A stretch of DNA of 64,000 bases from an uncultured Algibacter sp. (GTDB taxonomy: Bacteria > Bacteroidota > Bacteroidia > Flavobacteriales > Flavobacteriaceae): assembly GCF_947487575.1 (NCBI RefSeq), contig NZ_CANKXG010000001.1, positions 124,001-188,000 of the forward strand, given 5' to 3'. A program made the position numbers and the translations under genes. Below are positions 1 to 64,000 of the stretch, piece by piece (within the stretch, counting starts at the first letter, position 1; every line of letters starts with the position of its first letter). The notes beneath the pieces were generated by a model, which was given only the letters and a program-made list of their open reading frames with translations, did not search any database and was not told the origin of the DNA.

Positions 1-767
1 AGTGGGATCCAAACATGGCACCTTACGTATATATGGAGCGTAACGGCATTCATATTATAAACCTTTACAAAACAGCGGCTAAAATTGATGAAGCCGGAGC
101 AGCACTTGCTAAAATTGCTGCTTCTGGACGTAAAATTTTATTCGTTGCAACAAAAAAACAAGCAAAAGATATTGTATCTGAAAAAGCTACAGAAATTAAC
201 ATGCCTTACATCACAGAAAGATGGCCAGGTGGTATGTTAACTAACTTTGTTACTATTAGAAAAGCAGTTAAAAAAATGGCTTCTATTGATAGAATGAAGA
301 AAGATGGTACGTTCATGACATTATCTAAAAAAGAGCGTTTACAAGTTGATCGTTTAAGAGCTAAGTTAGAGAAAAACTTAGGTTCTATTTCAGATATGAC
401 ACGTTTACCAGGTGCTTTATTTGTTGTAGATATTAAGCGTGAGCATATCGCGATTAAAGAAGCACAGAAATTAAACATTCCAATTTTTGCAATGGTAGAT
501 ACCAACTCTGATCCACGTCAGGTTGATTATGTTATCCCTGCAAATGACGATGCTTCTAAATCAATAGATAAAATCTTAACGCATGTAGCATCTGCAGTAT
601 CTGGTGGATTAGCTGAACGTAAAGCTGAAAAAGAAGCTGCTGCTGCTCCTAAAGAGGAAGCTCCAAAAGCTAAAAAAGAAGCAAAAACTGAAGCAGTAGT
701 TGAAAAATCTACTCCTAAAGCTAAAGCTGCACCTGCTAAAAAAGCTGTTGCGGAAGAAGAAGAATAA
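1..767 (+). CDS. rpsB: 30S ribosomal protein S2, 5' end cut by window
   Basis: Ribosomal protein S2 of the small subunit. The reading frame is already open at base 3, where the codons read W-D-P-N directly before M-A-P-Y-V, the typical S2 context, so the methionine at base 15 is internal and the true start lies left of the window. The S2 core ends near residue 200 of the visible part. It is followed by a low-complexity Ala/Lys/Glu tail of about 50 residues, common in Bacteroidetes S2. It is followed by tsf, the usual bacterial partner, with a hairpin between the two genes. Confidence 0.97.
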   Translation, partial: WDPNMAPYVYMERNGIHIINLYKTAAKIDEAGAALAKIAASGRKILFVATKKQAKDIVSEKATEINMPYITERWPGGMLTNFVTIRKAVKKMASIDRMKKDGTFMTLSKKERLQVDRLRAKLEKNLGSISDMTRLPGALFVVDIKREHIAIKEAQKLNIPIFAMVDTNSDPRQVDYVIPANDDASKSIDKILTHVASAVSGGLAERKAEKEAAAAPKEEAPKAKKEAKTEAVVEKSTPKAKAAPAKKAVAEEEE

Positions 768-788
768 AAAAACTTAATACAACATTAT

Positions 789-838
789 AAAGTCGTTTGA
801 TTCTTTTCTTTGTTGAATAAATTGAACGACTTTTTTAA
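789..838 (+). terminator. Hairpin with T-run between rpsB and tsf
   Basis: AAAGTCGTT (789-797) pairs with AACGACTTT (825-833) and runs into T residues. It is a likely intrinsic terminator or attenuator that could set the S2 to EF-Ts ratio. The long loop (27 nt) makes it weaker than a classic terminator. Confidence 0.6.
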
Positions 839-850
839 ATTATAATCATT

Positions 851-1825
851 ATGAGTACTACAGTAAAAATTACAGCCGCTGAAGTAAATAAATTAAGACA
901 AGCAACTGGTGCAGGTATGATGGACTGCAAAAAAGCTTTAGTTGAAGCTGAAGGTGATTTTGATAAAGCTATTGACGTTCTTCGTAAAAAAGGACAAAAA
1001 GTAGCTGAAAAAAGAGCTGACAGAGATTCTTCTGAAGGTGCTGCTATTTCAAAAATTAATGCAGACCAAACTGAAGGTGTTGCTATAGTTCTAGGATGTG
1101 AAACAGACTTTGTTGGTAAAAACGAAAACTTTTTAGCATTAGCAAGTCAATTAGGAGATATTGCACTTAACACAAATTCTAAAGATGAATTTTTAGCTGC
1201 TGATTTTGGAGGTATGACTGTTGCTGAAAAATTAGTTGAGCAAACAGGTGTTATTGGTGAAAAACTTGAAATCACAGCTTTTGAAAAATTAGAAGCAGCT
1301 TATGTTGGTTCTTATGTTCACATTAACAAGATTGCTGCTTTAGTAGGGTTATCTGCTAAAGTTGATAATGCTGATGTTTTAGTTAAAGATGTAGCAATGC
1401 AAGTAGCTTCTATGGGAGCAACTTCGTTATCATACAAAGATTTTGACCCTGCTTTTGTAGCATCAGAAACTGAAGCTAGAATTGCTGTTATTGAAAAAGA
1501 CAATATTGAATTAGGACGTTTAGGCAAAACACTTAAAAATGTTCCTAAATATATTTCTATGGCTCAATTAACTCCTGAAGTTATTGCTGAAGCTGAAGAA
1601 GCTGCTAAAGCTGAATTAAAAGCTGAAGGTAAACCAGAACAAATCTGGGACAGAATTTTACCTGGAAAAATGGAACGTTTTATTTCTGATAACACAACTT
1701 TAGATCAAGAGCAATGTCTTTTAGATCAAAAATTCATCAAAGATGAAAAGAAAACTGTTGCAGAATATGTTTCTACTTACGGTGAAGTTGAAATTGCAGG
1801 TTTCAAACGCGCTACAGTAGGATAA
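851..1825 (+). CDS. tsf: Elongation factor Ts
   Basis: Guanine-nucleotide exchange factor for EF-Tu in the cytoplasm. The N-terminal UBA-like segment (about residues 6-48, with TGAGMMDCKKAL) and the TDFVG motif at residues 85-89 that contacts EF-Tu are both clear. The length of 324 residues is longer than E. coli EF-Ts (283) and typical of Bacteroidetes. It lies 83 nt downstream of rpsB and is closed by a strong terminator, so rpsB-tsf is the transcription unit and pyrH is separate. Confidence 0.97.
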   Translation: MSTTVKITAAEVNKLRQATGAGMMDCKKALVEAEGDFDKAIDVLRKKGQKVAEKRADRDSSEGAAISKINADQTEGVAIVLGCETDFVGKNENFLALASQLGDIALNTNSKDEFLAADFGGMTVAEKLVEQTGVIGEKLEITAFEKLEAAYVGSYVHINKIAALVGLSAKVDNADVLVKDVAMQVASMGATSLSYKDFDPAFVASETEARIAVIEKDNIELGRLGKTLKNVPKYISMAQLTPEVIAEAEEAAKAELKAEGKPEQIWDRILPGKMERFISDNTTLDQEQCLLDQKFIKDEKKTVAEYVSTYGEVEIAGFKRATVG

Positions 1826-1883
1826 TTTTTTATGCGACACGTACTAGACTTTTTTAAGTAAAGCGAAAATCCAATAAAAATTC

Positions 1884-1919
1884 AAACCACTATTCTAAAT
1901 TAGAGTAGTGGTTTTTTTA
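1884..1919 (+). terminator. Intrinsic terminator after tsf
   Basis: A 13-bp stem with one G-U pair, AACCACTATTCTA against TAGAGTAGTGGTT, with a 4-nt loop and seven Ts directly after it. It ends the rpsB-tsf unit. Confidence 0.9.
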
Positions 1920-1965
1920 TTCTAAAATTCGAGTTTCATAAAATTCAAAAAATAAAAAAAATGTG

Positions 1966-1973
1966 TAGCTTTG
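1966..1973 (+). promoter_or_regulatory. pyrH promoter -7 box
   Basis: TAGCTTTG matches the Bacteroidetes -7 consensus TAnnTTTG, 17 nt before the pyrH start codon. The tsf terminator lies upstream. No good -33 TTTG is visible at the expected spacing. Confidence 0.6.
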
Positions 1974-1990
1974 CTAAACTTCAAATTTAA

Positions 1991-2698
1991 ATGAAATACA
2001 AAAGAATACTACTGAAATTATCTGGTGAAGCCCTAATGGGAGAGCGCCAATATGGTATTGACCCTAACCGATTAGCAGAATATGCAGAAGACATTAAAAC
2101 CATTACCAGTAAAGGTATTGAGGTTGCCATAGTGATTGGTGGCGGAAATATTTTTAGAGGTGTTGCCGGAGCTAGTAAAGGTATGGATCGGGTGCAAGGT
2201 GACCACATGGGTATGCTTGCAACGGTTATTAATGGTTTGGCTTTACAAGGCGCTTTAGAAGATGCTGAGATACCTACTAGACTACAAACTGCTATAAAAA
2301 TCAATGAGGTTGCTGAACCGTTTATAAGAAGAAAAGCAATGCGACACCTTGAAAAAGGACGTGTAGTTATTTTTGGTGGTGGCACTGGAAATCCTTATTT
2401 TACTACAGATTCTGCAGCTGTTTTACGAGCTATAGAAATTGAGGCTGATGTGATTTTAAAAGGAACACGTGTAGATGGTATTTATAATGCCGACCCAGAA
2501 AAAGATACTAGTGCTGTTAAATTTAATTCTATTTCTTTTGATGATGTTTTGAGAAAAGGCTTAAAAGTTATGGATACTACAGCATTTACATTAAGTCAAG
2601 AAAACAAATTACCAATTATTGTTTTTGATATGAATAAAAAAGGAAACTTACTTAAAGTTATTTCTGGAGAAAATATTGGTACCGTTGTAAACGTATAA
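1991..2698 (+). CDS. pyrH: UMP kinase
   Basis: Phosphorylates UMP to UDP with ATP in pyrimidine nucleotide synthesis; cytoplasmic hexamer of the amino-acid kinase family. Visible hallmarks are [10 protein letters not shown] near the N-terminus (phosphate binding), IGGGNIFRG at residues 49-57, and [16 protein letters not shown] at about 128-143. The length of 235 residues is standard. It sits between tsf and frr as in most bacteria, and frr follows after 53 nt, probably on the same transcript. Confidence 0.97.
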
Positions 2699-2751
2699 TA
2701 ATTGGCGTAGTTTTTGAACAAGTATATATAATTTGAAAAAAGTTTAAAACA

Positions 2752-3309
2752 ATGAACGAAGACATACAATTTATATTAGATAGCACAAAAGAAGCAATGG
2801 ATAACGCTTTAGCGCATCTCAAAAAACAATTTTTAAACATTAGAGCTGGTAAAGCAAGCCCTGCAATGTTAGGAAGCGTAATGGTTGATTATTATGGTAC
2901 ACAAACACCGCTTAGTCAAGTAGCAAATGTAAATACACCCGATGGTAGAACGATTACTGTTCAACCTTGGGAGAAAAGCATGCTACAAGAAATAGAGCGT
3001 GGTATAGCTTATGCAAATCTTGGATTTAACCCAATGAATAATGGAGAAACTATTATTATTAATGTGCCACCATTAACAGAAGAGCGCCGTAAAGACCTTG
3101 CAAAACAAGCTAAGGCTGAAGCAGAAGATGCTAAAGTAAGTATCAGGTCTGCGCGTAAAGATGCTATGAATGACATTAAAAAGAATGACGATGTATCGGA
3201 AGATTTAAAGAAAAATGCCGAAATAGATGTGCAGCAAATAACAGACAATCACGTTAAAATTGTAGACGATCTATATGATAATAAGGAAAAAGAAATCATG
3301 ACCGTATAG
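2752..3309 (+). CDS. frr: Ribosome recycling factor
   Basis: Splits the post-termination ribosome together with EF-G. The length of 185 residues is the standard size. The long helical region with AGKASPAML and the tail ITDNHVKIVDDL...KEKEIM are typical of RRF. It is the last gene of pyrH-frr, and a terminator follows within 50 nt. Confidence 0.97.
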   Translation: MNEDIQFILDSTKEAMDNALAHLKKQFLNIRAGKASPAMLGSVMVDYYGTQTPLSQVANVNTPDGRTITVQPWEKSMLQEIERGIAYANLGFNPMNNGETIIINVPPLTEERRKDLAKQAKAEAEDAKVSIRSARKDAMNDIKKNDDVSEDLKKNAEIDVQQITDNHVKIVDDLYDNKEKEIMTV

Positions 3310-3328
3310 TAACAATTTAACTTTTTTT

Positions 3329-3357
3329 AAAACCGTCATAAAGACGGTTTTTTTTAT
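3329..3357 (+). terminator. Intrinsic terminator after frr
   Basis: AAAACCGTC and GACGGTTTT form a 9-bp stem with a 5-nt loop and run into eight or more Ts. Confidence 0.9.
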
Positions 3358-3368
3358 TTCAAAATTAC

Positions 3369-3397
3369 AAACCTAATAATTACTAATTATTAGGTTT
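3369..3397. repeat. Perfect 29-nt palindrome upstream of the MMPL gene
   Basis: Fourteen bases (3369-3382, AAACCTAATAATTA) are followed by a single C and the exact reverse complement (3384-3397). There is no T-run after it, so it is not an obvious terminator. It lies about 40 nt before the -7 box of the exporter gene, where it could be an operator. Confidence 0.5.
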
Positions 3398-3433
3398 ATT
3401 CTATTTGTTAACTGGTATTATCACTGTTTTTTC

Positions 3434-3441
3434 TACCTTTG
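3434..3441 (+). promoter_or_regulatory. -7 box of the MMPL exporter gene
   Basis: TACCTTTG fits TAnnTTTG, 19 nt before the start codon, and gives a short leader. A TTTG lies at 3404-3407, but the spacing (26 nt) is longer than usual. Confidence 0.55.
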
Positions 3442-3460
3442 CCAATTCTTTAGCTAAAGC

Positions 3461-5857
3461 ATGTTTAAACTTTTTACAAAAGATTTTTGGGACGTTACAG
3501 CAAGATTGATTTTACGAAATAAAATTGTAATTCTTGTTGGTATTGTAATTGCTACTTTTCTTTTTGCGCAGAAATGGGAAAACATGCGTTTTACCTATAC
3601 TGAAGCTAATCTATTGCCTGATGATCATGAAGTAAATATCATCTACAATGATTTTTTAGAAACCTTTGGTGAGGAAGGTAATCTTATTATACTTGGTATA
3701 AAAGACACAACTTTATTTACTGTAGAGAAGTTAAATGCGTGGAATAAACTTTCGGAAAATTTTAAAAAAAATGACGCTGTAGAAACAGTTGTTTCGATAA
3801 AAGACCTTCAAAAGCTTTTAAAAAACACTAAAAATAAGAAGTTCGATTTAGTACCTTTTATTAAAGATTCTATAACATCTATAGCTCAAATTGAAACCTT
3901 GCAAACAGAGCTTTTTAAAAAGTATCCATTTTATGATAATTTCTTGTTTAATAAAGAAACCAAAACAATAAGAACTGCTATATACATTAACAAAGCCATT
4001 GTAAATACATCGGCAAGGAAAGATTTTGTTGTTAAGGTACTACTTCCAGAGATTGAAACTTTTGAAACCAAAAATAACTTAGATGTTAGAATATCTGGAA
4101 TGCCCTATATAAGAACACTAAATTCTCAAAACATTATTGATGAAATTGGTAAATTTATTATAGCTGCATTATTGGTTACATCCGTGATTTTCTTTTTCTT
4201 TTTCAGGTCATTTAGAGCCACATTAATTTCGCTAGTTGTTGTTTGCATTGGTGTTATGTGGACTCTTGGAATTATTGGTTTATTAAATTATGAAATTACA
4301 GTATTAACCGCATTAATCCCTCCTTTAATAATTGTTATTGGGATACCCAATTGTATTTTTCTAATTAATAAATATCAACATGAAGTAAAGTTACACGGTA
4401 ATAAAGTAAAATCTTTACAGCGCGTTATTACAAAAATTGGTAACGCTACCTTAATGACAAATGTTACTACTGCTTCTGGTTTCGCAACTTTCATTCTAAC
4501 TGAAAGTAAACTTTTAAAGGAGTTTGGTGTTGTAGCATCGTTAAGCATTTTAGCTATTTTTATTCTGTGTTTACTCATAATTCCTATCATTTATAGTTTT
4601 ATGCCTTACCCGAAGGACCGTCACCTAGAACACTTAAACAAGCGTTGGATTGGTGGTTTTGTAAATTGGATGGAGCGTATGGTAAAGCAAGAGCGAATTG
4701 CCATTTATATTACCTCGATCGTTTTACTAGTAGTAAGTATTATTGGTATTTATCAAATAAAAATCTCAGGGAGTTTAATTGAAGATATGCCTCAAGAATC
4801 GGAATTTGTGAATGATATTCGGTTTTTTGAAGAAGAATTTAATGGTATCATGCCATTAGAAATTATGATAGATACCAAGCGTAAAAAAGGAGTTATGAAG
4901 CTATCTACCCTTAAACGTATGGATACACTTGAAGATTTAATTATTGAAACTCCAGAGCTATCAAAGCCTGTTTCAGTAGTTGGTTTAGTTAAATACTCCA
5001 AACAAGCGTATTATAACGGTAACACAAAGTACTATCAGCTACCTACTTCGCAAGAAAACAGCTTTATTTTATCTTACGCTAAAAACTCATCTTCAAATAT
5101 CGATTTACTAAAAAACTTTGTAGATAGCACAGGGCAATATGCTCGCATCACTACTTTTATGAAGGATGTTGGTACCGATAAAATGGAACGTATTGAAGAA
5201 AATCTTCAGACCAAAATTGATAAAGTATTTCCTAAAGAACGTTATAATGTTATCATGACTGGAAAAGCATTATTATTTCAAAAAGGAACAAAATATTTAG
5301 TAAAAAACTTAGTAATATCTTTAAGCCTAGCCATACTATTAATTGCCTTGTTTATGGCATATATGTTTCGTTCTGGGCGAATGATTATCGTTTCTCTCAT
5401 TCCAAACTTATTACCGCTTTTAGTAACAGCAGGTTTAATGGGTTATTTGGGTGTTCCTATAAAGCCCTCTACCATTTTAGTATTTAGTATTGCATTTGGT
5501 ATTTCTGTTGATGATACCATTCATTTTTTAGCAAAATACAGGCAAGAACTGCAAGCAAACAACTGGAAAATTAAAGTGTCGGTTTATGGTGCTTTACGCG
5601 AAACAGGTGTAAGTATGTTTTATACTTCCATTGTTTTATTTTTCGGTTTCTCTGTATTTACAATTTCTAGTTTTGGAGGAACAGTTGCACTCGGTGCATT
5701 AGTCTCGGCCACATTACTATTTGCTATGTTATCCAACCTCTTGCTTTTACCTTCTTTATTACTATCTCTTGAACGAAGTATTGCTAACCAACAAGTACTT
5801 AGAAAGCCTTCAATAAATATTATTCCTGAAGAAGAAAATGATGATGATGAAGTCTAG
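3461..5857 (+). CDS. RND superfamily exporter (MMPL type)
   Basis: An inner-membrane protein of 798 residues built as two similar halves. Each half has one membrane helix, a large periplasmic domain, and then a block of five or six helices (about 230-390 and 615-785). This is the MMPL/SSD layout, smaller than tripartite AcrB-type pumps. The acidic signature ISVDDTIHFLAKYRQ in the C-terminal half is typical of the proton-relay segment. No adaptor or outer-membrane gene lies nearby, so the substrate is unknown; lipids or hydrophobic compounds are usual for the family. It has its own promoter and an acidic C-terminal tail (EEENDDDEV). Confidence 0.85.
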   Translation: MFKLFTKDFWDVTARLILRNKIVILVGIVIATFLFAQKWENMRFTYTEANLLPDDHEVNIIYNDFLETFGEEGNLIILGIKDTTLFTVEKLNAWNKLSENFKKNDAVETVVSIKDLQKLLKNTKNKKFDLVPFIKDSITSIAQIETLQTELFKKYPFYDNFLFNKETKTIRTAIYINKAIVNTSARKDFVVKVLLPEIETFETKNNLDVRISGMPYIRTLNSQNIIDEIGKFIIAALLVTSVIFFFFFRSFRATLISLVVVCIGVMWTLGIIGLLNYEITVLTALIPPLIIVIGIPNCIFLINKYQHEVKLHGNKVKSLQRVITKIGNATLMTNVTTASGFATFILTESKLLKEFGVVASLSILAIFILCLLIIPIIYSFMPYPKDRHLEHLNKRWIGGFVNWMERMVKQERIAIYITSIVLLVVSIIGIYQIKISGSLIEDMPQESEFVNDIRFFEEEFNGIMPLEIMIDTKRKKGVMKLSTLKRMDTLEDLIIETPELSKPVSVVGLVKYSKQAYYNGNTKYYQLPTSQENSFILSYAKNSSSNIDLLKNFVDSTGQYARITTFMKDVGTDKMERIEENLQTKIDKVFPKERYNVIMTGKALLFQKGTKYLVKNLVISLSLAILLIALFMAYMFRSGRMIIVSLIPNLLPLLVTAGLMGYLGVPIKPSTILVFSIAFGISVDDTIHFLAKYRQELQANNWKIKVSVYGALRETGVSMFYTSIVLFFGFSVFTISSFGGTVALGALVSATLLFAMLSNLLLLPSLLLSLERSIANQQVLRKPSINIIPEEENDDDEV

Positions 5858-5969
5858 ATTAAAAACTTTAAGGTTTTGGTATTTGGCACTAATCATTTTT
5901 AATATTTACTTTAATTGCTATTGAGATTAATATTTGAAAATTTTATATTTACATTATAAAAATTTCAAT

Positions 5970-7403
5970 ATGCAATCAAAAACAGTTTCAGAATTATTAT
6001 CGCAAGAAATTATCCTGCCAGAGGTGGAAATTAAAGGTTGGGTAAGAACTTTTAGAGCAAATCGTTTTATTGCTTTAAATGATGGTTCGACAATTAATAA
6101 TATTCAATGTGTAGTTGATTTTGAAAACTTTGATGAATCCTTACTAAAAAGGATTACAACAGGAGCCGCTATGCATATAAAAGGAGAATTGGTTGAAAGC
6201 CAAGGTAAAGGGCAAAAAGTTGAAATAAAAGTTAGCGAATTAAATATCCTAGGAGATTCTGACCCTGAAACTTATCCCATTCAACCAAAAAAGCATTCTT
6301 TTGAATTTCTAAGAGAAAATGCACATCTGCGTACAAGAACAAATACGTTTAGCGCTGTAATGCGTTTACGTTCAGCACTCTCTTTTGCTATCCATAAATA
6401 TTTTAATGAAAATGGATTTTATTACATGCATGCACCAATTATTACAGGAAGCGATGCTGAAGGTGCAGGTGAAATGTTTCAGGTTACAAATCTGGATACT
6501 AAAAACCCGCCTTTAAATGATCAAGGTAATATTGATTACTCTAAAGATTTCTTCGGAAAAGAAACCAATTTAACGGTTTCTGGACAGTTGGAAGCTGAAA
6601 CCTATGCTATGTCTCTAGGTAAAGTGTATACATTTGGACCAACTTTTAGAGCCGAAAACTCTAATACTTCTCGTCATTTGGCAGAATTCTGGATGATTGA
6701 ACCAGAAGTAGCTTTCATGGATTTAGCGGGAAATATGGATTTAGCTGAAGATTTTATGAAATCTGTTATTACGTTCGTTTTAGACAACAATCGTGAAGAT
6801 TTAGAGTTTTTAGATAAACGCCTGCAAGATGAGGAAAAAAGAAAACCACAGGCAGAACGAAGTGAGATGACTTTAATAGAAAAATTAAACTTTGTAACAG
6901 ACAACAATTTTAAACGCGTTAGTTACACTGAAGCTATTGATATTTTAAGAAACTCAAAACCTAATAAGAAAAAGAAATTCAAATATTTAATAAATGAATG
7001 GGGAACAGATTTACAAAGTGAGCATGAACGTTTCTTAGTTGAAAAACACTTTAAATGCCCTGTTATTTTGTTCGATTACCCTGCAAACATTAAAGCCTTT
7101 TACATGCGCTTAAATGAAGACGGCAAAACTGTTCGTGCCATGGATATTCTTTTTCCTGGTATAGGAGAAATAGTTGGTGGTGCACAACGTGAAGAACGAT
7201 TAGATGTTTTAAAAGAAAGAATGGCAACTATAAATATTCCTGAAGAAGAACTTTGGTGGTATCTAGATTTGCGTAAGTTTGGTACCGCAGTACACTCAGG
7301 TTTTGGATTAGGATTTGAGCGTTTAGTCATGTTTGCCACAGGTATGGGTAACATTAGAGATGTTATTCCTTTCCCTAGAACCCCTCAAAATGCAGAATTT
7401 TAA
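5970..7403 (+). CDS. asnS: Asparaginyl-tRNA synthetase
   Basis: Class II aminoacyl-tRNA synthetase that charges tRNA-Asn. An N-terminal OB fold ([21 protein letters not shown]) is followed by the catalytic core, with motif 2 around [20 protein letters not shown] and motif 3 as [16 protein letters not shown] near the C-terminus. The ATG at 5970 is chosen, giving 477 residues, because the protein family starts with a short lead like [10 protein letters not shown]. The in-frame ATG at 5934 would add 12 residues not expected in the family, and a TATATTTA promoter-like box lies just after it. Confidence 0.95.
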
Positions 7404-7437
7404 AATAAAGTTTTAAAAAAGGTAAACTTGGTACAAC

Positions 7438-7468
7438 TTTGGTATACTAATCCCTTTTTATATCTTTG
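7438..7468 (+). promoter_or_regulatory. rpoN promoter (TTTG, 19 nt, TATCTTTG)
   Basis: TTTG at 7438-7441 and TATCTTTG at 7461-7468 are separated by 19 nt, an excellent match to the flavobacterial primary-sigma promoter. Transcription would start near 7475, 16 nt before the rpoN start codon. Confidence 0.8.
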
Positions 7469-7490
7469 ATTAACAACCTGAATAAACCAC

Positions 7491-8945
7491 ATGCTTAAAC
7501 AATATTTACAATTTAAATTATCTCAAAAACTATCCCCTCAGCAAATTCAATTAATGAAATTGATACAGCTGCCAACACAAGCTTTTGAGCAACGTTTAAA
7601 GCAAGAATTGGAGGAAAACCCAGCTTTAGAAGGTGGCAAAGAAGATAGTCAAGATGATTTAGATTCTGATTTTGATAACACTGACGACTTTGATGACAAT
7701 GAATCTAATACCGAAGATATAAATATCGACGAGTATTTGAGTGATGATGAAGTACCTGATTACAGGACACAAGTGAATAATTACAGTACTGACGATGAAG
7801 AAAAAACCATGCCTTATGCAGCTGGAACATCATTCACACAGCATTTGGTCAATCAATTAAATACTTATAGGCTATCTGATGAGGAACGAGATATTGCGGA
7901 ATTTTTAGTAGGGAGTGTAGGCGAAAGCGGTTATATAAGACGTGAATTAAGTGATATTGTAGACGATTTAGCGTTTACGCAAAGTGTTTATACTAACGAA
8001 GAACAAGTTGGAAAAGTTTTAAAAATTGTACATCAATTAGATCCTGCGGGAGTGGGTGCTAGAAATCTACAGGAGTGTTTAAGCATTCAATTGCACAGAA
8101 AAGAAAAAACAGTAGATACTGAATTAGCGATTAATATTATTGACAATGCTTTTGATCAATTTACTAAAAAGCATTATAAAAAATTACTACATAAGTTTAA
8201 TATTTCTGAAAATCAACTCAAAAATGCTATAACTGAAATTGAACATTTAAACCCTAAACCTGGTGGTTCTTATGCTGGAAATAACAGAATTGTTGAGCAT
8301 GTAGTTCCAGATTTTGCTATTAAAATTATTGATGGTGAATTAGAATTGACACTAAATGGAAGAAACGCACCAGAACTTCATGTATCAAGAGAATACAACA
8401 ATATGCTTAAGGGGTATAAAGATGCTAAAGACAAATCAAAGTCTCAAAAAGATGCTGTTATTTTTATTAAACAAAAACTAGATGCAGCAAAATGGTTTAT
8501 TGAAGCTATAAAACAACGTCAGCAAACTTTATTTGTAACTATGAGTGCCATTATGCATTACCAAAAAGATTATTTTCTAACTGGTGATGAGCGCAACTTA
8601 AAACCAATGATTCTTAAAGATATTGCCGATGAAATAAAAATGGATGTTTCAACAGTATCTAGAGTTGCAAATAGTAAATATGTGGATACACCATACGGAA
8701 CTAAGCTAATTAAAGAATTCTTTTCCGAATCTATGAAAAATGACCAAGGAGAAGATGTATCAACAAGAGAAATTAAGAAAATACTTGAAACCGTAATTGA
8801 AGAAGAAAACAAGAAAAAGCCTTTAACTGACGAAAATTTAGCATCAATTTTAAAAGAAAAAGGATATCCTATTGCTCGTCGAACAGTTGCAAAATATAGA
8901 GAACAACTAGATATACCTGTAGCCCGATTACGTAAAAAAATATAA
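7491..8945 (+). CDS. rpoN: RNA polymerase sigma-54 factor
   Basis: Sigma-54 directs RNA polymerase to -24/-12 promoters and needs AAA+ activators. The N-terminal activator-interacting region is Gln/Leu-rich (LKLSQKLSPQQIQLMKLIQLP), followed by an acidic linker (about residues 50-90), the core-binding domain, and the RpoN box ARRTVAKYRE close to the C-terminus. The length of 484 residues is normal. The asnS-rpoN order is common in Flavobacteriaceae. Its stop codon overlaps the start of the next gene (TAATG), so the two are translationally coupled. Confidence 0.96.
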   Translation: MLKQYLQFKLSQKLSPQQIQLMKLIQLPTQAFEQRLKQELEENPALEGGKEDSQDDLDSDFDNTDDFDDNESNTEDINIDEYLSDDEVPDYRTQVNNYSTDDEEKTMPYAAGTSFTQHLVNQLNTYRLSDEERDIAEFLVGSVGESGYIRRELSDIVDDLAFTQSVYTNEEQVGKVLKIVHQLDPAGVGARNLQECLSIQLHRKEKTVDTELAINIIDNAFDQFTKKHYKKLLHKFNISENQLKNAITEIEHLNPKPGGSYAGNNRIVEHVVPDFAIKIIDGELELTLNGRNAPELHVSREYNNMLKGYKDAKDKSKSQKDAVIFIKQKLDAAKWFIEAIKQRQQTLFVTMSAIMHYQKDYFLTGDERNLKPMILKDIADEIKMDVSTVSRVANSKYVDTPYGTKLIKEFFSESMKNDQGEDVSTREIKKILETVIEEENKKKPLTDENLASILKEKGYPIARRTVAKYREQLDIPVARLRKKI

Positions 8946-9550
8946 TGGATAAACTATTAAAGAGTATCTCATATATTTTTCATCCATTAATAATGCCTCT
9001 TCTTGGTGTTATTTTTTACTTTTCAAAATCTCCACGTTATGTCCCAATTGAAATTATTCATGCGAAAATAGTATCACTTTTAATATTAACCATAATACTT
9101 CCTGTTTTACTCTATTTATTATTAAAAACAATTGGACTAGTTAAGACCATTAATTTAGAAACCAGTAAAGAACGCATTTACCCCTTACTGCTTAATGGAA
9201 TTGTTTTATTAATAGTATTGCAACGCATATTAACACCCTCACAGTCTATTGAACTTTATTTTTTCTTTTTAGGTATTCTTGTATCGAACTTTACTTGTTT
9301 ATTTCTTGCAATAATGAAATTTAAAGCCAGTATCCACATGATAGCTATATCTGGAATCTTTATGTTTTTCATTGCGCTTAGTATCCATTTTAGTATTAAT
9401 ATAAATGGAACATTAGCATTAGTGTCTGTAATAATGGGAGCTATTGCGACCTCAAGAATTCACCTAAAGGCACATTCGTATATAGAATTAATAATAGGGG
9501 TGTTTATTGGCGTTATTCCACAATTAATATTGGTAACTTATTGGTTATAA
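8945..9550 (+). CDS. Integral membrane protein, PAP2-like
   Basis: A protein of 201 residues with about six hydrophobic helices, coupled to rpoN by a one-base overlap. Residues such as KASIHMIAISG and SRIHLKAHSYIELIIG resemble degenerate PAP2 (lipid phosphatase) motifs: a Lys/His pair, then Arg...His. The full catalytic signature is not evident, so enzymatic activity is uncertain. It ends 6 nt inside the convergent barrel gene. Confidence 0.6.
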   Translation: MDKLLKSISYIFHPLIMPLLGVIFYFSKSPRYVPIEIIHAKIVSLLILTIILPVLLYLLLKTIGLVKTINLETSKERIYPLLLNGIVLLIVLQRILTPSQSIELYFFFLGILVSNFTCLFLAIMKFKASIHMIAISGIFMFFIALSIHFSININGTLALVSVIMGAIATSRIHLKAHSYIELIIGVFIGVIPQLILVTYWL

Positions 9551-10237
9551 AATATAGAACATTAGCCCTACTTTAACCTCGTTAATTTCTAAATTACCTC
9601 CATTTAGCTGGGTATCTTTAGAGAAAACTGGATTTAGTGCATAATACATATATATATTCCAAGTATTATACCCAGCACTTAATGTTAAACCATATTGAAA
9701 CTTATTAAAATCTTTATTATCAGTGTAACTTAAATTCCCTAAATCTCCCTGGTATTGTGTTGTATTAGAAAACACACACCCAAACTTAAAACCCGTATAA
9801 ATACGCCAAAAATTATAGTTGGTTGGGGTTGAAGTACGCCATCTAAACTCTATAGGAACCTCCAATAAATGATTAGAATATTTATTTTTTGAAAATGAAT
9901 TGCTATCATCTAATACAGTATACTCAAAATCACCTACATTATTTTTATTAATAAGTATATTTTGAATAAAAGAATTAGCTGAATATCCTAGCCCAATACC
10001 AATGGCAACATTTCTTTTTTTATTTAAAGGAATATCTTTAATAATTCCTAAATGAAAACCTAGCGAGAATCCATTCTGACTAACATCTTTAGGCTTATTA
10101 ACTAATAAATTATATGTAACACCAGCATAAAACTGATCTTCTTTATAAAGTGAATCTACATCTTTAACTACAGTTTCTTGAGCAAAACCAAATAAAATAC
10201 CAGATAAAGAAAACAATATAAAAAATAGAAATTTCAT
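9545..10237 (-). CDS. Outer-membrane beta-barrel protein (PorT/OMP_b-brl type)
   Basis: A 230-residue protein with a signal peptide (cleavage after GFAQ) and alternating amphipathic strands ending in a hydrophobic residue, as in small outer-membrane barrels of the PorT-like/PF13568 kind. It is downstream of the exbB-exbD-exbD operon, but a terminator separates them. It is not claimed to be the type IX secretion PorT/SprT protein, because that gene usually lies beside ubiE. Confidence 0.7.
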   Translation of the reverse strand: MKFLFFILFSLSGILFGFAQETVVKDVDSLYKEDQFYAGVTYNLLVNKPKDVSQNGFSLGFHLGIIKDIPLNKKRNVAIGIGLGYSANSFIQNILINKNNVGDFEYTVLDDSNSFSKNKYSNHLLEVPIEFRWRTSTPTNYNFWRIYTGFKFGCVFSNTTQYQGDLGNLSYTDNKDFNKFQYGLTLSAGYNTWNIYMYYALNPVFSKDTQLNGGNLEINEVKVGLMFYIL

Positions 10238-10318
10238 CTAAAACTAATATTAGTAGGAGTTTATTATTATAACCTGACAATACTAATTAAAATTGTAAAG
10301 GTTTTTAAAAAATTAAAA

Positions 10319-10342
10319 GGCGTTTTGAAAAATCAAAACGCC
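10319..10342 (-). terminator. Terminator of the exbB-exbD operon
   Basis: GGCGTTTTGA and TCAAAACGCC form a 10-bp stem with a 4-nt loop. On the minus strand it is followed by a T-rich stretch. It sits between exbD and the barrel gene. Confidence 0.8.
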
Positions 10343-10368
10343 CTTATATAAAATTAAGTATAATAAAA

Positions 10369-10845
10369 TTAATCTCTTCCAAACACACTACCCTTTTTAG
10401 TAGTATAATTAATTTTAAGAGCATTAACTTTACGGAGTTCTTGCTTAATATCACCTATTAAGCCCATATTAGCATCACTGTCTACCTTTAAAGCAGTTGT
10501 TAAAAATGGAATTAATTCTTCACGCTTTGAAGCGCGCTCTGCAGCAATAAAAGAAGCAATTTCATTAACGTCGGCAAAATTATCATTTAATTGAATTTTT
10601 GCTTCTGTTCCATATTGCTTATAATTTGAACTTGGTTTACCTGCATATATATACATTACCAAATCTTTTTTATCAAGTTTTTCAACTTGATCTGCGAATG
10701 GTAAATTATTATCAATCTTTAAGGTATTTTGCCTCATTACTGTGGCTACCATAAAAAAGAATAATAACATAAATACAATATCTGGTAACGATGCCGTATT
10801 AACTGCAGGCATATCACCACTTTTTTTCTTATTAAATTTAGACAT
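10369..10845 (-). CDS. exbD: ExbD/TolR-family biopolymer transport protein (second copy)
   Basis: Part of a proton-driven motor in the inner membrane. Of 158 residues, the N-terminal cytoplasmic stretch is followed by one membrane helix that begins TASLPDIVFMLLFFFMV; the conserved Asp in this helix (D22) carries protons in ExbD. The periplasmic domain follows. It is the last gene of the operon and differs in sequence from the preceding exbD, so the two probably form a heteromer or serve different partners. Confidence 0.88.
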   Translation of the reverse strand: MSKFNKKKSGDMPAVNTASLPDIVFMLLFFFMVATVMRQNTLKIDNNLPFADQVEKLDKKDLVMYIYAGKPSSNYKQYGTEAKIQLNDNFADVNEIASFIAAERASKREELIPFLTTALKVDSDANMGLIGDIKQELRKVNALKINYTTKKGSVFGRD

Positions 10846-10868
10846 ATTTATAAATGTTAAATTTTAAT

Positions 10869-11456
10869 CTATTGAACTTCTGAAAGCTTTTGAGGATAGT
10901 CAAGTTTTATTTTATCTATCTTCTCCTTTAACTTCTCTTTATTACCTGGCCAATTTACATCTTTGTAGTTGGCTTGCATTTCAGTAAATGACTTCCCATA
11001 TAAACTTTGAGCTCTGGCATCTCTTAACTCATTATATGCTGCTACTAATTCATTCTGTACGGCTATATATTGTTTATAAGATGTTTCGCGTTCATTCTTT
11101 AAAGAAATAATAGCTTTATCTGGATTATCAGATGATGAAGGATCTTTCTTCCCTCTACAATAATCACAAGACTTATCGCCACCATTGTCCAAAAACTCTT
11201 TGGCTGCTGCTCTTAAATCTTTAGGTTCCATGATATTATCTTCAACAAGTAATTGATCTTTACCATTTAATAACACAGTAAAAATATTTTTTTGTTTAAT
11301 TATAACATCCTCATCAGATTCTTCCATTGGAGGTAGTTTTCGGTTAATTCCCGAATCCGTCTCAATGGTTGTTGTTACTAAGAAAAATATTAATAATAAA
11401 AAAGCAATGTCGGCCATTGAGCCTGCATTAACTTCTGGTGCTGCTCTTTTTGCCAT
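10869..11456 (-). CDS. exbD: ExbD/TolR-family biopolymer transport protein (first copy)
   Basis: A 195-residue protein with the ExbD membrane helix AGSMADIAFLLLIFFLVTT, which holds the essential Asp (D16). Its periplasmic part is longer than usual and contains a Cys pair (KSCDYCRGKKD) at about residue 97 and a helical C-terminal tail. It lies 3 nt from the small membrane protein upstream and 23 nt from the second exbD. Confidence 0.88.
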   Translation of the reverse strand: MAKRAAPEVNAGSMADIAFLLLIFFLVTTTIETDSGINRKLPPMEESDEDVIIKQKNIFTVLLNGKDQLLVEDNIMEPKDLRAAAKEFLDNGGDKSCDYCRGKKDPSSSDNPDKAIISLKNERETSYKQYIAVQNELVAAYNELRDARAQSLYGKSFTEMQANYKDVNWPGNKEKLKEKIDKIKLDYPQKLSEVQ

Positions 11457-11459
11457 AAC

Positions 11460-11891
11460 TTATTTATTTAAGATTTTTTTTAATCCACCTAATAGCATAG
11501 ATCCAATTGCTAGAATAGCTAATGCATAAAAAGCATACAATCCAGCTCCTACCATCTTTGATGTTCCTTCATTTACATCTAAACCTTTATCTGTAAAAGG
11601 TGTTAAATCTAAATCTGCCCCAGATGACATAGCGTAAGATATCAATACTATTCCTGCAAATGCACCAACAGTTAATAATGTCTTCTTAATATCTCCGGCA
11701 AACAATCCTTTTAGTACAAATATTAGTACCAATGCTATTACTATTCCTAGTACTGCATAGGCAACATATAGTAAGTTTCCACTCATACTTAAAGCTGAGT
11801 CATCATCACCTGCTATAATTACCATCACAATAATTGCTCCAATTATAGCGAGCGCAAATGCAACTATTTTTAAAATTTTATGTAAACCCAT
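11460..11891 (-). CDS. Small membrane protein of the exbB-exbD operon
   Basis: A 143-residue protein with four predicted membrane helices and short loops. The family is not recognised beyond its repeated presence between exbB and exbD in related bacteria (recalled, not searched). Tight spacing (21 nt from exbB, 3 nt to exbD) suggests it belongs to the motor complex. Confidence 0.75.
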   Translation of the reverse strand: MGLHKILKIVAFALAIIGAIIVMVIIAGDDDSALSMSGNLLYVAYAVLGIVIALVLIFVLKGLFAGDIKKTLLTVGAFAGIVLISYAMSSGADLDLTPFTDKGLDVNEGTSKMVGAGLYAFYALAILAIGSMLLGGLKKILNK

Positions 11892-11912
11892 TTTTTTAGT
11901 TTTTAAATTATA

Positions 11913-12680
11913 TTACTTTTTGTGTCTAATTAATAGGTCCATTAACGTAATAGAAGCATCTTCCATGTTGTTAACAATACTATCAATCTTAGCAATAATA
12001 TAATTGTAAAAAATTTGAAGTATAATGGCTACTACTAAACCAAATACCGTTGTTAAAAGTGCTACTTTAATACCACCTGCAACAAGTGACGGTTGCATAT
12101 CTCCAGCAGCTTCAATTTTATCAAAAGCTTGAATCATACCTATTACCGTACCCATGAAACCAAGCATTGGCGCCAGTGCTATAAATAACGAAATCCATGA
12201 TACGTTTTTCTCTAATTGTCCCATTTGAACTCCCCCATAAGCTACAACAGCTTTTTCCGCAGCTTCTAAGCCTTCATCAGTTCTATCTAAACCTTGATAG
12301 TAAATCGATGCAATTGGTCCTTTTGTATTTCTACAAACTTCTTTCGCTGCTTCAACACCACCTGAAGCCAAAGCATCTTCAACAGATTGAGATAATTTTT
12401 TTGTGTTGGTAGTAGAAAGGTTTAAAAAGATAATTCTTTCTATAGCAATTGCTAATCCTAGAATTAAACATAATAATACAATACCCATAAATCCGGCACC
12501 TCCTTCAATAAAACGTTTCTTTAATTCTTGATGAAACCCAAGTTCTTCGGCAGGAGCCTCTTCTTGTGTCATTGTTGTAACTGTTGTTACAGCTGTACTA
12601 GTGTTTGCAATTGTAGTTGCATTAGCAGTTCCGAATGCCACCATTAAGGTTAAGGCAAGGATAGAAAATAATCTTTTCAT
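11913..12680 (-). CDS. exbB: MotA/TolQ/ExbB proton channel protein
   Basis: The proton-channel subunit that energises TonB-type outer-membrane transport or a related machine. The ATG at 12680 is chosen (255 residues) because it begins a clean signal-like segment (MKRLFSILALTLMVAFGTANA); the longer frame from 12734 has no support. A periplasmic Glu/Pro-rich stretch is followed by a first helix near GFMGIVLLCLILGLAIAIERI and the paired channel helices around APMLGFMGTVIGMI and VALLTTVFGLVVAII. It leads the operon exbB-orf-exbD-exbD. No tonB gene is next to it. Confidence 0.9.
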   Translation of the reverse strand: MKRLFSILALTLMVAFGTANATTIANTSTAVTTVTTMTQEEAPAEELGFHQELKKRFIEGGAGFMGIVLLCLILGLAIAIERIIFLNLSTTNTKKLSQSVEDALASGGVEAAKEVCRNTKGPIASIYYQGLDRTDEGLEAAEKAVVAYGGVQMGQLEKNVSWISLFIALAPMLGFMGTVIGMIQAFDKIEAAGDMQPSLVAGGIKVALLTTVFGLVVAIILQIFYNYIIAKIDSIVNNMEDASITLMDLLIRHKK

Positions 12681-12755
12681 GTTCACGATCTTAATTTTAT
12701 TAGTTAAAGTGTTAAAGATATAAAAAAAAAGCAATTAAAAGTAAAAAAATATCAG

Positions 12756-12843
12756 CAGAGAGGAAGGGATTCGAACCCTCGATACCCTTTTGAGATATAC
12801 ACGCTTTCCAAGCGTGCGCCTTAAGCCACTCGGCCACCTCTCT
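12756..12843 (-). tRNA. tRNA-Ser (GGA)
   Basis: Reading the minus strand, the acceptor stem AGAGAGG pairs with CCTCTCT and G is the discriminator base. The anticodon arm CACGC-TTGGAAA-GCGTG gives anticodon GGA. A long variable arm typical of class II tRNA-Ser is present, and the T loop reads TTCGAAT. The 3' CCA is not encoded. The length is 88 nt. Confidence 0.95.
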
Positions 12844-12918
12844 AAATTTCATTATACTTAATTACAGGGGGTCAAATAACAAAAAAAACTTTGAAGACTA
12901 AAATTTTTTAGACTATTT

Positions 12919-13950
12919 TTAACTCAATTCTCCTCTTAAAGACATTTCATATTTGATTTTGAATGTGTTATGAGATATATTTTGACCTAACAAATACATT
13001 AATTTTGCCACAGCGGACTCTGTAGTCATATCTTTTCCTGAAATTACTCCTATTTTTTTCAACTCACTACTCGTTTCATAATGCCCCATCATAACACTTC
13101 CTCCTGTACATTGTGTAATATTGATAATGTATATTCCTTTTAAAATAGCTTGCCTTAATAAATCAATAAACCATTTTTCTGTAGTACAATTTCCAGTACC
13201 AAATGTTTCAATAATTATGGCTTTTAAATTTAAAATATTAACAACACTTTCTAAAACTTCTTTTTTAATCCCTGGAAATAGTTTAATAATAGCTATGTTT
13301 TCATCTAGGTTCTTATTGACTTTAAAAAATTTTCTCAGGTTTGGTTTAAATAAATATTCATCATTAATTTTTAGATGTACTCCAGATTCAGCCAAATCAG
13401 GATAATTTGAAGACACAAAAGCTTGAAAATGTTCTGCATTAAGTTTGGTTGTCCTATTTCCTCGATAAAGCTTATATTCAAAATACAAACACACTTCTTT
13501 AATTACAGGTTTACCTTTCTTTTGCATTGAAGCAACTTGAATAGATGTTATTAAATTTTCTTTAGCGTCTGTTCGTAAATCTCCTATAGGAAGTTGAGAC
13601 CCAGTAAAAATCACTGGCTTTGCCAAGTTTTCTAACATAAAACTTAACATTGAAGCCGAATAACTCATAGTATCACTTCCATGAAGCACAACAAAACCAT
13701 CAAACTTACTATAATTAGACTCTATAATTTCTGCTATTTGCAACCAATACTTCGGTTTCATATTGCTTGAATCGATAGGGGTTTTTAAAGAAACTGTATC
13801 TATCTTACAATCTAATAATTGCAATTCAGGAATTCTATCTAATAGATTTTTAAAATTAAAGGTTTTCAAAGACCCTGTTTTAAAATCTTTTACCATACCT
13901 ATAGTACCGCCAGTATATAGGAGAAGTATTTTTACTTTAGATTTAGTCAT
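12919..13950 (-). CDS. ansA: Type I L-asparaginase
   Basis: Hydrolyses asparagine to aspartate and ammonia. The N-terminal LLYTGGTIGM holds the first catalytic threonine, and VLHGSDTMSYSASML holds the second Thr-Asp pair. There is no signal peptide, so it is cytoplasmic (type I). The length of 343 residues is typical. It follows the TatD gene on the same strand after 5 nt, so the two form an operon. Confidence 0.93.
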   Translation of the reverse strand: MTKSKVKILLLYTGGTIGMVKDFKTGSLKTFNFKNLLDRIPELQLLDCKIDTVSLKTPIDSSNMKPKYWLQIAEIIESNYSKFDGFVVLHGSDTMSYSASMLSFMLENLAKPVIFTGSQLPIGDLRTDAKENLITSIQVASMQKKGKPVIKEVCLYFEYKLYRGNRTTKLNAEHFQAFVSSNYPDLAESGVHLKINDEYLFKPNLRKFFKVNKNLDENIAIIKLFPGIKKEVLESVVNILNLKAIIIETFGTGNCTTEKWFIDLLRQAILKGIYIINITQCTGGSVMMGHYETSSELKKIGVISGKDMTTESAVAKLMYLLGQNISHNTFKIKYEMSLRGELS

Positions 13951-13955
13951 CTGAA

Positions 13956-14729
13956 TTAAATTTTAAAAATAGTTTTAGAGTTATTTGTTGTTATTTCAGC
14001 AATGTTTTCTTGAGAGACATTATATATGCCTGATAATTTTTCTAAAACCTTTATTATATACGCGCTTTCATTACGTTTTCCTCTATATGGTACTGGAGAT
14101 AAATATGGAGCATCTGTTTCTAAAACCACATGTTTTAGGTCGATTTGATTTAAAAATTGATCAATTTTTCCATTTTTAAAAGTTGCAACTCCACCTATCC
14201 CTAATTTCATATTATATGAAATAGCTTGTTCAGCTTGTTCTAGTGTGCCTGTGAAGCAATGAAAAATACCAAACAAATTATCACTCTTTTCACTTTCTAA
14301 AACTTCAAAAATTTCATTAAAAGCCTCTCTACAATGAATTACAATCGGTAAATTATATTTTTTTGCTAATTGTATTTGATATTTAAAGGCTTCTTTCTGA
14401 ATATTTAAGGTTGACTTATCCCAATACAAATCAATTCCAATTTCACCTACAGCATAAAATTTTCGCTTAGCTAGCATCTCCTCGACATGATTTAATTCTT
14501 CCCTAAAATTTTCTTTTACATGTGTTGGGTGCAATCCCATCATTAAAAAAACATGTTTAGGAAAATCCTTTTCAAGCTGAAACATTACTTCTGTATATGT
14601 TGAATCTATAGCTGGGATAAAAAATCGAGAAACACCTTGTTTAAGAGCCCGATTAATTACCTCGTCTCTATCTTCATCAAAAGCTTCACTATATAAATGT
14701 GTATGTGTATCTGTTATTATCAAAATCAA
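13956..14729 (-). CDS. tatD: TatD-family metal-dependent hydrolase
   Basis: A TIM-barrel metal-dependent hydrolase or DNase. Metal ligands are visible as DTHTHLY at the N-terminus, GEIGIDLYWD, IVIHCREAF, HCFTG and LETDAPYL near the C-terminus. The length of 257 residues matches the family. No ATG exists before residue 50, so the start must be a non-ATG codon. TTG at 14729 is used here, giving M-I-L-I-I-T-D-T-H-T-H; TTG at 14723 is an alternative. Confidence 0.9.
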   Translation of the reverse strand: MILIITDTHTHLYSEAFDEDRDEVINRALKQGVSRFFIPAIDSTYTEVMFQLEKDFPKHVFLMMGLHPTHVKENFREELNHVEEMLAKRKFYAVGEIGIDLYWDKSTLNIQKEAFKYQIQLAKKYNLPIVIHCREAFNEIFEVLESEKSDNLFGIFHCFTGTLEQAEQAISYNMKLGIGGVATFKNGKIDQFLNQIDLKHVVLETDAPYLSPVPYRGKRNESAYIIKVLEKLSGIYNVSQENIAEITTNNSKTIFKI

Positions 14730-14805
14730 TGTTTTATAGTATCCTAGTTCTGTAAAAATAATTGTTTTTATAGGATTATATTTGTTTTAAATTAATTAGA
14801 TAAAG

Positions 14806-15240
14806 ATGCTTAAAGAATTTCTTGAGAAAAAAGGGTATACCAAAATAAAATTGCACCTCACTAAAACAAATCATTTTGAAATAAAAGCTACTATAAATGG
14901 TAAGAAAGGGCTTTTTATTTTAGATACTGGTGCATCAAATTCTTGCGTTGGGTTTGAAGGTATTGAAACCTTTAAGCTAAAAGCTGAGGACTCTAAAATT
15001 AAAGCCGCTGGGGCTGGAGCTACGGACATGGATACACAAACATCCAAAAAAAATAAACTTAAAATTGGAAAATGGAGTAGTAACAAAGTTGTTTTAGTTT
15101 TGTTTGATCTTACACATGTAAATACGGCACTCATCAACCATAATTCTAAACCTGTTGATGGTATTATTGGTGCAGATATTTTAAAAAAAGCGAAAGCCGT
15201 AATAGATTATGAAAAGAAATATCTATATTTAAAGTTATAA
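14806..15240 (+). CDS. Retropepsin-like aspartic protease
   Basis: A 144-residue protein with a single retroviral-type active site, FILDTGASNSCVG (about residues 38-50), and a second hydrophobic-hydrophobic-Gly element VDGIIGADIL near the C-terminus. Such one-domain proteins are expected to work as dimers. There is no signal peptide, so it is probably cytoplasmic. It is divergent from tatD and 34 nt upstream of the response regulator, possibly on one transcript with it. Confidence 0.75.
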   Translation: MLKEFLEKKGYTKIKLHLTKTNHFEIKATINGKKGLFILDTGASNSCVGFEGIETFKLKAEDSKIKAAGAGATDMDTQTSKKNKLKIGKWSSNKVVLVLFDLTHVNTALINHNSKPVDGIIGADILKKAKAVIDYEKKYLYLKL

Positions 15241-15274
15241 ATTTTTAGCAAATAAATTCTCTCTCTTAAACAAA

Positions 15275-15910
15275 ATGAATACATCTATTGTTATAGCTGA
15301 CGATCACCCGTTAATGTTACGCGGTTTAACCGATTTTCTGACCTCAAAAAGTTATAATATTATTGGGAGTGCTACAGACGGAAATGCTGCTTACAATCTT
15401 ATTGTTAAACTAAAGCCAGACTTAGCTATTCTTGATATTAGAATGCCTTACAAAACAGGATTAGAAATTGCCGAAGCTTGTAAAAAGAATAATCTTAATA
15501 CTAAAGTGATTCTTATAACTTTTGATAAAGAAGAAGACGTTTATGACCAAGCCTTAGAATTTGGTGTTTTTGGTTATATATTAAAAGAGTTTGCTGTTGA
15601 AGAAATTGAGACTTGTATTAGTCAAGTTGTTAGTGGTAAGCCTTATTTTAGTGAAGAAATTGCGTCTTACTTAAAAGCTAGTACTTTAGATAAAAAACCT
15701 GAGTCCCTGGAATCTCTTACAAAGTCTGAATTAAAAATTGTAAAACTTATTTCTGAGAATAAAACAAGCCAAGATATTGCTAATGAACTATCCATTTCTA
15801 TTAGAACGGTAGACAAACATCGTAGCAATATTGTACAGAAATTAGAATTAGACAACAAACCAACTTCTCTATCTATTTGGTCTACTTTAAATAAAGATTT
15901 TTTAAGCTAA
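15275..15910 (+). CDS. Orphan LuxR/NarL-type response regulator
   Basis: A DNA-binding response regulator of 211 residues. The receiver domain (1-120) has D9/D10, phospho-acceptor D54 in LAILDIRMP, T82 and K104. The C-terminal LuxR HTH (about 148-195) has LTKSELKIVKLISENKTSQDIA and RTVDKHRSNI. No histidine kinase is nearby, so the signal is unknown. The first of two identical-type operator sequences begins within 10 nt of its stop codon, ahead of two small-RNA candidates, which makes it the prime suspect for their regulator (inference). Confidence 0.9.
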   Translation: MNTSIVIADDHPLMLRGLTDFLTSKSYNIIGSATDGNAAYNLIVKLKPDLAILDIRMPYKTGLEIAEACKKNNLNTKVILITFDKEEDVYDQALEFGVFGYILKEFAVEEIETCISQVVSGKPYFSEEIASYLKASTLDKKPESLESLTKSELKIVKLISENKTSQDIANELSISIRTVDKHRSNIVQKLELDNKPTSLSIWSTLNKDFLS

Positions 15911-15918
15911 ATGTAAAA

Positions 15919-15965
15919 TACGTAGAAGTGCGTATTTTTTATATAAATAATATAACTTATCTTTA
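15919..15965 (+). promoter_or_regulatory. Operator and promoter of small RNA 1
   Basis: TACGTAGAAGTGCGTA (15919-15934) lies 27 nt before a -7-like box TATCTTTA (15958-15965). A T-rich -33 position sits between them at 19-nt spacing. The operator, with ATACG/CGTAT half sites, is centred about 44 nt upstream of the predicted start near 15971, a typical activator position. The arrangement is repeated 145 nt downstream. Confidence 0.6.
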
Positions 15966-15970
15966 CAGTG

Positions 15971-16040
15971 CTATTAATTAGTTCTTAGGGAGAATTAAAG
16001 AAAGCTCTAAATTGTAATGATTTAGAGCTTTCACTTTTTA
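15971..16040 (+). ncRNA. Candidate small RNA 1 of a tandem pair
   Basis: About 70 nt with no ORF. It starts after the conserved block TTTACAGTGCTATTAATTA and contains two hairpins. The first is TTAGTTCT/AGAATTAA (15978-15998, loop TAGGG). The second is a 12-bp terminator stem AAAGCTCTAAAT/ATTTAGAGCTTT (16001-16031, loop TGTAATG) followed by T-rich sequence. The second copy keeps the promoter, 5' block and loop, but has different stem bases that still pair. Ends are predicted, not measured. No Rfam family is claimed. Confidence 0.6.
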
Positions 16041-16063
16041 TAACACCAAATGAATATAAAAAA

Positions 16064-16110
16064 TACGTAGAAGTGCTTATTTTTTTTATCACTAATCCAC
16101 ACTACATTTA
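16064..16110 (+). promoter_or_regulatory. Operator and promoter of small RNA 2
   Basis: TACGTAGAAGTGCTTA (16064-16079) is followed after the same 27 nt by TTTACAGTGC, and the -7-like box is TACATTTA (16103-16110). The spacer sequence differs from copy 1 while its length is identical, which argues for a functional constraint rather than a simple fresh duplication. Confidence 0.6.
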
Positions 16111-16115
16111 CAGTG

Positions 16116-16181
16116 CTATTAATTAATTCTTTTGAGAGAGAATTTTTTAGATACTCTGCACTGTAATAGTGCAGAGTTTTT
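16116..16181 (+). ncRNA. Candidate small RNA 2 of a tandem pair
   Basis: The second copy of the element. Its 5' block CTATTAATTA is shared with copy 1. Hairpin 1 is AATTCT/AGAATT (16125-16144, purine-rich loop TTTGAGAG). Hairpin 2 is ACTCTGCACT/AGTGCAGAGT (16153-16177) with loop GTAAT and a T-run. The stem bases of hairpin 2 differ entirely from copy 1 but pair perfectly, around the same TGTAAT loop. It could also act as a leader for the 38-codon ORF that follows. Confidence 0.6.
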
Positions 16182-16202
16182 AAATCAAAAAAAATCAAAC
16201 AA

Positions 16203-16319
16203 ATGCTTAAGACTCAAATGGAAAAAGAGAATAATATTCTTAATAAATATTTTGTAATAGGATTAACTGTTTTAGTTGTAATAGTTATTACCGTAAATAT
16301 TGTTATGTGTTTTAGTTAG
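16203..16319 (+). CDS. Candidate 38-residue membrane peptide
   Basis: A small ORF: 16 polar residues with Lys/Glu/Asn, then one hydrophobic helix (FVIGLTVLVVIVITVNIVM) and a Cys-Phe-Ser end. The single-helix layout with a charged N-terminus is plausible for a real small membrane protein. It starts 26 nt after the terminator hairpin of small RNA 2 and ends before a bidirectional terminator. It has no recognised family, and the short length leaves chance possible. Confidence 0.45.
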   Translation: MLKTQMEKENNILNKYFVIGLTVLVVIVITVNIVMCFS

Positions 16320-16350
16320 TTTAGTTAGTCTAGTCCCATTTACCAAAACT

Positions 16351-16390
16351 AAAAAAGGGTGCTACATAATTTATGTAACACCCTTTTTTA
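16351..16390. terminator. Bidirectional terminator between the small ORF and odhB
   Basis: A near-perfect inverted repeat, A-run + GGGTG(C)TACATAA against TTATGTA(A)CACCC + T-run. It can end transcription from both sides and serves odhB on the minus strand. Confidence 0.85.
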
Positions 16391-16406
16391 TAATACCTAA
16401 TTAAAA

Positions 16407-17612
16407 TTACAGTTCTAAAGCCTTTTTAACATCATTATTCATCAATAATTCTATCGGATTTTCCAATGCTTCTTTAACAGCAACTAAAAAGCCAACACTT
16501 TCTTTCCCATCAATAATTCTGTGATCATAAGATAAAGCAACATACATTATTGGGCGAATCACAACCTGTCCATCAACAGCAATAGGACGCTCAACAATAT
16601 TATGCATTCCTAAAATACCACTTTGAGGCGGGTTAATTATTGGCGTAGATAACATACTGCCAAAAACACCGCCGTTAGTAATTGTAAACGTACCACCAGT
16701 CATTTCATCAACAGTAATTTGACCATCTCTTGCACGGAGGGCTAATCGTTTTACTTCTGATTCAACGCCTCTAAAGCTTAAATTTTCAGCATTTCTAATT
16801 ACAGGTACCATTAATCCTTTTGGACCAGAAACGGCAATACTAATATCACAAAAATCATAAGATAACATTTCTTTACCATCCATCATTGAATTCACTGCTG
16901 GATACATTTCTAATGCTCTAACCACAGCTAATGTAAAAAAGCTCATAAACCCTAAACTTACTCCATGCTTAGTTTTAAAAATTTCTTTATATTCTGAACG
17001 CAATGCAAAAATAGGAGACATATCAACCTCGTTAAAAGTAGTTAACATGGCCGTTGTATTTTTCACCTCAACTAAACGTTCTGCTACTTTTCTGCGTAAC
17101 ATAGACATTTTACTTCTAGAAGTACCTCTACTACCTCCCGCCGGCGTTCCCATTGAAGGCACAGCATTTACAGCATCATCTTTAGTTACTCGACCAGCTT
17201 TTCCTGTTCCTTTAACCGTTGTAGCATCTATTCCTTTTTCGGCTAGTACTTTTTTAGCAGCAGGACTTGCAGAACCTGTTGCATAAGTTTTAGTTTCAGT
17301 TACTTTCGGTGTCTCAACTTTTGGAATTTCAACTTTAGTTTCGGCTTTTGGCACATCACCTCCTGCTGGCTTCTCTACACTTGTATCAATTAAACAAACA
17401 ACTGCTCCAACGTCAACAGCATCCCCTTCTTCCGCTTTAAGCGTAATAGTTCCGCTAGCTTCAGCTGGTAATTCTAATGTTGCCTTGTCACTATCTACTT
17501 CAGCTATAGCTTGGTCCTTTTCAACATAATCACCATCTTCAATTAACCACGTTGCTATTTCTACTTCTGTAATAGATTCGCCTGGAGAAGGCACTTTCAT
17601 TTCTAAAATCAT
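16407..17612 (-). CDS. odhB: 2-oxoglutarate dehydrogenase E2, dihydrolipoamide succinyltransferase
   Basis: TCA-cycle enzyme that moves the succinyl group from E1 to CoA. Domains in order: lipoyl domain with the lipoylated lysine K43 in [14 protein letters not shown], a Pro/Glu-rich linker, a peripheral-subunit-binding domain (about 112-148, [20 protein letters not shown]), and the catalytic domain ending in DHRIIDGKE with His364 and Asp368. It is 401 residues, one lipoyl domain. It lies 41 nt downstream of odhA in the same operon. Confidence 0.95.
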
Positions 17613-17653
17613 TCTTTATAATTTTAATTGTATATGAATTTTATTCTTTTCTT

Positions 17654-20392
17654 TTAATTTCCAAAAACTTGATTAATCACACCACGTTGTCTTCTTTTAT
17701 CTCTAGTACTTGATCCTGGTGCTGGCACAGAACTATATGGACGTGAAGCTACTTCAAGTTTTACTAAATCCATGCGCTGAGCCATATGACTCCAAGCTCC
17801 CATGTTTTTTGGTTCTTCTTGCGCCCAAACATAATTCTCAACATTTTGATATTTATCAATAACATTTTGAATTTTTTCTAAATGAAGCGGGAATAATTGC
17901 TCTATTCTTACTAATGCAACATCATTACGCCCAAGATCTTCTCTTTCAGCTAATAAGTCATAATAAAATTTACCTGTACAGAACACTAACTTTTTAACGT
18001 TTGTAGGCTTTATAGTATCATCAATGATTTCTTCAAATTGACCTGACGCCAATTCTTTTAAACTAGATACTGCTTTAGGATGACGCAATAAACTTTTTGG
18101 AGTAAAAACTATTAAAGGTTTTCTATAATTGCGTTTCATTTGACGACGCAATAAATGAAACATATTTGCAGGTGTTGTACAATCTGCAACAATCATATTA
18201 TCCTCACCACATAATTGCAAATAGCGTTCCATTCTTGCTGATGAATGTTCTGAACCTTGACCTTCATACCCATGAGGCAACAGGACTACAATTCCATTTT
18301 GGGCTTTCCATTTATCTTCGGCAGCCGATAAATATTGGTCGAATATAATTTGAGCACCATTACTAAAATCTCCAAATTGTGCTTCCCAAATAGTTAAGGT
18401 ATTTGGGTTAGCCATAGCATACCCATAATCAAAACCAAGCACACCATATTCTGATAAGAATGAATTATAAATATCCATTTTACCTTTATTTTCTGGATTG
18501 GTATTTAATAAATTAATACGCTCTTCTGAAATTTCATCACGTAAAATAGCATGACGATGACTAAATGTACCGCGCTCTACGTCTTGCCCAGAAATACGCA
18601 CATTAAAACCTTCTTCTAGTAAACTACCATATGCTAAAGTTTCAGCCATTCCCCAATCTAAAGTATCGGTTTCAAAAACCATTTTTTCTCGCCCAGCAAG
18701 AATTCTCACTGCTTTTCGCAAAAACTTTACACCTTCAGGAACTGTTGAAACTATCTTAGAAATACTTTCTAATTTATCTTTAGAATAAGAGGTGTCTTCA
18801 GATTTAAGCATCGAATCTATACCTTGACGTTCAAAATCAGTCCAACGCTCTTGCATAAACTCACGCACTTTAGATGACTTCGCTTTCTTAGATTTTGTGT
18901 ATTCGCTTTCTAACGTGCCTTTAAAATTCGAAATAATTTTATCTACATGCGCTTGGTCAATAGTGTTTTCTGCTATTAGTTTATCGGCATAAATTTTAAA
19001 CGGATTAGGGTGTTTTGCTATTTCTTTATATAATTTAGGTTGCGTAAATCGGGGTTCATCTCCTTCGTTATGACCATATTTTCTATAACCTAATAAATCT
19101 ATATAAACATCTTTTTTATATCTCATTCTATACTCTAATGCCATTTCAACTGCATGAACAACAGCTTCTGCATCATCAGCATTTACGTGTAAAACTGGCG
19201 ACAAAGTAACCTTTGCCACATCGGTACAATATGTACTAGATCTCGCATCTAGATAATTAGTTGTAAAACCTATTTGGTTATTTACAACAATATGCACAGT
19301 ACCTCCTGTTTTGTATCCTGCTAATTGACTCATTTGCGCTACCTCATATGCAATACCTTGACCAGCAATAGCAGCATCGCCATGTACAACGATAGGTAAT
19401 ATTTTAGAATCATCACCTCCATACTCGCTATCAATTTTTGCTCGTGTAATACCTTCTGTAACTGGTGCTACCGTTTCTAAATGTGATGGATTTGGAACCA
19501 AATTCATCTTAATATTTTTTCCGTTTTGGTAAGTTTTATCAAGTGTTAGCCCTAAGTGATATTTAACATCACCATCAATATTTTCATCTTCAAAATCTTT
19601 TCCATCAAATTCGCTAAATAGCTCATTAACAGGTTTTCTAAAGATATTTACCAGTGTACTTAAGCGTCCACGGTGTGCCATTCCTAAAACGCATTCCTTT
19701 ACACCATATTTTTCAACGGCATAAAAAAGCACATTACTAATTGCTGGAATTAAAGATTCTCCTCCTTCTAACGAAAAGCGTTTTTGCCCAACATACTTAG
19801 TTTGCAAAAAGTTTTCAAAAGTAACTGCTTGATTTAATTTTGAAAGAATATATTTTTTAGTATCAGTCGAAAAATTTGGCTGATTATCATTTTTATTTAA
19901 TTGATCTTGCCACCATGCAATTACCTCAGGATTACGCAAATACATGTATTCTATACCAATAGAATTACAATATATGTTTTCTAAATGGTTAATAATTTCA
20001 CGAAGTGTTTTTGCTCCAATACCTAAAATTTCTCCAGCATTAAAAACAGTACCTAAATCGTTTTCATGCAGTCCAAAATTTCCAATTTCTAAATCTGGCG
20101 TATAAGTACGACGGTCGCGAACTGGATTTGTTTTAGTAAACAAATGCCCACGCATTCTATAACCATCAATAAGTTTAACAACTTGAAATTCCTTTTGAAC
20201 ATGTTCAGGTATTTGAGTGGAAACACCTTCTATAATTTCGCCCTCTAAACCGTAATTATCATTACCAAAATCATAGCCTTGAAAAAAGGCTCTCCAACTT
20301 GGTTCGACTGAATCAGGGCTTTGTTGATATTGCTCGTATAAATCAGCGAAATATACTGTATGTGCTGCATTTAAAAATGAAAATTTATCCAT
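17654..20392 (-). CDS. odhA: 2-oxoglutarate dehydrogenase E1
   Basis: Thiamine-diphosphate-dependent decarboxylase of the TCA-cycle complex. The ATG at 20392 is chosen (912 residues, starting MDKFSFLNAAHTVYFADLYEQ) since this begins the conserved E1 N-terminus; the frame extends 14 codons further without support. Visible landmarks are GMAHRGRLSTLVNI, VHGDAAIAGQGIAYEVAQMS, and the C-terminal WAQEEPKNMGAW. It is the first gene of odhA-odhB; the E3 subunit is not in the window. Confidence 0.95.
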   Translation of the reverse strand: MDKFSFLNAAHTVYFADLYEQYQQSPDSVEPSWRAFFQGYDFGNDNYGLEGEIIEGVSTQIPEHVQKEFQVVKLIDGYRMRGHLFTKTNPVRDRRTYTPDLEIGNFGLHENDLGTVFNAGEILGIGAKTLREIINHLENIYCNSIGIEYMYLRNPEVIAWWQDQLNKNDNQPNFSTDTKKYILSKLNQAVTFENFLQTKYVGQKRFSLEGGESLIPAISNVLFYAVEKYGVKECVLGMAHRGRLSTLVNIFRKPVNELFSEFDGKDFEDENIDGDVKYHLGLTLDKTYQNGKNIKMNLVPNPSHLETVAPVTEGITRAKIDSEYGGDDSKILPIVVHGDAAIAGQGIAYEVAQMSQLAGYKTGGTVHIVVNNQIGFTTNYLDARSSTYCTDVAKVTLSPVLHVNADDAEAVVHAVEMALEYRMRYKKDVYIDLLGYRKYGHNEGDEPRFTQPKLYKEIAKHPNPFKIYADKLIAENTIDQAHVDKIISNFKGTLESEYTKSKKAKSSKVREFMQERWTDFERQGIDSMLKSEDTSYSKDKLESISKIVSTVPEGVKFLRKAVRILAGREKMVFETDTLDWGMAETLAYGSLLEEGFNVRISGQDVERGTFSHRHAILRDEISEERINLLNTNPENKGKMDIYNSFLSEYGVLGFDYGYAMANPNTLTIWEAQFGDFSNGAQIIFDQYLSAAEDKWKAQNGIVVLLPHGYEGQGSEHSSARMERYLQLCGEDNMIVADCTTPANMFHLLRRQMKRNYRKPLIVFTPKSLLRHPKAVSSLKELASGQFEEIIDDTIKPTNVKKLVFCTGKFYYDLLAEREDLGRNDVALVRIEQLFPLHLEKIQNVIDKYQNVENYVWAQEEPKNMGAWSHMAQRMDLVKLEVASRPYSSVPAPGSSTRDKRRQRGVINQVFGN

Positions 20393-20548
20393 TACTTTTT
20401 TTATACTATATCGATTTAGTATTTTTTTTGCCAAAAATACAACTTTTACGAAAAATAGATGTTTCTTTAACTATATTTATACCAACGTAATATGCGTTTA
20501 GCGAAAATGCTTAAATTCTTGTTATTTTTTTAACTATTTCTCATTCTC

Positions 20549-21079
20549 ATGAATTTAATTCTTTCTATTATTAAAAAAGTTGCTCTTATTATAATTTTTA
20601 TCACTTTTTGCTGCCAAAACAGCAACGCACAAGAGGTTAAAAATGATTTTTGGAATCATGTTCGCTTTGGCGGAGGGTTAGGTTTAAACTTTGGCGACGG
20701 TTTTTTTAGTGCAACTATGGCACCAAGTGGTATATATGAATTTGATAAAAATTTCTCACTTGGAATAGGTGCAAATTTTACTTTTAATAGTCTTAAAAAC
20801 ACCTATAAATCCACAATTTTAGGTGGAAGTATAATTGGACTTTTTGACCCCATTCAAGACATCCAAATTTCAGCAGAATTTGAACAACTTAATGTTAATA
20901 GACGCTACAATGTTAATTTAAATACTATAGATGAAAACTATTGGGTTCCTGCCTTATACCTTGGTGCAGGATACAGAAATGGAAACGTTACTTTTGGAGT
21001 TAGATATGATGTTTTATATGATACTAAAAAAAGCATTTATGCCGAGCCTTGGGCGCCTTTTGTTAGGTTCTATTTCTAG
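20549..21079 (+). CDS. Small outer-membrane-type protein next to odhA
   Basis: A 176-residue protein with a signal peptide (cleavage near SNAQ) and alternating strands rich in Gly and aromatics, ending in FVRFYF with a terminal Phe, which fits a small outer-membrane barrel. Homologues beside odhA are often labelled alpha-ketoglutarate decarboxylase in databases (recalled, not checked). Nothing in the sequence supports an enzyme, and that label probably comes from the neighbour. It is convergent with the Rrf2 gene, 1 nt apart. Confidence 0.65.
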   Translation: MNLILSIIKKVALIIIFITFCCQNSNAQEVKNDFWNHVRFGGGLGLNFGDGFFSATMAPSGIYEFDKNFSLGIGANFTFNSLKNTYKSTILGGSIIGLFDPIQDIQISAEFEQLNVNRRYNVNLNTIDENYWVPALYLGAGYRNGNVTFGVRYDVLYDTKKSIYAEPWAPFVRFYF

Positions 21080-21080
21080 T

Positions 21081-21512
21081 TTATAAAGGCAAATAAGAAT
21101 ACCCCTGTTTAACATCTAATGCTAACTCCTCTAATGTTTTATCTTTTAAATTTTCTATTATTTTATTTCTTGAAGGGCTTAAAATAGCATGTAACGGGCA
21201 AGGCTTATCTTCATCACACTTTTCTAAACTTAACATACAACTAGTAAGTCTCTTTTCTCCATCAATAATGTTTAAAATTTTTATAACAGATTGATTTTTA
21301 TTTTCTGTAGTTAAATAAAACCCTCCTTTAGGTCCTCGGGTTGATGAAATTATACTTTCCTTAACCAATTGCTGAAATAGTTTTGCAATGTATGCTTGAG
21401 GAACGTTTATAGGTTTTGCAATATCCTTAACCATAATTTTATGGTCTTCATTGGAGTGTAAAGCCAAATATAAGACTGCTTTAACCGCATATTTTGATGA
21501 ATTTGAAAGCAT
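21081..21512 (-). CDS. Rrf2-family regulator, NsrR/IscR-like
   Basis: A 143-residue winged-helix repressor with an N-terminal HTH (SSKYAVKAVLYLAL...NVPQAYIAKLFQQL) and three cysteines, C92-x6-C99-x5-C105, which match the Fe-S ligand spacing of NsrR and IscR. It is divergent from the nos genes, so a role in sensing NO or iron-sulfur status there is likely (inference). The start is uncertain by a few codons (TTG 21518, ATG 21515 or ATG 21512). The -7 box TAAATTTG (minus strand, 21523-21516) overlaps them, so the message is probably leaderless, and ATG 21512 is used. Confidence 0.85.
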   Translation of the reverse strand: MLSNSSKYAVKAVLYLALHSNEDHKIMVKDIAKPINVPQAYIAKLFQQLVKESIISSTRGPKGGFYLTTENKNQSVIKILNIIDGEKRLTSCMLSLEKCDEDKPCPLHAILSPSRNKIIENLKDKTLEELALDVKQGYSYLPL

Positions 21513-21564
21513 CATCAAATTTACACATTTTCAACAAAAATAAAAAAGATAATTTCGTCTTAAA

Positions 21565-21580
21565 TATGATTTTTATCATA
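21565..21580. promoter_or_regulatory. Crp/Fnr-type operator before the nos genes
   Basis: A perfect palindrome TATGAT-TTTT-ATCATA with the TGA-N6-TCA core of Crp/Fnr sites (Fnr consensus TTGAT-N4-ATCAA). Its centre is about 42 nt upstream of the start expected from the -7 box TAGCTTTG (21602-21609), the class II activator position. It also lies between the divergent Rrf2 gene and the nos operon. Confidence 0.65.
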
Positions 21581-21601
21581 AAATATTGTCTATTAACACA
21601 A

Positions 21602-21609
21602 TAGCTTTG
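21602..21609 (+). promoter_or_regulatory. nos operon promoter -7 box
   Basis: TAGCTTTG fits TAnnTTTG, 21 nt before the cytochrome c start codon. No TTTG is present at -33, which agrees with dependence on an activator bound at the palindrome upstream. Confidence 0.65.
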
Positions 21610-21630
21610 TTTTCTTAAAAACCATTTATA

Positions 21631-22134
21631 ATGAAAACAACACTAAAACTATCAACTATTCTATTTGCCATTATACTTATGAGCTGTGGCGGGAAAGCAG
21701 AAAATAAAAAAGAAGGATTCTCTTACGATAAAAAAACACCAACAGAAACCCAAGTAAGTAATGCTGCTGAAAAAATTCCAGCCTCAAAAAAAGTAGATTT
21801 AAACAACAAGGGCATCGGTCCTATTACTAGTTTAGAATTGCCTTCTGAAATTAACCAAGCTATGGTAACTCATGGTGCAGACGTTTATAAAAAAATGTGT
21901 ACAGCGTGCCATAGAACAGATAAAAAATTCATTGGACCAGCACCAGCAAACATATTAAAGCGAAGAACACCAGAATGGGTAATGAACATGATTCTAAACC
22001 CAGAACAAATGACAAAAGAGGACCCATTAGCTAAAGAATTATTGATGGAATTCAATGGAGCTCCTATGGCAAACCAGGGACTTTCAGAAGAGGATGCTAG
22101 AGCAGTATTAGAATATTTTAGAACCTTAAAATAA
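21631..22134 (+). CDS. Cytochrome c lipoprotein of the nos operon
   Basis: A monohaem cytochrome c, likely the electron donor to NosZ. The lipobox Cys is C19 (LMSCGG), so it is membrane-anchored. The haem site C90-T-A-C93-H94 is clear, and Met127 or Met147 could be the sixth ligand. It is 167 residues and the first gene of the nos operon, 7 nt before the fasciclin gene. Confidence 0.88.
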   Translation: MKTTLKLSTILFAIILMSCGGKAENKKEGFSYDKKTPTETQVSNAAEKIPASKKVDLNNKGIGPITSLELPSEINQAMVTHGADVYKKMCTACHRTDKKFIGPAPANILKRRTPEWVMNMILNPEQMTKEDPLAKELLMEFNGAPMANQGLSEEDARAVLEYFRTLK

Positions 22135-22140
22135 TAAATC

Positions 22141-22713
22141 ATGAAACTAATCAAAAACCTATTTCTTGTTTTTGCAATTGCAGTTTTTTTCTGCTCATGT
22201 AAAGATGCAAACAAAGACGTTACAACCACAAGTTCAGAAGTAAATACTGAAGCACTTTCTAAAGAGTCTGGTCAAGCTTTTATTAAAGATGATCTTGGCA
22301 AACCCACTGTTTTAAGTATTGCCATAGGCTCTAAAGATCACACTACACTAGTAGCCGCTGTTCAAGCAGCATCTTTAGAAAATGCCTTAGTAAATGCTGG
22401 ACCATTAATGGTTTTCGCACCAACAAACGAAGCCTTTGTAGCATTGCCTGAAGGTACCGTTGAAAATTTATTGAAACCAGAAAACAAAAATGCTTTAGCA
22501 AATATTTTAAAATACCACGTTACTCCTGGAAACTATTCTAAAGATTTTTTAAAGAAGTTTAAAAAATTAGGGCAAGCTAACAATGACTATGTAAAAATAG
22601 AAGTTGTGGATGGCGAACCTATAATTGGTGGCGCAAAAATACTAGCAAGTATTAAAGCAGGAAATGGAATAGTTCATGTCATAGACAAAGTTCTATTACC
22701 ACCTTCAGAATAA
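22141..22713 (+). CDS. Fasciclin-domain lipoprotein
   Basis: A 190-residue lipoprotein (C18 or C20 as lipid anchor) with one FAS1 domain, shown by LVNAGPLMVFAPTNEAFVALPEGTV, ILKYHV and the final NGIVHVIDKVLLPP. FAS1 domains mediate adhesion or protein contacts. Its place between the cytochrome and nosZ is recalled as recurrent in Bacteroidetes nos clusters, and the function there is unknown. Confidence 0.85.
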   Translation: MKLIKNLFLVFAIAVFFCSCKDANKDVTTTSSEVNTEALSKESGQAFIKDDLGKPTVLSIAIGSKDHTTLVAAVQAASLENALVNAGPLMVFAPTNEAFVALPEGTVENLLKPENKNALANILKYHVTPGNYSKDFLKKFKKLGQANNDYVKIEVVDGEPIIGGAKILASIKAGNGIVHVIDKVLLPPSE

Positions 22714-22741
22714 TATATACATTAACTAAAACTATACAACA

Positions 22742-24712
22742 ATGAAAAAAATACTAACATCAATTATTGCCATTGTAACGGTTCTTACAGCATTTACAAG
22801 TTGTACTAACTCAGGTAAGACTAACGGTAAATCTGGAGCCTTATCTAGCAATGTGGCAGAAAAAGTATATGTTGCACCAGGCGAACACGATGAATTCTAC
22901 GCCTTTATCTCTGGTGGTTATAGTGGCAACTTAACGGTTTATGGTTTACCATCTGGAAGAATGTTTAAAGAAATTCCTGTATTTTCACAATTCCCAACCT
23001 CTGGATATGGCTATTCAGAAGAAACAAAACCAATGCTTAACACATCTCATGGTTTTATTCCTTGGGGAGATTCTCACCATCCAGACATTTCACAAACTGC
23101 GGGAGAAATTGATGGCCGTTTCATCTTCATCAATGAAAACAACACACCTAGAATTGCGAAAATTGATTTAAAAACATTTGAAACTACTGAAATTATCGAA
23201 GTACCAAACAGTGCAGGTAACCACAGTTCTTCATTTGTAACTGAAAATACAGAGTATGTTGTTGCAGGTACGCGTTTTTCTGTACCAATTCCACAACGTG
23301 ATATGCCAATAAAAGAATACAAAGGAAACTTTCAAGGCGCACTATCATTTATTAGTGTAGCACCAGAAACGGGTAATATGGATATAAAATTCCAAGTTCT
23401 AATGCCTGGTTTCAACTACGATTTATCACATCCTGGACGTGGAAAATCTCATGGATGGTTTTTCTTTACCACTTATAATACAGAGGAAGCAAGCACTTTA
23501 TTAGAGGTTAATGCATCTCAAAACGATAAAGATTTTATTGCTGCGGTAAACTGGAAAAAAATTGAAGAATACGTAAATAATGGTGGTGGAACTATGATGC
23601 CAGCTGATTATGCACATAACGTATATGATGAGCACACACACACAGCAACATCTACTATGAAAAAAGAAGTACGTGTTGTTAATCCAGCAGAAGTTCCTGG
23701 AGCTGTATTTTTCTTACCAACACCAAAATCGCCTCATGGCTGTGATGTTGATCCTTCTGGAGAATACATTGTTGGTAATGGTAAACTTTCAGCAAATTTA
23801 ACGGTGCATTCATTTACAAAAATGTTAGCTGCAATTGAAGGCGAAAAGTTTGATGGTGAAGCGTATGGTATTCCTATTTTAAAATTTGAAGATGTTTTAG
23901 CTGGTTCAGTAGAGCAACCAGGTTTAGGACCTTTACATACAGAATTTGATGGTCAAGGAAATGCATATACAACCTTCTTTATTTCTTCGGAAGTCGTAAA
24001 ATGGAAATTAGGCACTTGGGAAGTTATTGACAGAAAACCTACTTATTATTCTGTTGGTCACTTAACAATCCCTGGAGGAAACTCTAGAAAACCACAAGGT
24101 AAATATATGTTTGCAATGAATAAAATCACTAAAGATAGATACTTACCAACTGGCCCAGAAATGGAACACTCTGCACAATTATATGATATTTCGGGAGAGA
24201 AAATGGAATTACTATTAGATTTCCCAACACACGGAGAGCCTCATTATGCAGCCGCTATGCGAGCAGATCTAATTAAAAAACGTTCTCAGAAAATCTATAA
24301 TTTAGAAGATAATAAGCACCCTTATGCTGCTAAATCTGATTCTGAAACTAAAGTAGTGAGAAAGGGTAATGAAGTTCATATTTATATGACAACCATTAGA
24401 AGTCACTTCTCACCAGATAATATTGAAGGTATTAAGTTAGGAGACAAAGTTTATTTCCACGTTACTAATTTAGAACAAGATTTTGATGTACCACATGGAT
24501 TTGCTGTACTTGGACAAAACACATCTGAATTATTAATTATGCCAGGACAAACCAAAACATCAGTTTGGGAACCTACAAAAGTTGGTGTCTGGCCATTTTA
24601 TTGTACAGATTTCTGTTCTGCATTACACCAAGAAATGCAAGGTTATATAAGAGTATCTCCTGCAAATGCAGCCACACCATTAAAATGGTCAATGGGAGAA
24701 GATATAGAATGA
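22742..24712 (+). CDS. nosZ: Nitrous oxide reductase, clade II type
   Basis: Reduces N2O to N2 in the periplasm. Of 656 residues, the CuZ histidine motif D110-S-H-H113 sits in an N-terminal beta-propeller, and the CuA domain at the end has C621-x3-C625-x3-H629-x2-M632. The N-terminus is a Sec signal with a lipobox Cys (C21, AFTSC), not a twin-arginine signal, which marks clade II NosZ and implies membrane anchoring. A strong terminator follows, so the accessory genes downstream depend on read-through or their own promoter. Confidence 0.97.
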   Translation: MKKILTSIIAIVTVLTAFTSCTNSGKTNGKSGALSSNVAEKVYVAPGEHDEFYAFISGGYSGNLTVYGLPSGRMFKEIPVFSQFPTSGYGYSEETKPMLNTSHGFIPWGDSHHPDISQTAGEIDGRFIFINENNTPRIAKIDLKTFETTEIIEVPNSAGNHSSSFVTENTEYVVAGTRFSVPIPQRDMPIKEYKGNFQGALSFISVAPETGNMDIKFQVLMPGFNYDLSHPGRGKSHGWFFFTTYNTEEASTLLEVNASQNDKDFIAAVNWKKIEEYVNNGGGTMMPADYAHNVYDEHTHTATSTMKKEVRVVNPAEVPGAVFFLPTPKSPHGCDVDPSGEYIVGNGKLSANLTVHSFTKMLAAIEGEKFDGEAYGIPILKFEDVLAGSVEQPGLGPLHTEFDGQGNAYTTFFISSEVVKWKLGTWEVIDRKPTYYSVGHLTIPGGNSRKPQGKYMFAMNKITKDRYLPTGPEMEHSAQLYDISGEKMELLLDFPTHGEPHYAAAMRADLIKKRSQKIYNLEDNKHPYAAKSDSETKVVRKGNEVHIYMTTIRSHFSPDNIEGIKLGDKVYFHVTNLEQDFDVPHGFAVLGQNTSELLIMPGQTKTSVWEPTKVGVWPFYCTDFCSALHQEMQGYIRVSPANAATPLKWSMGEDIE

Positions 24713-24763
24713 AAAATCTATAAAACTTAGAGAGATGTTGTTTTAGTGTTTATTTCTCTAACT

Positions 24764-24801
24764 AAGGCGAGAGTTGATTTTTCGCTCTCGCCTTTATTTT
24801 T
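24764..24801 (+). terminator. Intrinsic terminator after nosZ
   Basis: A 10-bp stem AAGGCGAGAG/CTCTCGCCTT (24764-24794) followed by a T-rich tract. Its high GC stands out in AT-rich DNA. It splits the nos cluster into structural and accessory parts. Confidence 0.85.
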
Positions 24802-24838
24802 TTAAACACTAAACTTACAAAGATTCAAACTTAATATT

Positions 24839-25435
24839 ATGAAAAAGCAAAATATCATTATGATTGTAGCGGCATTGCTACCTTTAGGATTATTTCTTTT
24901 TCCGCTTTGGAGAATTACTCTAGAAGCCCCTCAATACCCAACACCATTAGCAATGAATATTCATATAAATGATTTTTCTGACGTGCATCCACACGACATT
25001 AAAAACATTAACTTAATGAATCATTATGTGGGTATGCAATATATACCAGATGCTATACCTGAGTTTAAAGTTTTTCCAGTAGCAATAATTATAACAACCG
25101 TATTAGGCTTACTAATTGCATGGAAAGGCAACTATAAATGGTTTTTAGGGTGGTTTATACTTATGTTAGTTTTGAGTACCGCTGGAATGTACGATTTCTA
25201 TTTATGGGAACATGACTACGGACATAATTTAGACCCGAAAGCCATTATGAAATTCACAAACAAAGATGGTACTGTTATGGGTTTTCAGCCTCCTCTTTTT
25301 GGATCTAAAGATATTTTAAACTTTAAGGCACATTCATATCCGCAATTTGGTGCGCTATTTTTAGCATTAGGAATTGCTGCCGGATTTTTAGCCTATATTG
25401 TAGGTAAGAAAAAGAAAAAAATATTTTCCCCATAA
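24839..25435 (+). CDS. Membrane protein of the nos cluster
   Basis: A 198-residue protein with about four membrane helices (about 7-26, 80-97, 101-119, 166-188), a His/Asp/Met-rich periplasmic stretch near 46-60 (DVHPHDIKNINLMNHYVGM) and a Lys-rich end. It is not a recognised Nos protein by sequence. Its place between nosZ and nosL suggests a role in copper or electron supply, comparable to the unassigned NosB-type membrane protein of other clade II clusters (inference only). Confidence 0.7.
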   Translation: MKKQNIIMIVAALLPLGLFLFPLWRITLEAPQYPTPLAMNIHINDFSDVHPHDIKNINLMNHYVGMQYIPDAIPEFKVFPVAIIITTVLGLLIAWKGNYKWFLGWFILMLVLSTAGMYDFYLWEHDYGHNLDPKAIMKFTNKDGTVMGFQPPLFGSKDILNFKAHSYPQFGALFLALGIAAGFLAYIVGKKKKKIFSP

Positions 25436-25493
25436 TAAAATCCTTTCTCAGGGAAGGATTTAGAAATCGAAAAAATACTAAAACACTAAAAAA

Positions 25494-25934
25494 ATGCAAA
25501 CACTAAAACACTATTTAACGCTTGCACTACTCTTGTTATTTTTCAACTGTAATGTATCTCCAAAACCTATAGATTATAGAAATGATGGTTGTTATTTTTG
25601 TAGCATGACAATTGTTGATAAAGTTCATGCCGCAGAAATTGTAACCAAAAAAGGAAAAGTTTATAAATTTGATGCTACTGAATGTATGATAAACTTCATG
25701 AAGGAGTTTGTTGATACTTCAGAAATAGAACTTTATTTATCAAATAACTATACAGAACCTGAAGTACTTATTGATGCCACAAAAGCAACATTTTTAATTA
25801 GTAAAAATATCCCTAGCCCAATGGGAGCTTTCCTTTCTGCTTTCAAAAATAAAACAGATGCTGAACAGTTTCAAACTGAAAAAGGAGGTGATTTGTACAC
25901 TTGGAAAACCTTACTAGTAAAATTTAAAGACTAG
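25494..25934 (+). CDS. nosL: NosL copper lipoprotein
   Basis: Copper chaperone for NosZ maturation, anchored in the membrane. The lipobox Cys is C19 (FFNC). The Cu(I) motif C33-x2-C36-x-M38 (GCYFCSMTI) is present as in NosL, followed by VTKKGKVYKFDATECMINF. The length is 146 residues. It is 8 nt before nosD. Confidence 0.92.
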   Translation: MQTLKHYLTLALLLLFFNCNVSPKPIDYRNDGCYFCSMTIVDKVHAAEIVTKKGKVYKFDATECMINFMKEFVDTSEIELYLSNNYTEPEVLIDATKATFLISKNIPSPMGAFLSAFKNKTDAEQFQTEKGGDLYTWKTLLVKFKD

Positions 25935-25941
25935 TAATCAT

Positions 25942-27177
25942 ATGAAACATCTATTCAGTTTTATAGCTGCCATTTTAATGGCTAGCTCAACTATTGCCCA
26001 AACTATAGAAGTTTGCAAAAGCTGCCCTATTTCATCTTTAAAAGATGCAATAACACAAGCTAAAGATTTTGATACTATTATAGTAAAAAAAGGCACTTAC
26101 AAAGAGTATAATATTATTATAAACAAACCTTTAACCATTATTGGTAAAAAGTATCCAGTAATTGATGGAGAACTAAAAGGCGAAATCATCACAATAATAT
26201 CAGACAATGTTACGGTTGATGGTTTATTCATCATTAATGTTGGCACAAGTTATACAGAAGATTACGCAGCTATTAGAGTTCAAAAAAGCAAAAATTTCTT
26301 CATTCAGAATTTAGTTTTAGAAAAATTATTTTTCGGAATTTATATAGAAAAATCAAGAGACGGAAAAGTATTTCACAATAAAATTATTGGTGATGCTGTG
26401 GAAGAATATAATTCAGGCAATGGTATACAATTGTGGTACAGTAAAAATATACAAATAGAACATAATTTTGTTCAGCACGTTCGCGATGGTATTTATTTAG
26501 AATTTTCTGACGATTGTCTAATTAAAAACAACGTAAGTACACTAAATGTGCGTTACGGATTGCATTTTATGTTCTCTAATGATGACACTTACCAAAACAA
26601 CACATTTGAAAATAATGGTGCTGGTGTTGCTGTTATGTTCTCAAAACGAATTAAGATGTATCAAAATCTTTTTAAAGAAAATTGGGGAACAGCATCTTAT
26701 GGCATGCTTCTAAAAGAAATAAATGATGCTGAAATTATAGGCAATATTTTTGAAGACAATACCATTGGTATAAACATAGAAGGCTCTAACCGTATTAATT
26801 ACAAACACAATACATTTACAAATAATGGTTGGGCAATTAAAGTAAAAGGTGCATGCTACACTAATAAATTTATTGAAAACAACTTCTTGTACAACTCTTT
26901 TGATATTGCTTACAATAGTAATGTAAACGACAATGAATTTAATAAAAACTACTGGAGTAATTATACCGGTTACGACCTCGACAAAAATGGCATTGGGGAT
27001 GTACCCTACAGACCTGTAAAACTGTTTTCATACATCGTAAATCGCACACCAGAAACCATCATATTATTGCGTAGTATGTTTATAGATATTATTGATTTTT
27101 CTGAGAAAGTATCTCCTGTGTTTACACCCGATGATTTATTAGACAACAACCCACAAATAAAAAAACTAACATGGTAA
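25942..27177 (+). CDS. nosD: NosD periplasmic copper-maturation protein
   Basis: A right-handed beta-helix protein of 411 residues with a signal peptide (cleavage near IAQ) and many parallel-beta-helix repeats carrying N-x-F/I-x-x-N patterns (CASH domain). NosD works with NosF and NosY to deliver sulfur or copper components for the CuZ centre. The C-terminal NYWSNYTGYDLDKNGIGDVPY motif is typical. It overlaps nosF by 7 nt. Confidence 0.94.
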   Translation: MKHLFSFIAAILMASSTIAQTIEVCKSCPISSLKDAITQAKDFDTIIVKKGTYKEYNIIINKPLTIIGKKYPVIDGELKGEIITIISDNVTVDGLFIINVGTSYTEDYAAIRVQKSKNFFIQNLVLEKLFFGIYIEKSRDGKVFHNKIIGDAVEEYNSGNGIQLWYSKNIQIEHNFVQHVRDGIYLEFSDDCLIKNNVSTLNVRYGLHFMFSNDDTYQNNTFENNGAGVAVMFSKRIKMYQNLFKENWGTASYGMLLKEINDAEIIGNIFEDNTIGINIEGSNRINYKHNTFTNNGWAIKVKGACYTNKFIENNFLYNSFDIAYNSNVNDNEFNKNYWSNYTGYDLDKNGIGDVPYRPVKLFSYIVNRTPETIILLRSMFIDIIDFSEKVSPVFTPDDLLDNNPQIKKLTW

Positions 27178-27878
27178 CTATTGAAAATTTACATAAAAAA
27201 TTTGGAAAGAACCAAGTACTAAGTGGTGTGGATTTAACCATTACCGATGGTGGAATTTTTGCAGTACTGGGACCAAATGGCTCAGGTAAAACCACGCTAA
27301 TAAAATCAGTTTTGGGTATGGTTATTCCTAATAAAGGAACTATTACCGTATTGGGAGAAGACATTAAAAAAAACTCAGATTACAGACATAAAATTGATTA
27401 TCTGCCACAAATCGCAAACTTTCCTAGTAATTTAAAAGTGAAAGAATTAATTAAAATGATTAAAGATTTACGAAAATCTACAACCGAAGACCAACGATTA
27501 ATAGAGCTCTTTAAACTAGAACCTTTTTTAGATAAAAAACTAGGCAATCTTTCCGGAGGTACAAAACAAAAAGTAAACATTGTTTTAACCTTTATGTTTA
27601 ATAGTCCACTAATTATTTTAGACGAACCCACCACGGGATTAGACCCAATTTCTTTAATAAGATTAAAGGATTTAATTCAAACTGAAAAAACCAAAGGAAA
27701 AACCATACTCATTACCTCTCACATTATGAGTTTTGTTGAAGATATTTCAGATGAAATTGTATTTATTCTCGAAGGTAAAATCTACTTTAAAGGTAGCATT
27801 CAAAAATTAAAAACCAAGACCAATCAACCCGATTTTGAACATGCGATTGCGTCTATATTAACTGATAATCATGCTTAA
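27171..27878 (+). CDS. nosF: NosF ABC transporter ATPase
   Basis: ATPase of the NosDFY complex. The Walker A motif GPNGSGKT is near residue 34, the signature NLSGGTKQK follows, and Walker B is LIILDEPTTGLDP. The length is 235 residues. It overlaps nosD at its start and nosY at its end by 7-8 nt, a translationally coupled trio. Confidence 0.95.
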   Translation: MVTIENLHKKFGKNQVLSGVDLTITDGGIFAVLGPNGSGKTTLIKSVLGMVIPNKGTITVLGEDIKKNSDYRHKIDYLPQIANFPSNLKVKELIKMIKDLRKSTTEDQRLIELFKLEPFLDKKLGNLSGGTKQKVNIVLTFMFNSPLIILDEPTTGLDPISLIRLKDLIQTEKTKGKTILITSHIMSFVEDISDEIVFILEGKIYFKGSIQKLKTKTNQPDFEHAIASILTDNHA

Positions 27879-28653
27879 AATATTAAAATATAGTTTTTAC
27901 GATTTAATGCGTAGCCGCTGGAGTTATGTATATTTCGCTTTTTATTTATTATTGGGCGTTGTGTTACTGTTTTTAAACAACGACCTTTCAAAAGCAGTCA
28001 TCACTTTAATGAATGTTATTATTATTCTTGTCCCATTAATTGGCACCATTTTTGGCGTGATGTATTATTATAATTCCAAAGAATTTACTGAGCTTTTATT
28101 AGCGCAACCCTTAAAACGTTCATCCATTTTTTTAGGACAATATTTAGGCGTTGCCTTATCACTTTCTATGAGCTTAATTCTAGGTTTAGGAATCCCATTT
28201 ATGTTTTATGGTTTATTTAAAAGTAGTGCCATTTGGGATTTTTCATTATTACTAATTACTGGAACATTTTTAACCTTAATATTTACGGCTTTAGCTTTTA
28301 ATATCGCTCTATCAAACGAAAATAAAATTAAAGGTTTTGGGTATGCTATTTTGCTTTGGTTATTTCTAGCAGTAATTTATGACGGCTTATTTTTAATGAC
28401 ATTAATTATGTTTGAGGACTATCCTCTAGATAAATTATCCTTAGTTGGTACCATGCTAAATCCTATAGATTTATCAAGAACACTTATTCTTTTAAAGCTA
28501 GATATTTCTGCATTGTTAGGATACACGGGAGCGGTTTTTAAACAATTTTTTGGAACCAATTTTGGACTGATTGTCTCTTTTATAATGCTAACTGTTTGGG
28601 TGGTATTACCAGTTTTAAGAATTACGTTTAAAGCAAAAAAGAAAGATTTTTAA
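27871..28653 (+). CDS. nosY: NosY ABC transporter permease
   Basis: Membrane partner of NosF, 260 residues with six predicted helices and an N-terminal amphipathic start (MLKILKYSFYDLMRSRW) typical of NosY/ABC-2 permeases. It is the last gene of the nosDFY block. The next gene has its own operator and promoter. Confidence 0.93.
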   Translation: MLKILKYSFYDLMRSRWSYVYFAFYLLLGVVLLFLNNDLSKAVITLMNVIIILVPLIGTIFGVMYYYNSKEFTELLLAQPLKRSSIFLGQYLGVALSLSMSLILGLGIPFMFYGLFKSSAIWDFSLLLITGTFLTLIFTALAFNIALSNENKIKGFGYAILLWLFLAVIYDGLFLMTLIMFEDYPLDKLSLVGTMLNPIDLSRTLILLKLDISALLGYTGAVFKQFFGTNFGLIVSFIMLTVWVVLPVLRITFKAKKKDF

Positions 28654-28672
28654 CAAAAAATAGCAAATTGAG

Positions 28673-28684
28673 TGACATGTATCA
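28673..28684. promoter_or_regulatory. Second Crp/Fnr-type half-palindromic box
   Basis: TGACATGTATCA (TGA-N6-TCA) is centred at 28678.5, about 42 nt before the start expected from the -7-like box TATTTTAG (28708-28715). Type and spacing are the same as at the nos promoter, so the same regulator is likely. Confidence 0.5.
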
Positions 28685-28719
28685 TCTTTTAAAAAATATA
28701 AAAATTCTATTTTAGCCCC

Positions 28720-29115
28720 ATGATTAAAGGTTTTTTATATAAAATCATTTCATTGCTTTTGATAACTATATTGTTAGCAAACAATATAAACACTTTAGCT
28801 ATTGTTGGAAGCTTTGTTGTCAATCAAGATTTTATTGCCAAAACTTTATGTATTCAAAAAGAGAATCAGAAAGGGTGTAACGGTAAATGTCACTTAAAAA
28901 AACAGCTTGCTAAAAATAATTCAGATACTTCAAGTGAATTTCCTACTCAAGAAAATAAAAGAACCTCTTTAGATACTTTTTACCTGGTTTCTTATAATGC
29001 TTTTAACACGCGTTTAAATACTTTTATTTTACCCCAAACAATCATACCTCATAATTCATCTCGGATTATTAAGACATCTTTTAAGGTAGAAACACCTCCT
29101 CCTATATTTAGTTAA
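28720..29115 (+). CDS. Small membrane-anchored Cys-motif protein
   Basis: A 131-residue protein with one N-terminal hydrophobic segment (about 6-33), then a Cys cluster C-x7-C-x3-C (LCIQKENQKGCNGKCHLKKQL region, about residues 44-60) and a polar C-terminal half. Similar proteins before TonB receptors are recalled from Flavobacteriaceae. The cysteines could bind copper or iron (inference). The start codon sits almost at the predicted transcription start, so the mRNA would be leaderless. It opens the copper-uptake group. Confidence 0.65.
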   Translation: MIKGFLYKIISLLLITILLANNINTLAIVGSFVVNQDFIAKTLCIQKENQKGCNGKCHLKKQLAKNNSDTSSEFPTQENKRTSLDTFYLVSYNAFNTRLNTFILPQTIIPHNSSRIIKTSFKVETPPPIFS

Positions 29116-29224
29116 TTTTTATTGTTCAAAAAAGCCAAATCATGAGCTTTGCCCTTCCTGTTAGCGCATTATTAATGACGTTAATAGGATACTTACATAC
29201 GTATAAAACACAAAACATTTAAAA

Positions 29225-30073
29225 ATGAAACTAAAATATATTTTTCCCATTATCTTTATTACCTTATTTACAACAGCTTGTTCAACTGATGATGATGAAT
29301 CTCCTAAAACCAGTAATGAAACTGAAGGTCTTATAAAAATACAAGACATTGTTAATAATAATCAAACTATTGAATTATATAGTAAAACAGGTGCATTCCA
29401 AACAGGTTATAACAATGTAAATATTAGAATTAAAAATAATAACGATCAAACCTACTTTGAAAACGCTAGCATTTCTTGGATGCCAATAATGCAAATGCCA
29501 ATGATGCAACACTCATGCCCTCATTCTACTATCTCAAAGGTTTCTGATAAGAAAACGCTATATACAGGTTCAGTAATATATCAAATGACAAATACAGATG
29601 GTTCAGGATGGTCCATAACAGTTAATTATTCTATTGACAACGTTGATTATACGGTCACAGAAACTATTTCTGTTTCTCAAGCAGAAAAACAAAACGTAAC
29701 TAGCTTTATGGGCTCAGATGACAAGCGATACATAGTTGCACTTGTTGAGCCATTAGAACCAACAATTGGCATAAATGACATGATGGTTGGTCTTTACAAA
29801 ATGGAAAACATGATGTCTTTCCCAGCTGTTGAGAATTACAAAATCATGCTTGATCCTAGAATGCCAGGAATGGGAAATCATAGTTCGCCAAACAATACTA
29901 ATTTAAGCTTTAATGCCGATGACGCCATGTATCATGGTAACTTATCTTTAACCATGACGGGGTATTGGTTTCTTAATTTAAAACTTTTAAATGGTTCAGA
30001 CGACATTTTAAAAGGAGAGGATGTAACTGAACAAAATGAAAAAAGTTCGCTTTATTTAGAATTAGAATTTTAA
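29225..30073 (+). CDS. Met/His-rich lipoprotein of the copper group
   Basis: A 282-residue lipoprotein (lipobox C19, FTTACS) with an acidic stretch after the anchor and a Met/His cluster at about 86-100 (WMPIMQMPMMQHSCPH), a pattern typical of Cu(I) or Cu(II) binding. Two short beta-sandwich-like domains, with no enzymatic motif, are likely. It lies between a Cys-motif protein and an OprC-like receptor, so a periplasmic or surface copper-binding role is probable but unproven. Confidence 0.65.
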   Translation: MKLKYIFPIIFITLFTTACSTDDDESPKTSNETEGLIKIQDIVNNNQTIELYSKTGAFQTGYNNVNIRIKNNNDQTYFENASISWMPIMQMPMMQHSCPHSTISKVSDKKTLYTGSVIYQMTNTDGSGWSITVNYSIDNVDYTVTETISVSQAEKQNVTSFMGSDDKRYIVALVEPLEPTIGINDMMVGLYKMENMMSFPAVENYKIMLDPRMPGMGNHSSPNNTNLSFNADDAMYHGNLSLTMTGYWFLNLKLLNGSDDILKGEDVTEQNEKSSLYLELEF

Positions 30074-30097
30074 AACATTCCAATTCTTTCAATTCAT

Positions 30098-30137
30098 TTA
30101 ATGAAGTTGCTTAAACATATTTAAGCAACTTCGTTAA
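30098..30137 (+). other. Long RNA hairpin between lipoprotein and receptor genes
   Basis: An 18-bp stem with one wobble pair: GAAGTTGCTTAAA pairs with TTTAAGCAACTTC, extended by TTAAT/GTTAA, loop CATA. It has no immediate T-run, so it could stabilise or process the message, or terminate weakly. Confidence 0.5.
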
Positions 30138-30163
30138 TCATCATTTTTATTAATAACAACCTC

Positions 30164-32164
30164 ATGAAGCATCTTGTTTACATAGGTATTTGCTGTTTTT
30201 GTTGTCATTCTTTTTTTGCCCAACAGGACACTTTGGTTACAGCCAAAGACACCACCAAATTGAGTCAAATAATTCTGGTAGCGCAACGTAAATTGAGCAA
30301 TTACAGGCAAAAAAAAACACTCTCTAGTGTTGATGCCTATTTAGAAAAATCAAACCAAGTTACTATGATAAAACGTGGTAATTATGCTTGGGAACCATCA
30401 ATTAACAATATGGTCAGTGACAGATTAAATGTTACCATAAATGGTATGCAAATATTTGGAGCTTGTACTGATAAAATGGATCCTATAACCTCTTATGTTG
30501 ATGTGTCTAACCTGAAACAAATTAGTGTTAGTTCTGGTCAAGAGGGTACCGAAAACGGACATTGTATAGGTGGTAGTATTGATTTACAAATAGCAGCTTC
30601 AAAATTCAATAATTCTGGATTAAAAACAAGTACTGATTTAGGTTATGAAACTAACGGGAATTATAAATCGGCAGGTCTTGATTTAGAATATTCTGGAGAT
30701 AAATTTTATTTAACCACAGATGGTATTTTTAGAAAATCTAACAACTACTCTGCTGGGGGAAACCAAGAAGTGCTCTATTCGCAATTTCAAAAATATAACA
30801 TCTCTCTAAATGGTGGCTATAAGCTATCTACTAATCATACCATTGAAACCCATATTATTTATGACAAAGCCACAGATGTTGGCTACCCAGCGCTTCCCAT
30901 GGATGTGTCACTAGCAGAAGCTTTAATTACTTCGGCAACACATATTTACAAAAACGAATTAACCACCATTAAATCCTTAGAAACCAAACTCTATTTTAAT
31001 ACCATAACCCATATTATGGATGACACCAAACGTCCGGATGTACCTATAAGAATGGATATGCCGGGGTGGAGTGATACTTACGGATTTTATACTAAAGCAA
31101 CTTTAAAAGAAAATAAGCACAACATTTTAGTAAATCTAAATGGTTTTTATAATCGTTCTTTAGCGGAAATGACCATGTTTTCAAATGATACAAGTCAACC
31201 AGATATGTTTATGCACACTTGGCCAGATGTTAGAACACTCTATTCGGGGTTATTTGTTAAGGATAACATTGCATTAAATGAAAACGAAACGATTTCAGCA
31301 GGTATACGATTAGGCTATCATAAAAACAAAATTGCAAATAAATTGGGGTTCAATAGTTTAAGGATATTTTACCCTAAACTCGAAGATACTCAAACTCGAT
31401 TTTTAACAAGTTTATCTACAGATTACACCTATAAAAAAGAAAACTGGAATGCTGTTTTTGGTATTGGTTACGGAGAAAGAGCCCCTACAGTAAGTGAAGG
31501 CTATGGAAATTTTTTATTTAATAGTTTCGATGGGTACGATTATATAGGAAACCCAAACTTAAAAAATGAAAAAGCTATCGAAATTAATGCCAAAACAAAC
31601 TATAAGTTCAATACCATTTCCTTAGGAATTGAATCTTCTTTCTTTCATATTTCAAACTATATTATTGGAGAAATTGATAATAGTATTAGCCCAATGACTA
31701 TTGGTGCTAATGGTGTTCGAGTTTACAACGCACTTAATCACGCTTCTATTTTCAATATATATTTTAATTCTAGTATAGACTTCTCTAATGCATTCTCGTT
31801 CAACAGTTCTATTGGATACAATTATGGAAGTGGTAGCAATAATAAAAACCTACCTTTAATAAAACCATTTTCTTATTTAGCCGAAGTCAATTATAGTACA
31901 GCAAAATTTAATGCCATTTTACAACTTGAAGGTAATGGTAACCAAACCAAATACAGCCCATTTTATGGAGAAGATGAAACCCTTTCTTATACTGTATTAA
32001 ACCTCAACTTAGGAAATGTAGCTTACATTAATCATAATAAACTCATTTTTAAATATGGTATCGAAAATATACTTGACACTAATTATTCAACATACGCTGA
32101 TTGGAATAATATCCCGAGACAAGGACGAAATTTCTATATGAACGCTTCATTTATTGTATTCTAG
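30164..32164 (+). CDS. TonB-dependent copper receptor, OprC/NosA-like
   Basis: An outer-membrane receptor of 666 residues with a signal peptide ending near FFAQ, a plug domain and a 22-strand barrel that ends in FIVF with a C-terminal Phe. The plug holds FGACTDKMDPITSYVD (C101-x3-M105). The C-x3-M pattern is a copper-binding part of OprC, and OprC/NosA supply copper for nitrous oxide reductase. Context next to nos supports copper import. Substrate remains inferred. Confidence 0.85.
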   Translation: MKHLVYIGICCFCCHSFFAQQDTLVTAKDTTKLSQIILVAQRKLSNYRQKKTLSSVDAYLEKSNQVTMIKRGNYAWEPSINNMVSDRLNVTINGMQIFGACTDKMDPITSYVDVSNLKQISVSSGQEGTENGHCIGGSIDLQIAASKFNNSGLKTSTDLGYETNGNYKSAGLDLEYSGDKFYLTTDGIFRKSNNYSAGGNQEVLYSQFQKYNISLNGGYKLSTNHTIETHIIYDKATDVGYPALPMDVSLAEALITSATHIYKNELTTIKSLETKLYFNTITHIMDDTKRPDVPIRMDMPGWSDTYGFYTKATLKENKHNILVNLNGFYNRSLAEMTMFSNDTSQPDMFMHTWPDVRTLYSGLFVKDNIALNENETISAGIRLGYHKNKIANKLGFNSLRIFYPKLEDTQTRFLTSLSTDYTYKKENWNAVFGIGYGERAPTVSEGYGNFLFNSFDGYDYIGNPNLKNEKAIEINAKTNYKFNTISLGIESSFFHISNYIIGEIDNSISPMTIGANGVRVYNALNHASIFNIYFNSSIDFSNAFSFNSSIGYNYGSGSNNKNLPLIKPFSYLAEVNYSTAKFNAILQLEGNGNQTKYSPFYGEDETLSYTVLNLNLGNVAYINHNKLIFKYGIENILDTNYSTYADWNNIPRQGRNFYMNASFIVF

Positions 32165-32247
32165 ATTTAAGGCAAATTAAAATAATATAAAAGGCTAACA
32201 AAAGTCATATTTATACGTTTTTTGAATGAATATTTTTGGCTTATCAT

Positions 32248-32273
32248 AAAAAAGATAAAAATATCTTTTTTAT
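32248..32273 (+). terminator. A/T hairpin after the receptor gene
   Basis: AAAAAAGATA and TATCTTTTTT pair around AAAA. It is weak because the stem is all A/T except one pair, but it is placed as expected for a terminator after the receptor gene. Confidence 0.45.
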
Positions 32274-32289
32274 AAAAACTATTTAAATT

Positions 32290-32959
32290 ATGAACACTAT
32301 AGAAAATAAAACAGTAGCCGAAGTTGTTTCAGAAATATAAAAACCGCTCATGTATTTAAAAAGCATGTGAAAAAAATCAGCTAAACTACGAAACATTAAA
32401 GTCTGAGATTTTAGCGGTTGACGATGCACCTAAGGCTTATGATTATAACTCATGGAATCTTGATTTTTTAATTGACCATATTGTTAATATTCATCACACC
32501 TACGTTGAAGAGTCCATTCCGTTAATTATTCAATATTCAAATCGTGTTGCAAAAGTTCATGGGCATCATTACGCAGAAGTCATTCAAATTAATAAACTTT
32601 TCACTGAAGTTGCGAATGAGTTGGCTGCTCATTTAAAAAAGGAAGAACTTATATTATTTCCATATATTAAAAAATTACTAAAAGTAAAAAATGGAAACTT
32701 AGATTTTGAAAAACCACAATTTGGCTCAGTAGATAATCCAATACGAATGATGGAAGAAGAGCATGAATCTGCAGGTGATATTTTTAAAACCATAGCACAA
32801 CTTACAAATAATTACACGCCACCTGAAGGTGCATGTAATACATTTAAAGCTTTGTATGCAAAACTAGATGAATTTGAACAAGATTTGCATCAACACATTC
32901 ATTTGGAAAACAATATTTTACACCCTAAAGCAATGCAATTAGAGCAAAGCTTTATCTAA
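32290..32959 (+). pseudogene. ric: Broken ric/scdA (di-iron Fe-S repair protein)
   Basis: Remains of an RIC/ScdA/YtfE-type gene, which repairs Fe-S centres after NO damage. It opens with MNTIENKTVAEVVSE. A missing A at about 32333 shifts the frame and brings a stop at 32338. The next frame continues with IKTAHVFKKH, then switches again at 32363 to KACEKNQLNYETLKSE. The DFCCGGG segment expected between them is gone, about 40 nt deleted, and AAAAAGCATG at the junction suggests slippage between short repeats. The hemerythrin-like remainder (HHTYVEE, HGHHYAE, HLKKEE, HLENN) is intact in one frame from 32363 and has an ATG at 32621 for a possible 112-residue product. Confidence 0.8.
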
Positions 32960-32984
32960 ATTAGATTGAATAAAAACGTGTGGT

Positions 32985-33335
32985 TTAGGAATATTTATTT
33001 TTAAACCACACTTTTTGCCATTCGCGTTTTAATATTAAAAAAGCTACATCTTCCGAAAGTTTTAAAGTATCATCACCATTTAAAGCTTTAACTGCTTTTT
33101 CTGGAACATCAATTATGTATAGCAAGTTCAAATAGTCAGTAAATTTCTCTTGAATTAATTTATAAACCGTTTCATGAAGCATCAATTTTAAACTTGATGG
33201 TAAAACCTCCTCATGAAAATCCAAATCTATATTAGCCAAAAGAAAATCTTTATTTAGTTGAAGAATTAATTTTCTGTATAAATCTAATTGATTGGCTTCT
33301 TCAATTAAAGTTTCAAAAGTATTTGGTAACTGCAT
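32985..33335 (-). CDS. Conserved hypothetical protein
   Basis: A 116-residue, mostly helical, soluble protein with no signal peptide, no cysteine motif and no recognised family. Its stop-start junction overlaps the polyprenyl synthase gene upstream by 1 nt, so they are co-translated. Homologues in this place are recalled from Flavobacteriaceae. Confidence 0.7.
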   Translation of the reverse strand: MQLPNTFETLIEEANQLDLYRKLILQLNKDFLLANIDLDFHEEVLPSSLKLMLHETVYKLIQEKFTDYLNLLYIIDVPEKAVKALNGDDTLKLSEDVAFLILKREWQKVWFKNKYS

Positions 33336-34309
33336 TAAACCGCTCTATTCATTAAATTACTGCCAAAGGTTTTAAGCAAATCTTTTTTATCTTCAGAAAT
33401 GTTTAAAGAGTCCAAACCTAAAAAAGCTTTAGTTGTATAATCTTTTATAGCCTCTTTTGTAGCATCAGCAGAACCCGTAGAGACAAAAAACTGTTTTGCA
33501 ACCTCAATTTTAGTAGCTACATCCTCTGGAATAGAATTAAAAAGCTGACTTAATTCAATCTTATCAGTATCATTTGAAAATTCTAAAGCTTTCAAATATA
33601 AATAGGTTTTTTTATTCTCAATAATATCCCCTCCAACTTGCTTACCAAATGTTTTAGGATCGCCAAAAGCATCTAAATAATCATCTTGTAATTGGAAAGC
33701 AATACCTAAATTTCGTCCAAATTCATAAATACTATTTTGATCTTCACTTGAAGCTCCAGCAACAATAGCCCCCATTTTCATTGCAGCACCAACTAATACA
33801 GCTGTTTTGTACTCAATCATTTTTAAATACTCAGGGATTGTTACATCGTTTCTGGTTTCAAAATCTACGTCATATTGCTGGCCTTCACAAACCTCTAAGG
33901 CAGTTTTACTAAATAATTTAGCTAAAGATTGAAATGTATTCGCTTCATAATTCTCAAAAAGTTGATATGCCATAATTAGCATAGCATCTCCCGAAAGAAT
34001 TCCTGTATTAATATCCCACTTTTCATGCACAGTTTCTTCACCTCTTCGCAAGGGTGCATCATCCATAATATCGTCATGAACTAACGAAAAGTTATGAAAA
34101 ACTTCAATACTTAACGCTGCATTTAATGCTATTTTGTAATCGCCGTTAAAAATATCAGCAGTCATTAAAGTCAAAACAGGGCGTAAACGTTTTCCGCCCA
34201 AACCTAAAATATAATCAATAGGTTCATATAGGTTTTTAGGCTCAGTAACGGTTGAATATTCTTGTAAATAAGAAATAAATTGGTCTTGGTATTTTTCTAT
34301 TGAAAGCAT
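33335..34309 (-). CDS. Polyprenyl (geranylgeranyl-type) diphosphate synthase
   Basis: Trans-isoprenyl diphosphate synthase for isoprenoid chains. Both Asp-rich motifs are present: LVHDDIMDDAPLRRG (first, for substrate binding) and FQLQDDYLDAFGD (second). There is no signal peptide. ATG 34309 is used (324 residues, MLSIEKYQDQ); the frame runs 14 codons further upstream without support. Chain length (farnesyl, geranylgeranyl or longer) cannot be read from the sequence by eye. Confidence 0.9.
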   Translation of the reverse strand: MLSIEKYQDQFISYLQEYSTVTEPKNLYEPIDYILGLGGKRLRPVLTLMTADIFNGDYKIALNAALSIEVFHNFSLVHDDIMDDAPLRRGEETVHEKWDINTGILSGDAMLIMAYQLFENYEANTFQSLAKLFSKTALEVCEGQQYDVDFETRNDVTIPEYLKMIEYKTAVLVGAAMKMGAIVAGASSEDQNSIYEFGRNLGIAFQLQDDYLDAFGDPKTFGKQVGGDIIENKKTYLYLKALEFSNDTDKIELSQLFNSIPEDVATKIEVAKQFFVSTGSADATKEAIKDYTTKAFLGLDSLNISEDKKDLLKTFGSNLMNRAV

Positions 34310-34385
34310 CAAACAAAAATAGATTAATTCGGCATAATTAAAAATTTTCAAAGTAAGGGATATGTTAAAAAAACATTAAAACTTT

Positions 34386-34435
34386 GGAAACTTTTTTTGT
34401 TTTCATAGTTTCCATACTTATATTTGCACGGAAAT
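34386..34435. promoter_or_regulatory. Promoter and likely operator of the TetR-efflux operon
   Basis: TTTG (34396-34399), 19 nt, TATATTTG (34419-34426) is a model promoter. It is overlapped by GGAAAC (34386-34391), GTTTCC (34408-34413) and GGAAAT (34430-34435). The GGAAAC-N16-GTTTCC and GTTTCC-N16-GGAAAT inverted repeats straddle the promoter elements, as expected for autorepression by TetR. Confidence 0.65.
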
Positions 34436-35041
34436 ATGAGAGAAAAAATTATACATAAATCGGCAGAATTATTTTTAAAATTAGGTTTTAAAAGTGTTAC
34501 AATGGATGATATTGCTCAAGAAATGGGAATATCTAAAAAAACCATTTACGTACATTTTGCTAATAAAACTAAATTAGTTGAAGCTGTCACTTTTGAGCTT
34601 TTTGACACTATTTGTGATGGTATTGATGGCATTTGCGAAGCTTCAAATAACCCAATAGAGGAATTGTACGATATCAAAATGTTTGTGATGCATCACTTAA
34701 AAAATGAGCAAACATCACCTCAATTTCAGCTTAAAAAATATTACCCTCAGATACACCATGTCTTAAAATTTAAGCAATTTGAAAAAATGCACGATTCCGT
34801 TAAAGATAGTCTTCAAAAAGGAGTTGACACTAAGCTGTTCAGGTCCAACATTAATGTCGATTTTATCTCTAGAATGTATTTTAATGGCATGATGGGCATA
34901 AAAGATGATGCCATATTTCCAAAAGAGATTTACACTATGGATTACCTTATGGAAAGCTACTTAGAATATCACTTAAGAGCCATTGTTACCGAAAAAGGGT
35001 TACAAACATTAAATAAATTTATAACATCAAATCAATCATAA
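34436..35041 (+). CDS. TetR-family regulator of the efflux operon
   Basis: A 201-residue repressor. The N-terminal HTH is KIIHKSAELFLKLGFKSVTMDDIAQEMGISKKTIYVHFANKTKLVEAV. The ligand-binding domain is helical and variable. ATG 34436 is preferred; the frame from TTG 34424 lies inside the -7 box. It is 1 nt before the TolC gene and first in a four-gene operon, so it likely controls its own transcription. Confidence 0.9.
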   Translation: MREKIIHKSAELFLKLGFKSVTMDDIAQEMGISKKTIYVHFANKTKLVEAVTFELFDTICDGIDGICEASNNPIEELYDIKMFVMHHLKNEQTSPQFQLKKYYPQIHHVLKFKQFEKMHDSVKDSLQKGVDTKLFRSNINVDFISRMYFNGMMGIKDDAIFPKEIYTMDYLMESYLEYHLRAIVTEKGLQTLNKFITSNQS

Positions 35042-35042
35042 A

Positions 35043-36362
35043 ATGAAGAACAAACTAATTTTAGTTTTTAGTTTAATAAGTTCTATTGCCCTGTTTTCGC
35101 AGGAAAACACTCAAAGTTTCACATTACAAGAAGCTATAGATTATGCACTAGAACACAATAGAACCTCTAAAAACGCAGCACTAGATATTAAAGCCGCCGA
35201 AAAACAAAAATGGGAAACCATAGCTACTGGTCTTCCTCAAATTAATGGAAGTATTAGCTATGTAAACAATATAAAACAACAATTTCCTGGTATTGACTTT
35301 AATAACGACGGCGTTGTCGATTTTGGCGCTAAACAAAGCGTTACGCCTACAGCCACATTAAGCCAACTTATTTTTGATGGCAGCTATTTAGTTGGTTTAC
35401 AGTCTGCCAAGGTTTTTTTAGAAATCTCTAAAAATGCTAAGGAAAAAACAGATTTAGAAATCCGAAAAGCAGTAATAAATGCCTACGGAAATGTTTTGTT
35501 AGCCGAAGAAAGTTTAGGCATCTTTGAACGAAATATTTTAGTATTAGAAAAAAACTTAAATGAAACTACTAAAATATTTGAAAACGGGCTTGGTGAGGAA
35601 GAAAGTGTAGAACAATTACAAATTACATTATCTGGAGTAAAGAGTAGCTTGAGTAACACAATTCGTCTGAAAGATCTTGCCTATCAAATGTTTAATATTA
35701 CATTAGGTTTAGACATAAACAACAAAACTACGCTTTCGGATAATTTGATTGGTTTAGCAGCTCAAAATACCATACTTTCTTTATTAGAGGCTGATGAAAA
35801 TATTGAAGAAAATATTGATTATAAAATTGCTAAAAACGATAAAATCTCTAAAGAGTTACTCTTAAAACTTGAAAAAAGTAGAGCATTGCCAACCTTAAGT
35901 AGTTATTTATCTGGCTCATATATTGGAAATAACGAAAAATTTAGGTTTTTAAATAATGACCAAGTTTGGGCAGGAATTGCTTCTTTTGGTTTTACGTTAG
36001 ACATTCCAATATTTGGTTCTGGATTAAAAAGTGCAAGAACACAGCGTGCTAAAATAAATCTTGAAAAAGCCGAAGACGACCTAACTGAAACTGAACAAAA
36101 ATTAAAACTTCAAATGGCATCTGCAAAAAGCAACTATAAATTTGCTATCGAAGATTACGAGAATAAAAAACAAAACTTAAACTTAGCAGAACGCATTGAG
36201 AAAAAAAATCAAACTAAATATTTTGAAGGGATTGCTTCCAGTTTTGATTTGAGACAGGCACAAACACAACTTTATGCAAGTCAACAAGAATTTTTACAAG
36301 CTATGCTTGACGTTATAAACAAAAAAGCTGAATTAGAAACGGTATTAAACACAATAAAATAA
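35043..36362 (+). CDS. TolC-family outer-membrane channel
   Basis: Outer-membrane and periplasmic tunnel of the tripartite pump. It is 439 residues with a signal peptide (cleavage near LFSQ), two OEP repeats, long coiled-coil helices, and a hairpin near SGSYIGNNEKF. It is 22 nt upstream of the adaptor gene. Confidence 0.9.
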   Translation: MKNKLILVFSLISSIALFSQENTQSFTLQEAIDYALEHNRTSKNAALDIKAAEKQKWETIATGLPQINGSISYVNNIKQQFPGIDFNNDGVVDFGAKQSVTPTATLSQLIFDGSYLVGLQSAKVFLEISKNAKEKTDLEIRKAVINAYGNVLLAEESLGIFERNILVLEKNLNETTKIFENGLGEEESVEQLQITLSGVKSSLSNTIRLKDLAYQMFNITLGLDINNKTTLSDNLIGLAAQNTILSLLEADENIEENIDYKIAKNDKISKELLLKLEKSRALPTLSSYLSGSYIGNNEKFRFLNNDQVWAGIASFGFTLDIPIFGSGLKSARTQRAKINLEKAEDDLTETEQKLKLQMASAKSNYKFAIEDYENKKQNLNLAERIEKKNQTKYFEGIASSFDLRQAQTQLYASQQEFLQAMLDVINKKAELETVLNTIK

Positions 36363-36384
36363 TCAACTCAAAAAACAATAAAAA

Positions 36385-37554
36385 ATGAAGAATCTATTTT
36401 CACTACTAATTATAACGCTACTACTTGCATCTTGCGGAGGAGACAAAAAACAATCTATCGAAGATGTTATAGCGACTGAAAACTTAGAAAAAATCAGATT
36501 AAAAAGAGGTGAAATTGTTGCTAAACAGCAAGAAATAACCGAGCAACTAAAGCAATTAGATGAAAAAATAGCTGTGTTGGATACAACCAAAAAAGTACCT
36601 CTAATCACAACTTTTACAGCCAAGTTGAATGTATTTAATCACTATTTAGAACTTCAAGGAAACGTAAGCACAAAAAACAATCTAGTTATTTTTCCAGAAT
36701 ATTCAGGGATTTTAACTCGTGTCTATGTTAAAGAAGGACAAAAAGTAACTAAAGGACAAACCTTAGCAAAAATTGATGATGGCGGAATGAGTCAACAATT
36801 GGCACAGATAGAAATTCAAGCAAGTTTAGCTAAAACCACTTTTGAGCGTCAAGAGCGTTTATGGAATCAAAAAATAGGTAGTGAAATTCAATTTTTACAA
36901 GCTAAATCAACTTATGAAGCGCAAGAGCAAGCTGTTAAGCAAATCAAACAACAAATAGGAAAAACAATAGTAAGAGCTCCTTTTACAGGTACTATTGATG
37001 ATATTATTACAGAACAAGGTAGTGTTGTTGGAGCTGGTCAATCACAACTGATACGCATTGTAAATTTACAAGACATGTATATTGAGACTAACGTCCCAGA
37101 ACGTTACATTTCTAATGTCACCAAAAACAAAGATGTTGAAGTTGAATTCCCTGTTTTAGGAAAAACGATAAATACCAAAGTAAGACAAGCTGGCAATTTT
37201 ATCAATCCTGCAAACCGAACATTTAAAGTTGAAATAGGAGTACCAAATAAAGACAGAAGCATAAAACCGAATCTTACCGCAAAGGTTAAAATAAACGATT
37301 ACACTAATGAGAAAGCACTTTTAATACCGCAAAGTATAATATCAGAAAATGCAAATGGAGAACAATATATTTATGTTGTTAACACCAAAAATGCAAATGG
37401 AGAAGGTGTTGCTGAGCGTGTTATTATAGAAACAGGAAAAACACAAGGCGATGTCATCGAAGTTTTAAAAGGTATTGAAAATGGAACTGAAATTATTCAG
37501 GAAGGTGCCAGAAGTGTAAAAAATGGACAAACTGTAAAAGTATTAGACGTATAA
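36385..37554 (+). CDS. RND efflux periplasmic adaptor
   Basis: Membrane-fusion protein of 389 residues. It has a lipobox (LLLASCGG), a coiled-coil region early in the chain, the split biotinyl/lipoyl-like domain (VYVKEGQKVTKGQTLAKIDDGG and GKTIVRAPFTGTIDDII) and a beta-barrel domain. It bridges the TolC and RND proteins. Confidence 0.92.
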   Translation: MKNLFSLLIITLLLASCGGDKKQSIEDVIATENLEKIRLKRGEIVAKQQEITEQLKQLDEKIAVLDTTKKVPLITTFTAKLNVFNHYLELQGNVSTKNNLVIFPEYSGILTRVYVKEGQKVTKGQTLAKIDDGGMSQQLAQIEIQASLAKTTFERQERLWNQKIGSEIQFLQAKSTYEAQEQAVKQIKQQIGKTIVRAPFTGTIDDIITEQGSVVGAGQSQLIRIVNLQDMYIETNVPERYISNVTKNKDVEVEFPVLGKTINTKVRQAGNFINPANRTFKVEIGVPNKDRSIKPNLTAKVKINDYTNEKALLIPQSIISENANGEQYIYVVNTKNANGEGVAERVIIETGKTQGDVIEVLKGIENGTEIIQEGARSVKNGQTVKVLDV

Positions 37555-37564
37555 ACCATCCATT

Positions 37565-40500
37565 ATGACTAAAAAGAAAAACAAAAAGAAAGTTGAAAAA
37601 GAGTTTGGTTTATCGTCATGGGCAATAAACAATAAAACCACTATGTATGTGGTTATGGCTGTTATGTTCTTCTTAGGTGTATCTGCTTTTTTTGAAATGC
37701 CTCGAGAAAATTTCCCAGAAATAAAAGAAACTAAAATTTATATAAGCTCACTATTTCCAGGAAATACAGCTGAAGATATTGAGAAATTAATTACCGATCC
37801 ATTAGAAGACAAACTAAAAACAGTTAGTGGTATGGTAGAAATTACTTCAACATCTCAAGAAGATTATTCTATGGTTATTGTTGAGTTTGATGAAGGTGTA
37901 ACCATTCCAGAGGCTAAACAATTAGTTAAAGACGAAATTGATTCTGAAACTTCTGGTGAGGACTGGCCTACATTTAATGGTGCTAAAGTTGAACCTAACG
38001 TTTTTGCTTTAAGTATGAGTGAAGAAATGCCAATTCTTAACATCAATATTTCTGGAGATTATACTGTAGAAAAACTAAAAGAGTTTGGCGAATATCTTCA
38101 AGATGAAATTGAAAACCTTAAGGAGATTAAGAAAGTTGATATTCGAGGCGTACAAGACAAAGAAGTAGAAGTTGCTGTAGATATTTATAAGATGATGGCG
38201 GCGCAGGTTAGCTACAGCGATATTATCAATGCTATAAACGGAGGTAATGTAACTATGTCTGCTGGAAATCTTATTTCTAGCGGACAAAGACGAACCATTA
38301 GAATTTTGGGCGAAATTGAAAAACCTTCAGAACTAGAAAACTTCGTTGTTAAATCTGAAAACAATAATCCTATTTATTTAAAAGATGTTGCAGAAGTTTC
38401 TTTTAAATCGAAAGACAGAACTACTTATGCTAGAGAATACGGCCATCGTGTTATAATGCTAGATATAAAAAAACGTGCAGGCAAAAATATGGTAGCAGCA
38501 GCAACCGAAATTTACGAAATAGTTGATAATGCAAAAGCCAATGTTTTTCCTTCAGATTTAACAGTCACTGTTGCTAATGATCAATCAAACAAAACCATCG
38601 GGCAAGTGGATGATTTGGTTAACAACATCATTTTTGGTGTTATATTAGTTGTAACTGTACTTATGTTCTTTTTAGGCTTTAAAAACGCTATTTTTGTTGG
38701 GTTTGCCATTCCAATGTCAATGTTTATGTCTTTAATGATATTAAACATGTTTGGCTATACACTTAACACAATGATTTTATTTGGTCTTATTATGGGACTA
38801 GGTATGCTTGTGGATAATGGTATTGTAGTAGTAGAAAATGTATATCGACTCATGGACCAAGAAGGTATGAGTCGAGTTGAAGCTGCAAAAAAAGGAATAA
38901 GTGAAATTGCATTTCCAATTATTATTTCCACAGCAACTACTGTAGCTGCTTTTATTCCGCTTGGTTTATGGCCAGGGGTTATGGGGGAATTTATGAAGTT
39001 ACTACCAATAACTTTGGCAACAGTTTTAGGCTCCTCATTATTTGTAGCTATCTTTTTTAATTCAGTTCTAGTTTCAGAGTTTATGAGTACTGAAGACAAA
39101 GATTTGCCACTTAAAAAAATTATTAAAAATTCAATTATAATAGGTTCAATTGGTATTCTAATTTTTGTTACTGGCGGTGAATACAGAGCTCTGGGCACAT
39201 TAATGATCTTTACAGTTATTATGCTCTGGGTATACAGATTGTTTTTACGTAAATGGGCAAATGCTTTTCAAAATAAAGTATTACCCAGATTAGAAAATTG
39301 GTATGAAGGTATTTTACGAGGTGCTTTATCTGGTAAAAAACCATACTGGTTAGTTGCTGGTACATTTGCATTACTAATTGCTTCATTTATGTCTTTTGGT
39401 GCATCTGTTGGTTCCCAACGAACAAAAATAGAGTTCTTTCCAGACAATAAACCTAATCAAATTATTGTCTATATAGAATATCCTCAGGGTACAGATATAG
39501 AAAAAACAAATGCCATTACTAAACAAATTGAAACAAAAGTATATACTACTTTAAACAGCTCAGAATATATGGATGGTGAGCACAATTTCTTGGTAGAAAG
39601 TGCTGTTTCGCAAGTAGGAGAAGGAGCAGGTAACCCTCAAACTGATGGTGGTTCTGCAGCAGAAATGCCACACAAAGGAAAAATTACAGCCTCAATGCGT
39701 GAGTATAAATACAGAAAAGGAGAGGATAGTGAGTTACTGCGTCAAAAAGTTCAAGAAGCATTAGTTGGTATTTATCCCGGCGTTTTAATTTCGGTTGAAA
39801 AGGATGCTGCCGGCCCACCCGCTGGAGCCCCAATTAATATTGAAATTGAAGGGAGCGATTATGGCGAGCTAATCGCTACCGCCGAAAAAATGCGTGATTT
39901 TATTAACACTAAAAATATTCCTGGGATTGATGAATTAAAAATTGATGTTAATAAAGATAAACCCGGAATGAAAGTTTTTGTTGACAGGGAAAAAGCTGGT
40001 GAATTAGGTGTTAGTGCATCTCAAGTCGGACAACAAATACGTAACTCTATTTTTGGTGCAAAAGCAGGTATATATAAAGAAGATGGGGAAGATTATGATA
40101 TATATGTACGTTTCAATAAAGAAAATAGATATAATACAAGTGCTATTTTCAATCAGAAAATCACATTTAGAGATATGGCTTCTGGACAAATTAAAGAAAT
40201 CCCTGTTTCTACATTAGCAAAGCAATCCAATAATTCTGGATTTAGTGCTATAAAACATAAAGATACTAAGCGTGTTGTAACTGTGTACTCTGCTTTATCT
40301 CCTGGTTTTACAGATGCAGGTGCTATTGTTAATCAGGTTCAGAATGAAATGAAAGCCTATAAAGGTTTACCACGCAATATTAAGATTGATTATACAGGAC
40401 AAATTGAAGAACAAAACAAACAAATGGCCTTTTTAATGGGAGCATTATTTACAGGTTTAGGTCTCATTTTCTTCATCCTTATTTTTCAATTTAATTCCAT

Positions 40501-41095
40501 TTCAAAACCAACAATCATTATGATTGCTATACTTTTAAGTTTAATAGGTGTTTTTGGTGGTTTAGTTATATCAGGCAATCCGTTTGTAATTATGATGACC
40601 ATGATGGGAATCATTTCCCTTGCAGGTATTGTTGTAAACAATGGAGTGGTATTGCTTGATTATGCGCAATTACTTATTGATAGAAAAAAACACGATTTAA
40701 ATTTAGAAGATAACGCATATCTAAGCAAAAACCATTTATTCGAAAGCATAGTAACTGCTGGTAAAGCACGTTTAAGACCTGTATTATTAACAGCAATTAC
40801 TACAATTTTAGGACTTATTCCGTTAGCCATTGGGTTTAATATTAACTTCTTTACTATGTTTAAAGAGTTTAATCCAAATATTTATATGGGAGGCGACAAT
40901 GTTATTTTCTGGGGACCTTTGGCTTGGACCGTTATTTACGGGCTTTTAGTAGCTACATTTTTAACCTTAATAGTAGTACCTATTTTATTCTACTTAGTAA
41001 CTAATTTCAAAATGTGGTTGTATAAAGATAGAGTTTCAATTCATGAAGAATTGATTGCTCAAGAAAATTTCAATATGGATAAACGCTTAGATTAA
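37565..41095 (+). CDS. RND efflux permease (AcrB/HAE1-like)
   Basis: Inner-membrane pump of 1176 residues with 12 predicted helices and two large periplasmic loops (about 50-350 and 610-940). The proton-relay segment is LIMGLGMLVDNGIVVVENVYRLMD around residues 410-430. It is longer than AcrB (1049), owing to a helical insertion after TM6 (SEFMSTEDKDLPLKK... with extra hydrophobic segments) that may be extra helices. A substrate is not evident. It ends the operon TetR-TolC-adaptor-pump. Confidence 0.92.
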   Translation: MTKKKNKKKVEKEFGLSSWAINNKTTMYVVMAVMFFLGVSAFFEMPRENFPEIKETKIYISSLFPGNTAEDIEKLITDPLEDKLKTVSGMVEITSTSQEDYSMVIVEFDEGVTIPEAKQLVKDEIDSETSGEDWPTFNGAKVEPNVFALSMSEEMPILNINISGDYTVEKLKEFGEYLQDEIENLKEIKKVDIRGVQDKEVEVAVDIYKMMAAQVSYSDIINAINGGNVTMSAGNLISSGQRRTIRILGEIEKPSELENFVVKSENNNPIYLKDVAEVSFKSKDRTTYAREYGHRVIMLDIKKRAGKNMVAAATEIYEIVDNAKANVFPSDLTVTVANDQSNKTIGQVDDLVNNIIFGVILVVTVLMFFLGFKNAIFVGFAIPMSMFMSLMILNMFGYTLNTMILFGLIMGLGMLVDNGIVVVENVYRLMDQEGMSRVEAAKKGISEIAFPIIISTATTVAAFIPLGLWPGVMGEFMKLLPITLATVLGSSLFVAIFFNSVLVSEFMSTEDKDLPLKKIIKNSIIIGSIGILIFVTGGEYRALGTLMIFTVIMLWVYRLFLRKWANAFQNKVLPRLENWYEGILRGALSGKKPYWLVAGTFALLIASFMSFGASVGSQRTKIEFFPDNKPNQIIVYIEYPQGTDIEKTNAITKQIETKVYTTLNSSEYMDGEHNFLVESAVSQVGEGAGNPQTDGGSAAEMPHKGKITASMREYKYRKGEDSELLRQKVQEALVGIYPGVLISVEKDAAGPPAGAPINIEIEGSDYGELIATAEKMRDFINTKNIPGIDELKIDVNKDKPGMKVFVDREKAGELGVSASQVGQQIRNSIFGAKAGIYKEDGEDYDIYVRFNKENRYNTSAIFNQKITFRDMASGQIKEIPVSTLAKQSNNSGFSAIKHKDTKRVVTVYSALSPGFTDAGAIVNQVQNEMKAYKGLPRNIKIDYTGQIEEQNKQMAFLMGALFTGLGLIFFILIFQFNSISKPTIIMIAILLSLIGVFGGLVISGNPFVIMMTMMGIISLAGIVVNNGVVLLDYAQLLIDRKKHDLNLEDNAYLSKNHLFESIVTAGKARLRPVLLTAITTILGLIPLAIGFNINFFTMFKEFNPNIYMGGDNVIFWGPLAWTVIYGLLVATFLTLIVVPILFYLVTNFKMWLYKDRVSIHEELIAQENFNMDKRLD

Positions 41096-41110
41096 TTTCT
41101 AAACAATGAA

Positions 41111-41142
41111 TTAAACAACTTGATTCAAGTTGTTTAAAAAAG
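41111..41142 (+). terminator. Hairpin after the efflux operon
   Basis: TTAAACAACTTGA and TCAAGTTGTTTAA form a perfect inverted repeat (41111-41137). It is followed by A rather than T, so termination here is uncertain. A stronger hairpin follows. Confidence 0.4.
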
Positions 41143-41184
41143 ATCCTTTTGTTCTTATTTCAAAAGAATTAGTTAATAGCGAAG

Positions 41185-41215
41185 AAAAGCCCCAACAATT
41201 GTTGGGGCTTTTTGA
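41185..41215 (+). terminator. Intrinsic terminator upstream of aspS
   Basis: AAAAGCCCCAACAA/TTGTTGGGGCTTTT, a GC-rich stem with a T-run, ends the RND operon and isolates aspS. Confidence 0.85.
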
Positions 41216-41236
41216 TTAATAATTCTAGAAGTTATG

Positions 41237-41244
41237 TAAATTTG
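41237..41244 (+). promoter_or_regulatory. aspS promoter -7 box
   Basis: TAAATTTG fits TAnnTTTG, 17 nt before the aspS start codon. Confidence 0.6.
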
Positions 41245-41261
41245 CACATCAAAATTTCACT

Positions 41262-43016
41262 ATGTACAGAAGTCATAATTGTGGCCAATTAAGAGTTGCA
41301 AATATAAATACAGAAGTTACCTTATCAGGTTGGGTTCAAAAATCTAGGGATAAAGGATTTATTGTTTGGGTAGATTTACGCGACCGTTACGGTATAACTC
41401 AATTAGTGTTTGATGAGGAACGTACGACTAAAACCTTAATAGAACAAGCTCAAAGTCTAGGTCGTGAGTTTGTTATTCAAGTAAAAGGAACTGTTATTGA
41501 GCGTGCATCAAAAAACCCAAATATACCCACTGGTGATATTGAGATTTTAGTTTCAGAATTAACCATTCTAAACGAAGCTAAATTACCGCCTTTTACTATT
41601 GAAGATAAAACAGACGGTGGTGAAGATTTAAGAATGAAATACCGTTACTTAGATATTCGTCGAAATCCTGTAAAAGAGAGTTTAATTTTTAGACATAAAG
41701 TGACTCAAGAAGTTAGAAATTATTTATCCAAAGAGGGTTTTATTGAAGTTGAAACACCTTATCTGATAAAATCGACCCCCGAAGGTGCTCGCGATTTTGT
41801 AGTCCCGTCAAGAATGAATGAGGGACAGTTTTATGCTTTACCACAATCACCTCAAACCTTCAAACAATTGTTGATGGTTGGTGGTATGGATAAATACTTC
41901 CAGATTGTAAAATGTTTTAGAGATGAAGATTTACGTGCCGATAGACAGCCAGAATTTACACAAATTGATTGTGAAATGTCATTTATCGAGCAAGAAGATA
42001 TTTTAAATGCGTTTGAAGGTTTAACACGCCATTTACTAAAAGAAGTAAACGGAGTTGAAGTTGAAAAATTCCCTAGAATCTTATACGATGATGCCATGCG
42101 CTTGTATGGAAACGACAAGCCAGACATTCGTTTTGGGATGGAGTTTGGTGAGTTAAATGAGGTTGCCCAACATAAAGATTTCAATGTATTTAATTCAGCA
42201 GAACTCGTAGTTGGTATTGCTGTTCCTGGAGGAAACACGTATACCAGAAAAGAGATTGATAAATTAATTAACTGGGTGAAACGTCCACAAGTAGGGGCAT
42301 TAGGTATGGTTTATTCCCGTTGTAATGATGATGGAACTTTTAAATCGTCTGTAGATAAATTCTACGATCAAGACGACTTAGCAAAATGGGCAGAGGTAAC
42401 AGGAGCAAAACCAGGTGATTTAATTTGTGTGCTTTCTGGCGATACAAATAAAGTGCGTGCACAACTAAGTGCTTTACGTATGGAATTAGCAGAACGTTTA
42501 GGTTTGCGTAAACCTAATGAGTTTGCTCCGCTTTGGGTGATGGATTTTCCATTATTAGAATGGGATGAAGAAACAGAACGTTATCATGCCATGCATCACC
42601 CATTTACATCACCAAAACCAGAGCAATTAGAATTATTAAAAACAGACCCAGGAGCTGTAAAAGCCAATGCTTATGATTTAGTTTTAAACGGAAATGAAAT
42701 TGGAGGTGGTTCTATCAGAATTCATGATGCAGCAACACAAGCATTAATGTTTGATTATTTAGGCTTTACCCCAGAAGAAGCTAAAGCACAATTTGGGTTC
42801 TTAATGGATGCCTTTCAATATGGCGCACCACCACACGGTGGTTTAGCTTTTGGATTGGATAGATTGGTTGCTATTTTAGGCGGACAAGAAACCATAAGAG
42901 ATTTTATTGCATTCCCAAAAAACAATTCTGGTCGAGATGTTATGATAGATGCTCCGGCTAAAATAGACGATGAACAATTAACAGAATTAAGTTTAAAACT
43001 TAATTTGAAATCATAA
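41262..43016 (+). CDS. aspS: Aspartyl-tRNA synthetase
   Basis: Class II synthetase of 584 residues. It has an N-terminal OB fold ([23 protein letters not shown]), the catalytic core with [42 protein letters not shown] split by the bacterial insertion domain, and motif 3 [15 protein letters not shown]. The length and order are typical of bacterial AspRS. Own promoter and terminator. Confidence 0.97.
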
Positions 43017-43020
43017 AATT

Positions 43021-43047
43021 AAAATCCTGCTTTTGCAGGATTTTTTT
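43021..43047 (+). terminator. Intrinsic terminator after aspS
   Basis: AAAATCCTGC/GCAGGATTTT with a 4-nt loop and a T-run. Confidence 0.9.
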
Positions 43048-43060
43048 ATTAGTTTTATAC

Positions 43061-44845
43061 ATGCCTTCATACACTAAAAAACTGTTGCGCAAATTTCTAA
43101 TCTGGAAATACAAACATATTTCAGAGCGGCAGTTTGTTTATATACTTAGTGTTTTGGTAGGTTTTTTAGCAGGTATTGGAACCGTTACTTTAAAAAACCT
43201 TACACACTACATAGGGCATTTTTTTAGTCAATATATTTTTAAAGACTATCAAAGCACATTATATTTTGTATTGCCTATTATTGGGCTTTTGCTGGTATAT
43301 ATTATTAAACAAACTTGGTTAAAAAAACATATAGGTCATGGTATTTCAACAACTTTACATGCCATTTCCAAACTAAACGGTATCATCCCAAGATATAATA
43401 TATATGCAGCATTAATAACAGCACCACTAACGGCTGGCTTTGGTGGATCAGTTGGGTTACAAGGCCCCGCTGTTAGCGTAGGTTCTGCATTAGGTTCAAA
43501 TGCAGCGCGCCTTTTTCACATGAATACAAAAACGCGAATGCTTTTAATAGGCTGTGCTGCCGCAGGCGCAATGGCATCAATGTTTAAAGCCCCAATTGCA
43601 GCTATTGTATTCGCTATTGAAATTTTCAGTCTTGATATTGCTTTTACCTCATTAGTACCACTTTTATTAGCATCAGTTTCTGCTGTTGTTACATCATATA
43701 TGTTTTTAGGAACCGATGTATTATTACGTTTTGAGTTAACCGATAAATTTGTTGTTAACGACATTCCTTTTTATATTCTTTTAGCACTTGTTACAGGTTT
43801 AGCATCCGTATACTTTTCCAAAGTGTTTTTTGGCATTACAAACTTTTTTAAAAAATTTGAAAGTCGAGCCATACGATTATTAATAGGTGGCTTAGCCATT
43901 GGTACCATGTTATATTTTGTTCCACCTCTTTTTGGTGAGGGTTACGGTATTATGAATAATCTACTAAAAGGCGATCATTTATCTGCAATAGGCACCACAC
44001 CTTTTAATTTAGATTTATCAAACATTTGGATAGTTATAGGACTCTTATTAGGTATTGGTTTTTTTAAAGCCATAGCCATGACCACTACTTTCGGGGCAGG
44101 AGGTGTAGGTGGCGTATTCATTCCAACCTTAGTTATGGGAAATGTTTTAGGAAATGCATTTGCAAAAATCATTAATAATTTAGGTCTAGGATTTGACGTT
44201 TCAGAATCTAATTTTACATTAATTGGAATGACAGGTTTAATGGCGGGCGTATTACACGCACCTTTAACCGCCATTTTCCTAATTGCAGAAATAACAGGTG
44301 GTTATGAGCTTTTCTTACCACTTATGATTGTATCTACCATATCATTTGCTATTACAAAGTACTATATCTCCCACTCCATTTATACATTAAAATTAGCACA
44401 ACGCGGAGAGCTCATGACGCATGATAAAGACCAAAACGTTCTTATGGTTTTAGATATTGATAAAGTGATAGAAACTAATTTTATAATTTTAAAACCCGAA
44501 ATGAAACTGGGAGACATCCTAAAAAATGCAGTTGCTAAATCCTCCAGGAATCATTTTCCTGTAGTAAATGATAAACACGAGTTTTTAGGCGTAATCCGTT
44601 TAGACGACATAAGGCACATGATGTTCGACGCAAACCTATACAGTAAAGTAGAAGCCTCTAGCCTCATGCATGCTGATAGAGGGATTATAAACTATGATGA
44701 AGATAACATGACCGTAATCATGGATAAATTTAAATCAAGTGGCGCATGGAATTTACCAGTAATTAAAGACGGTAAATATTATGGTTACATTTCAAAATCC
44801 AAACTATTAACCGCATACAGACAGCAATTAATCAACTTTACATAG
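43061..44845 (+). CDS. ClC-family chloride channel/transporter with CBS domains
   Basis: A 594-residue membrane protein with a ClC core (about residues 30-430) and two CBS domains in the cytoplasmic tail (about 465-590). The selectivity region GGSVGLQGPAV differs from the usual G-x-E-G-P: residue 134 is Gln where the gating/proton-coupling Glu is expected. The later GVFIP motif (GGVGGVFIPTLVMG) is kept. The loss of the gating Glu suggests that it is a channel or uncoupled exchanger (inference). Confidence 0.9.
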   Translation: MPSYTKKLLRKFLIWKYKHISERQFVYILSVLVGFLAGIGTVTLKNLTHYIGHFFSQYIFKDYQSTLYFVLPIIGLLLVYIIKQTWLKKHIGHGISTTLHAISKLNGIIPRYNIYAALITAPLTAGFGGSVGLQGPAVSVGSALGSNAARLFHMNTKTRMLLIGCAAAGAMASMFKAPIAAIVFAIEIFSLDIAFTSLVPLLLASVSAVVTSYMFLGTDVLLRFELTDKFVVNDIPFYILLALVTGLASVYFSKVFFGITNFFKKFESRAIRLLIGGLAIGTMLYFVPPLFGEGYGIMNNLLKGDHLSAIGTTPFNLDLSNIWIVIGLLLGIGFFKAIAMTTTFGAGGVGGVFIPTLVMGNVLGNAFAKIINNLGLGFDVSESNFTLIGMTGLMAGVLHAPLTAIFLIAEITGGYELFLPLMIVSTISFAITKYYISHSIYTLKLAQRGELMTHDKDQNVLMVLDIDKVIETNFIILKPEMKLGDILKNAVAKSSRNHFPVVNDKHEFLGVIRLDDIRHMMFDANLYSKVEASSLMHADRGIINYDEDNMTVIMDKFKSSGAWNLPVIKDGKYYGYISKSKLLTAYRQQLINFT

Positions 44846-44856
44846 TAGTTTTAATT

Positions 44857-45093
44857 ATGAAATATATTATTCTCATATTAACAATCTCAGCCTTAGTAAG
44901 TATCATTTTAGGATTTACTTTAGATGTTAATTATTCTGAAAAACTCATTGGTTTCGGTGTATCTGGTCTATTTTTAGTAGTTTTCCCTTTGTACACATAT
45001 TATAGCTGGAAAGATAAAAACATGAAAGATTATATGCTCACAAAAGAAAATTTAGATAAAATGAGAGAGAATCAACGTTTAAAAAAGTATTAA
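44857..45093 (+). CDS. Small membrane protein downstream of the ClC gene
   Basis: A 78-residue protein with two hydrophobic helices (about 1-19, 28-49) and a charged C-terminal tail (MRENQRLKKY). It starts 11 nt after the ClC gene, so it is likely co-transcribed. No family is recognised. Confidence 0.7.
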   Translation: MKYIILILTISALVSIILGFTLDVNYSEKLIGFGVSGLFLVVFPLYTYYSWKDKNMKDYMLTKENLDKMRENQRLKKY

Positions 45094-45163
45094 TATTTGA
45101 GTGTACCCCTCTAAAAAAGGGGGCGGGAAAATTTGTTAAAGTCATTCCATTCTTTAAAATACA

Positions 45164-45613
45164 TCAATTCAAATTCCGCTTCTCAACAAAAAAAAGTTTC
45201 ATGAGTGCAGAAGCCTCATCTGCCATAATACCACCCTCAATCTTAGTTTTAGGGTGCAACTTCGTTTTCAAATTAATACAACCACGCTCTACATCTCTAG
45301 CACCATACACGATTTTAGAAATCTGACTCCAATACAAAGCTCCAGCACACATTTGGCAAGGTTCAAGCGTTACATATAACGTACATTTTTGAAGATACTT
45401 ACCACCTAAAAAATTAGCTGCGGCCGTAATAGCTTGCATTTCTGCATGTGCCGTAACATCAGTTAAGGTTTCTGTTAGGTTATGGCCGCGTGCAATAATT
45501 CTATTATCAATAGTAATAACAGCACCAACAGGTATTTCTCCTTTTTCAAAAGCAGCCTCAGCTTCCTGTAGCGCTTTCTTCATAAAATAAGAGTCATCAA
45601 AAGGTTCTATCAT
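45164..45613 (-). CDS. tadA: tRNA-specific adenosine deaminase family protein
   Basis: Zinc-dependent deaminase of 149 residues. HAEMQAI supplies the His and catalytic Glu and PCQMCAGALYWSQI the two Cys ligands, exactly the TadA/cytidine-deaminase-like pattern. TadA converts A34 to inosine in tRNA-Arg. A guanine deaminase-type nucleoside deaminase is a less likely alternative. Confidence 0.9.
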   Translation of the reverse strand: MIEPFDDSYFMKKALQEAEAAFEKGEIPVGAVITIDNRIIARGHNLTETLTDVTAHAEMQAITAAANFLGGKYLQKCTLYVTLEPCQMCAGALYWSQISKIVYGARDVERGCINLKTKLHPKTKIEGGIMADEASALMKLFFVEKRNLN

Positions 45614-45640
45614 AATAGCAAAAATACAAATTCATTCTTG

Positions 45641-45648
45641 TACTTTTG
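45641..45648 (+). promoter_or_regulatory. dxs promoter -7 box, probably leaderless
   Basis: TACTTTTG fits TAnnTTTG and ends 5 nt before the GTG chosen as dxs start, so transcription should begin at or next to the start codon. Confidence 0.55.
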
Positions 45649-45652
45649 CCCT

Positions 45653-47416
45653 GTGCAAAAAAGTCTATTAAACCATATTAAGTCCCCAACAGAACTCCGT
45701 CTTTTAAATCAAAAAGAGTTGCCTCTACTTGCAAAAGAGTTGCGTGAGTTTATAATTAATATTGTTGCCATCAAAGAAGGACATTTAGGTGCCAGCTTAG
45801 GTGTTGTAGAACTTACTATTGCATTACACTACGTTTTTAACACACCCATTGACCAACTAATTTGGGATGTTGGACATCAAGCCTATGGACATAAAATTTT
45901 AACGGAACGAAAAAACATATTTGACACAAACAGACAATTAGGCGGTATTAGTGGATTCCCAAAACGTGAAGAAAGTATTTACGATGCTTTTGGAACTGGA
46001 CATTCCTCCACATCTATTTCGGCAGCCTTAGGTATGGCAATAGCTTCGCAGTTAAAAGGTGAAAATAAACAGCATATTGCCGTAATTGGCGACGCTTCGA
46101 TTGCCAGCGGAATGGCATTTGAAGGTTTAAATCATGCTGGTGTTACTGATGCTAACCTTCTTGTAATTTTAAATGATAATGCTATTGGCATCGACCCAAG
46201 TGTTGGCGCATTAAAACAATATTTAACCAACGTAAAAAAGGGTACTCAAAAGCAAGATAATATTTTTGAAGCTTTAAATTTTAATTATTCTGGACCTATT
46301 AATGGGCATGATGTTAATACGGTTATTTCAGAATTAGAACGTTTAAAAAATGTGAAAGGCCCTAAATTTTTGCATGTTATAACAACAAAGGGAAAAGGAC
46401 TAAAACAAGCAGAAACAAACCAAGTAAAATATCATGCACCTGGGAAATTTGATGCTAAAACAGGTAATTTGGCAGCTAAATCTAATAAAGCGCAGCCACC
46501 AAAATATCAAGATGTATTTGGTTATACTATTGTAGAATTAGCAAAAGCAAATAAAAATATAGTTGGTATTACCCCGGCAATGCCAACAGGATGTTCGTTA
46601 AAATATATGATGGATGAAATTCCAGACCGGGCCTTTGATGTAGGGATTGCCGAACAACATGCTGTAACTATGGCGGCAGGTATGGCAACACAAAGGTTAA
46701 TTCCGTTTTGCAACATTTACTCAACATTTTTACAACGGGCATACGACCAAATAATTCATGATGTGGCTTTGCAAAAACTACCTGTTGTATTTTGTTTAGA
46801 TCGTGCTGGTTTAGTGGGCGAAGATGGCGCCACCCACCACGGTATTTTTGATATTTCTTATTTACGTTGCATCCCAAACCTCATCATATTTGCACCACGA
46901 GATGAAGTGGAGCTACGCAACATTATGTATACGGCGCAATTGGGTTTAAAGCAACCTATTGCCATTCGCTACCCGCGTGGTAGAGGTGTAACTTTAGATT
47001 GGAAACAATCTTTTAGTAAAATAGAAATTGGTAAGGGTAAACAAATTAAACAGGGTAAACAATTGGCTATTTTAAGTATTGGTACTATTGCCAAAAATGT
47101 AACTGAAGCTACTACAAGTTTAGATATTTCGCATTACGATATGCGTTTTGTAAAACCCTTAGATAAAAACTTATTACACACCATTTTTAAAAGCCACGAC
47201 AACATTGTAACCGTTGAAGATAATGCTATTACAGGTGGTTTTGGCTCTGCTATTCTAGAATTTGCGGCAACGTATAATTATAAAAATACCATTAAAATAT
47301 TAGGTATTCCTGATGCTTTTATGGAGCATGGAAAAGTTAGCGAATTGCAGGCCTTAATTGGATTAGATGTAGAGGGGTTAAAAAACACCTTTTGTAGTCT
47401 AAAAGAAGTTACTTAA
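45653..47416 (+). CDS. dxs: 1-deoxy-D-xylulose-5-phosphate synthase
   Basis: First step of the MEP isoprenoid pathway, thiamine-diphosphate dependent, joining pyruvate and glyceraldehyde 3-phosphate. GDASIASGMAFEGLNHAG holds the cofactor motif, VGIAEQHAVTMAAGMA the catalytic glutamate region, and the His of WDVGHQAYGHKIL is present. GTG at 45653 is chosen (587 residues, starting VQKSLLNHIKSP), because the upstream TTG 45638 precedes the -7 box. It supplies precursors for the polyprenyl synthase elsewhere in the window. Confidence 0.95.
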   Translation: MQKSLLNHIKSPTELRLLNQKELPLLAKELREFIINIVAIKEGHLGASLGVVELTIALHYVFNTPIDQLIWDVGHQAYGHKILTERKNIFDTNRQLGGISGFPKREESIYDAFGTGHSSTSISAALGMAIASQLKGENKQHIAVIGDASIASGMAFEGLNHAGVTDANLLVILNDNAIGIDPSVGALKQYLTNVKKGTQKQDNIFEALNFNYSGPINGHDVNTVISELERLKNVKGPKFLHVITTKGKGLKQAETNQVKYHAPGKFDAKTGNLAAKSNKAQPPKYQDVFGYTIVELAKANKNIVGITPAMPTGCSLKYMMDEIPDRAFDVGIAEQHAVTMAAGMATQRLIPFCNIYSTFLQRAYDQIIHDVALQKLPVVFCLDRAGLVGEDGATHHGIFDISYLRCIPNLIIFAPRDEVELRNIMYTAQLGLKQPIAIRYPRGRGVTLDWKQSFSKIEIGKGKQIKQGKQLAILSIGTIAKNVTEATTSLDISHYDMRFVKPLDKNLLHTIFKSHDNIVTVEDNAITGGFGSAILEFAATYNYKNTIKILGIPDAFMEHGKVSELQALIGLDVEGLKNTFCSLKEVT

Positions 47417-47438
47417 ATGTGTGAGATAACAAGAAATC

Positions 47439-48302
47439 TTAATTTAAAACGTAACGATTCCAAAATTTAGCATGACTATTTGCTTGGTCTTCTATATTAA
47501 AAATCCACCAATTTTCTACACAATCTGAATAATCTACACCATCATAATGAATATCGGACCACTCATGAGGAAATTTATTTGGAAACGCTTTATCAATTAA
47601 ATTATATGCTTCTGTCCAGAGTACCCTCGCTTTTATGTTTGATGAAGTTTTAGCTTGTAGCATCCACTTTTTGTCTTTACTTCTATACCCAGGAGTTGAA
47701 TAAATACCTCTATCTTTCTCCTCTGAAGCAAAAGCCATATTACCATCATCTATAGCAAAATAGGTGGTTTTGGTCTTTACATACTCTAAATCTTTAGAAT
47801 CGGCATGGTCTTCATTCCACTTACTATGTTGTACAATAATTATATTAGACTTAACTGTTGCTTCTGGAATGATTTTTAATACTTCTAATATCCAATCTGC
47901 TGTAATGTTTGATTGTCCTGCTTCTTGAACCCAAACTTTTCCGCCTTCCTTCAATATAGAAACTACTTTATTTGTAATATTTTCTACTGCCGCTTCCCAA
48001 TCTTTATGTGCGTTTGTCCAATTATTACCAAAGGCAATATTTAATAAACTACTTGAATCAATAAAATTTCCTTCCTGTATACCTATTGCTCCAGCAACCG
48101 CATAATAGTTTACACCATTAAGGTCTTTATGTAATAGCATACACCCTAAAGCTGCTTGTGCATGGAGATCATCTGGATCGGGTTTACTATCAAACTGCGC
48201 AATTAAAATATCTTTTTTTGTATTGAAAAAGGGGCGTTCTAAGAACGCTTTAGAGCTACAAGATGCTACTAGCAAGGTGATAAGTACTATTTTTATTTTC
48301 AT
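47439..48302 (-). CDS. Nucleoside hydrolase-like lipoprotein
   Basis: A 287-residue lipoprotein (lipobox near VASCSSK). The N-terminal ILIAQFDSKPDPDDLHAQ resembles the DTDPGxDDA calcium site of inosine-uridine nucleoside hydrolases, but the first Asp-x-Asp is changed to D-S-K-P-D. A glycan or nucleoside substrate is unknown. Secreted hydrolases of this fold occur in marine Bacteroidetes. Converges toward dxs. Confidence 0.6.
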   Translation of the reverse strand: MKIKIVLITLLVASCSSKAFLERPFFNTKKDILIAQFDSKPDPDDLHAQAALGCMLLHKDLNGVNYYAVAGAIGIQEGNFIDSSSLLNIAFGNNWTNAHKDWEAAVENITNKVVSILKEGGKVWVQEAGQSNITADWILEVLKIIPEATVKSNIIIVQHSKWNEDHADSKDLEYVKTKTTYFAIDDGNMAFASEEKDRGIYSTPGYRSKDKKWMLQAKTSSNIKARVLWTEAYNLIDKAFPNKFPHEWSDIHYDGVDYSDCVENWWIFNIEDQANSHAKFWNRYVLN

Positions 48303-48379
48303 ATTATTTTACTTTATGTAAGTATTCTAGTTTTTTATTTGTGTCTTTAAATATAAATTAACTTTAGTAAATATGCTCT

Positions 48380-48475
48380 GCGTTAGGGATTGAACGGCAT
48401 GTTTGAAATCCCCGCCGTAGGAGGGATTGAGTAGTGAAAGCCCGACCTCCCGATAGCTATCGGGAGTGGTAACGC
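48380..48475. repeat. Palindromic dispersed repeat element
   Basis: A 96-nt GC-richer block bounded by GCGTTA (48380-48385) and TAACGC (48470-48475), with a perfect 20-nt palindrome CTCCCGATAGCTATCGGGAG at 48447-48466 and the phrase AGTGAAAGCCCGAC. The wording is recalled from intergenic elements in other flavobacterial genomes. Only one copy is in this window. It stands between two minus-strand genes. Confidence 0.55.
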
Positions 48476-48488
48476 TCAAACTAATAAC

Positions 48489-49829
48489 TTAAAACTCTAT
48501 ACCTTTTATTTTTTTATAATCTAATATTGCCTTGCTATCTGACAATAATGACACGTAATAACAAACACTAGACAATCTATTATATAAGCTTGATTCATCA
48601 ACTTTTATAGTTTTTGGTAATCCTTTTAAAATTAGCTTATCATAGTTTGATCCCTTATTAATGAAACAGTTATTTATGGCAGTTGTATAGGTGTTTAATA
48701 GTGTATTTATAACGCCGTAGCCCGCAATTTCTTTATCTATAACTTCGGTAGATTGATAGATTTTTTCAACACTAATTTTAATGACATCATTTATTTGCGC
48801 TTCGTATTTGCTTTTATCAAGCAAGGCACAATCGAAATTACCTTTTAAAATAGCATCTTCATTTTCCATAAAAATATCAACAGCCTCATTTATAAGTGAG
48901 CCTATAGCCAAAGCACGCAAATACCCTACACGATCTTCTTTGGTGGAAAGCGCATAATAGTTTTCGGGTTTAATATTATCTCTGATGATTTTAGACAGAT
49001 ATTCTAAAGCAAATTCTTCTTGAATAAGTCCTAAATTAATACCGTCTTCAAAATCGATGATAGTATAGCATATATCATCGGCAGCTTCCACCAAAAATGC
49101 TAATGGATGTCTTGAAAAACTTAAATCTGTTTGGCTTCTTTTTAATAGACCTAATTCATTGGCTACATCAATAAAACCATCTTTTTCAGACTGAAAAAAG
49201 CCGTATTTTTTATCTACTATATGTTTGGTTGGTTTTTTGGGAAGAGATTCTTTTGGATACTTCATAAATGCGCCTAGTGTAGCGTAACTTAATCGTAATC
49301 CTCCGTGCCTACCGACTCTGCTTTCGGTTAAGATTTTAAATCCATTGGCGTTGCCTTCAAAATCGCATAAATCTTGATATTCTTTTTCGGTTAATTGCGA
49401 TTTGAATTGCTTCCCGTTTCCTGTTTTAAAAAATTCGCCAATAGCTTTTTCTCCTGAATGCCCAAACGGTGGGTTTCCAATATCGTGTGCTAAGGATGCC
49501 GCTGCAACAATAGCTCCAAAATCATTAACTTGATAACCATGTGTGTTTTGTAAATGTGGATGCTTTTCTAATATTTTTTTACCAATACGACGTCCTAAAG
49601 ACCGTCCAACCACGCTAACCTCTAAACTGTGTGTTAAACGGGTATGTACAAAATCGGTTTCAGATAACGGGATTACTTGTGTTTTATCTTGAAGGCTTCT
49701 AAATTCTGAAGAAAAAATAACGCGATCATAATCGGAATCGAATACCAAACGGGTTTCGTCTTGTTCTTTTCTTAGTCGTTTATTAGTGTCGCCAAAGCGT
49801 TTTAAGGATAGAAGTTGTTCCCAGTTCAT
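48489..49829 (-). CDS. dgt: Deoxyguanosinetriphosphate triphosphohydrolase-like HD protein
   Basis: HD-superfamily dNTPase of 446 residues. HTRLTHSLEV and AHDIGNPPFGHSGE are the metal-binding HD motifs, and ADDICYTIIDFEDG is also typical. ATG 49829 (MNWEQLLS) is preferred over the ATG three codons upstream. It hydrolyses dNTPs to nucleoside and triphosphate. Confidence 0.92.
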   Translation of the reverse strand: MNWEQLLSLKRFGDTNKRLRKEQDETRLVFDSDYDRVIFSSEFRSLQDKTQVIPLSETDFVHTRLTHSLEVSVVGRSLGRRIGKKILEKHPHLQNTHGYQVNDFGAIVAAASLAHDIGNPPFGHSGEKAIGEFFKTGNGKQFKSQLTEKEYQDLCDFEGNANGFKILTESRVGRHGGLRLSYATLGAFMKYPKESLPKKPTKHIVDKKYGFFQSEKDGFIDVANELGLLKRSQTDLSFSRHPLAFLVEAADDICYTIIDFEDGINLGLIQEEFALEYLSKIIRDNIKPENYYALSTKEDRVGYLRALAIGSLINEAVDIFMENEDAILKGNFDCALLDKSKYEAQINDVIKISVEKIYQSTEVIDKEIAGYGVINTLLNTYTTAINNCFINKGSNYDKLILKGLPKTIKVDESSLYNRLSSVCYYVSLLSDSKAILDYKKIKGIEF

Positions 49830-49967
49830 AATATTCATTTAAAGCTGGAGCAATATAGCAAAGAATTTCCTTTATATTATTTTAAAACGCACCCATGTTT
49901 TGTGTTTTTTTCATAAACAAAAATCAATTCCTCCGGATGAAATACCCAAAAAAAGGTAAAAAACAAA

Positions 49968-49995
49968 GTTATCCTTTGTTAACATTAAGGTAACC
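49968..49995 (+). promoter_or_regulatory. PHO-box-like triple repeat upstream of the CarboxypepD gene
   Basis: GTTATC-CTTTG-TTAACA-TTAAG-GTAACC: three hexamers spaced 11 bp. The -7 box TACTTTTG lies at 50050-50057. The distance to the -7 box is longer than at the other sites, so control of this gene is less certain. Confidence 0.5.
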
Positions 49996-50077
49996 TTTTA
50001 ATCATTTTTCTTTAATGATTTGATAACATAAAATAATGATGTCTGAGTGTACTTTTGCACTGTAATTAATAATATAC

Positions 50078-50461
50078 ATGAAACACATTTTATACATCGC
50101 CATCTTTTTTATCTCTGTAGTTTCTTTTGCGCAGAACACAGGTGAAATAAACGGTAAATTATTGGATTTTGAATCTAATAACGAGCCTTTAATGTTTGCT
50201 AAAGTTTTAATTAAAGAAACGGGGGCAGAAGTTTTATCAGACGAAAAAGGTTTTTTTAAGTTTGAAAACTTAAATGATGGAGAATATACTTTGGTAAGTA
50301 GCTTTACAGGTTATGAAACGAAAGAATCAAAAATAAAAGTAGCATCAAATCAAACAACTACTTTTAAAATAATACTTGAACCTAGTACTATTTCTTTGGA
50401 GGATTTAATGATGACGGTTGCTAGTGTTGACAAACCTCAAACATCTACAATAAACAATTAG
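50078..50461 (+). CDS. Stand-alone CarboxypepD_reg-like protein
   Basis: A 127-residue secreted protein (signal peptide ending SFAQ) with one carboxypeptidase regulatory-like beta-sandwich domain. It is clearly paralogous to the N-terminal extension of the TonB receptor that follows: shared AQNTG start, NNEPL, GFxxFENL, GYET and ITLE/SASAAS-type segments. It lacks plug and barrel. It could be a decoy or partner of the receptor, or a leftover of duplication. Confidence 0.75.
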   Translation: MKHILYIAIFFISVVSFAQNTGEINGKLLDFESNNEPLMFAKVLIKETGAEVLSDEKGFFKFENLNDGEYTLVSSFTGYETKESKIKVASNQTTTFKIILEPSTISLEDLMMTVASVDKPQTSTINN

Positions 50462-50492
50462 CTAGTAGTGTGTCTTGAACACTATATATAAC

Positions 50493-50529
50493 AAAAAGCA
50501 GCTTCCATTATAAAAAGCTACTTTTTGTT
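50493..50529 (+). terminator. Terminator after the CarboxypepD gene
   Basis: AAAAAG(C)AGCTT pairs with AAGCT(A)CTTTTT, one mismatch, and runs into Ts. Confidence 0.6.
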
Positions 50530-50633
50530 TTTACTTCTTTAATAGAACTACTACTGCTATTCAAATATAAATTCCGAATACTTTCTTGGAATAAAAATAG
50601 TTGTATTGATTATCAAGGAACTACATTTTAATG

Positions 50634-50733
50634 TTAACTAAATGTAACCAATATTGAAAATACACCTGATTAGTTAACACTATCCTAACACTTTTATTAC
50701 GGTTCTTTAATCCTAAGGTAACATACTGTTCAT
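50634..50733 (+). promoter_or_regulatory. PHO-box-like arrays before the TonB receptor gene
   Basis: Three groups of TAAC-type hexamers in the 312-nt gap: TTAACT/GTAACC (50634-50649), TTAACA-CTATC-CTAACA-CTTTT-ATTACG (50674-50701), and TTAATC-CTAAG-GTAACA-TACTG-TTCATA (50707-50734). The spacing is 10-11 bp. The last group lies about 25-50 nt upstream of the probable transcription start. The rest of the gap holds no gene. Confidence 0.6.
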
Positions 50734-50773
50734 AATACGGTAGTTTCTTTGCGGCAAGAAATTAAATGAACTA

Positions 50774-53515
50774 ATGAGAAAAATTTTAATATTATTTACA
50801 CTCTTAATCACAGCGTTTATCCATGCTCAGAACACAGGTTCTGTAAGGGGAAAACTAACCGATAAAGAATATAATAATGAGCCGTTAGCTTTTGCCAATG
50901 TACTTTTAAAAGGAACAACCATTGGAACAACGTCTGACTTTGATGGTTTTTATAGCTTTGAAAATATTGAACCAGGAACTTACACTGTCATTTTCAGTTT
51001 TGTTGGTTACGAAACTCAAGAAATCAGCGCCATTATTGAAGCTGGAAAAACCACAGAAATTAATGTAATTATGAGTGCCAGTGCTGCATCTCTAGACGAA
51101 GTTGTAATTACAACAACTAAATCTAGAGAAAGTGAAACTGCTTTATTATTTGAACAAAAGAAAGCGGTTGTAATTAAAGAAAGTATTGGTGCAACACGTT
51201 TATCTAAAATAGGAGTGTCTGACGCTGCAACTGCAACTACCAAAATTTCAGGTGTAACTAAAAGTGAAGGATCTGGAGACATATATATTAGAGGTTTGGG
51301 AGATAGATACCTATCAACTACCATGAATGGTTTACCTATACCTTCTGATGATGTTAATAATAAAAATATTAATCTGAGTTTGTTTTCAACTAATATGATT
51401 GAAAATGTAGGGATTAGTAAAACATATACAACGCCTAGTTATGCAGACCAAACTTCAGGTAATGTTGATATTACTTCTAAAGGATATTCTAAGAAAGGAG
51501 CCTCTATTAGTATTAGTTCTGGATACAACACTAATGTTTTAGACTTAGATGGTGATTTTAAAAGAAGTGTTGCAACAGAAGACGTAACTCTAGGTTTTCA
51601 TAAAAAACAGTTTGCTCCTGTAGATTTGATTACAAATCAAAGTTGGGATCCTATAAAACAAAACAGTATTGGGAATTACGGAATATCACTTTCTGGAGCT
51701 CAAAAATTTGATGTATTTGGAAAAGAACTTAAAGTATTTGTTGCTGGTTCTCACTCTAAAACATCACAATATCAAGAAGGAATTTTTAGAAGTTATAGAT
51801 CTAATATCTTAGATAACGAATTTACTGATACCGAATCTTTTAGTACCAAAACAAACACTACTGGTTATGTAAATCTAGGGCTAAAATTAAGCGATAATCA
51901 CAGGCTTAAAATTAGCAGTTTATCTGTTAATACAAGTAATGATAATGTTTACGAACAAGGTAGAAATGGTGAAGGTTATGTATTCGATCAAGACCCACAG
52001 GAAGATGGCGCTTTTGTTAGGGACCAAAACTTTAAACAAACCATTTTATTAGTAAACCAAATTCAAGGTTCACATGACTTAAAAGAGAACAACAAACTAA
52101 CTTGGGCTGCAGGTTACAACTATGTATTAGCACAAGAACCAAATAGAATTAGAAACGAAGCTAATATATTGGATGCAAATACAGTACAATATGCTCACGT
52201 TGGAGATTTTCAACAAAGAAAATCAAACCAAAAAATTAAAGACATAGAATACAATGCCTATATAAACGATGCCATTTCTTTTGGGACATTAGATGAAGAT
52301 GAAAATCATCCATTTAAATTAAATTTTGGGGCAAACTTCCGTCAAAAAGACAGAGTATTTAGCTCTTTATTTATTGGTGTAAGAGCAAGAGATTTTCAAG
52401 TACCCTCTGTAGACCAATTTTCAGAAACATTTACTGATGAGAATTTTGATAACGGACTAGTTCTAAGAGAAAGGGAAGCAGATAGATACGATGCAGACTT
52501 AAATGTTATGGCTGGTTATGCAAATTTAGATTTTCATTTTGGCGAAAAAATTTCTGGTAATGCTGGTGTAAGATTTGAGCGCGATGAAATTAACGTTTTA
52601 TGGGATGTTTCCAACTATGTTGGACGAGTTGGATCTATTAAAAAAGAATATTCTGAATTATACCCAAGTTTAAACTTAAAATACGAATTAAACGATAAGC
52701 ATGCTATACGTTTTGCTTCTAGCTTAACTCAAACTTTACCAGAGTTTAAAGAATTAGCACCTTTCGAATATGTATCACCAACAGGTCGTGTTACAAGAGG
52801 TGATCCAGACTTAGAAAAATCGACTGTTATTAATGCCGATTTAAAATATGAATTTTTCCCTTCAAAAGGGCAATTACTTTCTGCAACGGCTTTTTACAAA
52901 GACATTAAAAACCCTATTAACTTAGCGCAAACAAGAGGGTCTTCAGGAATATTTGAATATGCCAATACAGGTGAAAACGCTAATATTTTTGGTTTAGAAT
53001 TTGAAGCTAGATTAGGACTTCTTGAAAATGAAGATGAAGAAAGTATTTTAGATTTTAACACCAACATTACAAAAATGTGGTTTAACCAAAATTTACTAGA
53101 AGAATTTCAATATAACAATATGACGGAGTCTGATTTACAAGGTGCTTCAGATTTAATCTTAAACAGTTCATTAAGTTATAATAGTAAAACCGAAAAAGAG
53201 TTTAATGCTACCTTAACAGGCAACTATTCTTCAGATAAGGTTTTCGCTCTAGGTTCTCCAGAAGACTTTAGCAACAGTGATGTTCTTTATAATGATGAAA
53301 TTATTGAAAAAGGATTTTTTACTCTTGATTTTGTATTAAGTAAAATGTTAACCGAAAAATTACAAATTAAATTAGTTGGTAGAAATTTACTTAACCCAGA
53401 CATTCAACAAACACAATTAATAAGAGATATTAATACAGGTGTTGAAACTGATGAAGTGGTTCTATCATACAAAAAAGGAGCTCAATTAAACCTAAGTTTG
53501 AAATACGATTTTTAA
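50774..53515 (+). CDS. TonB-dependent receptor with CarboxypepD_reg domain
   Basis: A 913-residue outer-membrane receptor with a signal peptide (cleavage near HAQ), an N-terminal CarboxypepD_reg-like domain (about 20-110), a plug with ATTKISGVTKSEGSGDIYIRGLGDRY and a barrel ending LSLKYDF with a C-terminal Phe. No SusD partner follows. Its position in the PHO-box region, next to a beta-helix lipoprotein and phosphate porin, suggests uptake of a phosphorus-containing compound (inference). Confidence 0.9.
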   Translation: MRKILILFTLLITAFIHAQNTGSVRGKLTDKEYNNEPLAFANVLLKGTTIGTTSDFDGFYSFENIEPGTYTVIFSFVGYETQEISAIIEAGKTTEINVIMSASAASLDEVVITTTKSRESETALLFEQKKAVVIKESIGATRLSKIGVSDAATATTKISGVTKSEGSGDIYIRGLGDRYLSTTMNGLPIPSDDVNNKNINLSLFSTNMIENVGISKTYTTPSYADQTSGNVDITSKGYSKKGASISISSGYNTNVLDLDGDFKRSVATEDVTLGFHKKQFAPVDLITNQSWDPIKQNSIGNYGISLSGAQKFDVFGKELKVFVAGSHSKTSQYQEGIFRSYRSNILDNEFTDTESFSTKTNTTGYVNLGLKLSDNHRLKISSLSVNTSNDNVYEQGRNGEGYVFDQDPQEDGAFVRDQNFKQTILLVNQIQGSHDLKENNKLTWAAGYNYVLAQEPNRIRNEANILDANTVQYAHVGDFQQRKSNQKIKDIEYNAYINDAISFGTLDEDENHPFKLNFGANFRQKDRVFSSLFIGVRARDFQVPSVDQFSETFTDENFDNGLVLREREADRYDADLNVMAGYANLDFHFGEKISGNAGVRFERDEINVLWDVSNYVGRVGSIKKEYSELYPSLNLKYELNDKHAIRFASSLTQTLPEFKELAPFEYVSPTGRVTRGDPDLEKSTVINADLKYEFFPSKGQLLSATAFYKDIKNPINLAQTRGSSGIFEYANTGENANIFGLEFEARLGLLENEDEESILDFNTNITKMWFNQNLLEEFQYNNMTESDLQGASDLILNSSLSYNSKTEKEFNATLTGNYSSDKVFALGSPEDFSNSDVLYNDEIIEKGFFTLDFVLSKMLTEKLQIKLVGRNLLNPDIQQTQLIRDINTGVETDEVVLSYKKGAQLNLSLKYDF

Positions 53516-53572
53516 TTGTAAATAAGCACCTATTTAAAATTTACAAAACCTATAAAAAGGTTTAAAACTATA

Positions 53573-53613
53573 GAACAATCCTCAATAAATAATATTGAGG
53601 ATTGTTCATTTTT
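53573..53613 (+). terminator. Intrinsic terminator after the TonB receptor
   Basis: GAACAATCCTCAATA/TATTGAGGATTGTTC, a 15-bp stem (53573-53607) followed by T residues. Confidence 0.85.
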
Positions 53614-53640
53614 AGACAAGTCTTAAGGGAAAATTAGCAA

Positions 53641-53700
53641 TTAACACAGGCTTAACATAAATGCTTATTTAGCTAACGAAAGGTAACCTATGCTTAATAT
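53641..53700 (+). promoter_or_regulatory. PHO-box-like arrays before the beta-helix lipoprotein gene
   Basis: TTAACA/TTAACA (53641-53657, 11 bp apart) and GCTAAC-GAAAG-GTAACC-TATGC-TTAATA (53672-53699). A -7-like TTAATTTG lies at 53731-53738. Confidence 0.55.
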
Positions 53701-53783
53701 TTAATTAATCAGAAAGCAACACCAATCCATTTAATTTGCAGAGTAAATAAAAATAATAAATCAAAATTTAAATAAAAATTAGA

Positions 53784-55814
53784 ATGAAAAATTTATTTGT
53801 AAAACTATTAAGTATATCCATGGCCTTTGCAGCTTTTACTTTAACAAGTTGTGACTCTGAAGATCCAGATCCTATAACTAGAGAAACAACAGAAGTTATA
53901 GAAAATCTAGAAGCAGGAATACTAAAAGGAACGTTGGACGAAGATTACACACTTACTGCGTCAACTGTATACAACTTAACTGGTCAATTTATTATTGATG
54001 ATGGTGCAACATTAAACATTCCTGCAGGAACAAGAATACTGGCAGATAATGGTGGAACTGATGTTTATATAGCAACTTTAATGGGTGGTACGATTAATAT
54101 TAATGGATCTGCTGGAAATCCAGTTATTATGTCATCTGCTGATGGTAATCCTGGAGATTGGGGAGGTTTAACATTGTGTGGTAAAGCTACAACTACTGCT
54201 GGTGTTGATGCAACTGCAGAGGTTGGCGGTTTTATTTATGGTGGTAATGATGATTCTGATAGTTCAGGAATTATTAGATACTTACAAATATCTGGAACTG
54301 GTGCTCAAATTAACTCTGAGTCTCAATACAATGGTGTTTCTTTTTACGCAGTTGGTTCTGGTACTTTAGTTGACAACCTTGCCGTAATAAATGGTGATGA
54401 TGATGGTGTTGAGTTTTTTGGTGGAACTGTTGAAGTTTCTAATTTATACTTAGAAAACAATAGTGATGATGCTATTGATTGGACTGAAGGATGGAGTGGT
54501 AGCGTTACGAACTCATACATTTCGCATACCGTTGCTGGTTTCTCTACTGTTTTTGAAGGAGATAAAGATAATGGTAACCCAGAATTTAATAACATTACAG
54601 CTGTATCAACTGTTGGTGGAACTGCTTTACAATTCAAGAAAACTTCTGGCGGAACAATTGATGGTCTTTCATTAGTAGGTTATGATGTTGATTTAGATAT
54701 GAAAGATGGTGGAACTGTAACAAACGTTACTTTTTCTGATGGTTATATTCCAGTTGCTATTAATGAAGACCCTGCAACAGACGGCTACTTTTACTCTTTA
54801 AGTACAACTGCAGTTGGCAACACAACTTTAGATGATTTTCCATGGGTAAGTTCAGATATTTCTTTTGAGAGCAGCATACTTCAAGGTGCCGTAACTGGTG
54901 ATGTTACTCTTGATGCTTCTATTTCCTATGTCCTTAATTCTTCTTATATTGTACAAGATGGTGGAAAATTAACAATTCCTGCTGGTACAAGAATTACTGC
55001 TAGAGATGGTGGAACTGGAGTTTACATAGCCATTTTACAAGGTGGTGAAATAGATGTACAAGGTACTTCTACCAACCCAGTAGTAATTGCTTCTGCAGTT
55101 GCTAGCCCAGGTGATTGGGGAGGTTTAACAATTTGTGGTAATGCTACGACCTCTGCTGGTGTTGATGCTGTTGCTGAAGTTGGTGGATTTATATATGGTG
55201 GAACTAATGATACTGATAATTCAGGTTCTATTACATACCTTGTTCTTAAAGGAACTGGTGCTCAAATTAACTCTGAGTCTCAATATAATGGTGTATCGTT
55301 ATACGCTGTAGGTTCTGAAACAATACTAGAAAACATTTCTGTAATTAATGGTGATGATGATGGTATTGAGTTCTTTGGAGGAACTGCATCTGTAACTAAC
55401 ATTTACTTAGAAAACAATAGCGATGATGCTATTGACTGGACTGAAGGATGGAACGGATCTGTAACTAATGCTTACATTTCGCATACAATTGCTGGATTCT
55501 CTACAGTTTTTGAAGGAGACAAAGCAAACGGAAACCCAACATTTAGTAATATTACAGCAATATCTTCTGTTGGAGGTACTGCATTACAATTCAAGAAAAC
55601 TTCTGGTGGAACAATAACAGGATTACACTTAACTGGATATGATGTTGATTTAGACATGAAAGACGCTGGAGATTTATCTAACGTACAAATTAATGGAGCC
55701 GATGCTGATGCTACTTTAGTTTCTGGTGAAACGTCTAAGTACACATTAAACTCAGGAAAAGATGGGACTGCTTTAGACATCTCTGCATGGGCATGGAAAA
55801 GTGCTAGTTTATAA
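53784..55814 (+). CDS. Duplicated beta-helix lipoprotein
   Basis: A 676-residue lipoprotein (lipobox TSCDSED) made of two tandem copies of a parallel beta-helix unit of about 310 residues. Long stretches are almost the same in both halves, including GTGAQINSESQYNGVS, VINGDDDG, EFFGG, NNSDDAIDWTEGW, ISHT and FEGDK, so the duplication is recent or gene-converted. The family is not recognised; the surface-exposed beta-helix and acidic DD/DDD stretches suggest binding of polymers or cations. It is third in the phosphate region. Confidence 0.75.
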   Translation: MKNLFVKLLSISMAFAAFTLTSCDSEDPDPITRETTEVIENLEAGILKGTLDEDYTLTASTVYNLTGQFIIDDGATLNIPAGTRILADNGGTDVYIATLMGGTININGSAGNPVIMSSADGNPGDWGGLTLCGKATTTAGVDATAEVGGFIYGGNDDSDSSGIIRYLQISGTGAQINSESQYNGVSFYAVGSGTLVDNLAVINGDDDGVEFFGGTVEVSNLYLENNSDDAIDWTEGWSGSVTNSYISHTVAGFSTVFEGDKDNGNPEFNNITAVSTVGGTALQFKKTSGGTIDGLSLVGYDVDLDMKDGGTVTNVTFSDGYIPVAINEDPATDGYFYSLSTTAVGNTTLDDFPWVSSDISFESSILQGAVTGDVTLDASISYVLNSSYIVQDGGKLTIPAGTRITARDGGTGVYIAILQGGEIDVQGTSTNPVVIASAVASPGDWGGLTICGNATTSAGVDAVAEVGGFIYGGTNDTDNSGSITYLVLKGTGAQINSESQYNGVSLYAVGSETILENISVINGDDDGIEFFGGTASVTNIYLENNSDDAIDWTEGWNGSVTNAYISHTIAGFSTVFEGDKANGNPTFSNITAISSVGGTALQFKKTSGGTITGLHLTGYDVDLDMKDAGDLSNVQINGADADATLVSGETSKYTLNSGKDGTALDISAWAWKSASL

Positions 55815-55835
55815 TAACTAAAAAAAGATACGTAT

Positions 55836-55870
55836 AAAAAAAGCATCCTGAAAATCAGGATGCTTTTTTT
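55836..55870. terminator. Bidirectional terminator
   Basis: A7-GCATCCTGA/TCAGGATGC-T7, a perfect stem with A and T runs on either side, placed between convergent genes. Confidence 0.9.
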
Positions 55871-55891
55871 GTTTTTCACTTGGCTATAAAA

Positions 55892-56206
55892 CTATAACGA
55901 AGCGACATTATTTTCATAATTGACTTCTTTTTTAGATCCGTCAATCCAATAAATCCATTTGCCGACTTTTTTTCCATTATCATAATTTGCAGAAACTGTT
56001 TTCTTGCCTTCTGTGTTAAAGCTTAACCAAACACCTTGTAATTTACCATCTGCTGTGTAAGAACCTGTTTGGCTTACAACACCATTGTCATGATAATAAA
56101 CAACATCAATTAAGTTTGTGTCTTTATTAAGTTTTAATTCTCTTTCTTTTTGACCAAAAGAGACCACAGTAATTAAAAAGGCAAAAACAAATAATAACTT
56201 CTTCAT
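55892..56206 (-). CDS. MORN-like repeat secreted protein
   Basis: A 104-residue secreted protein with a signal peptide (MKKLLFVFAFLITVVSFGQ). It has three or four MORN/YwqK-type repeats (YYHDNGVVSQTGSYTADGKLQGVW and GKKVGKWIYW). ATG 56206 is used, as the frame extending to 56278 covers promoter-like DNA. The antitoxin label of database homologues is not supported here; function is unknown. Confidence 0.75.
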   Translation of the reverse strand: MKKLLFVFAFLITVVSFGQKERELKLNKDTNLIDVVYYHDNGVVSQTGSYTADGKLQGVWLSFNTEGKKTVSANYDNGKKVGKWIYWIDGSKKEVNYENNVASL

Positions 56207-56233
56207 AATTATGGGGGTTTTAACATTATGATA

Positions 56234-56290
56234 TAAAGATATAAAATACATAACATTTACGCAACTCTCCCGTAACATTAATTTAACATT
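56234..56290. promoter_or_regulatory. Four-unit PHO-box-like array with minus-strand -7 box
   Basis: Hexamers ATAACA, GCAACT, GTAACA and TTAACA start at 56250, 56261, 56272 and 56283, each 11 bp apart. The minus-strand -7 box TATCTTTA (56241-56234) lies just beside it, upstream of the MORN gene. The units read in the plus direction, opposite to that gene. Confidence 0.5.
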
Positions 56291-56358
56291 AAAAATGTAA
56301 GCAACTGGTTTTAAATTGATTAATACTAAACATTTAACATTGAAATATTAATAATTAC

Positions 56359-56403
56359 TTAATATAGCGGTTACATTAAGATTACCTTAAACGGCGATAT
56401 TTG
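56359..56403 (+). promoter_or_regulatory. PHO-box-like array and promoter of the small RNA candidate
   Basis: TTAATA-TAGCG-GTTACA-like/TTACAT-TAAGA-TTACCT units start at about 56359, 56371 and 56382 (TAAT/TTAC/TTAC spaced 11 bp). A -7-like GATATTTG follows at 56396-56403, the same -7 sequence as before the PiT gene. Confidence 0.55.
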
Positions 56404-56408
56404 CTATG

Positions 56409-56512
56409 TCTTAAGACTAAATCAATTAGTATTTCATATAACTATTAGTTTTTGTCGACTACATTATCATGATTTCTAACGAGACTGCCTTGGCCAAGGC
56501 AGTCTTTTTTTT
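56409..56512 (+). ncRNA. Candidate PHO-controlled small RNA
   Basis: About 104 nt with no ORF, from the predicted start near 56409 to a strong intrinsic terminator (56482-56512: AGACTGCCTT/AAGGCAGTCT with GGCC loop, then eight Ts). It has its own PHO-box-like promoter, and the porin gene has a separate promoter region after the terminator. No Rfam family is claimed. It could instead be an attenuated leader of the porin gene. Confidence 0.55.
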
Positions 56513-56522
56513 GTTAAATTAT

Positions 56523-56540
56523 TTAACAATTAGGAAACAT
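56523..56540 (+). promoter_or_regulatory. PHO-box-like pair before the porin gene
   Basis: TTAACA-ATTAG-GAAACA: two hexamers 11 bp apart (56523-56539), upstream of AATATTTG (about 56551) or TATTTG sequences. Confidence 0.45.
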
Positions 56541-56593
56541 TAGCCTCGCAAAATATTTGGTTATTTGCAGCGACAAAAACTAATATTTTAATA

Positions 56594-57823
56594 ATGAAAT
56601 TTAATTTTTTTTTAGTGCTATGTTTAAGCACTATTCTATCAGTTACATCACAAGAAATAAGTGATACATCATTTGGTAAAGGTCTAATTAACTTTACTGC
56701 TAAAGACAGTTCATTCAGTATTAAGTTTGCGCCACGTTTTCAAATGCGATACATGGGATCATGGAATCATGATGGAAATCAATATGGTTCTCCAGAACAT
56801 AACATACTTATAAGACGTGCACGTTTAAAATTTGACGGTTTTGCTTATAGCCCAAAATTAAAATACAAAATTGAGTTAGGGCTTTCTAATCGAGACTTAT
56901 CTGGGGGTAATCAATTTAATCGAAATACACCTCGTTATATACTTGATGCTGTTTTAATGTGGCATTTTGCTAAAAACTGGGAACTTTGGGCAGGACAAAC
57001 TAAATTACCTGGTAACGTTGAGCGTGTTATATCTTCTGGTAATCTTCAATTTATAGACCGCTCTCTACTTAACAGCCGTTTTACTTTAGACCGTGATATT
57101 GGTATTCAATTACGTCATAAATTTTATTTAGGAGACAATTTTTTAATTCGCGAAAAAGTGGCTTTATCGCAAGGTGAAGGACGAAACGTTACTGAAGGAA
57201 ACGAAGGTGGATTACAATACACAGGCCGTTTAGAATTATTGCCTTTCGGTGCTTTCAAATCTAAAGGTGATTACAGTGCATCTGATTTAAAAAGAGAAGA
57301 AAAACCAAAACTATCGTTAACATTTACATATAACTTTAATGAAAATGCGGTTAGAGAAAGAGGTTTTACTGGTGATTATATGTTTACAACTGAAGATGAG
57401 TCTAAAAATGGACCTTTACACGAAACAGATCAAACTACCGTTTTCGTTGATGCTATGTATAAGCATAATGGTTTCTCTTTTATGGGAGAATATGCTAAAC
57501 GTACTGCCACCGACCCTATCTTTACCAACTCTGGAGACCCTTCAACTACTGATGATGATATCGAACATATCGTATTAACAGGTAACGCATTAAACTTACA
57601 AGCTGGTTATTTATTTAAAAGCAACTACGAAATTGCTGGTAGATTTACAACTATAAACTACGAATCTGTAACTAAAAAACTTCCAGTAAAGCAATATACA
57701 CTTGGTTTTAATAAATTTGTACATGGGCATAAACTAAAAGTACAAAGTGATATAAGTTATACATCCCTTGATGGAAATGAAGATAACATTACATTTAGAC
57801 TAGGATTTGATTTCCATTTCTAA
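56594..57823 (+). CDS. Phosphate-selective porin O/P-like
   Basis: A 409-residue outer-membrane protein with a signal peptide and 16 or more barrel strands, ending in LGFDFHF. The N-terminal segment RFQMRYMGSWNHDGNQ and the RRARLKFDGFAYSPKLKYKIELG stretch are typical of the OprO/OprP family. It sits in the PHO-box region 73 nt upstream of the PiT transporter, which supports phosphate passage through the outer membrane. Confidence 0.85.
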   Translation: MKFNFFLVLCLSTILSVTSQEISDTSFGKGLINFTAKDSSFSIKFAPRFQMRYMGSWNHDGNQYGSPEHNILIRRARLKFDGFAYSPKLKYKIELGLSNRDLSGGNQFNRNTPRYILDAVLMWHFAKNWELWAGQTKLPGNVERVISSGNLQFIDRSLLNSRFTLDRDIGIQLRHKFYLGDNFLIREKVALSQGEGRNVTEGNEGGLQYTGRLELLPFGAFKSKGDYSASDLKREEKPKLSLTFTYNFNENAVRERGFTGDYMFTTEDESKNGPLHETDQTTVFVDAMYKHNGFSFMGEYAKRTATDPIFTNSGDPSTTDDDIEHIVLTGNALNLQAGYLFKSNYEIAGRFTTINYESVTKKLPVKQYTLGFNKFVHGHKLKVQSDISYTSLDGNEDNITFRLGFDFHF

Positions 57824-57826
57824 AAC

Positions 57827-57871
57827 ATAACATTTAGGTAACCTTATACTCATATAGTAAAATGATATTTG
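57827..57871 (+). promoter_or_regulatory. PHO-box-like array and promoter of the PiT gene
   Basis: ATAACA-TTTAG-GTAACC-TTATA-CTCATA, three units at 11-bp spacing (57827-57854), then GATATTTG (57864-57871) as -7. This is the clearest example in the region. Confidence 0.65.
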
Positions 57872-57895
57872 CAAACTTATTTTAATTAAAAAATT

Positions 57896-60178
57896 ATGGA
57901 TAATATTTATTTATTAATGCTAATTGCCATAACTGCACTAGCTGTGTTTGATATTATTGTTGGTGTAAGTAATGATGCTATTAATTTCCTAAATTCTGCA
58001 ATTGGTTCTAAAGTATTGTCTTTAAGAACAATAATGATTGTTGCTAGTTTAGGTATTTTTATTGGAGCCGTTTTTTCTAGCGGAATGATGGAAGTAGCCA
58101 GAAAAGGTATATTCGTTCCAGCACAATTTGAATTTGGTGAGATTATGCTCATTTTTATGGCTGTAATGATTACTGATATTTTACTACTAGACTTCTTTAA
58201 TACACTAGGGCTTCCAACCTCAACAACAGTTTCTATTGTATTTAATTTATTAGGTGCAGCTGTAGTAATGTCTTTAATTAAAATAAGTCATTCTGAAACC
58301 GAAACTTTTGCAGACTTAGCTAACTATATAAACACTGAAAAGGCTATTACAATTATCTCAGGTATTTTATTATCTGTTGTTATTGCTTTCTCTGTAGGTG
58401 CAATTGTGCAATGGGTTTCTAGACTTATTTTTACGTTTAATTACGAAAAAAAAATAAAGAGTTTTGGAATTATCTTTGGTGGTGTTGCACTTACTGCAAT
58501 TACTTACTTTATTTTTTTAAAAGGACTTAAAGGCACACCTTACTATAAAGAATTAAAAGGATTATTAGAAGGCAATGAGGTATATACCATTCTTGGAAGT
58601 TTTGTGTTCTGGACATTGTTTTCATTCATATTCGAAAAATTGACTAAAAAAACTGTACTACTTGTTGTAATTGGTATTGGTACATTTGGATTAGCCTTAG
58701 CATTTTCAGGAAACGATTTAGTAAACTTTATAGGTGTACCTATGGCAGCTTATCATTCTTATGAAGCATGGATTGCTGGCGGTATGGATGCAGCCATGTC
58801 TATGGAAGTTTTAGACAAAAAAGTACCTGCAGAACCTTTATTACTTTTTATAGCTGGTACTATAATGGTATTAACCCTATGGTTTTCTAAAAAAGCAAAA
58901 ACAGTTGCTGAAACGGAATTAAGCTTATCTCGCCAAGGTGAAACTCACGAAAAATTTGAGCCTAATTTATTATCTAGATCAATCGTAAAAGGATCTAGTC
59001 AATTATCTAACTATTTTAGTGTTCTTTTACCAAAATCAGTTCAAAATAAATTTGCTAAAAGCTTTGATAAACCAGAAGTAGTTTTAACTAAAGATCAGAG
59101 TATTGATGCGCCTGCATTTGATATGATTAGAGCATCTGTAAACTTAATGGTAGCTGGTGTATTAATTGCAATAGCCACTTCTATGAAATTACCATTATCT
59201 ACAACCTATGTTACGTTTATGGTAGCAATGGGTACATCTTTAGCAGATAAAGCTTGGGGAAGAGAAAGTGCTGTGTATAGAGTTGCCGGTGTATTAAACG
59301 TAATTGGCGGATGGTTTGGTACTGCACTCGGTGCATTTATTGCTGCAGGAACGGTAGTATTCTTAATTAGTTGGAATCCTAAGGTTATGATACCCATTTT
59401 ATTGCTTTTAACTGCAATACTATTATATAGAAATTACAAATCTCATAAAAACAAATCGTCTAAAACACCAGATGAAGATAGTTTAAAAACAACTGGTAGC
59501 AGATCTGTACAAGGTGTTATTCTTGAAAGCGCAGGGAATATTGCAAATGTTGTAAAACGTGGTAATAAAATTTACTCTAACGCTATTAATGGTTTAGCAA
59601 AACAAGATTTAACTTCGCTTAAGAAAAATAAAAAACAAGTCACAAAACTTTCAGAAGAAGTAGATAGCCTTCGTGATAATATATTCTATTTTATTAAAAA
59701 CTTAGACGAAACAAGTTTACGCGCAAGTAGTTTTTATATCAATATTTTGGGGTATTTAGAAGACATGACACAATCTCTTGAGTATATATCTAAAGCAAGT
59801 CATAAACATATTAATAACAATCATCAAAAGCTTAAGTTTAGCCAAATAAAAGAACTAAAAGTCATTGATGATACACTAGAAATTCTTTTTAGAGATACCA
59901 AAGCAGCATTTGATTCTCGTTCGTTTGAACAAATTGAATCAATCCTTAATCGTAAAAAAGAAGTTCTTGATTTAGTAACCGAAAAAATCGTTAATCAAGT
60001 AGCAAGAACAAGAACTGAAGAGTCTAGTCCAAAAAATACAACGCTTTATTTTGGATTATTACTTGAGACTAAAGATTTACTTAAAGCAACTATGAGCCTT
60101 TTAGAAGAATATCATAACTCTCATGATGCTTCTGTTGAGCCAGCAACAATATCTAGTCCAGATTCAGAAGAAGCATAA
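57896..60178 (+). CDS. Inorganic phosphate transporter PiT with PhoU-like C-terminus
   Basis: A 760-residue protein. The N-terminal part (about 1-520) has about ten helices with duplicated PiT/PHO4 signatures, GVSNDAINFLNSAIGS at residue 22-37 and LPLSTTYVTFMVAMGTSLADKAWGRE in the second half. A second domain of about 200 residues (about 540-740) is helical and resembles PhoU. Fusion of transporter and PhoU-like parts suggests internal control. Its array is the best PHO-box example. Confidence 0.9.
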   Translation: MDNIYLLMLIAITALAVFDIIVGVSNDAINFLNSAIGSKVLSLRTIMIVASLGIFIGAVFSSGMMEVARKGIFVPAQFEFGEIMLIFMAVMITDILLLDFFNTLGLPTSTTVSIVFNLLGAAVVMSLIKISHSETETFADLANYINTEKAITIISGILLSVVIAFSVGAIVQWVSRLIFTFNYEKKIKSFGIIFGGVALTAITYFIFLKGLKGTPYYKELKGLLEGNEVYTILGSFVFWTLFSFIFEKLTKKTVLLVVIGIGTFGLALAFSGNDLVNFIGVPMAAYHSYEAWIAGGMDAAMSMEVLDKKVPAEPLLLFIAGTIMVLTLWFSKKAKTVAETELSLSRQGETHEKFEPNLLSRSIVKGSSQLSNYFSVLLPKSVQNKFAKSFDKPEVVLTKDQSIDAPAFDMIRASVNLMVAGVLIAIATSMKLPLSTTYVTFMVAMGTSLADKAWGRESAVYRVAGVLNVIGGWFGTALGAFIAAGTVVFLISWNPKVMIPILLLLTAILLYRNYKSHKNKSSKTPDEDSLKTTGSRSVQGVILESAGNIANVVKRGNKIYSNAINGLAKQDLTSLKKNKKQVTKLSEEVDSLRDNIFYFIKNLDETSLRASSFYINILGYLEDMTQSLEYISKASHKHINNNHQKLKFSQIKELKVIDDTLEILFRDTKAAFDSRSFEQIESILNRKKEVLDLVTEKIVNQVARTRTEESSPKNTTLYFGLLLETKDLLKATMSLLEEYHNSHDASVEPATISSPDSEEA

Positions 60179-60197
60179 ACACAAACAATAATAATAG

Positions 60198-60228
60198 AAA
60201 AAGCGCCTTATTAATAGGTGCTTTTTCG
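60198..60228 (+). terminator. Terminator after the PiT gene
   Basis: AAAAAGCGCCTTAT/ATAGGTGCTTTTT stem with one G-U pair and a T-run. Confidence 0.8.
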
Positions 60229-60264
60229 TTTTATCAAAAAGAATAACTATTAAATAAAAACGAT

Positions 60265-60546
60265 ATGATTTCTACAAACGAATATTTTGAAGGCAATGTA
60301 AAATCTTTAGGTTATACCTCAGCAAAAGGAAAATCTACCGTTGGTGTAATGGAAGCTGGCGAATACGAATTTGGAACATCTACACACGAAACAATGATTG
60401 TTATAGAAGGTGAAATGACTGTAAAACTTCCTGGAGTATCCAACTGGAAAACTTATAAAGATGGAGAAGCTTATGAAATTAATGCTAATGAAAAATTTCA
60501 AGTAAAAGTTTCTGAGCAAACGGCTTATTTGTGTCAGTATAAATAA
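60265..60546 (+). CDS. ppnP: Pyrimidine/purine nucleoside phosphorylase
   Basis: A 93-residue cupin of the PpnP (YaiE/DUF1255) family. Recognised by KSTVGVMEAGEYEFGT, HETMIVIEGEMTVKLPG and FQVKVSEQTAYLCQY. The family phosphorolyses several nucleosides. It is a single gene between two terminators. Confidence 0.9.
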   Translation: MISTNEYFEGNVKSLGYTSAKGKSTVGVMEAGEYEFGTSTHETMIVIEGEMTVKLPGVSNWKTYKDGEAYEINANEKFQVKVSEQTAYLCQYK

Positions 60547-60569
60547 TTTTAAAAAAAATAGAATAAGTT

Positions 60570-60596
60570 AAAGCACACTTAAAAGTGTGCTTTTTT
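60570..60596 (+). terminator. Terminator after ppnP
   Basis: AAAGCACACTT/AAGTGTGCTTT with T-run. The 130 nt from here to the next gene show nothing else. Confidence 0.9.
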
Positions 60597-60731
60597 AACA
60601 CAAAAACTTGACATCAAGCACTTTAAAATATAGCAAGAATTTATAAAGAAATTAAAAGTTAAAATAAATCATATTTCAACATCTGTAATCACCTTTTCGT
60701 CGTAAATAATGTAAATCAAAAGCTTATTATT

Positions 60732-61592
60732 ATGAAGAAAATTTCAATTTTATTACTAGTTGCCCTCACTTTTTCTTGTGTTTCAAAAAAGAAGTACTTG
60801 GCTTTAGAAAAAGAAAATGGTGAGATTAAAAGTGAATTACAAAAAACAAGAATAGCTAAAGAAGATTTAGAAGCTAATTTTGATAAAATTCAGGCTAGAG
60901 TTGATGCCTACAACTCCAAAATAGCAACACTTAAACAAGAAAACGACACAAAGTTAGATGCTGTTGGTAACGTTGCTGTTATATCGAACGATACTAAAGT
61001 AAAAATGCGTGAAACTTTAAAAAATGTTGATGCTAGCAAATTAAGTGGTGCTAAAACACTTAAAGATTCTATGAATTTAGCAGTGGCTTATAATCTTAAA
61101 AAGACTATTAACGAAAGTAATATTAACGAAGATGAAGATTTTGCTGTAAACATTAACGAAACAGTTGTAATGATTTCTATTGCAGATAATATGCTTTTTA
61201 ACTCTGGAAGCTACAGATTGAGTTCTAAAGCTGATACCGTGTTACAAAAATTAGCTGATGTTATTAACTCTGAGCCAAGTTTAGATGTAATGGTTGAAGG
61301 TCATACGGATTCAAGAACTATTAATACTGCAAACATCTCTGATAACTGGGATTTAAGTGTTATGAGAGCCACTTCTGTAGTACGTAAACTTCAAGAAAAA
61401 TATAGCGTATCTCCAGAAAAATTAATTGCAGCTGGTAGAAGTAGTTACCAACCTATTGCTGAAAACAATTCTAGAGAAAACAGATCTAAAAACAGACGTA
61501 CAAGAATTATTATTCTTCCAAACATTGATAAGTTTTTTGCTTTAATGTCTGAAAACGATAATACAATTGCCGAAAACAATATATTAGATTAA
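60732..61592 (+). CDS. OmpA-family lipoprotein
   Basis: A 286-residue lipoprotein (lipobox TFSCVSKK). A coiled-coil region (about 23-75) is followed by an OmpA/Pal-like peptidoglycan-binding domain (about 140-275) with VMVEGHTDSRTINT and SENRRTRIIILP-type motifs (NRSKNRRTRI). It anchors the outer membrane to peptidoglycan or organises a surface complex. Single gene with its own terminator. Confidence 0.88.
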   Translation: MKKISILLLVALTFSCVSKKKYLALEKENGEIKSELQKTRIAKEDLEANFDKIQARVDAYNSKIATLKQENDTKLDAVGNVAVISNDTKVKMRETLKNVDASKLSGAKTLKDSMNLAVAYNLKKTINESNINEDEDFAVNINETVVMISIADNMLFNSGSYRLSSKADTVLQKLADVINSEPSLDVMVEGHTDSRTINTANISDNWDLSVMRATSVVRKLQEKYSVSPEKLIAAGRSSYQPIAENNSRENRSKNRRTRIIILPNIDKFFALMSENDNTIAENNILD

Positions 61593-61615
61593 TTTAATCC
61601 ATTACTAATATTATA

Positions 61616-61641
61616 AAAACACCCCTTTTGAGGTGTTTTTT
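61616..61641 (+). terminator. Terminator after the OmpA gene
   Basis: AAAACACC/GGTGTTTT with T-run. Confidence 0.8.
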
Positions 61642-61644
61642 GCT

Positions 61645-62322
61645 TTAGGCAACATTCCAAATTGATTTTACTTCTTCACAAAGGATTTCAATATCTGTCA
61701 TTGCTTTAGGTAAATTGTTAGGAGTTTGAATTACCTTCTCACCGAATACATCTATTGAAAGGCATAGTTCTTCTATGACTTCTTCACCTTCTCCAATTAC
61801 AACCTCTTTAAGGTATCTATATACAAGACTCGAAATATACCTTGATTGTTTATTATCAAAAACATTGCTTTTTGAAATATGAACTTTCACAGCACCTACA
61901 TAAGTTTTTCCATCTAACTTTAGCTTATAAATAACATCAGGAGAAATAATAATTTCAACTCCATTTATTATTATAGACTTTGTTTCTACTTTTTTTATAA
62001 CTTCATGTGGTACATCTTTAAGTAAATGAGGAAGTTTAATTTTTACAAAACGTTTCAAAGCTTCTAACGAAACTTCTCTATCCAAAACCTGTCTAGGTTT
62101 CTCTGGTTTTCTAAGTTTTAATTCTTCAATTCCACTTAATATAGGTTCTAAATCACAATTATTTGCAATTGCCTTTCTAATTCTTGCTTTTGGTAATTGA
62201 TACCAAGCAACCATAAACTTATTTGGCTGTTTTTGTTGTTTAATGATTCTTCTTTTACCAGCTTCAGTTGCCTTAGAAAAAGCAGCTAATTGATTAATCG
62301 ATATTACATAATTACTTTTCAT
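61645..62322 (-). CDS. Unrecognised protein, possibly PD-(D/E)xK-like
   Basis: A 225-residue soluble protein with no signal peptide. The N-terminal part is basic and helical (GKRRIIKQQKQP, LPKARIRKAIANN). The middle has ISPDVIYKLKLDGKTYVGAVKVHISKSN split as P128-D129 ... K147 with a following helix NKQSRYISSLVYRYL. This order (PD, then x-x-K on a beta strand) resembles PD-(D/E)xK nucleases, but the acidic residue before K is Ala. It has no functional neighbours. Fold assignment is a guess; orphan status and basic character fit an accessory or defence gene. Confidence 0.5.
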   Translation of the reverse strand: MKSNYVISINQLAAFSKATEAGKRRIIKQQKQPNKFMVAWYQLPKARIRKAIANNCDLEPILSGIEELKLRKPEKPRQVLDREVSLEALKRFVKIKLPHLLKDVPHEVIKKVETKSIIINGVEIIISPDVIYKLKLDGKTYVGAVKVHISKSNVFDNKQSRYISSLVYRYLKEVVIGEGEEVIEELCLSIDVFGEKVIQTPNNLPKAMTDIEILCEEVKSIWNVA

Positions 62323-62483
62323 ATTAAATTAAATTATTTCAGAGTTATAATAAACTCTAGTTATTAACATTTTAAGAAAATAGTTGATAAATTATAAGAG
62401 TCATAAAGTCTTATGTTATAAGCTTTAACAACTATTTCTTTATTTATGGAAATATTTAACTTGGCAGAAATAATCTAATTTCG

Positions 62484-62491
62484 TTTCTTTG
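62484..62491 (+). promoter_or_regulatory. -7-like box TTTCTTTG
   Basis: TTTCTTTG deviates from TAnnTTTG at the first two bases, but the same form occurs before the TonB receptor gene at about 50745. It precedes the terminator-ended stretch. Confidence 0.35.
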
Positions 62492-62496
62492 AAGAA

Positions 62497-62608
62497 GAAA
62501 TGGGAGATTGATAAGTCTCTTATTTTGCTATTAATCTATTAAAATTCGGTGGTCAGCCAATTTATAGAAAAAATTATCAAGAGGGATATTTCCAGTATCC
62601 CTTTTTTT
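62497..62608 (+). ncRNA. Candidate small RNA between the orphan gene and nrdA
   Basis: A stretch of about 112 nt without ORF between a -7-like box and an intrinsic terminator (62582-62608: AGGGATA/TATCCCT, six-nt loop, seven Ts). It has an internal GAGA/TCTC hairpin. The terminator faces away from the minus-strand gene nearby and has no other plus-strand gene to serve. Ends are predicted. Confidence 0.4.
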
Positions 62609-62721
62609 GTGTTTTTTATTATCTCTTTTTTTTAAATTATTTTATTAATTCAACTCTTTTAATATAAGTATCTCAATACATTTAACTTGTTGTATTATAA
62701 TAACTATTCCATAAATTTTTT

Positions 62722-62781
62722 AAAAACCACCTCTATAGAGGTGGTTTTTAAAAAATTTGGGGTTCCCCCTTGCGGGGGAAC
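62722..62781. terminator. Bidirectional terminator and GC hairpin after nrdA
   Basis: AAAAACCACCTC-TATA-GAGGTGGTTTTT (62722-62749) has A- and T-runs on both sides and ends nrdA. Next to it GTTCCCCC-TTGC-GGGGGAAC (62762-62781) is a second, GC-rich hairpin. The rest of the 504-nt gap from 62323, apart from the small RNA candidate, shows nothing clear. Confidence 0.75.
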
Positions 62782-62826
62782 AAACCCAATGGTAATGCTA
62801 ATTATAATTTGCAAAATATAAAATTT

Positions 62827-64000
62827 TTACCCTTCGCAACTTGTACACTCTTTCTTTTGCTTAAACTTCTGTGCTGCATTCATACTGTGTTGGTAATACA
62901 ATGATTTAACACCTAATTTCCATGCGTTAACATAAATTTTATTAATGTCTTTAACTGGCATATCTGGGTGTACCATAATGTTTAAGGATTGCCCCTGGTC
63001 TATATGGTTTTGCCTGTTTGCTGCCTGATAAATAATGGTCATTTGATCAATTTCAGAATATGTTTTAAATACATCTTTCTCATGCTCTGTAAGTCCTTCT
63101 AAATGTTGAACAGAGCCATCGTAATCACGAATACTTCTCCATATTTCTGGCGTATTCATTCCTTTTTCTTCTAAAAGCTCTAATAAAAAAGGATTCTTAA
63201 TAGTCGTTTTAATTTTTGCGATGTCCTTTACATAACTATTTGACCAAATTGGCTCAATACCTTGTGATACCTGCCCTAAAATAAAAGCAGATGATGTTGT
63301 TGGAGCTACAGCATTTAAAGTTGTATTACGTCTTCCGTAACCTTTTAAAACTTCTGGCTCTCCAAATAATTTTGCTAATTCTACAGACGCTTTGTTTGAT
63401 TTTTCTTGAATGGTTTTAAATATTTCACTATTTAAATTAAAAGCTTCTTGACTATCAAAACCTAGCATTTTAGATTGTAATAATGAGTGCCAACCTAATG
63501 CTCCCATTCCTAAAGCTCTATTTTCTTTCGAAAAATTATAGGCTTTCTCCATAAACATGAATGTTTGTCTATCATCACGATCTGTTGAGTCTCTATACAC
63601 TTCTAGTTTAGTGATAAATTCTTCTAAAACTGCATCTAGAAAATATACCATGGTTTCAACAGCATCGGTATCTTTCCATTTATCATAATGCAATAGATTT
63701 ATTGAAGATAATACACATACAAAAGACCATTTTTCATTTGTAGGCAACATAATTTCTGAACATAAATTACTTGCGTAGATTTCATGTTTTTTATCTTGGT
63801 AACAATCTGGCGCAGCATTATTCGCATTATCTCTAAAGAAAATATAAGGGTAGCCTATTTCTCCCCTACGTTGTAAAACTTTTGCCCAAATCGCTCTTTT
63901 ATCAGTATCACCATCAATCATTTCTTGCATCCACTCATTACCAACTGTAACACCATGTGTTAACTCTTGAATTGGATTACCTTCTGTTCCTATTTCTAAA
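62827..64000 (-). CDS. nrdA: Ribonucleoside-diphosphate reductase alpha subunit, 5' part cut by window
   Basis: Class I ribonucleotide reductase large subunit, which makes dNDPs. The visible part is the C-terminal 390 residues: NLCSEIMLPTNEKWSFVCVLSSINL contains the catalytic N-x-C-x-E, KAYNFSKENRALGMGALGWHSLLQ follows, and the tail CTSCEG holds the redox cysteine pair. The frame stays open to base 64000, so the ATG at 63930 is internal. The N-terminus lies beyond the window. Confidence 0.95.
   Translation of the reverse strand, partial: LEIGTEGNPIQELTHGVTVGNEWMQEMIDGDTDKRAIWAKVLQRRGEIGYPYIFFRDNANNAAPDCYQDKKHEIYASNLCSEIMLPTNEKWSFVCVLSSINLLHYDKWKDTDAVETMVYFLDAVLEEFITKLEVYRDSTDRDDRQTFMFMEKAYNFSKENRALGMGALGWHSLLQSKMLGFDSQEAFNLNSEIFKTIQEKSNKASVELAKLFGEPEVLKGYGRRNTTLNAVAPTTSSAFILGQVSQGIEPIWSNSYVKDIAKIKTTIKNPFLLELLEEKGMNTPEIWRSIRDYDGSVQHLEGLTEHEKDVFKTYSEIDQMTIIYQAANRQNHIDQGQSLNIMVHPDMPVKDINKIYVNAWKLGVKSLYYQHSMNAAQKFKQKKECTSCEG

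Follow-up and report, generated by a model that had tools for sequence, protein, structure and literature searches.

Does the short intergenic region ahead of a porin gene, itself next to a phosphate transporter gene, encode a small RNA under phosphate control, and on which mRNA would such an RNA act? We addressed this question for the window, i.e. the whole analysed stretch of 64,000 nt, which belongs to a genome of 3.5 Mb; coordinates are those of its + strand. The porin gene, of the Porin_O_P family (PF07396, Pfam E 5.6e-11), lies at 56594-57823 and is followed at 57896-60178 by a PiT-type phosphate transporter gene (PF01384, PHO4, Pfam E 9.5e-29). Its product is 94% identical to the porin of an uncultured Algibacter and 89% identical to that of Algibacter marinivivus, the nearest named relatives. 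Upstream are genes for a TonB receptor (50774-53515) and a 676-aa protein without a Pfam match (53784-55814), followed by a small gene on the opposite strand (55892-56278). The candidate small RNA (sRNA), predicted to measure about 105 nt, occupies 56408-56512 and was delimited with covariance models R1/R2 and pair counts. The candidate, the porin and PiT genes and the regulatory features described below all lie on the + strand.

The preliminary description of this DNA had listed a PHO-box-like array, a promoter box shared with the PiT gene, about 100 nt with no ORF and a terminator, all ahead of a separate porin promoter. The array is present at 56348-56391 and consists of four 11-nt units, TTAATAATTAC / TTAATATAGCG / GTTACATTAAG / ATTACCTTAAA (56348-56358, 56359-56369, 56370-56380 and 56381-56391), recognised in the sequence and by lag-11 self-identity; its 11-nt period recurs across homologous promoters. 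More TTTAACATT-like repeats occur at 56219-56346, between the opposite-strand gene and this array. The putative -7 box of the sRNA promoter, GATATTTG at 56396-56403, has a mean column identity of 0.90 in 34 loci. As the accessible part of PMC9723704 has the -7 box span -12 to -5 relative to +1, transcription is predicted to start at 56408, the first base of the 5' hairpin. The same octamer is indeed found before the PiT gene (57864-57871), but it occurs four times in the window against 4.16 expected by chance, so the bare octamer carries no weight and was rejected as evidence.

Transcription would end at an intrinsic terminator at 56481-56512, identified by a terminator scan and a repeat finder and marked by covarying stem pairs. 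Its stem (56481-56506) counts 11 bp in the scan and 12 bp in the repeat finder, instead of the 10 bp given originally; the run of eight Ts is as described and overlaps the stem, beginning in its last bases. The fold of 56408-56512 beats 200 of 200 dinucleotide shuffles (z -3.5). In 34 close loci, mean column identity is 0.97 for the 5' hairpin, 0.98 for 56427-56480 and 0.93 for the terminator, compared with 0.695 for the spacer at 56512-56527 and 0.63 for porin codons 2-20; because these loci were chosen by similarity to 56359-56640, only the contrast between the parts counts. Both the sequence and the terminator are thus conserved in relatives, one of the checks that had been suggested.

The stretch is ORF-poor rather than ORF-free as claimed: a frame of 24 codons starts with an ATG at 56469 and runs through the terminator, and could speak for an element that encodes a small peptide. 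This frame is not conserved. The equivalent ATG is absent in 31 of 128 homologues, while the other 97 vary in frame and in length (1 to 55 codons), which leaves a peptide a negligible probability.

The element is widespread among relatives. At E 1e-3, DNA 56359-56640 matches 171 of 397 sampled genomes of the family and 124 of 237 genera, some only partly, and seven of the ten genomes of the genus, G006 only via a short stretch. Searching by motif identified 134 loci, 128 of them with a porin-type leader downstream; these 128 comprise 102 loci (101 genomes, 80 genera) and 26 named loci, partly from the same genomes. Algibacter, Jejuia, Olleya and Winogradskyella are examples of carriers that are culturable and non-pathogenic. 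Two of the remaining six lie at contig ends (L008, L083), one has a diverged leader (L053) and three have none (L059, L070, L090). The sRNA is found at 26 of the 34 named porin loci. Seven of the eight named loci lacking it were read: the leader motif left no trace in four (L131, L132, L133, L149), and three (L124, L138, L150) keep a full or partial leader with no detectable sRNA. Within the genus, six of ten genomes carry the sRNA, and the other four (G003, G004, G006, G007) also have no porin match at E 1e-10. Elsewhere, a leader is present in G299 and G345 with no credible sRNA hit, and a worn one in G041 with no detectable sRNA. These leaders, with those of L124, L138 and L150, speak against a strict link between sRNA and leader.

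The model also matches in G012, G034 and G299 (L168), the last not credibly; the hit in G012 (L196/L202) is weak, with AGTTTTTGTC on both strands, a GACAAAAACTAAGATT stretch and no porin match at E 1e-10 in that genome. Genome G149 has two units of sRNA, leader and gene (L080, L081), about 117 kb apart. In G130, a long reverse-complement copy of the porin leader precedes the porin on contig C107 (L060), and an ordinary sRNA copy without a leader lies on contig C108 (L059), an arrangement that may reflect either an inverted duplication or an assembly fault. An order-wide search found the element in 12 of 395 genomes, one of which (G650) lacks the core; with nine candidates scored per genome, this figure is no measure of prevalence.

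The RNA structure was set by hand from single folds and then cast into covariance models, and is therefore biased towards those sequences; no usable structure had come out of RNAalifold when it was run on 104 segments aligned with plain MAFFT. The model, built from 62 loci, finds the element in divergent loci too. It has a 5' hairpin, a central stem holding a loop, and the terminator. All three pairs of the 5' hairpin P1 (GTC-TTAA-GAC, 56408-56417) change on both sides, with 94.4% of cells paired, as do all 15 pairs of the central stem P2 (56425-56480), which presents the antisense loop and whose helices are paired in 86.7% and 91.9% of cells in homologues, and all 11 of the terminator stem. 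Taken over 95 homologues aligned to the model, 93.1% of cells are paired and 29 of 29 pairs show two-sided changes. Such changes affect 383 cells against 92.2 in shuffles (0 of 500 as high), and at most 89 when partner columns are slid by up to three positions. Fitting biases an alignment towards the structure, which is why the result on the unfitted MAFFT alignment (62 loci) matters: 60 two-sided cells are retained there against 15.8 in shuffles (0 of 500 as high), with slid controls reaching up to 34. In the window sequence by itself P2 is weak, forming in a free fold and being lost when the core is held unpaired, and the loop bases can pair among themselves in a small inner helix. The model also hit the opposite strand (about E 5e-6 at best; in one search, 11 of 37 hits); we attribute these matches to the inverted repeat and the symmetry of the terminator, and left them out of the counts. 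Position 56408-56512 is thus a well-supported conserved non-coding element, structured and terminated. Its conservation, covarying structure and conserved terminator, together with the loci apart from a porin treated below, uphold the earlier proposal of a small RNA.

What the preliminary description had missed is that the loop of this element is antisense to the start of the porin mRNA. The antisense arm (56440-56457, core GTTTTTGTC at 56448-56456) is complementary at 17 of 18 positions to a target arm in the porin 5' UTR (56571-56588, GACAAAAACTAAT..). The porin does have its own putative promoter behind the terminator, with a conserved, separate -7 box, GTTATTTG at 56560-56567 (sequence, homologues), and an array of its own. 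By the same -12 to -5 rule (PMC9723704, accessible part), the predicted porin +1 is 56572, the first base of the duplex, and the predicted mRNA 5' end reads GACAAAAACUAAU / GACAAAAAC. The longest exact complementary run is 15 nt, against at most 9 nt in 200 shuffles, and the exact 13-mer GACAAAAACTAAT occurs only twice in the 3.5-Mb genome of origin, once in each arm. Target prediction, which had been proposed as a check, points to the porin mRNA start: with the full sRNA, the porin ranks best of 53 window ORFs (-30.8; median -13.0).

The complementarity also co-evolves. Duplex energies were calculated for 121 distinct sRNA/leader pairs from the 128 loci, and averaged -25.4 kcal/mol for cognate pairs, -22.3 for non-cognate pairs and -8.5 for shuffled leaders. 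None of 20,000 permutations reached the cognate mean, a test that sequence relatedness inflates, and 108 of 121 cognates were stronger than the mean of foreign sRNAs. Covariation with the sRNA is seen at leader positions +10, +11 and +12 (28 two-sided cells; 0 of 500 shuffles at each position). Positions 0 to +7 are paired in all 121 pairs and show no informative change, nor do the nine core positions in any pair. Natural compensatory variants are, for example, TTAAG/CTTAA (L078, L101, L102, L107, L117, L174), TTACAG/CTGTAA (L105) and AAAG/CTTT (L073, L114). The complementarity spans 0 to +12 and ends upstream of -1, with 19 of 121 pairs matched at -2 and 17 at -3, a boundary that is expected if the porin mRNA begins there. 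At the other end, the first ATG falls within the predicted duplex in 118 of 119 pairs.

A near-invariant core of nine bases in two places could also be produced by inverted DNA sites of one regulator, with no RNA pairing involved. DNA sites would not account for flanks that covary base by base, with bulges, nor for a hairpin around the loop that covaries as RNA and is followed by a terminator, and we regard this explanation as very unlikely.

Complementarity to both the 5' end and the start codon marks the porin mRNA as a target for the sRNA, and we consider it likely that the element is a dedicated base-pairing sRNA repressing translation of Porin_O_P, a proposal in which transcription, start sites and pairing are inferred from sequence. 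A short transcript would start from its own promoter at about 56408 and end at 56512, and its central hairpin would expose AUUAGUUUUUGUCGAC in the loop. The loop would then pair in the cell with the very start of the porin mRNA, in a duplex extending to the AUG, so that ribosomes could not start and porin synthesis would be lowered. As the duplex runs from +1 through the AUG, blocked initiation is the simplest reading. RNA decay often starts at the 5' end of an mRNA, and pairing from the predicted first nucleotide, the same pairing that repression needs, could instead shield the porin mRNA from decay and so protect or activate it. This is improbable, given that a duplex lying over the ATG in nearly every pair should block initiation; the direction of the effect is thus probably repression.

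Another explanation would keep the element in cis, as a 5' leader or attenuator: the transcript from 56408 would usually end at the terminator but sometimes continue through it, and in the long form the loop would fold back and silence the porin start. As a corollary, only the porin's own promoter would yield translated mRNA, the element serving as an insulator or attenuator. The element and the porin share a strand and a tight spacing in nearly all loci, and in a fold of the read-through RNA (-60 kcal/mol, z -6.9) the two arms pair. The strength and conservation of the terminator speak against it, as does a porin promoter that is itself separate and conserved. So does genome G366, in which the sRNA (E 3.5e-8) lies behind another gene, the core is 2,852 nt from the leader and three ORFs on the opposite strand separate sRNA and porin. 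Pairing is kept there, with a duplex of -26.5 for the cognate sRNA against -18.3 for the window sRNA on the same leader. A cis-acting leader should always lie in the transcript of its target, and besides G366, the sRNAs of L059, L070 and L090 have no adjacent leader; these three may also count against a module restricted to the porin. It is therefore unlikely that the element is merely a leader, the outcome that the preliminary description had considered fatal to its proposal, although in genomes other than G366 some read-through may occur.

That the sRNA may act in trans is hinted at by G366 alone, where its gene is set apart from the porin and the arms still pair. The sRNA match in G366 (L166/L198) starts within the last codons of the preceding gene, and the sRNA may thus derive from the 3' UTR there. 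The element also stands apart from the porin in G115, in G023 and as the second copy in G130; in G115 it directly precedes PiT, and the only porin match of that genome (29% identity) lacks such a leader. In G661, from another family of the order (64% complete; L274/L279), model R2 matches (E 1.1e-8) between a TonB-receptor-like ORF and an outer-membrane-like ORF with no confident Pfam match. Here the core GTTTTAGTC faces the leader GACTAAAAT, a compensatory swap in a core that is invariant elsewhere, and the cognate duplex (-21.7) is stronger than the swapped ones (-11.2 and -11.8). An antisense match to the mRNA start, evolving in step with its target, is thus found in the 121 pairs as well as in G366 and G661.

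The TonB receptor at 50774 is a possible second target. It ranks second of the 53 window ORFs (-25.5), not far behind the porin, and in the congener G001 (L283) GACAAAAATAG / TTTGCAGCGACAAAAATAG is present in the leader of the TonB receptor, as in that of the porin, and this leader reaches -26.1 with the sRNA of that genome. The other 11 of 12 TonB leader pieces range from -13.7 to -25.0, and three of the starts may be those of another gene. The genome of origin holds 22 sites with one mismatch, one of which (L223) has, within 59 nt, the start of an ORF of 60 aa or more; it was rejected as a second target, since this ORF lies inside a longer open frame. In ten other genomes GACAAAAACTA occurs in 68 places, and among the 30 scanned, two besides the porin leaders lie near an ORF start (L244, L255; one genome each).

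The phosphate control proposed for the sRNA is plausible, being consistent with the repeat arrays and with the Porin_O_P and PHO4 neighbours. The porin promoter carries a PHO-box-like array at 56523-56555 (sequence, lag-11), whose third unit is degenerate in the window; the form typical of the family is TTAGGAAACATTAAGTTAACATTGG. Self-identity at lag 11 is 0.427 in 113 sRNA promoters, the highest of lags 4-25 (shuffled 0.324), and 0.497 against 0.323 in 112 porin promoters, so that 11-bp direct repeats lie upstream of both promoters. Neither -7 box conforms to TAnnTTTG, as is also the case at activated promoters. Given the same kind of array at both, the two RNAs are probably switched on by a single OmpR/PhoB-type regulator; the sRNA would then cap or delay the pore, as in an incoherent feed-forward pair. 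Direct repeats of 11 bp are common to other OmpR-family regulators. As genome-wide proof the PHO-box pattern was rejected: TTAACATNNNNTTAACAT with one mismatch allowed gives 11 hits in the genome of origin, against 6 for a reversed control pattern, and two of these hits fall within the present gene cluster, with no phosphate gene recognised behind the other nine when translations were read by eye. According to the accessible part of PMC8115612, a PF07396 gene in the PhoBR cluster of F. johnsoniae, of the same family as the window porin with no orthology implied, is not induced by phosphate depletion, whereas a TonB receptor and a lipoprotein beside it are; PhoB control is for that reason inferred here.

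Taken further, sRNA and porin may form a module of one sRNA and one porin under the same phosphate regulator, co-evolved across much of the Flavobacteriaceae and a second family and perhaps reaching the TonB receptor, with the RNA as the means by which the phosphate response of marine Bacteroidota acts after transcription; we give this wider view slightly less than even chances. The proposed sRNA would bring phosphate uptake in abundant marine bacteria under additional, post-transcriptional control. To our knowledge, Bacteroidota have few base-pairing sRNAs for which a target is defined; the target proposed here is backed by co-evolution in 80 genera, with the natural compensatory variants as ready-made mutants for testing the pairing. 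The group starts translation without Shine-Dalgarno sequences (PMC9723704, accessible part), and the pair allows a test of translation block by an sRNA in such a group.

Rfam 15 returned no family at gathering score, and of four sub-threshold hits at E up to 5 the best had E 0.82; in the open literature we found no description of this RNA, the Rfp RNAs being compared by description only. Among 41 genomes of the large genus g127, taken by its size to be Flavobacterium, four weak model hits were obtained, none with the core. Like Rfp18 and the other Rfp RNAs of Flavobacterium psychrophilum, as described in the accessible part of PMC9723704, the element is a conserved Flavobacteriaceae sRNA with a strong structure. 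Rfp18 is reported to act on metalloproteases via a third stem-loop (PMC9723704, accessible part), whereas the predicted target here is a porin, a word absent from the main text of PMC9723704 as far as accessible, and the two are set apart by description.

With the enterobacterial sRNAs, the comparison is one of design; homology to MicF, MicC or OmrA/OmrB was neither found nor claimed. These are porin-repressing base-pairing sRNAs, and OmrA/B and their targets share a common two-component regulator. Like them, the element is a terminated sRNA with predicted pairing at the translation start of an outer membrane protein mRNA. Unlike them, in most genomes its gene immediately precedes the target gene on the same strand, the pairing starts from the predicted first base of the mRNA, and a single target stands out.
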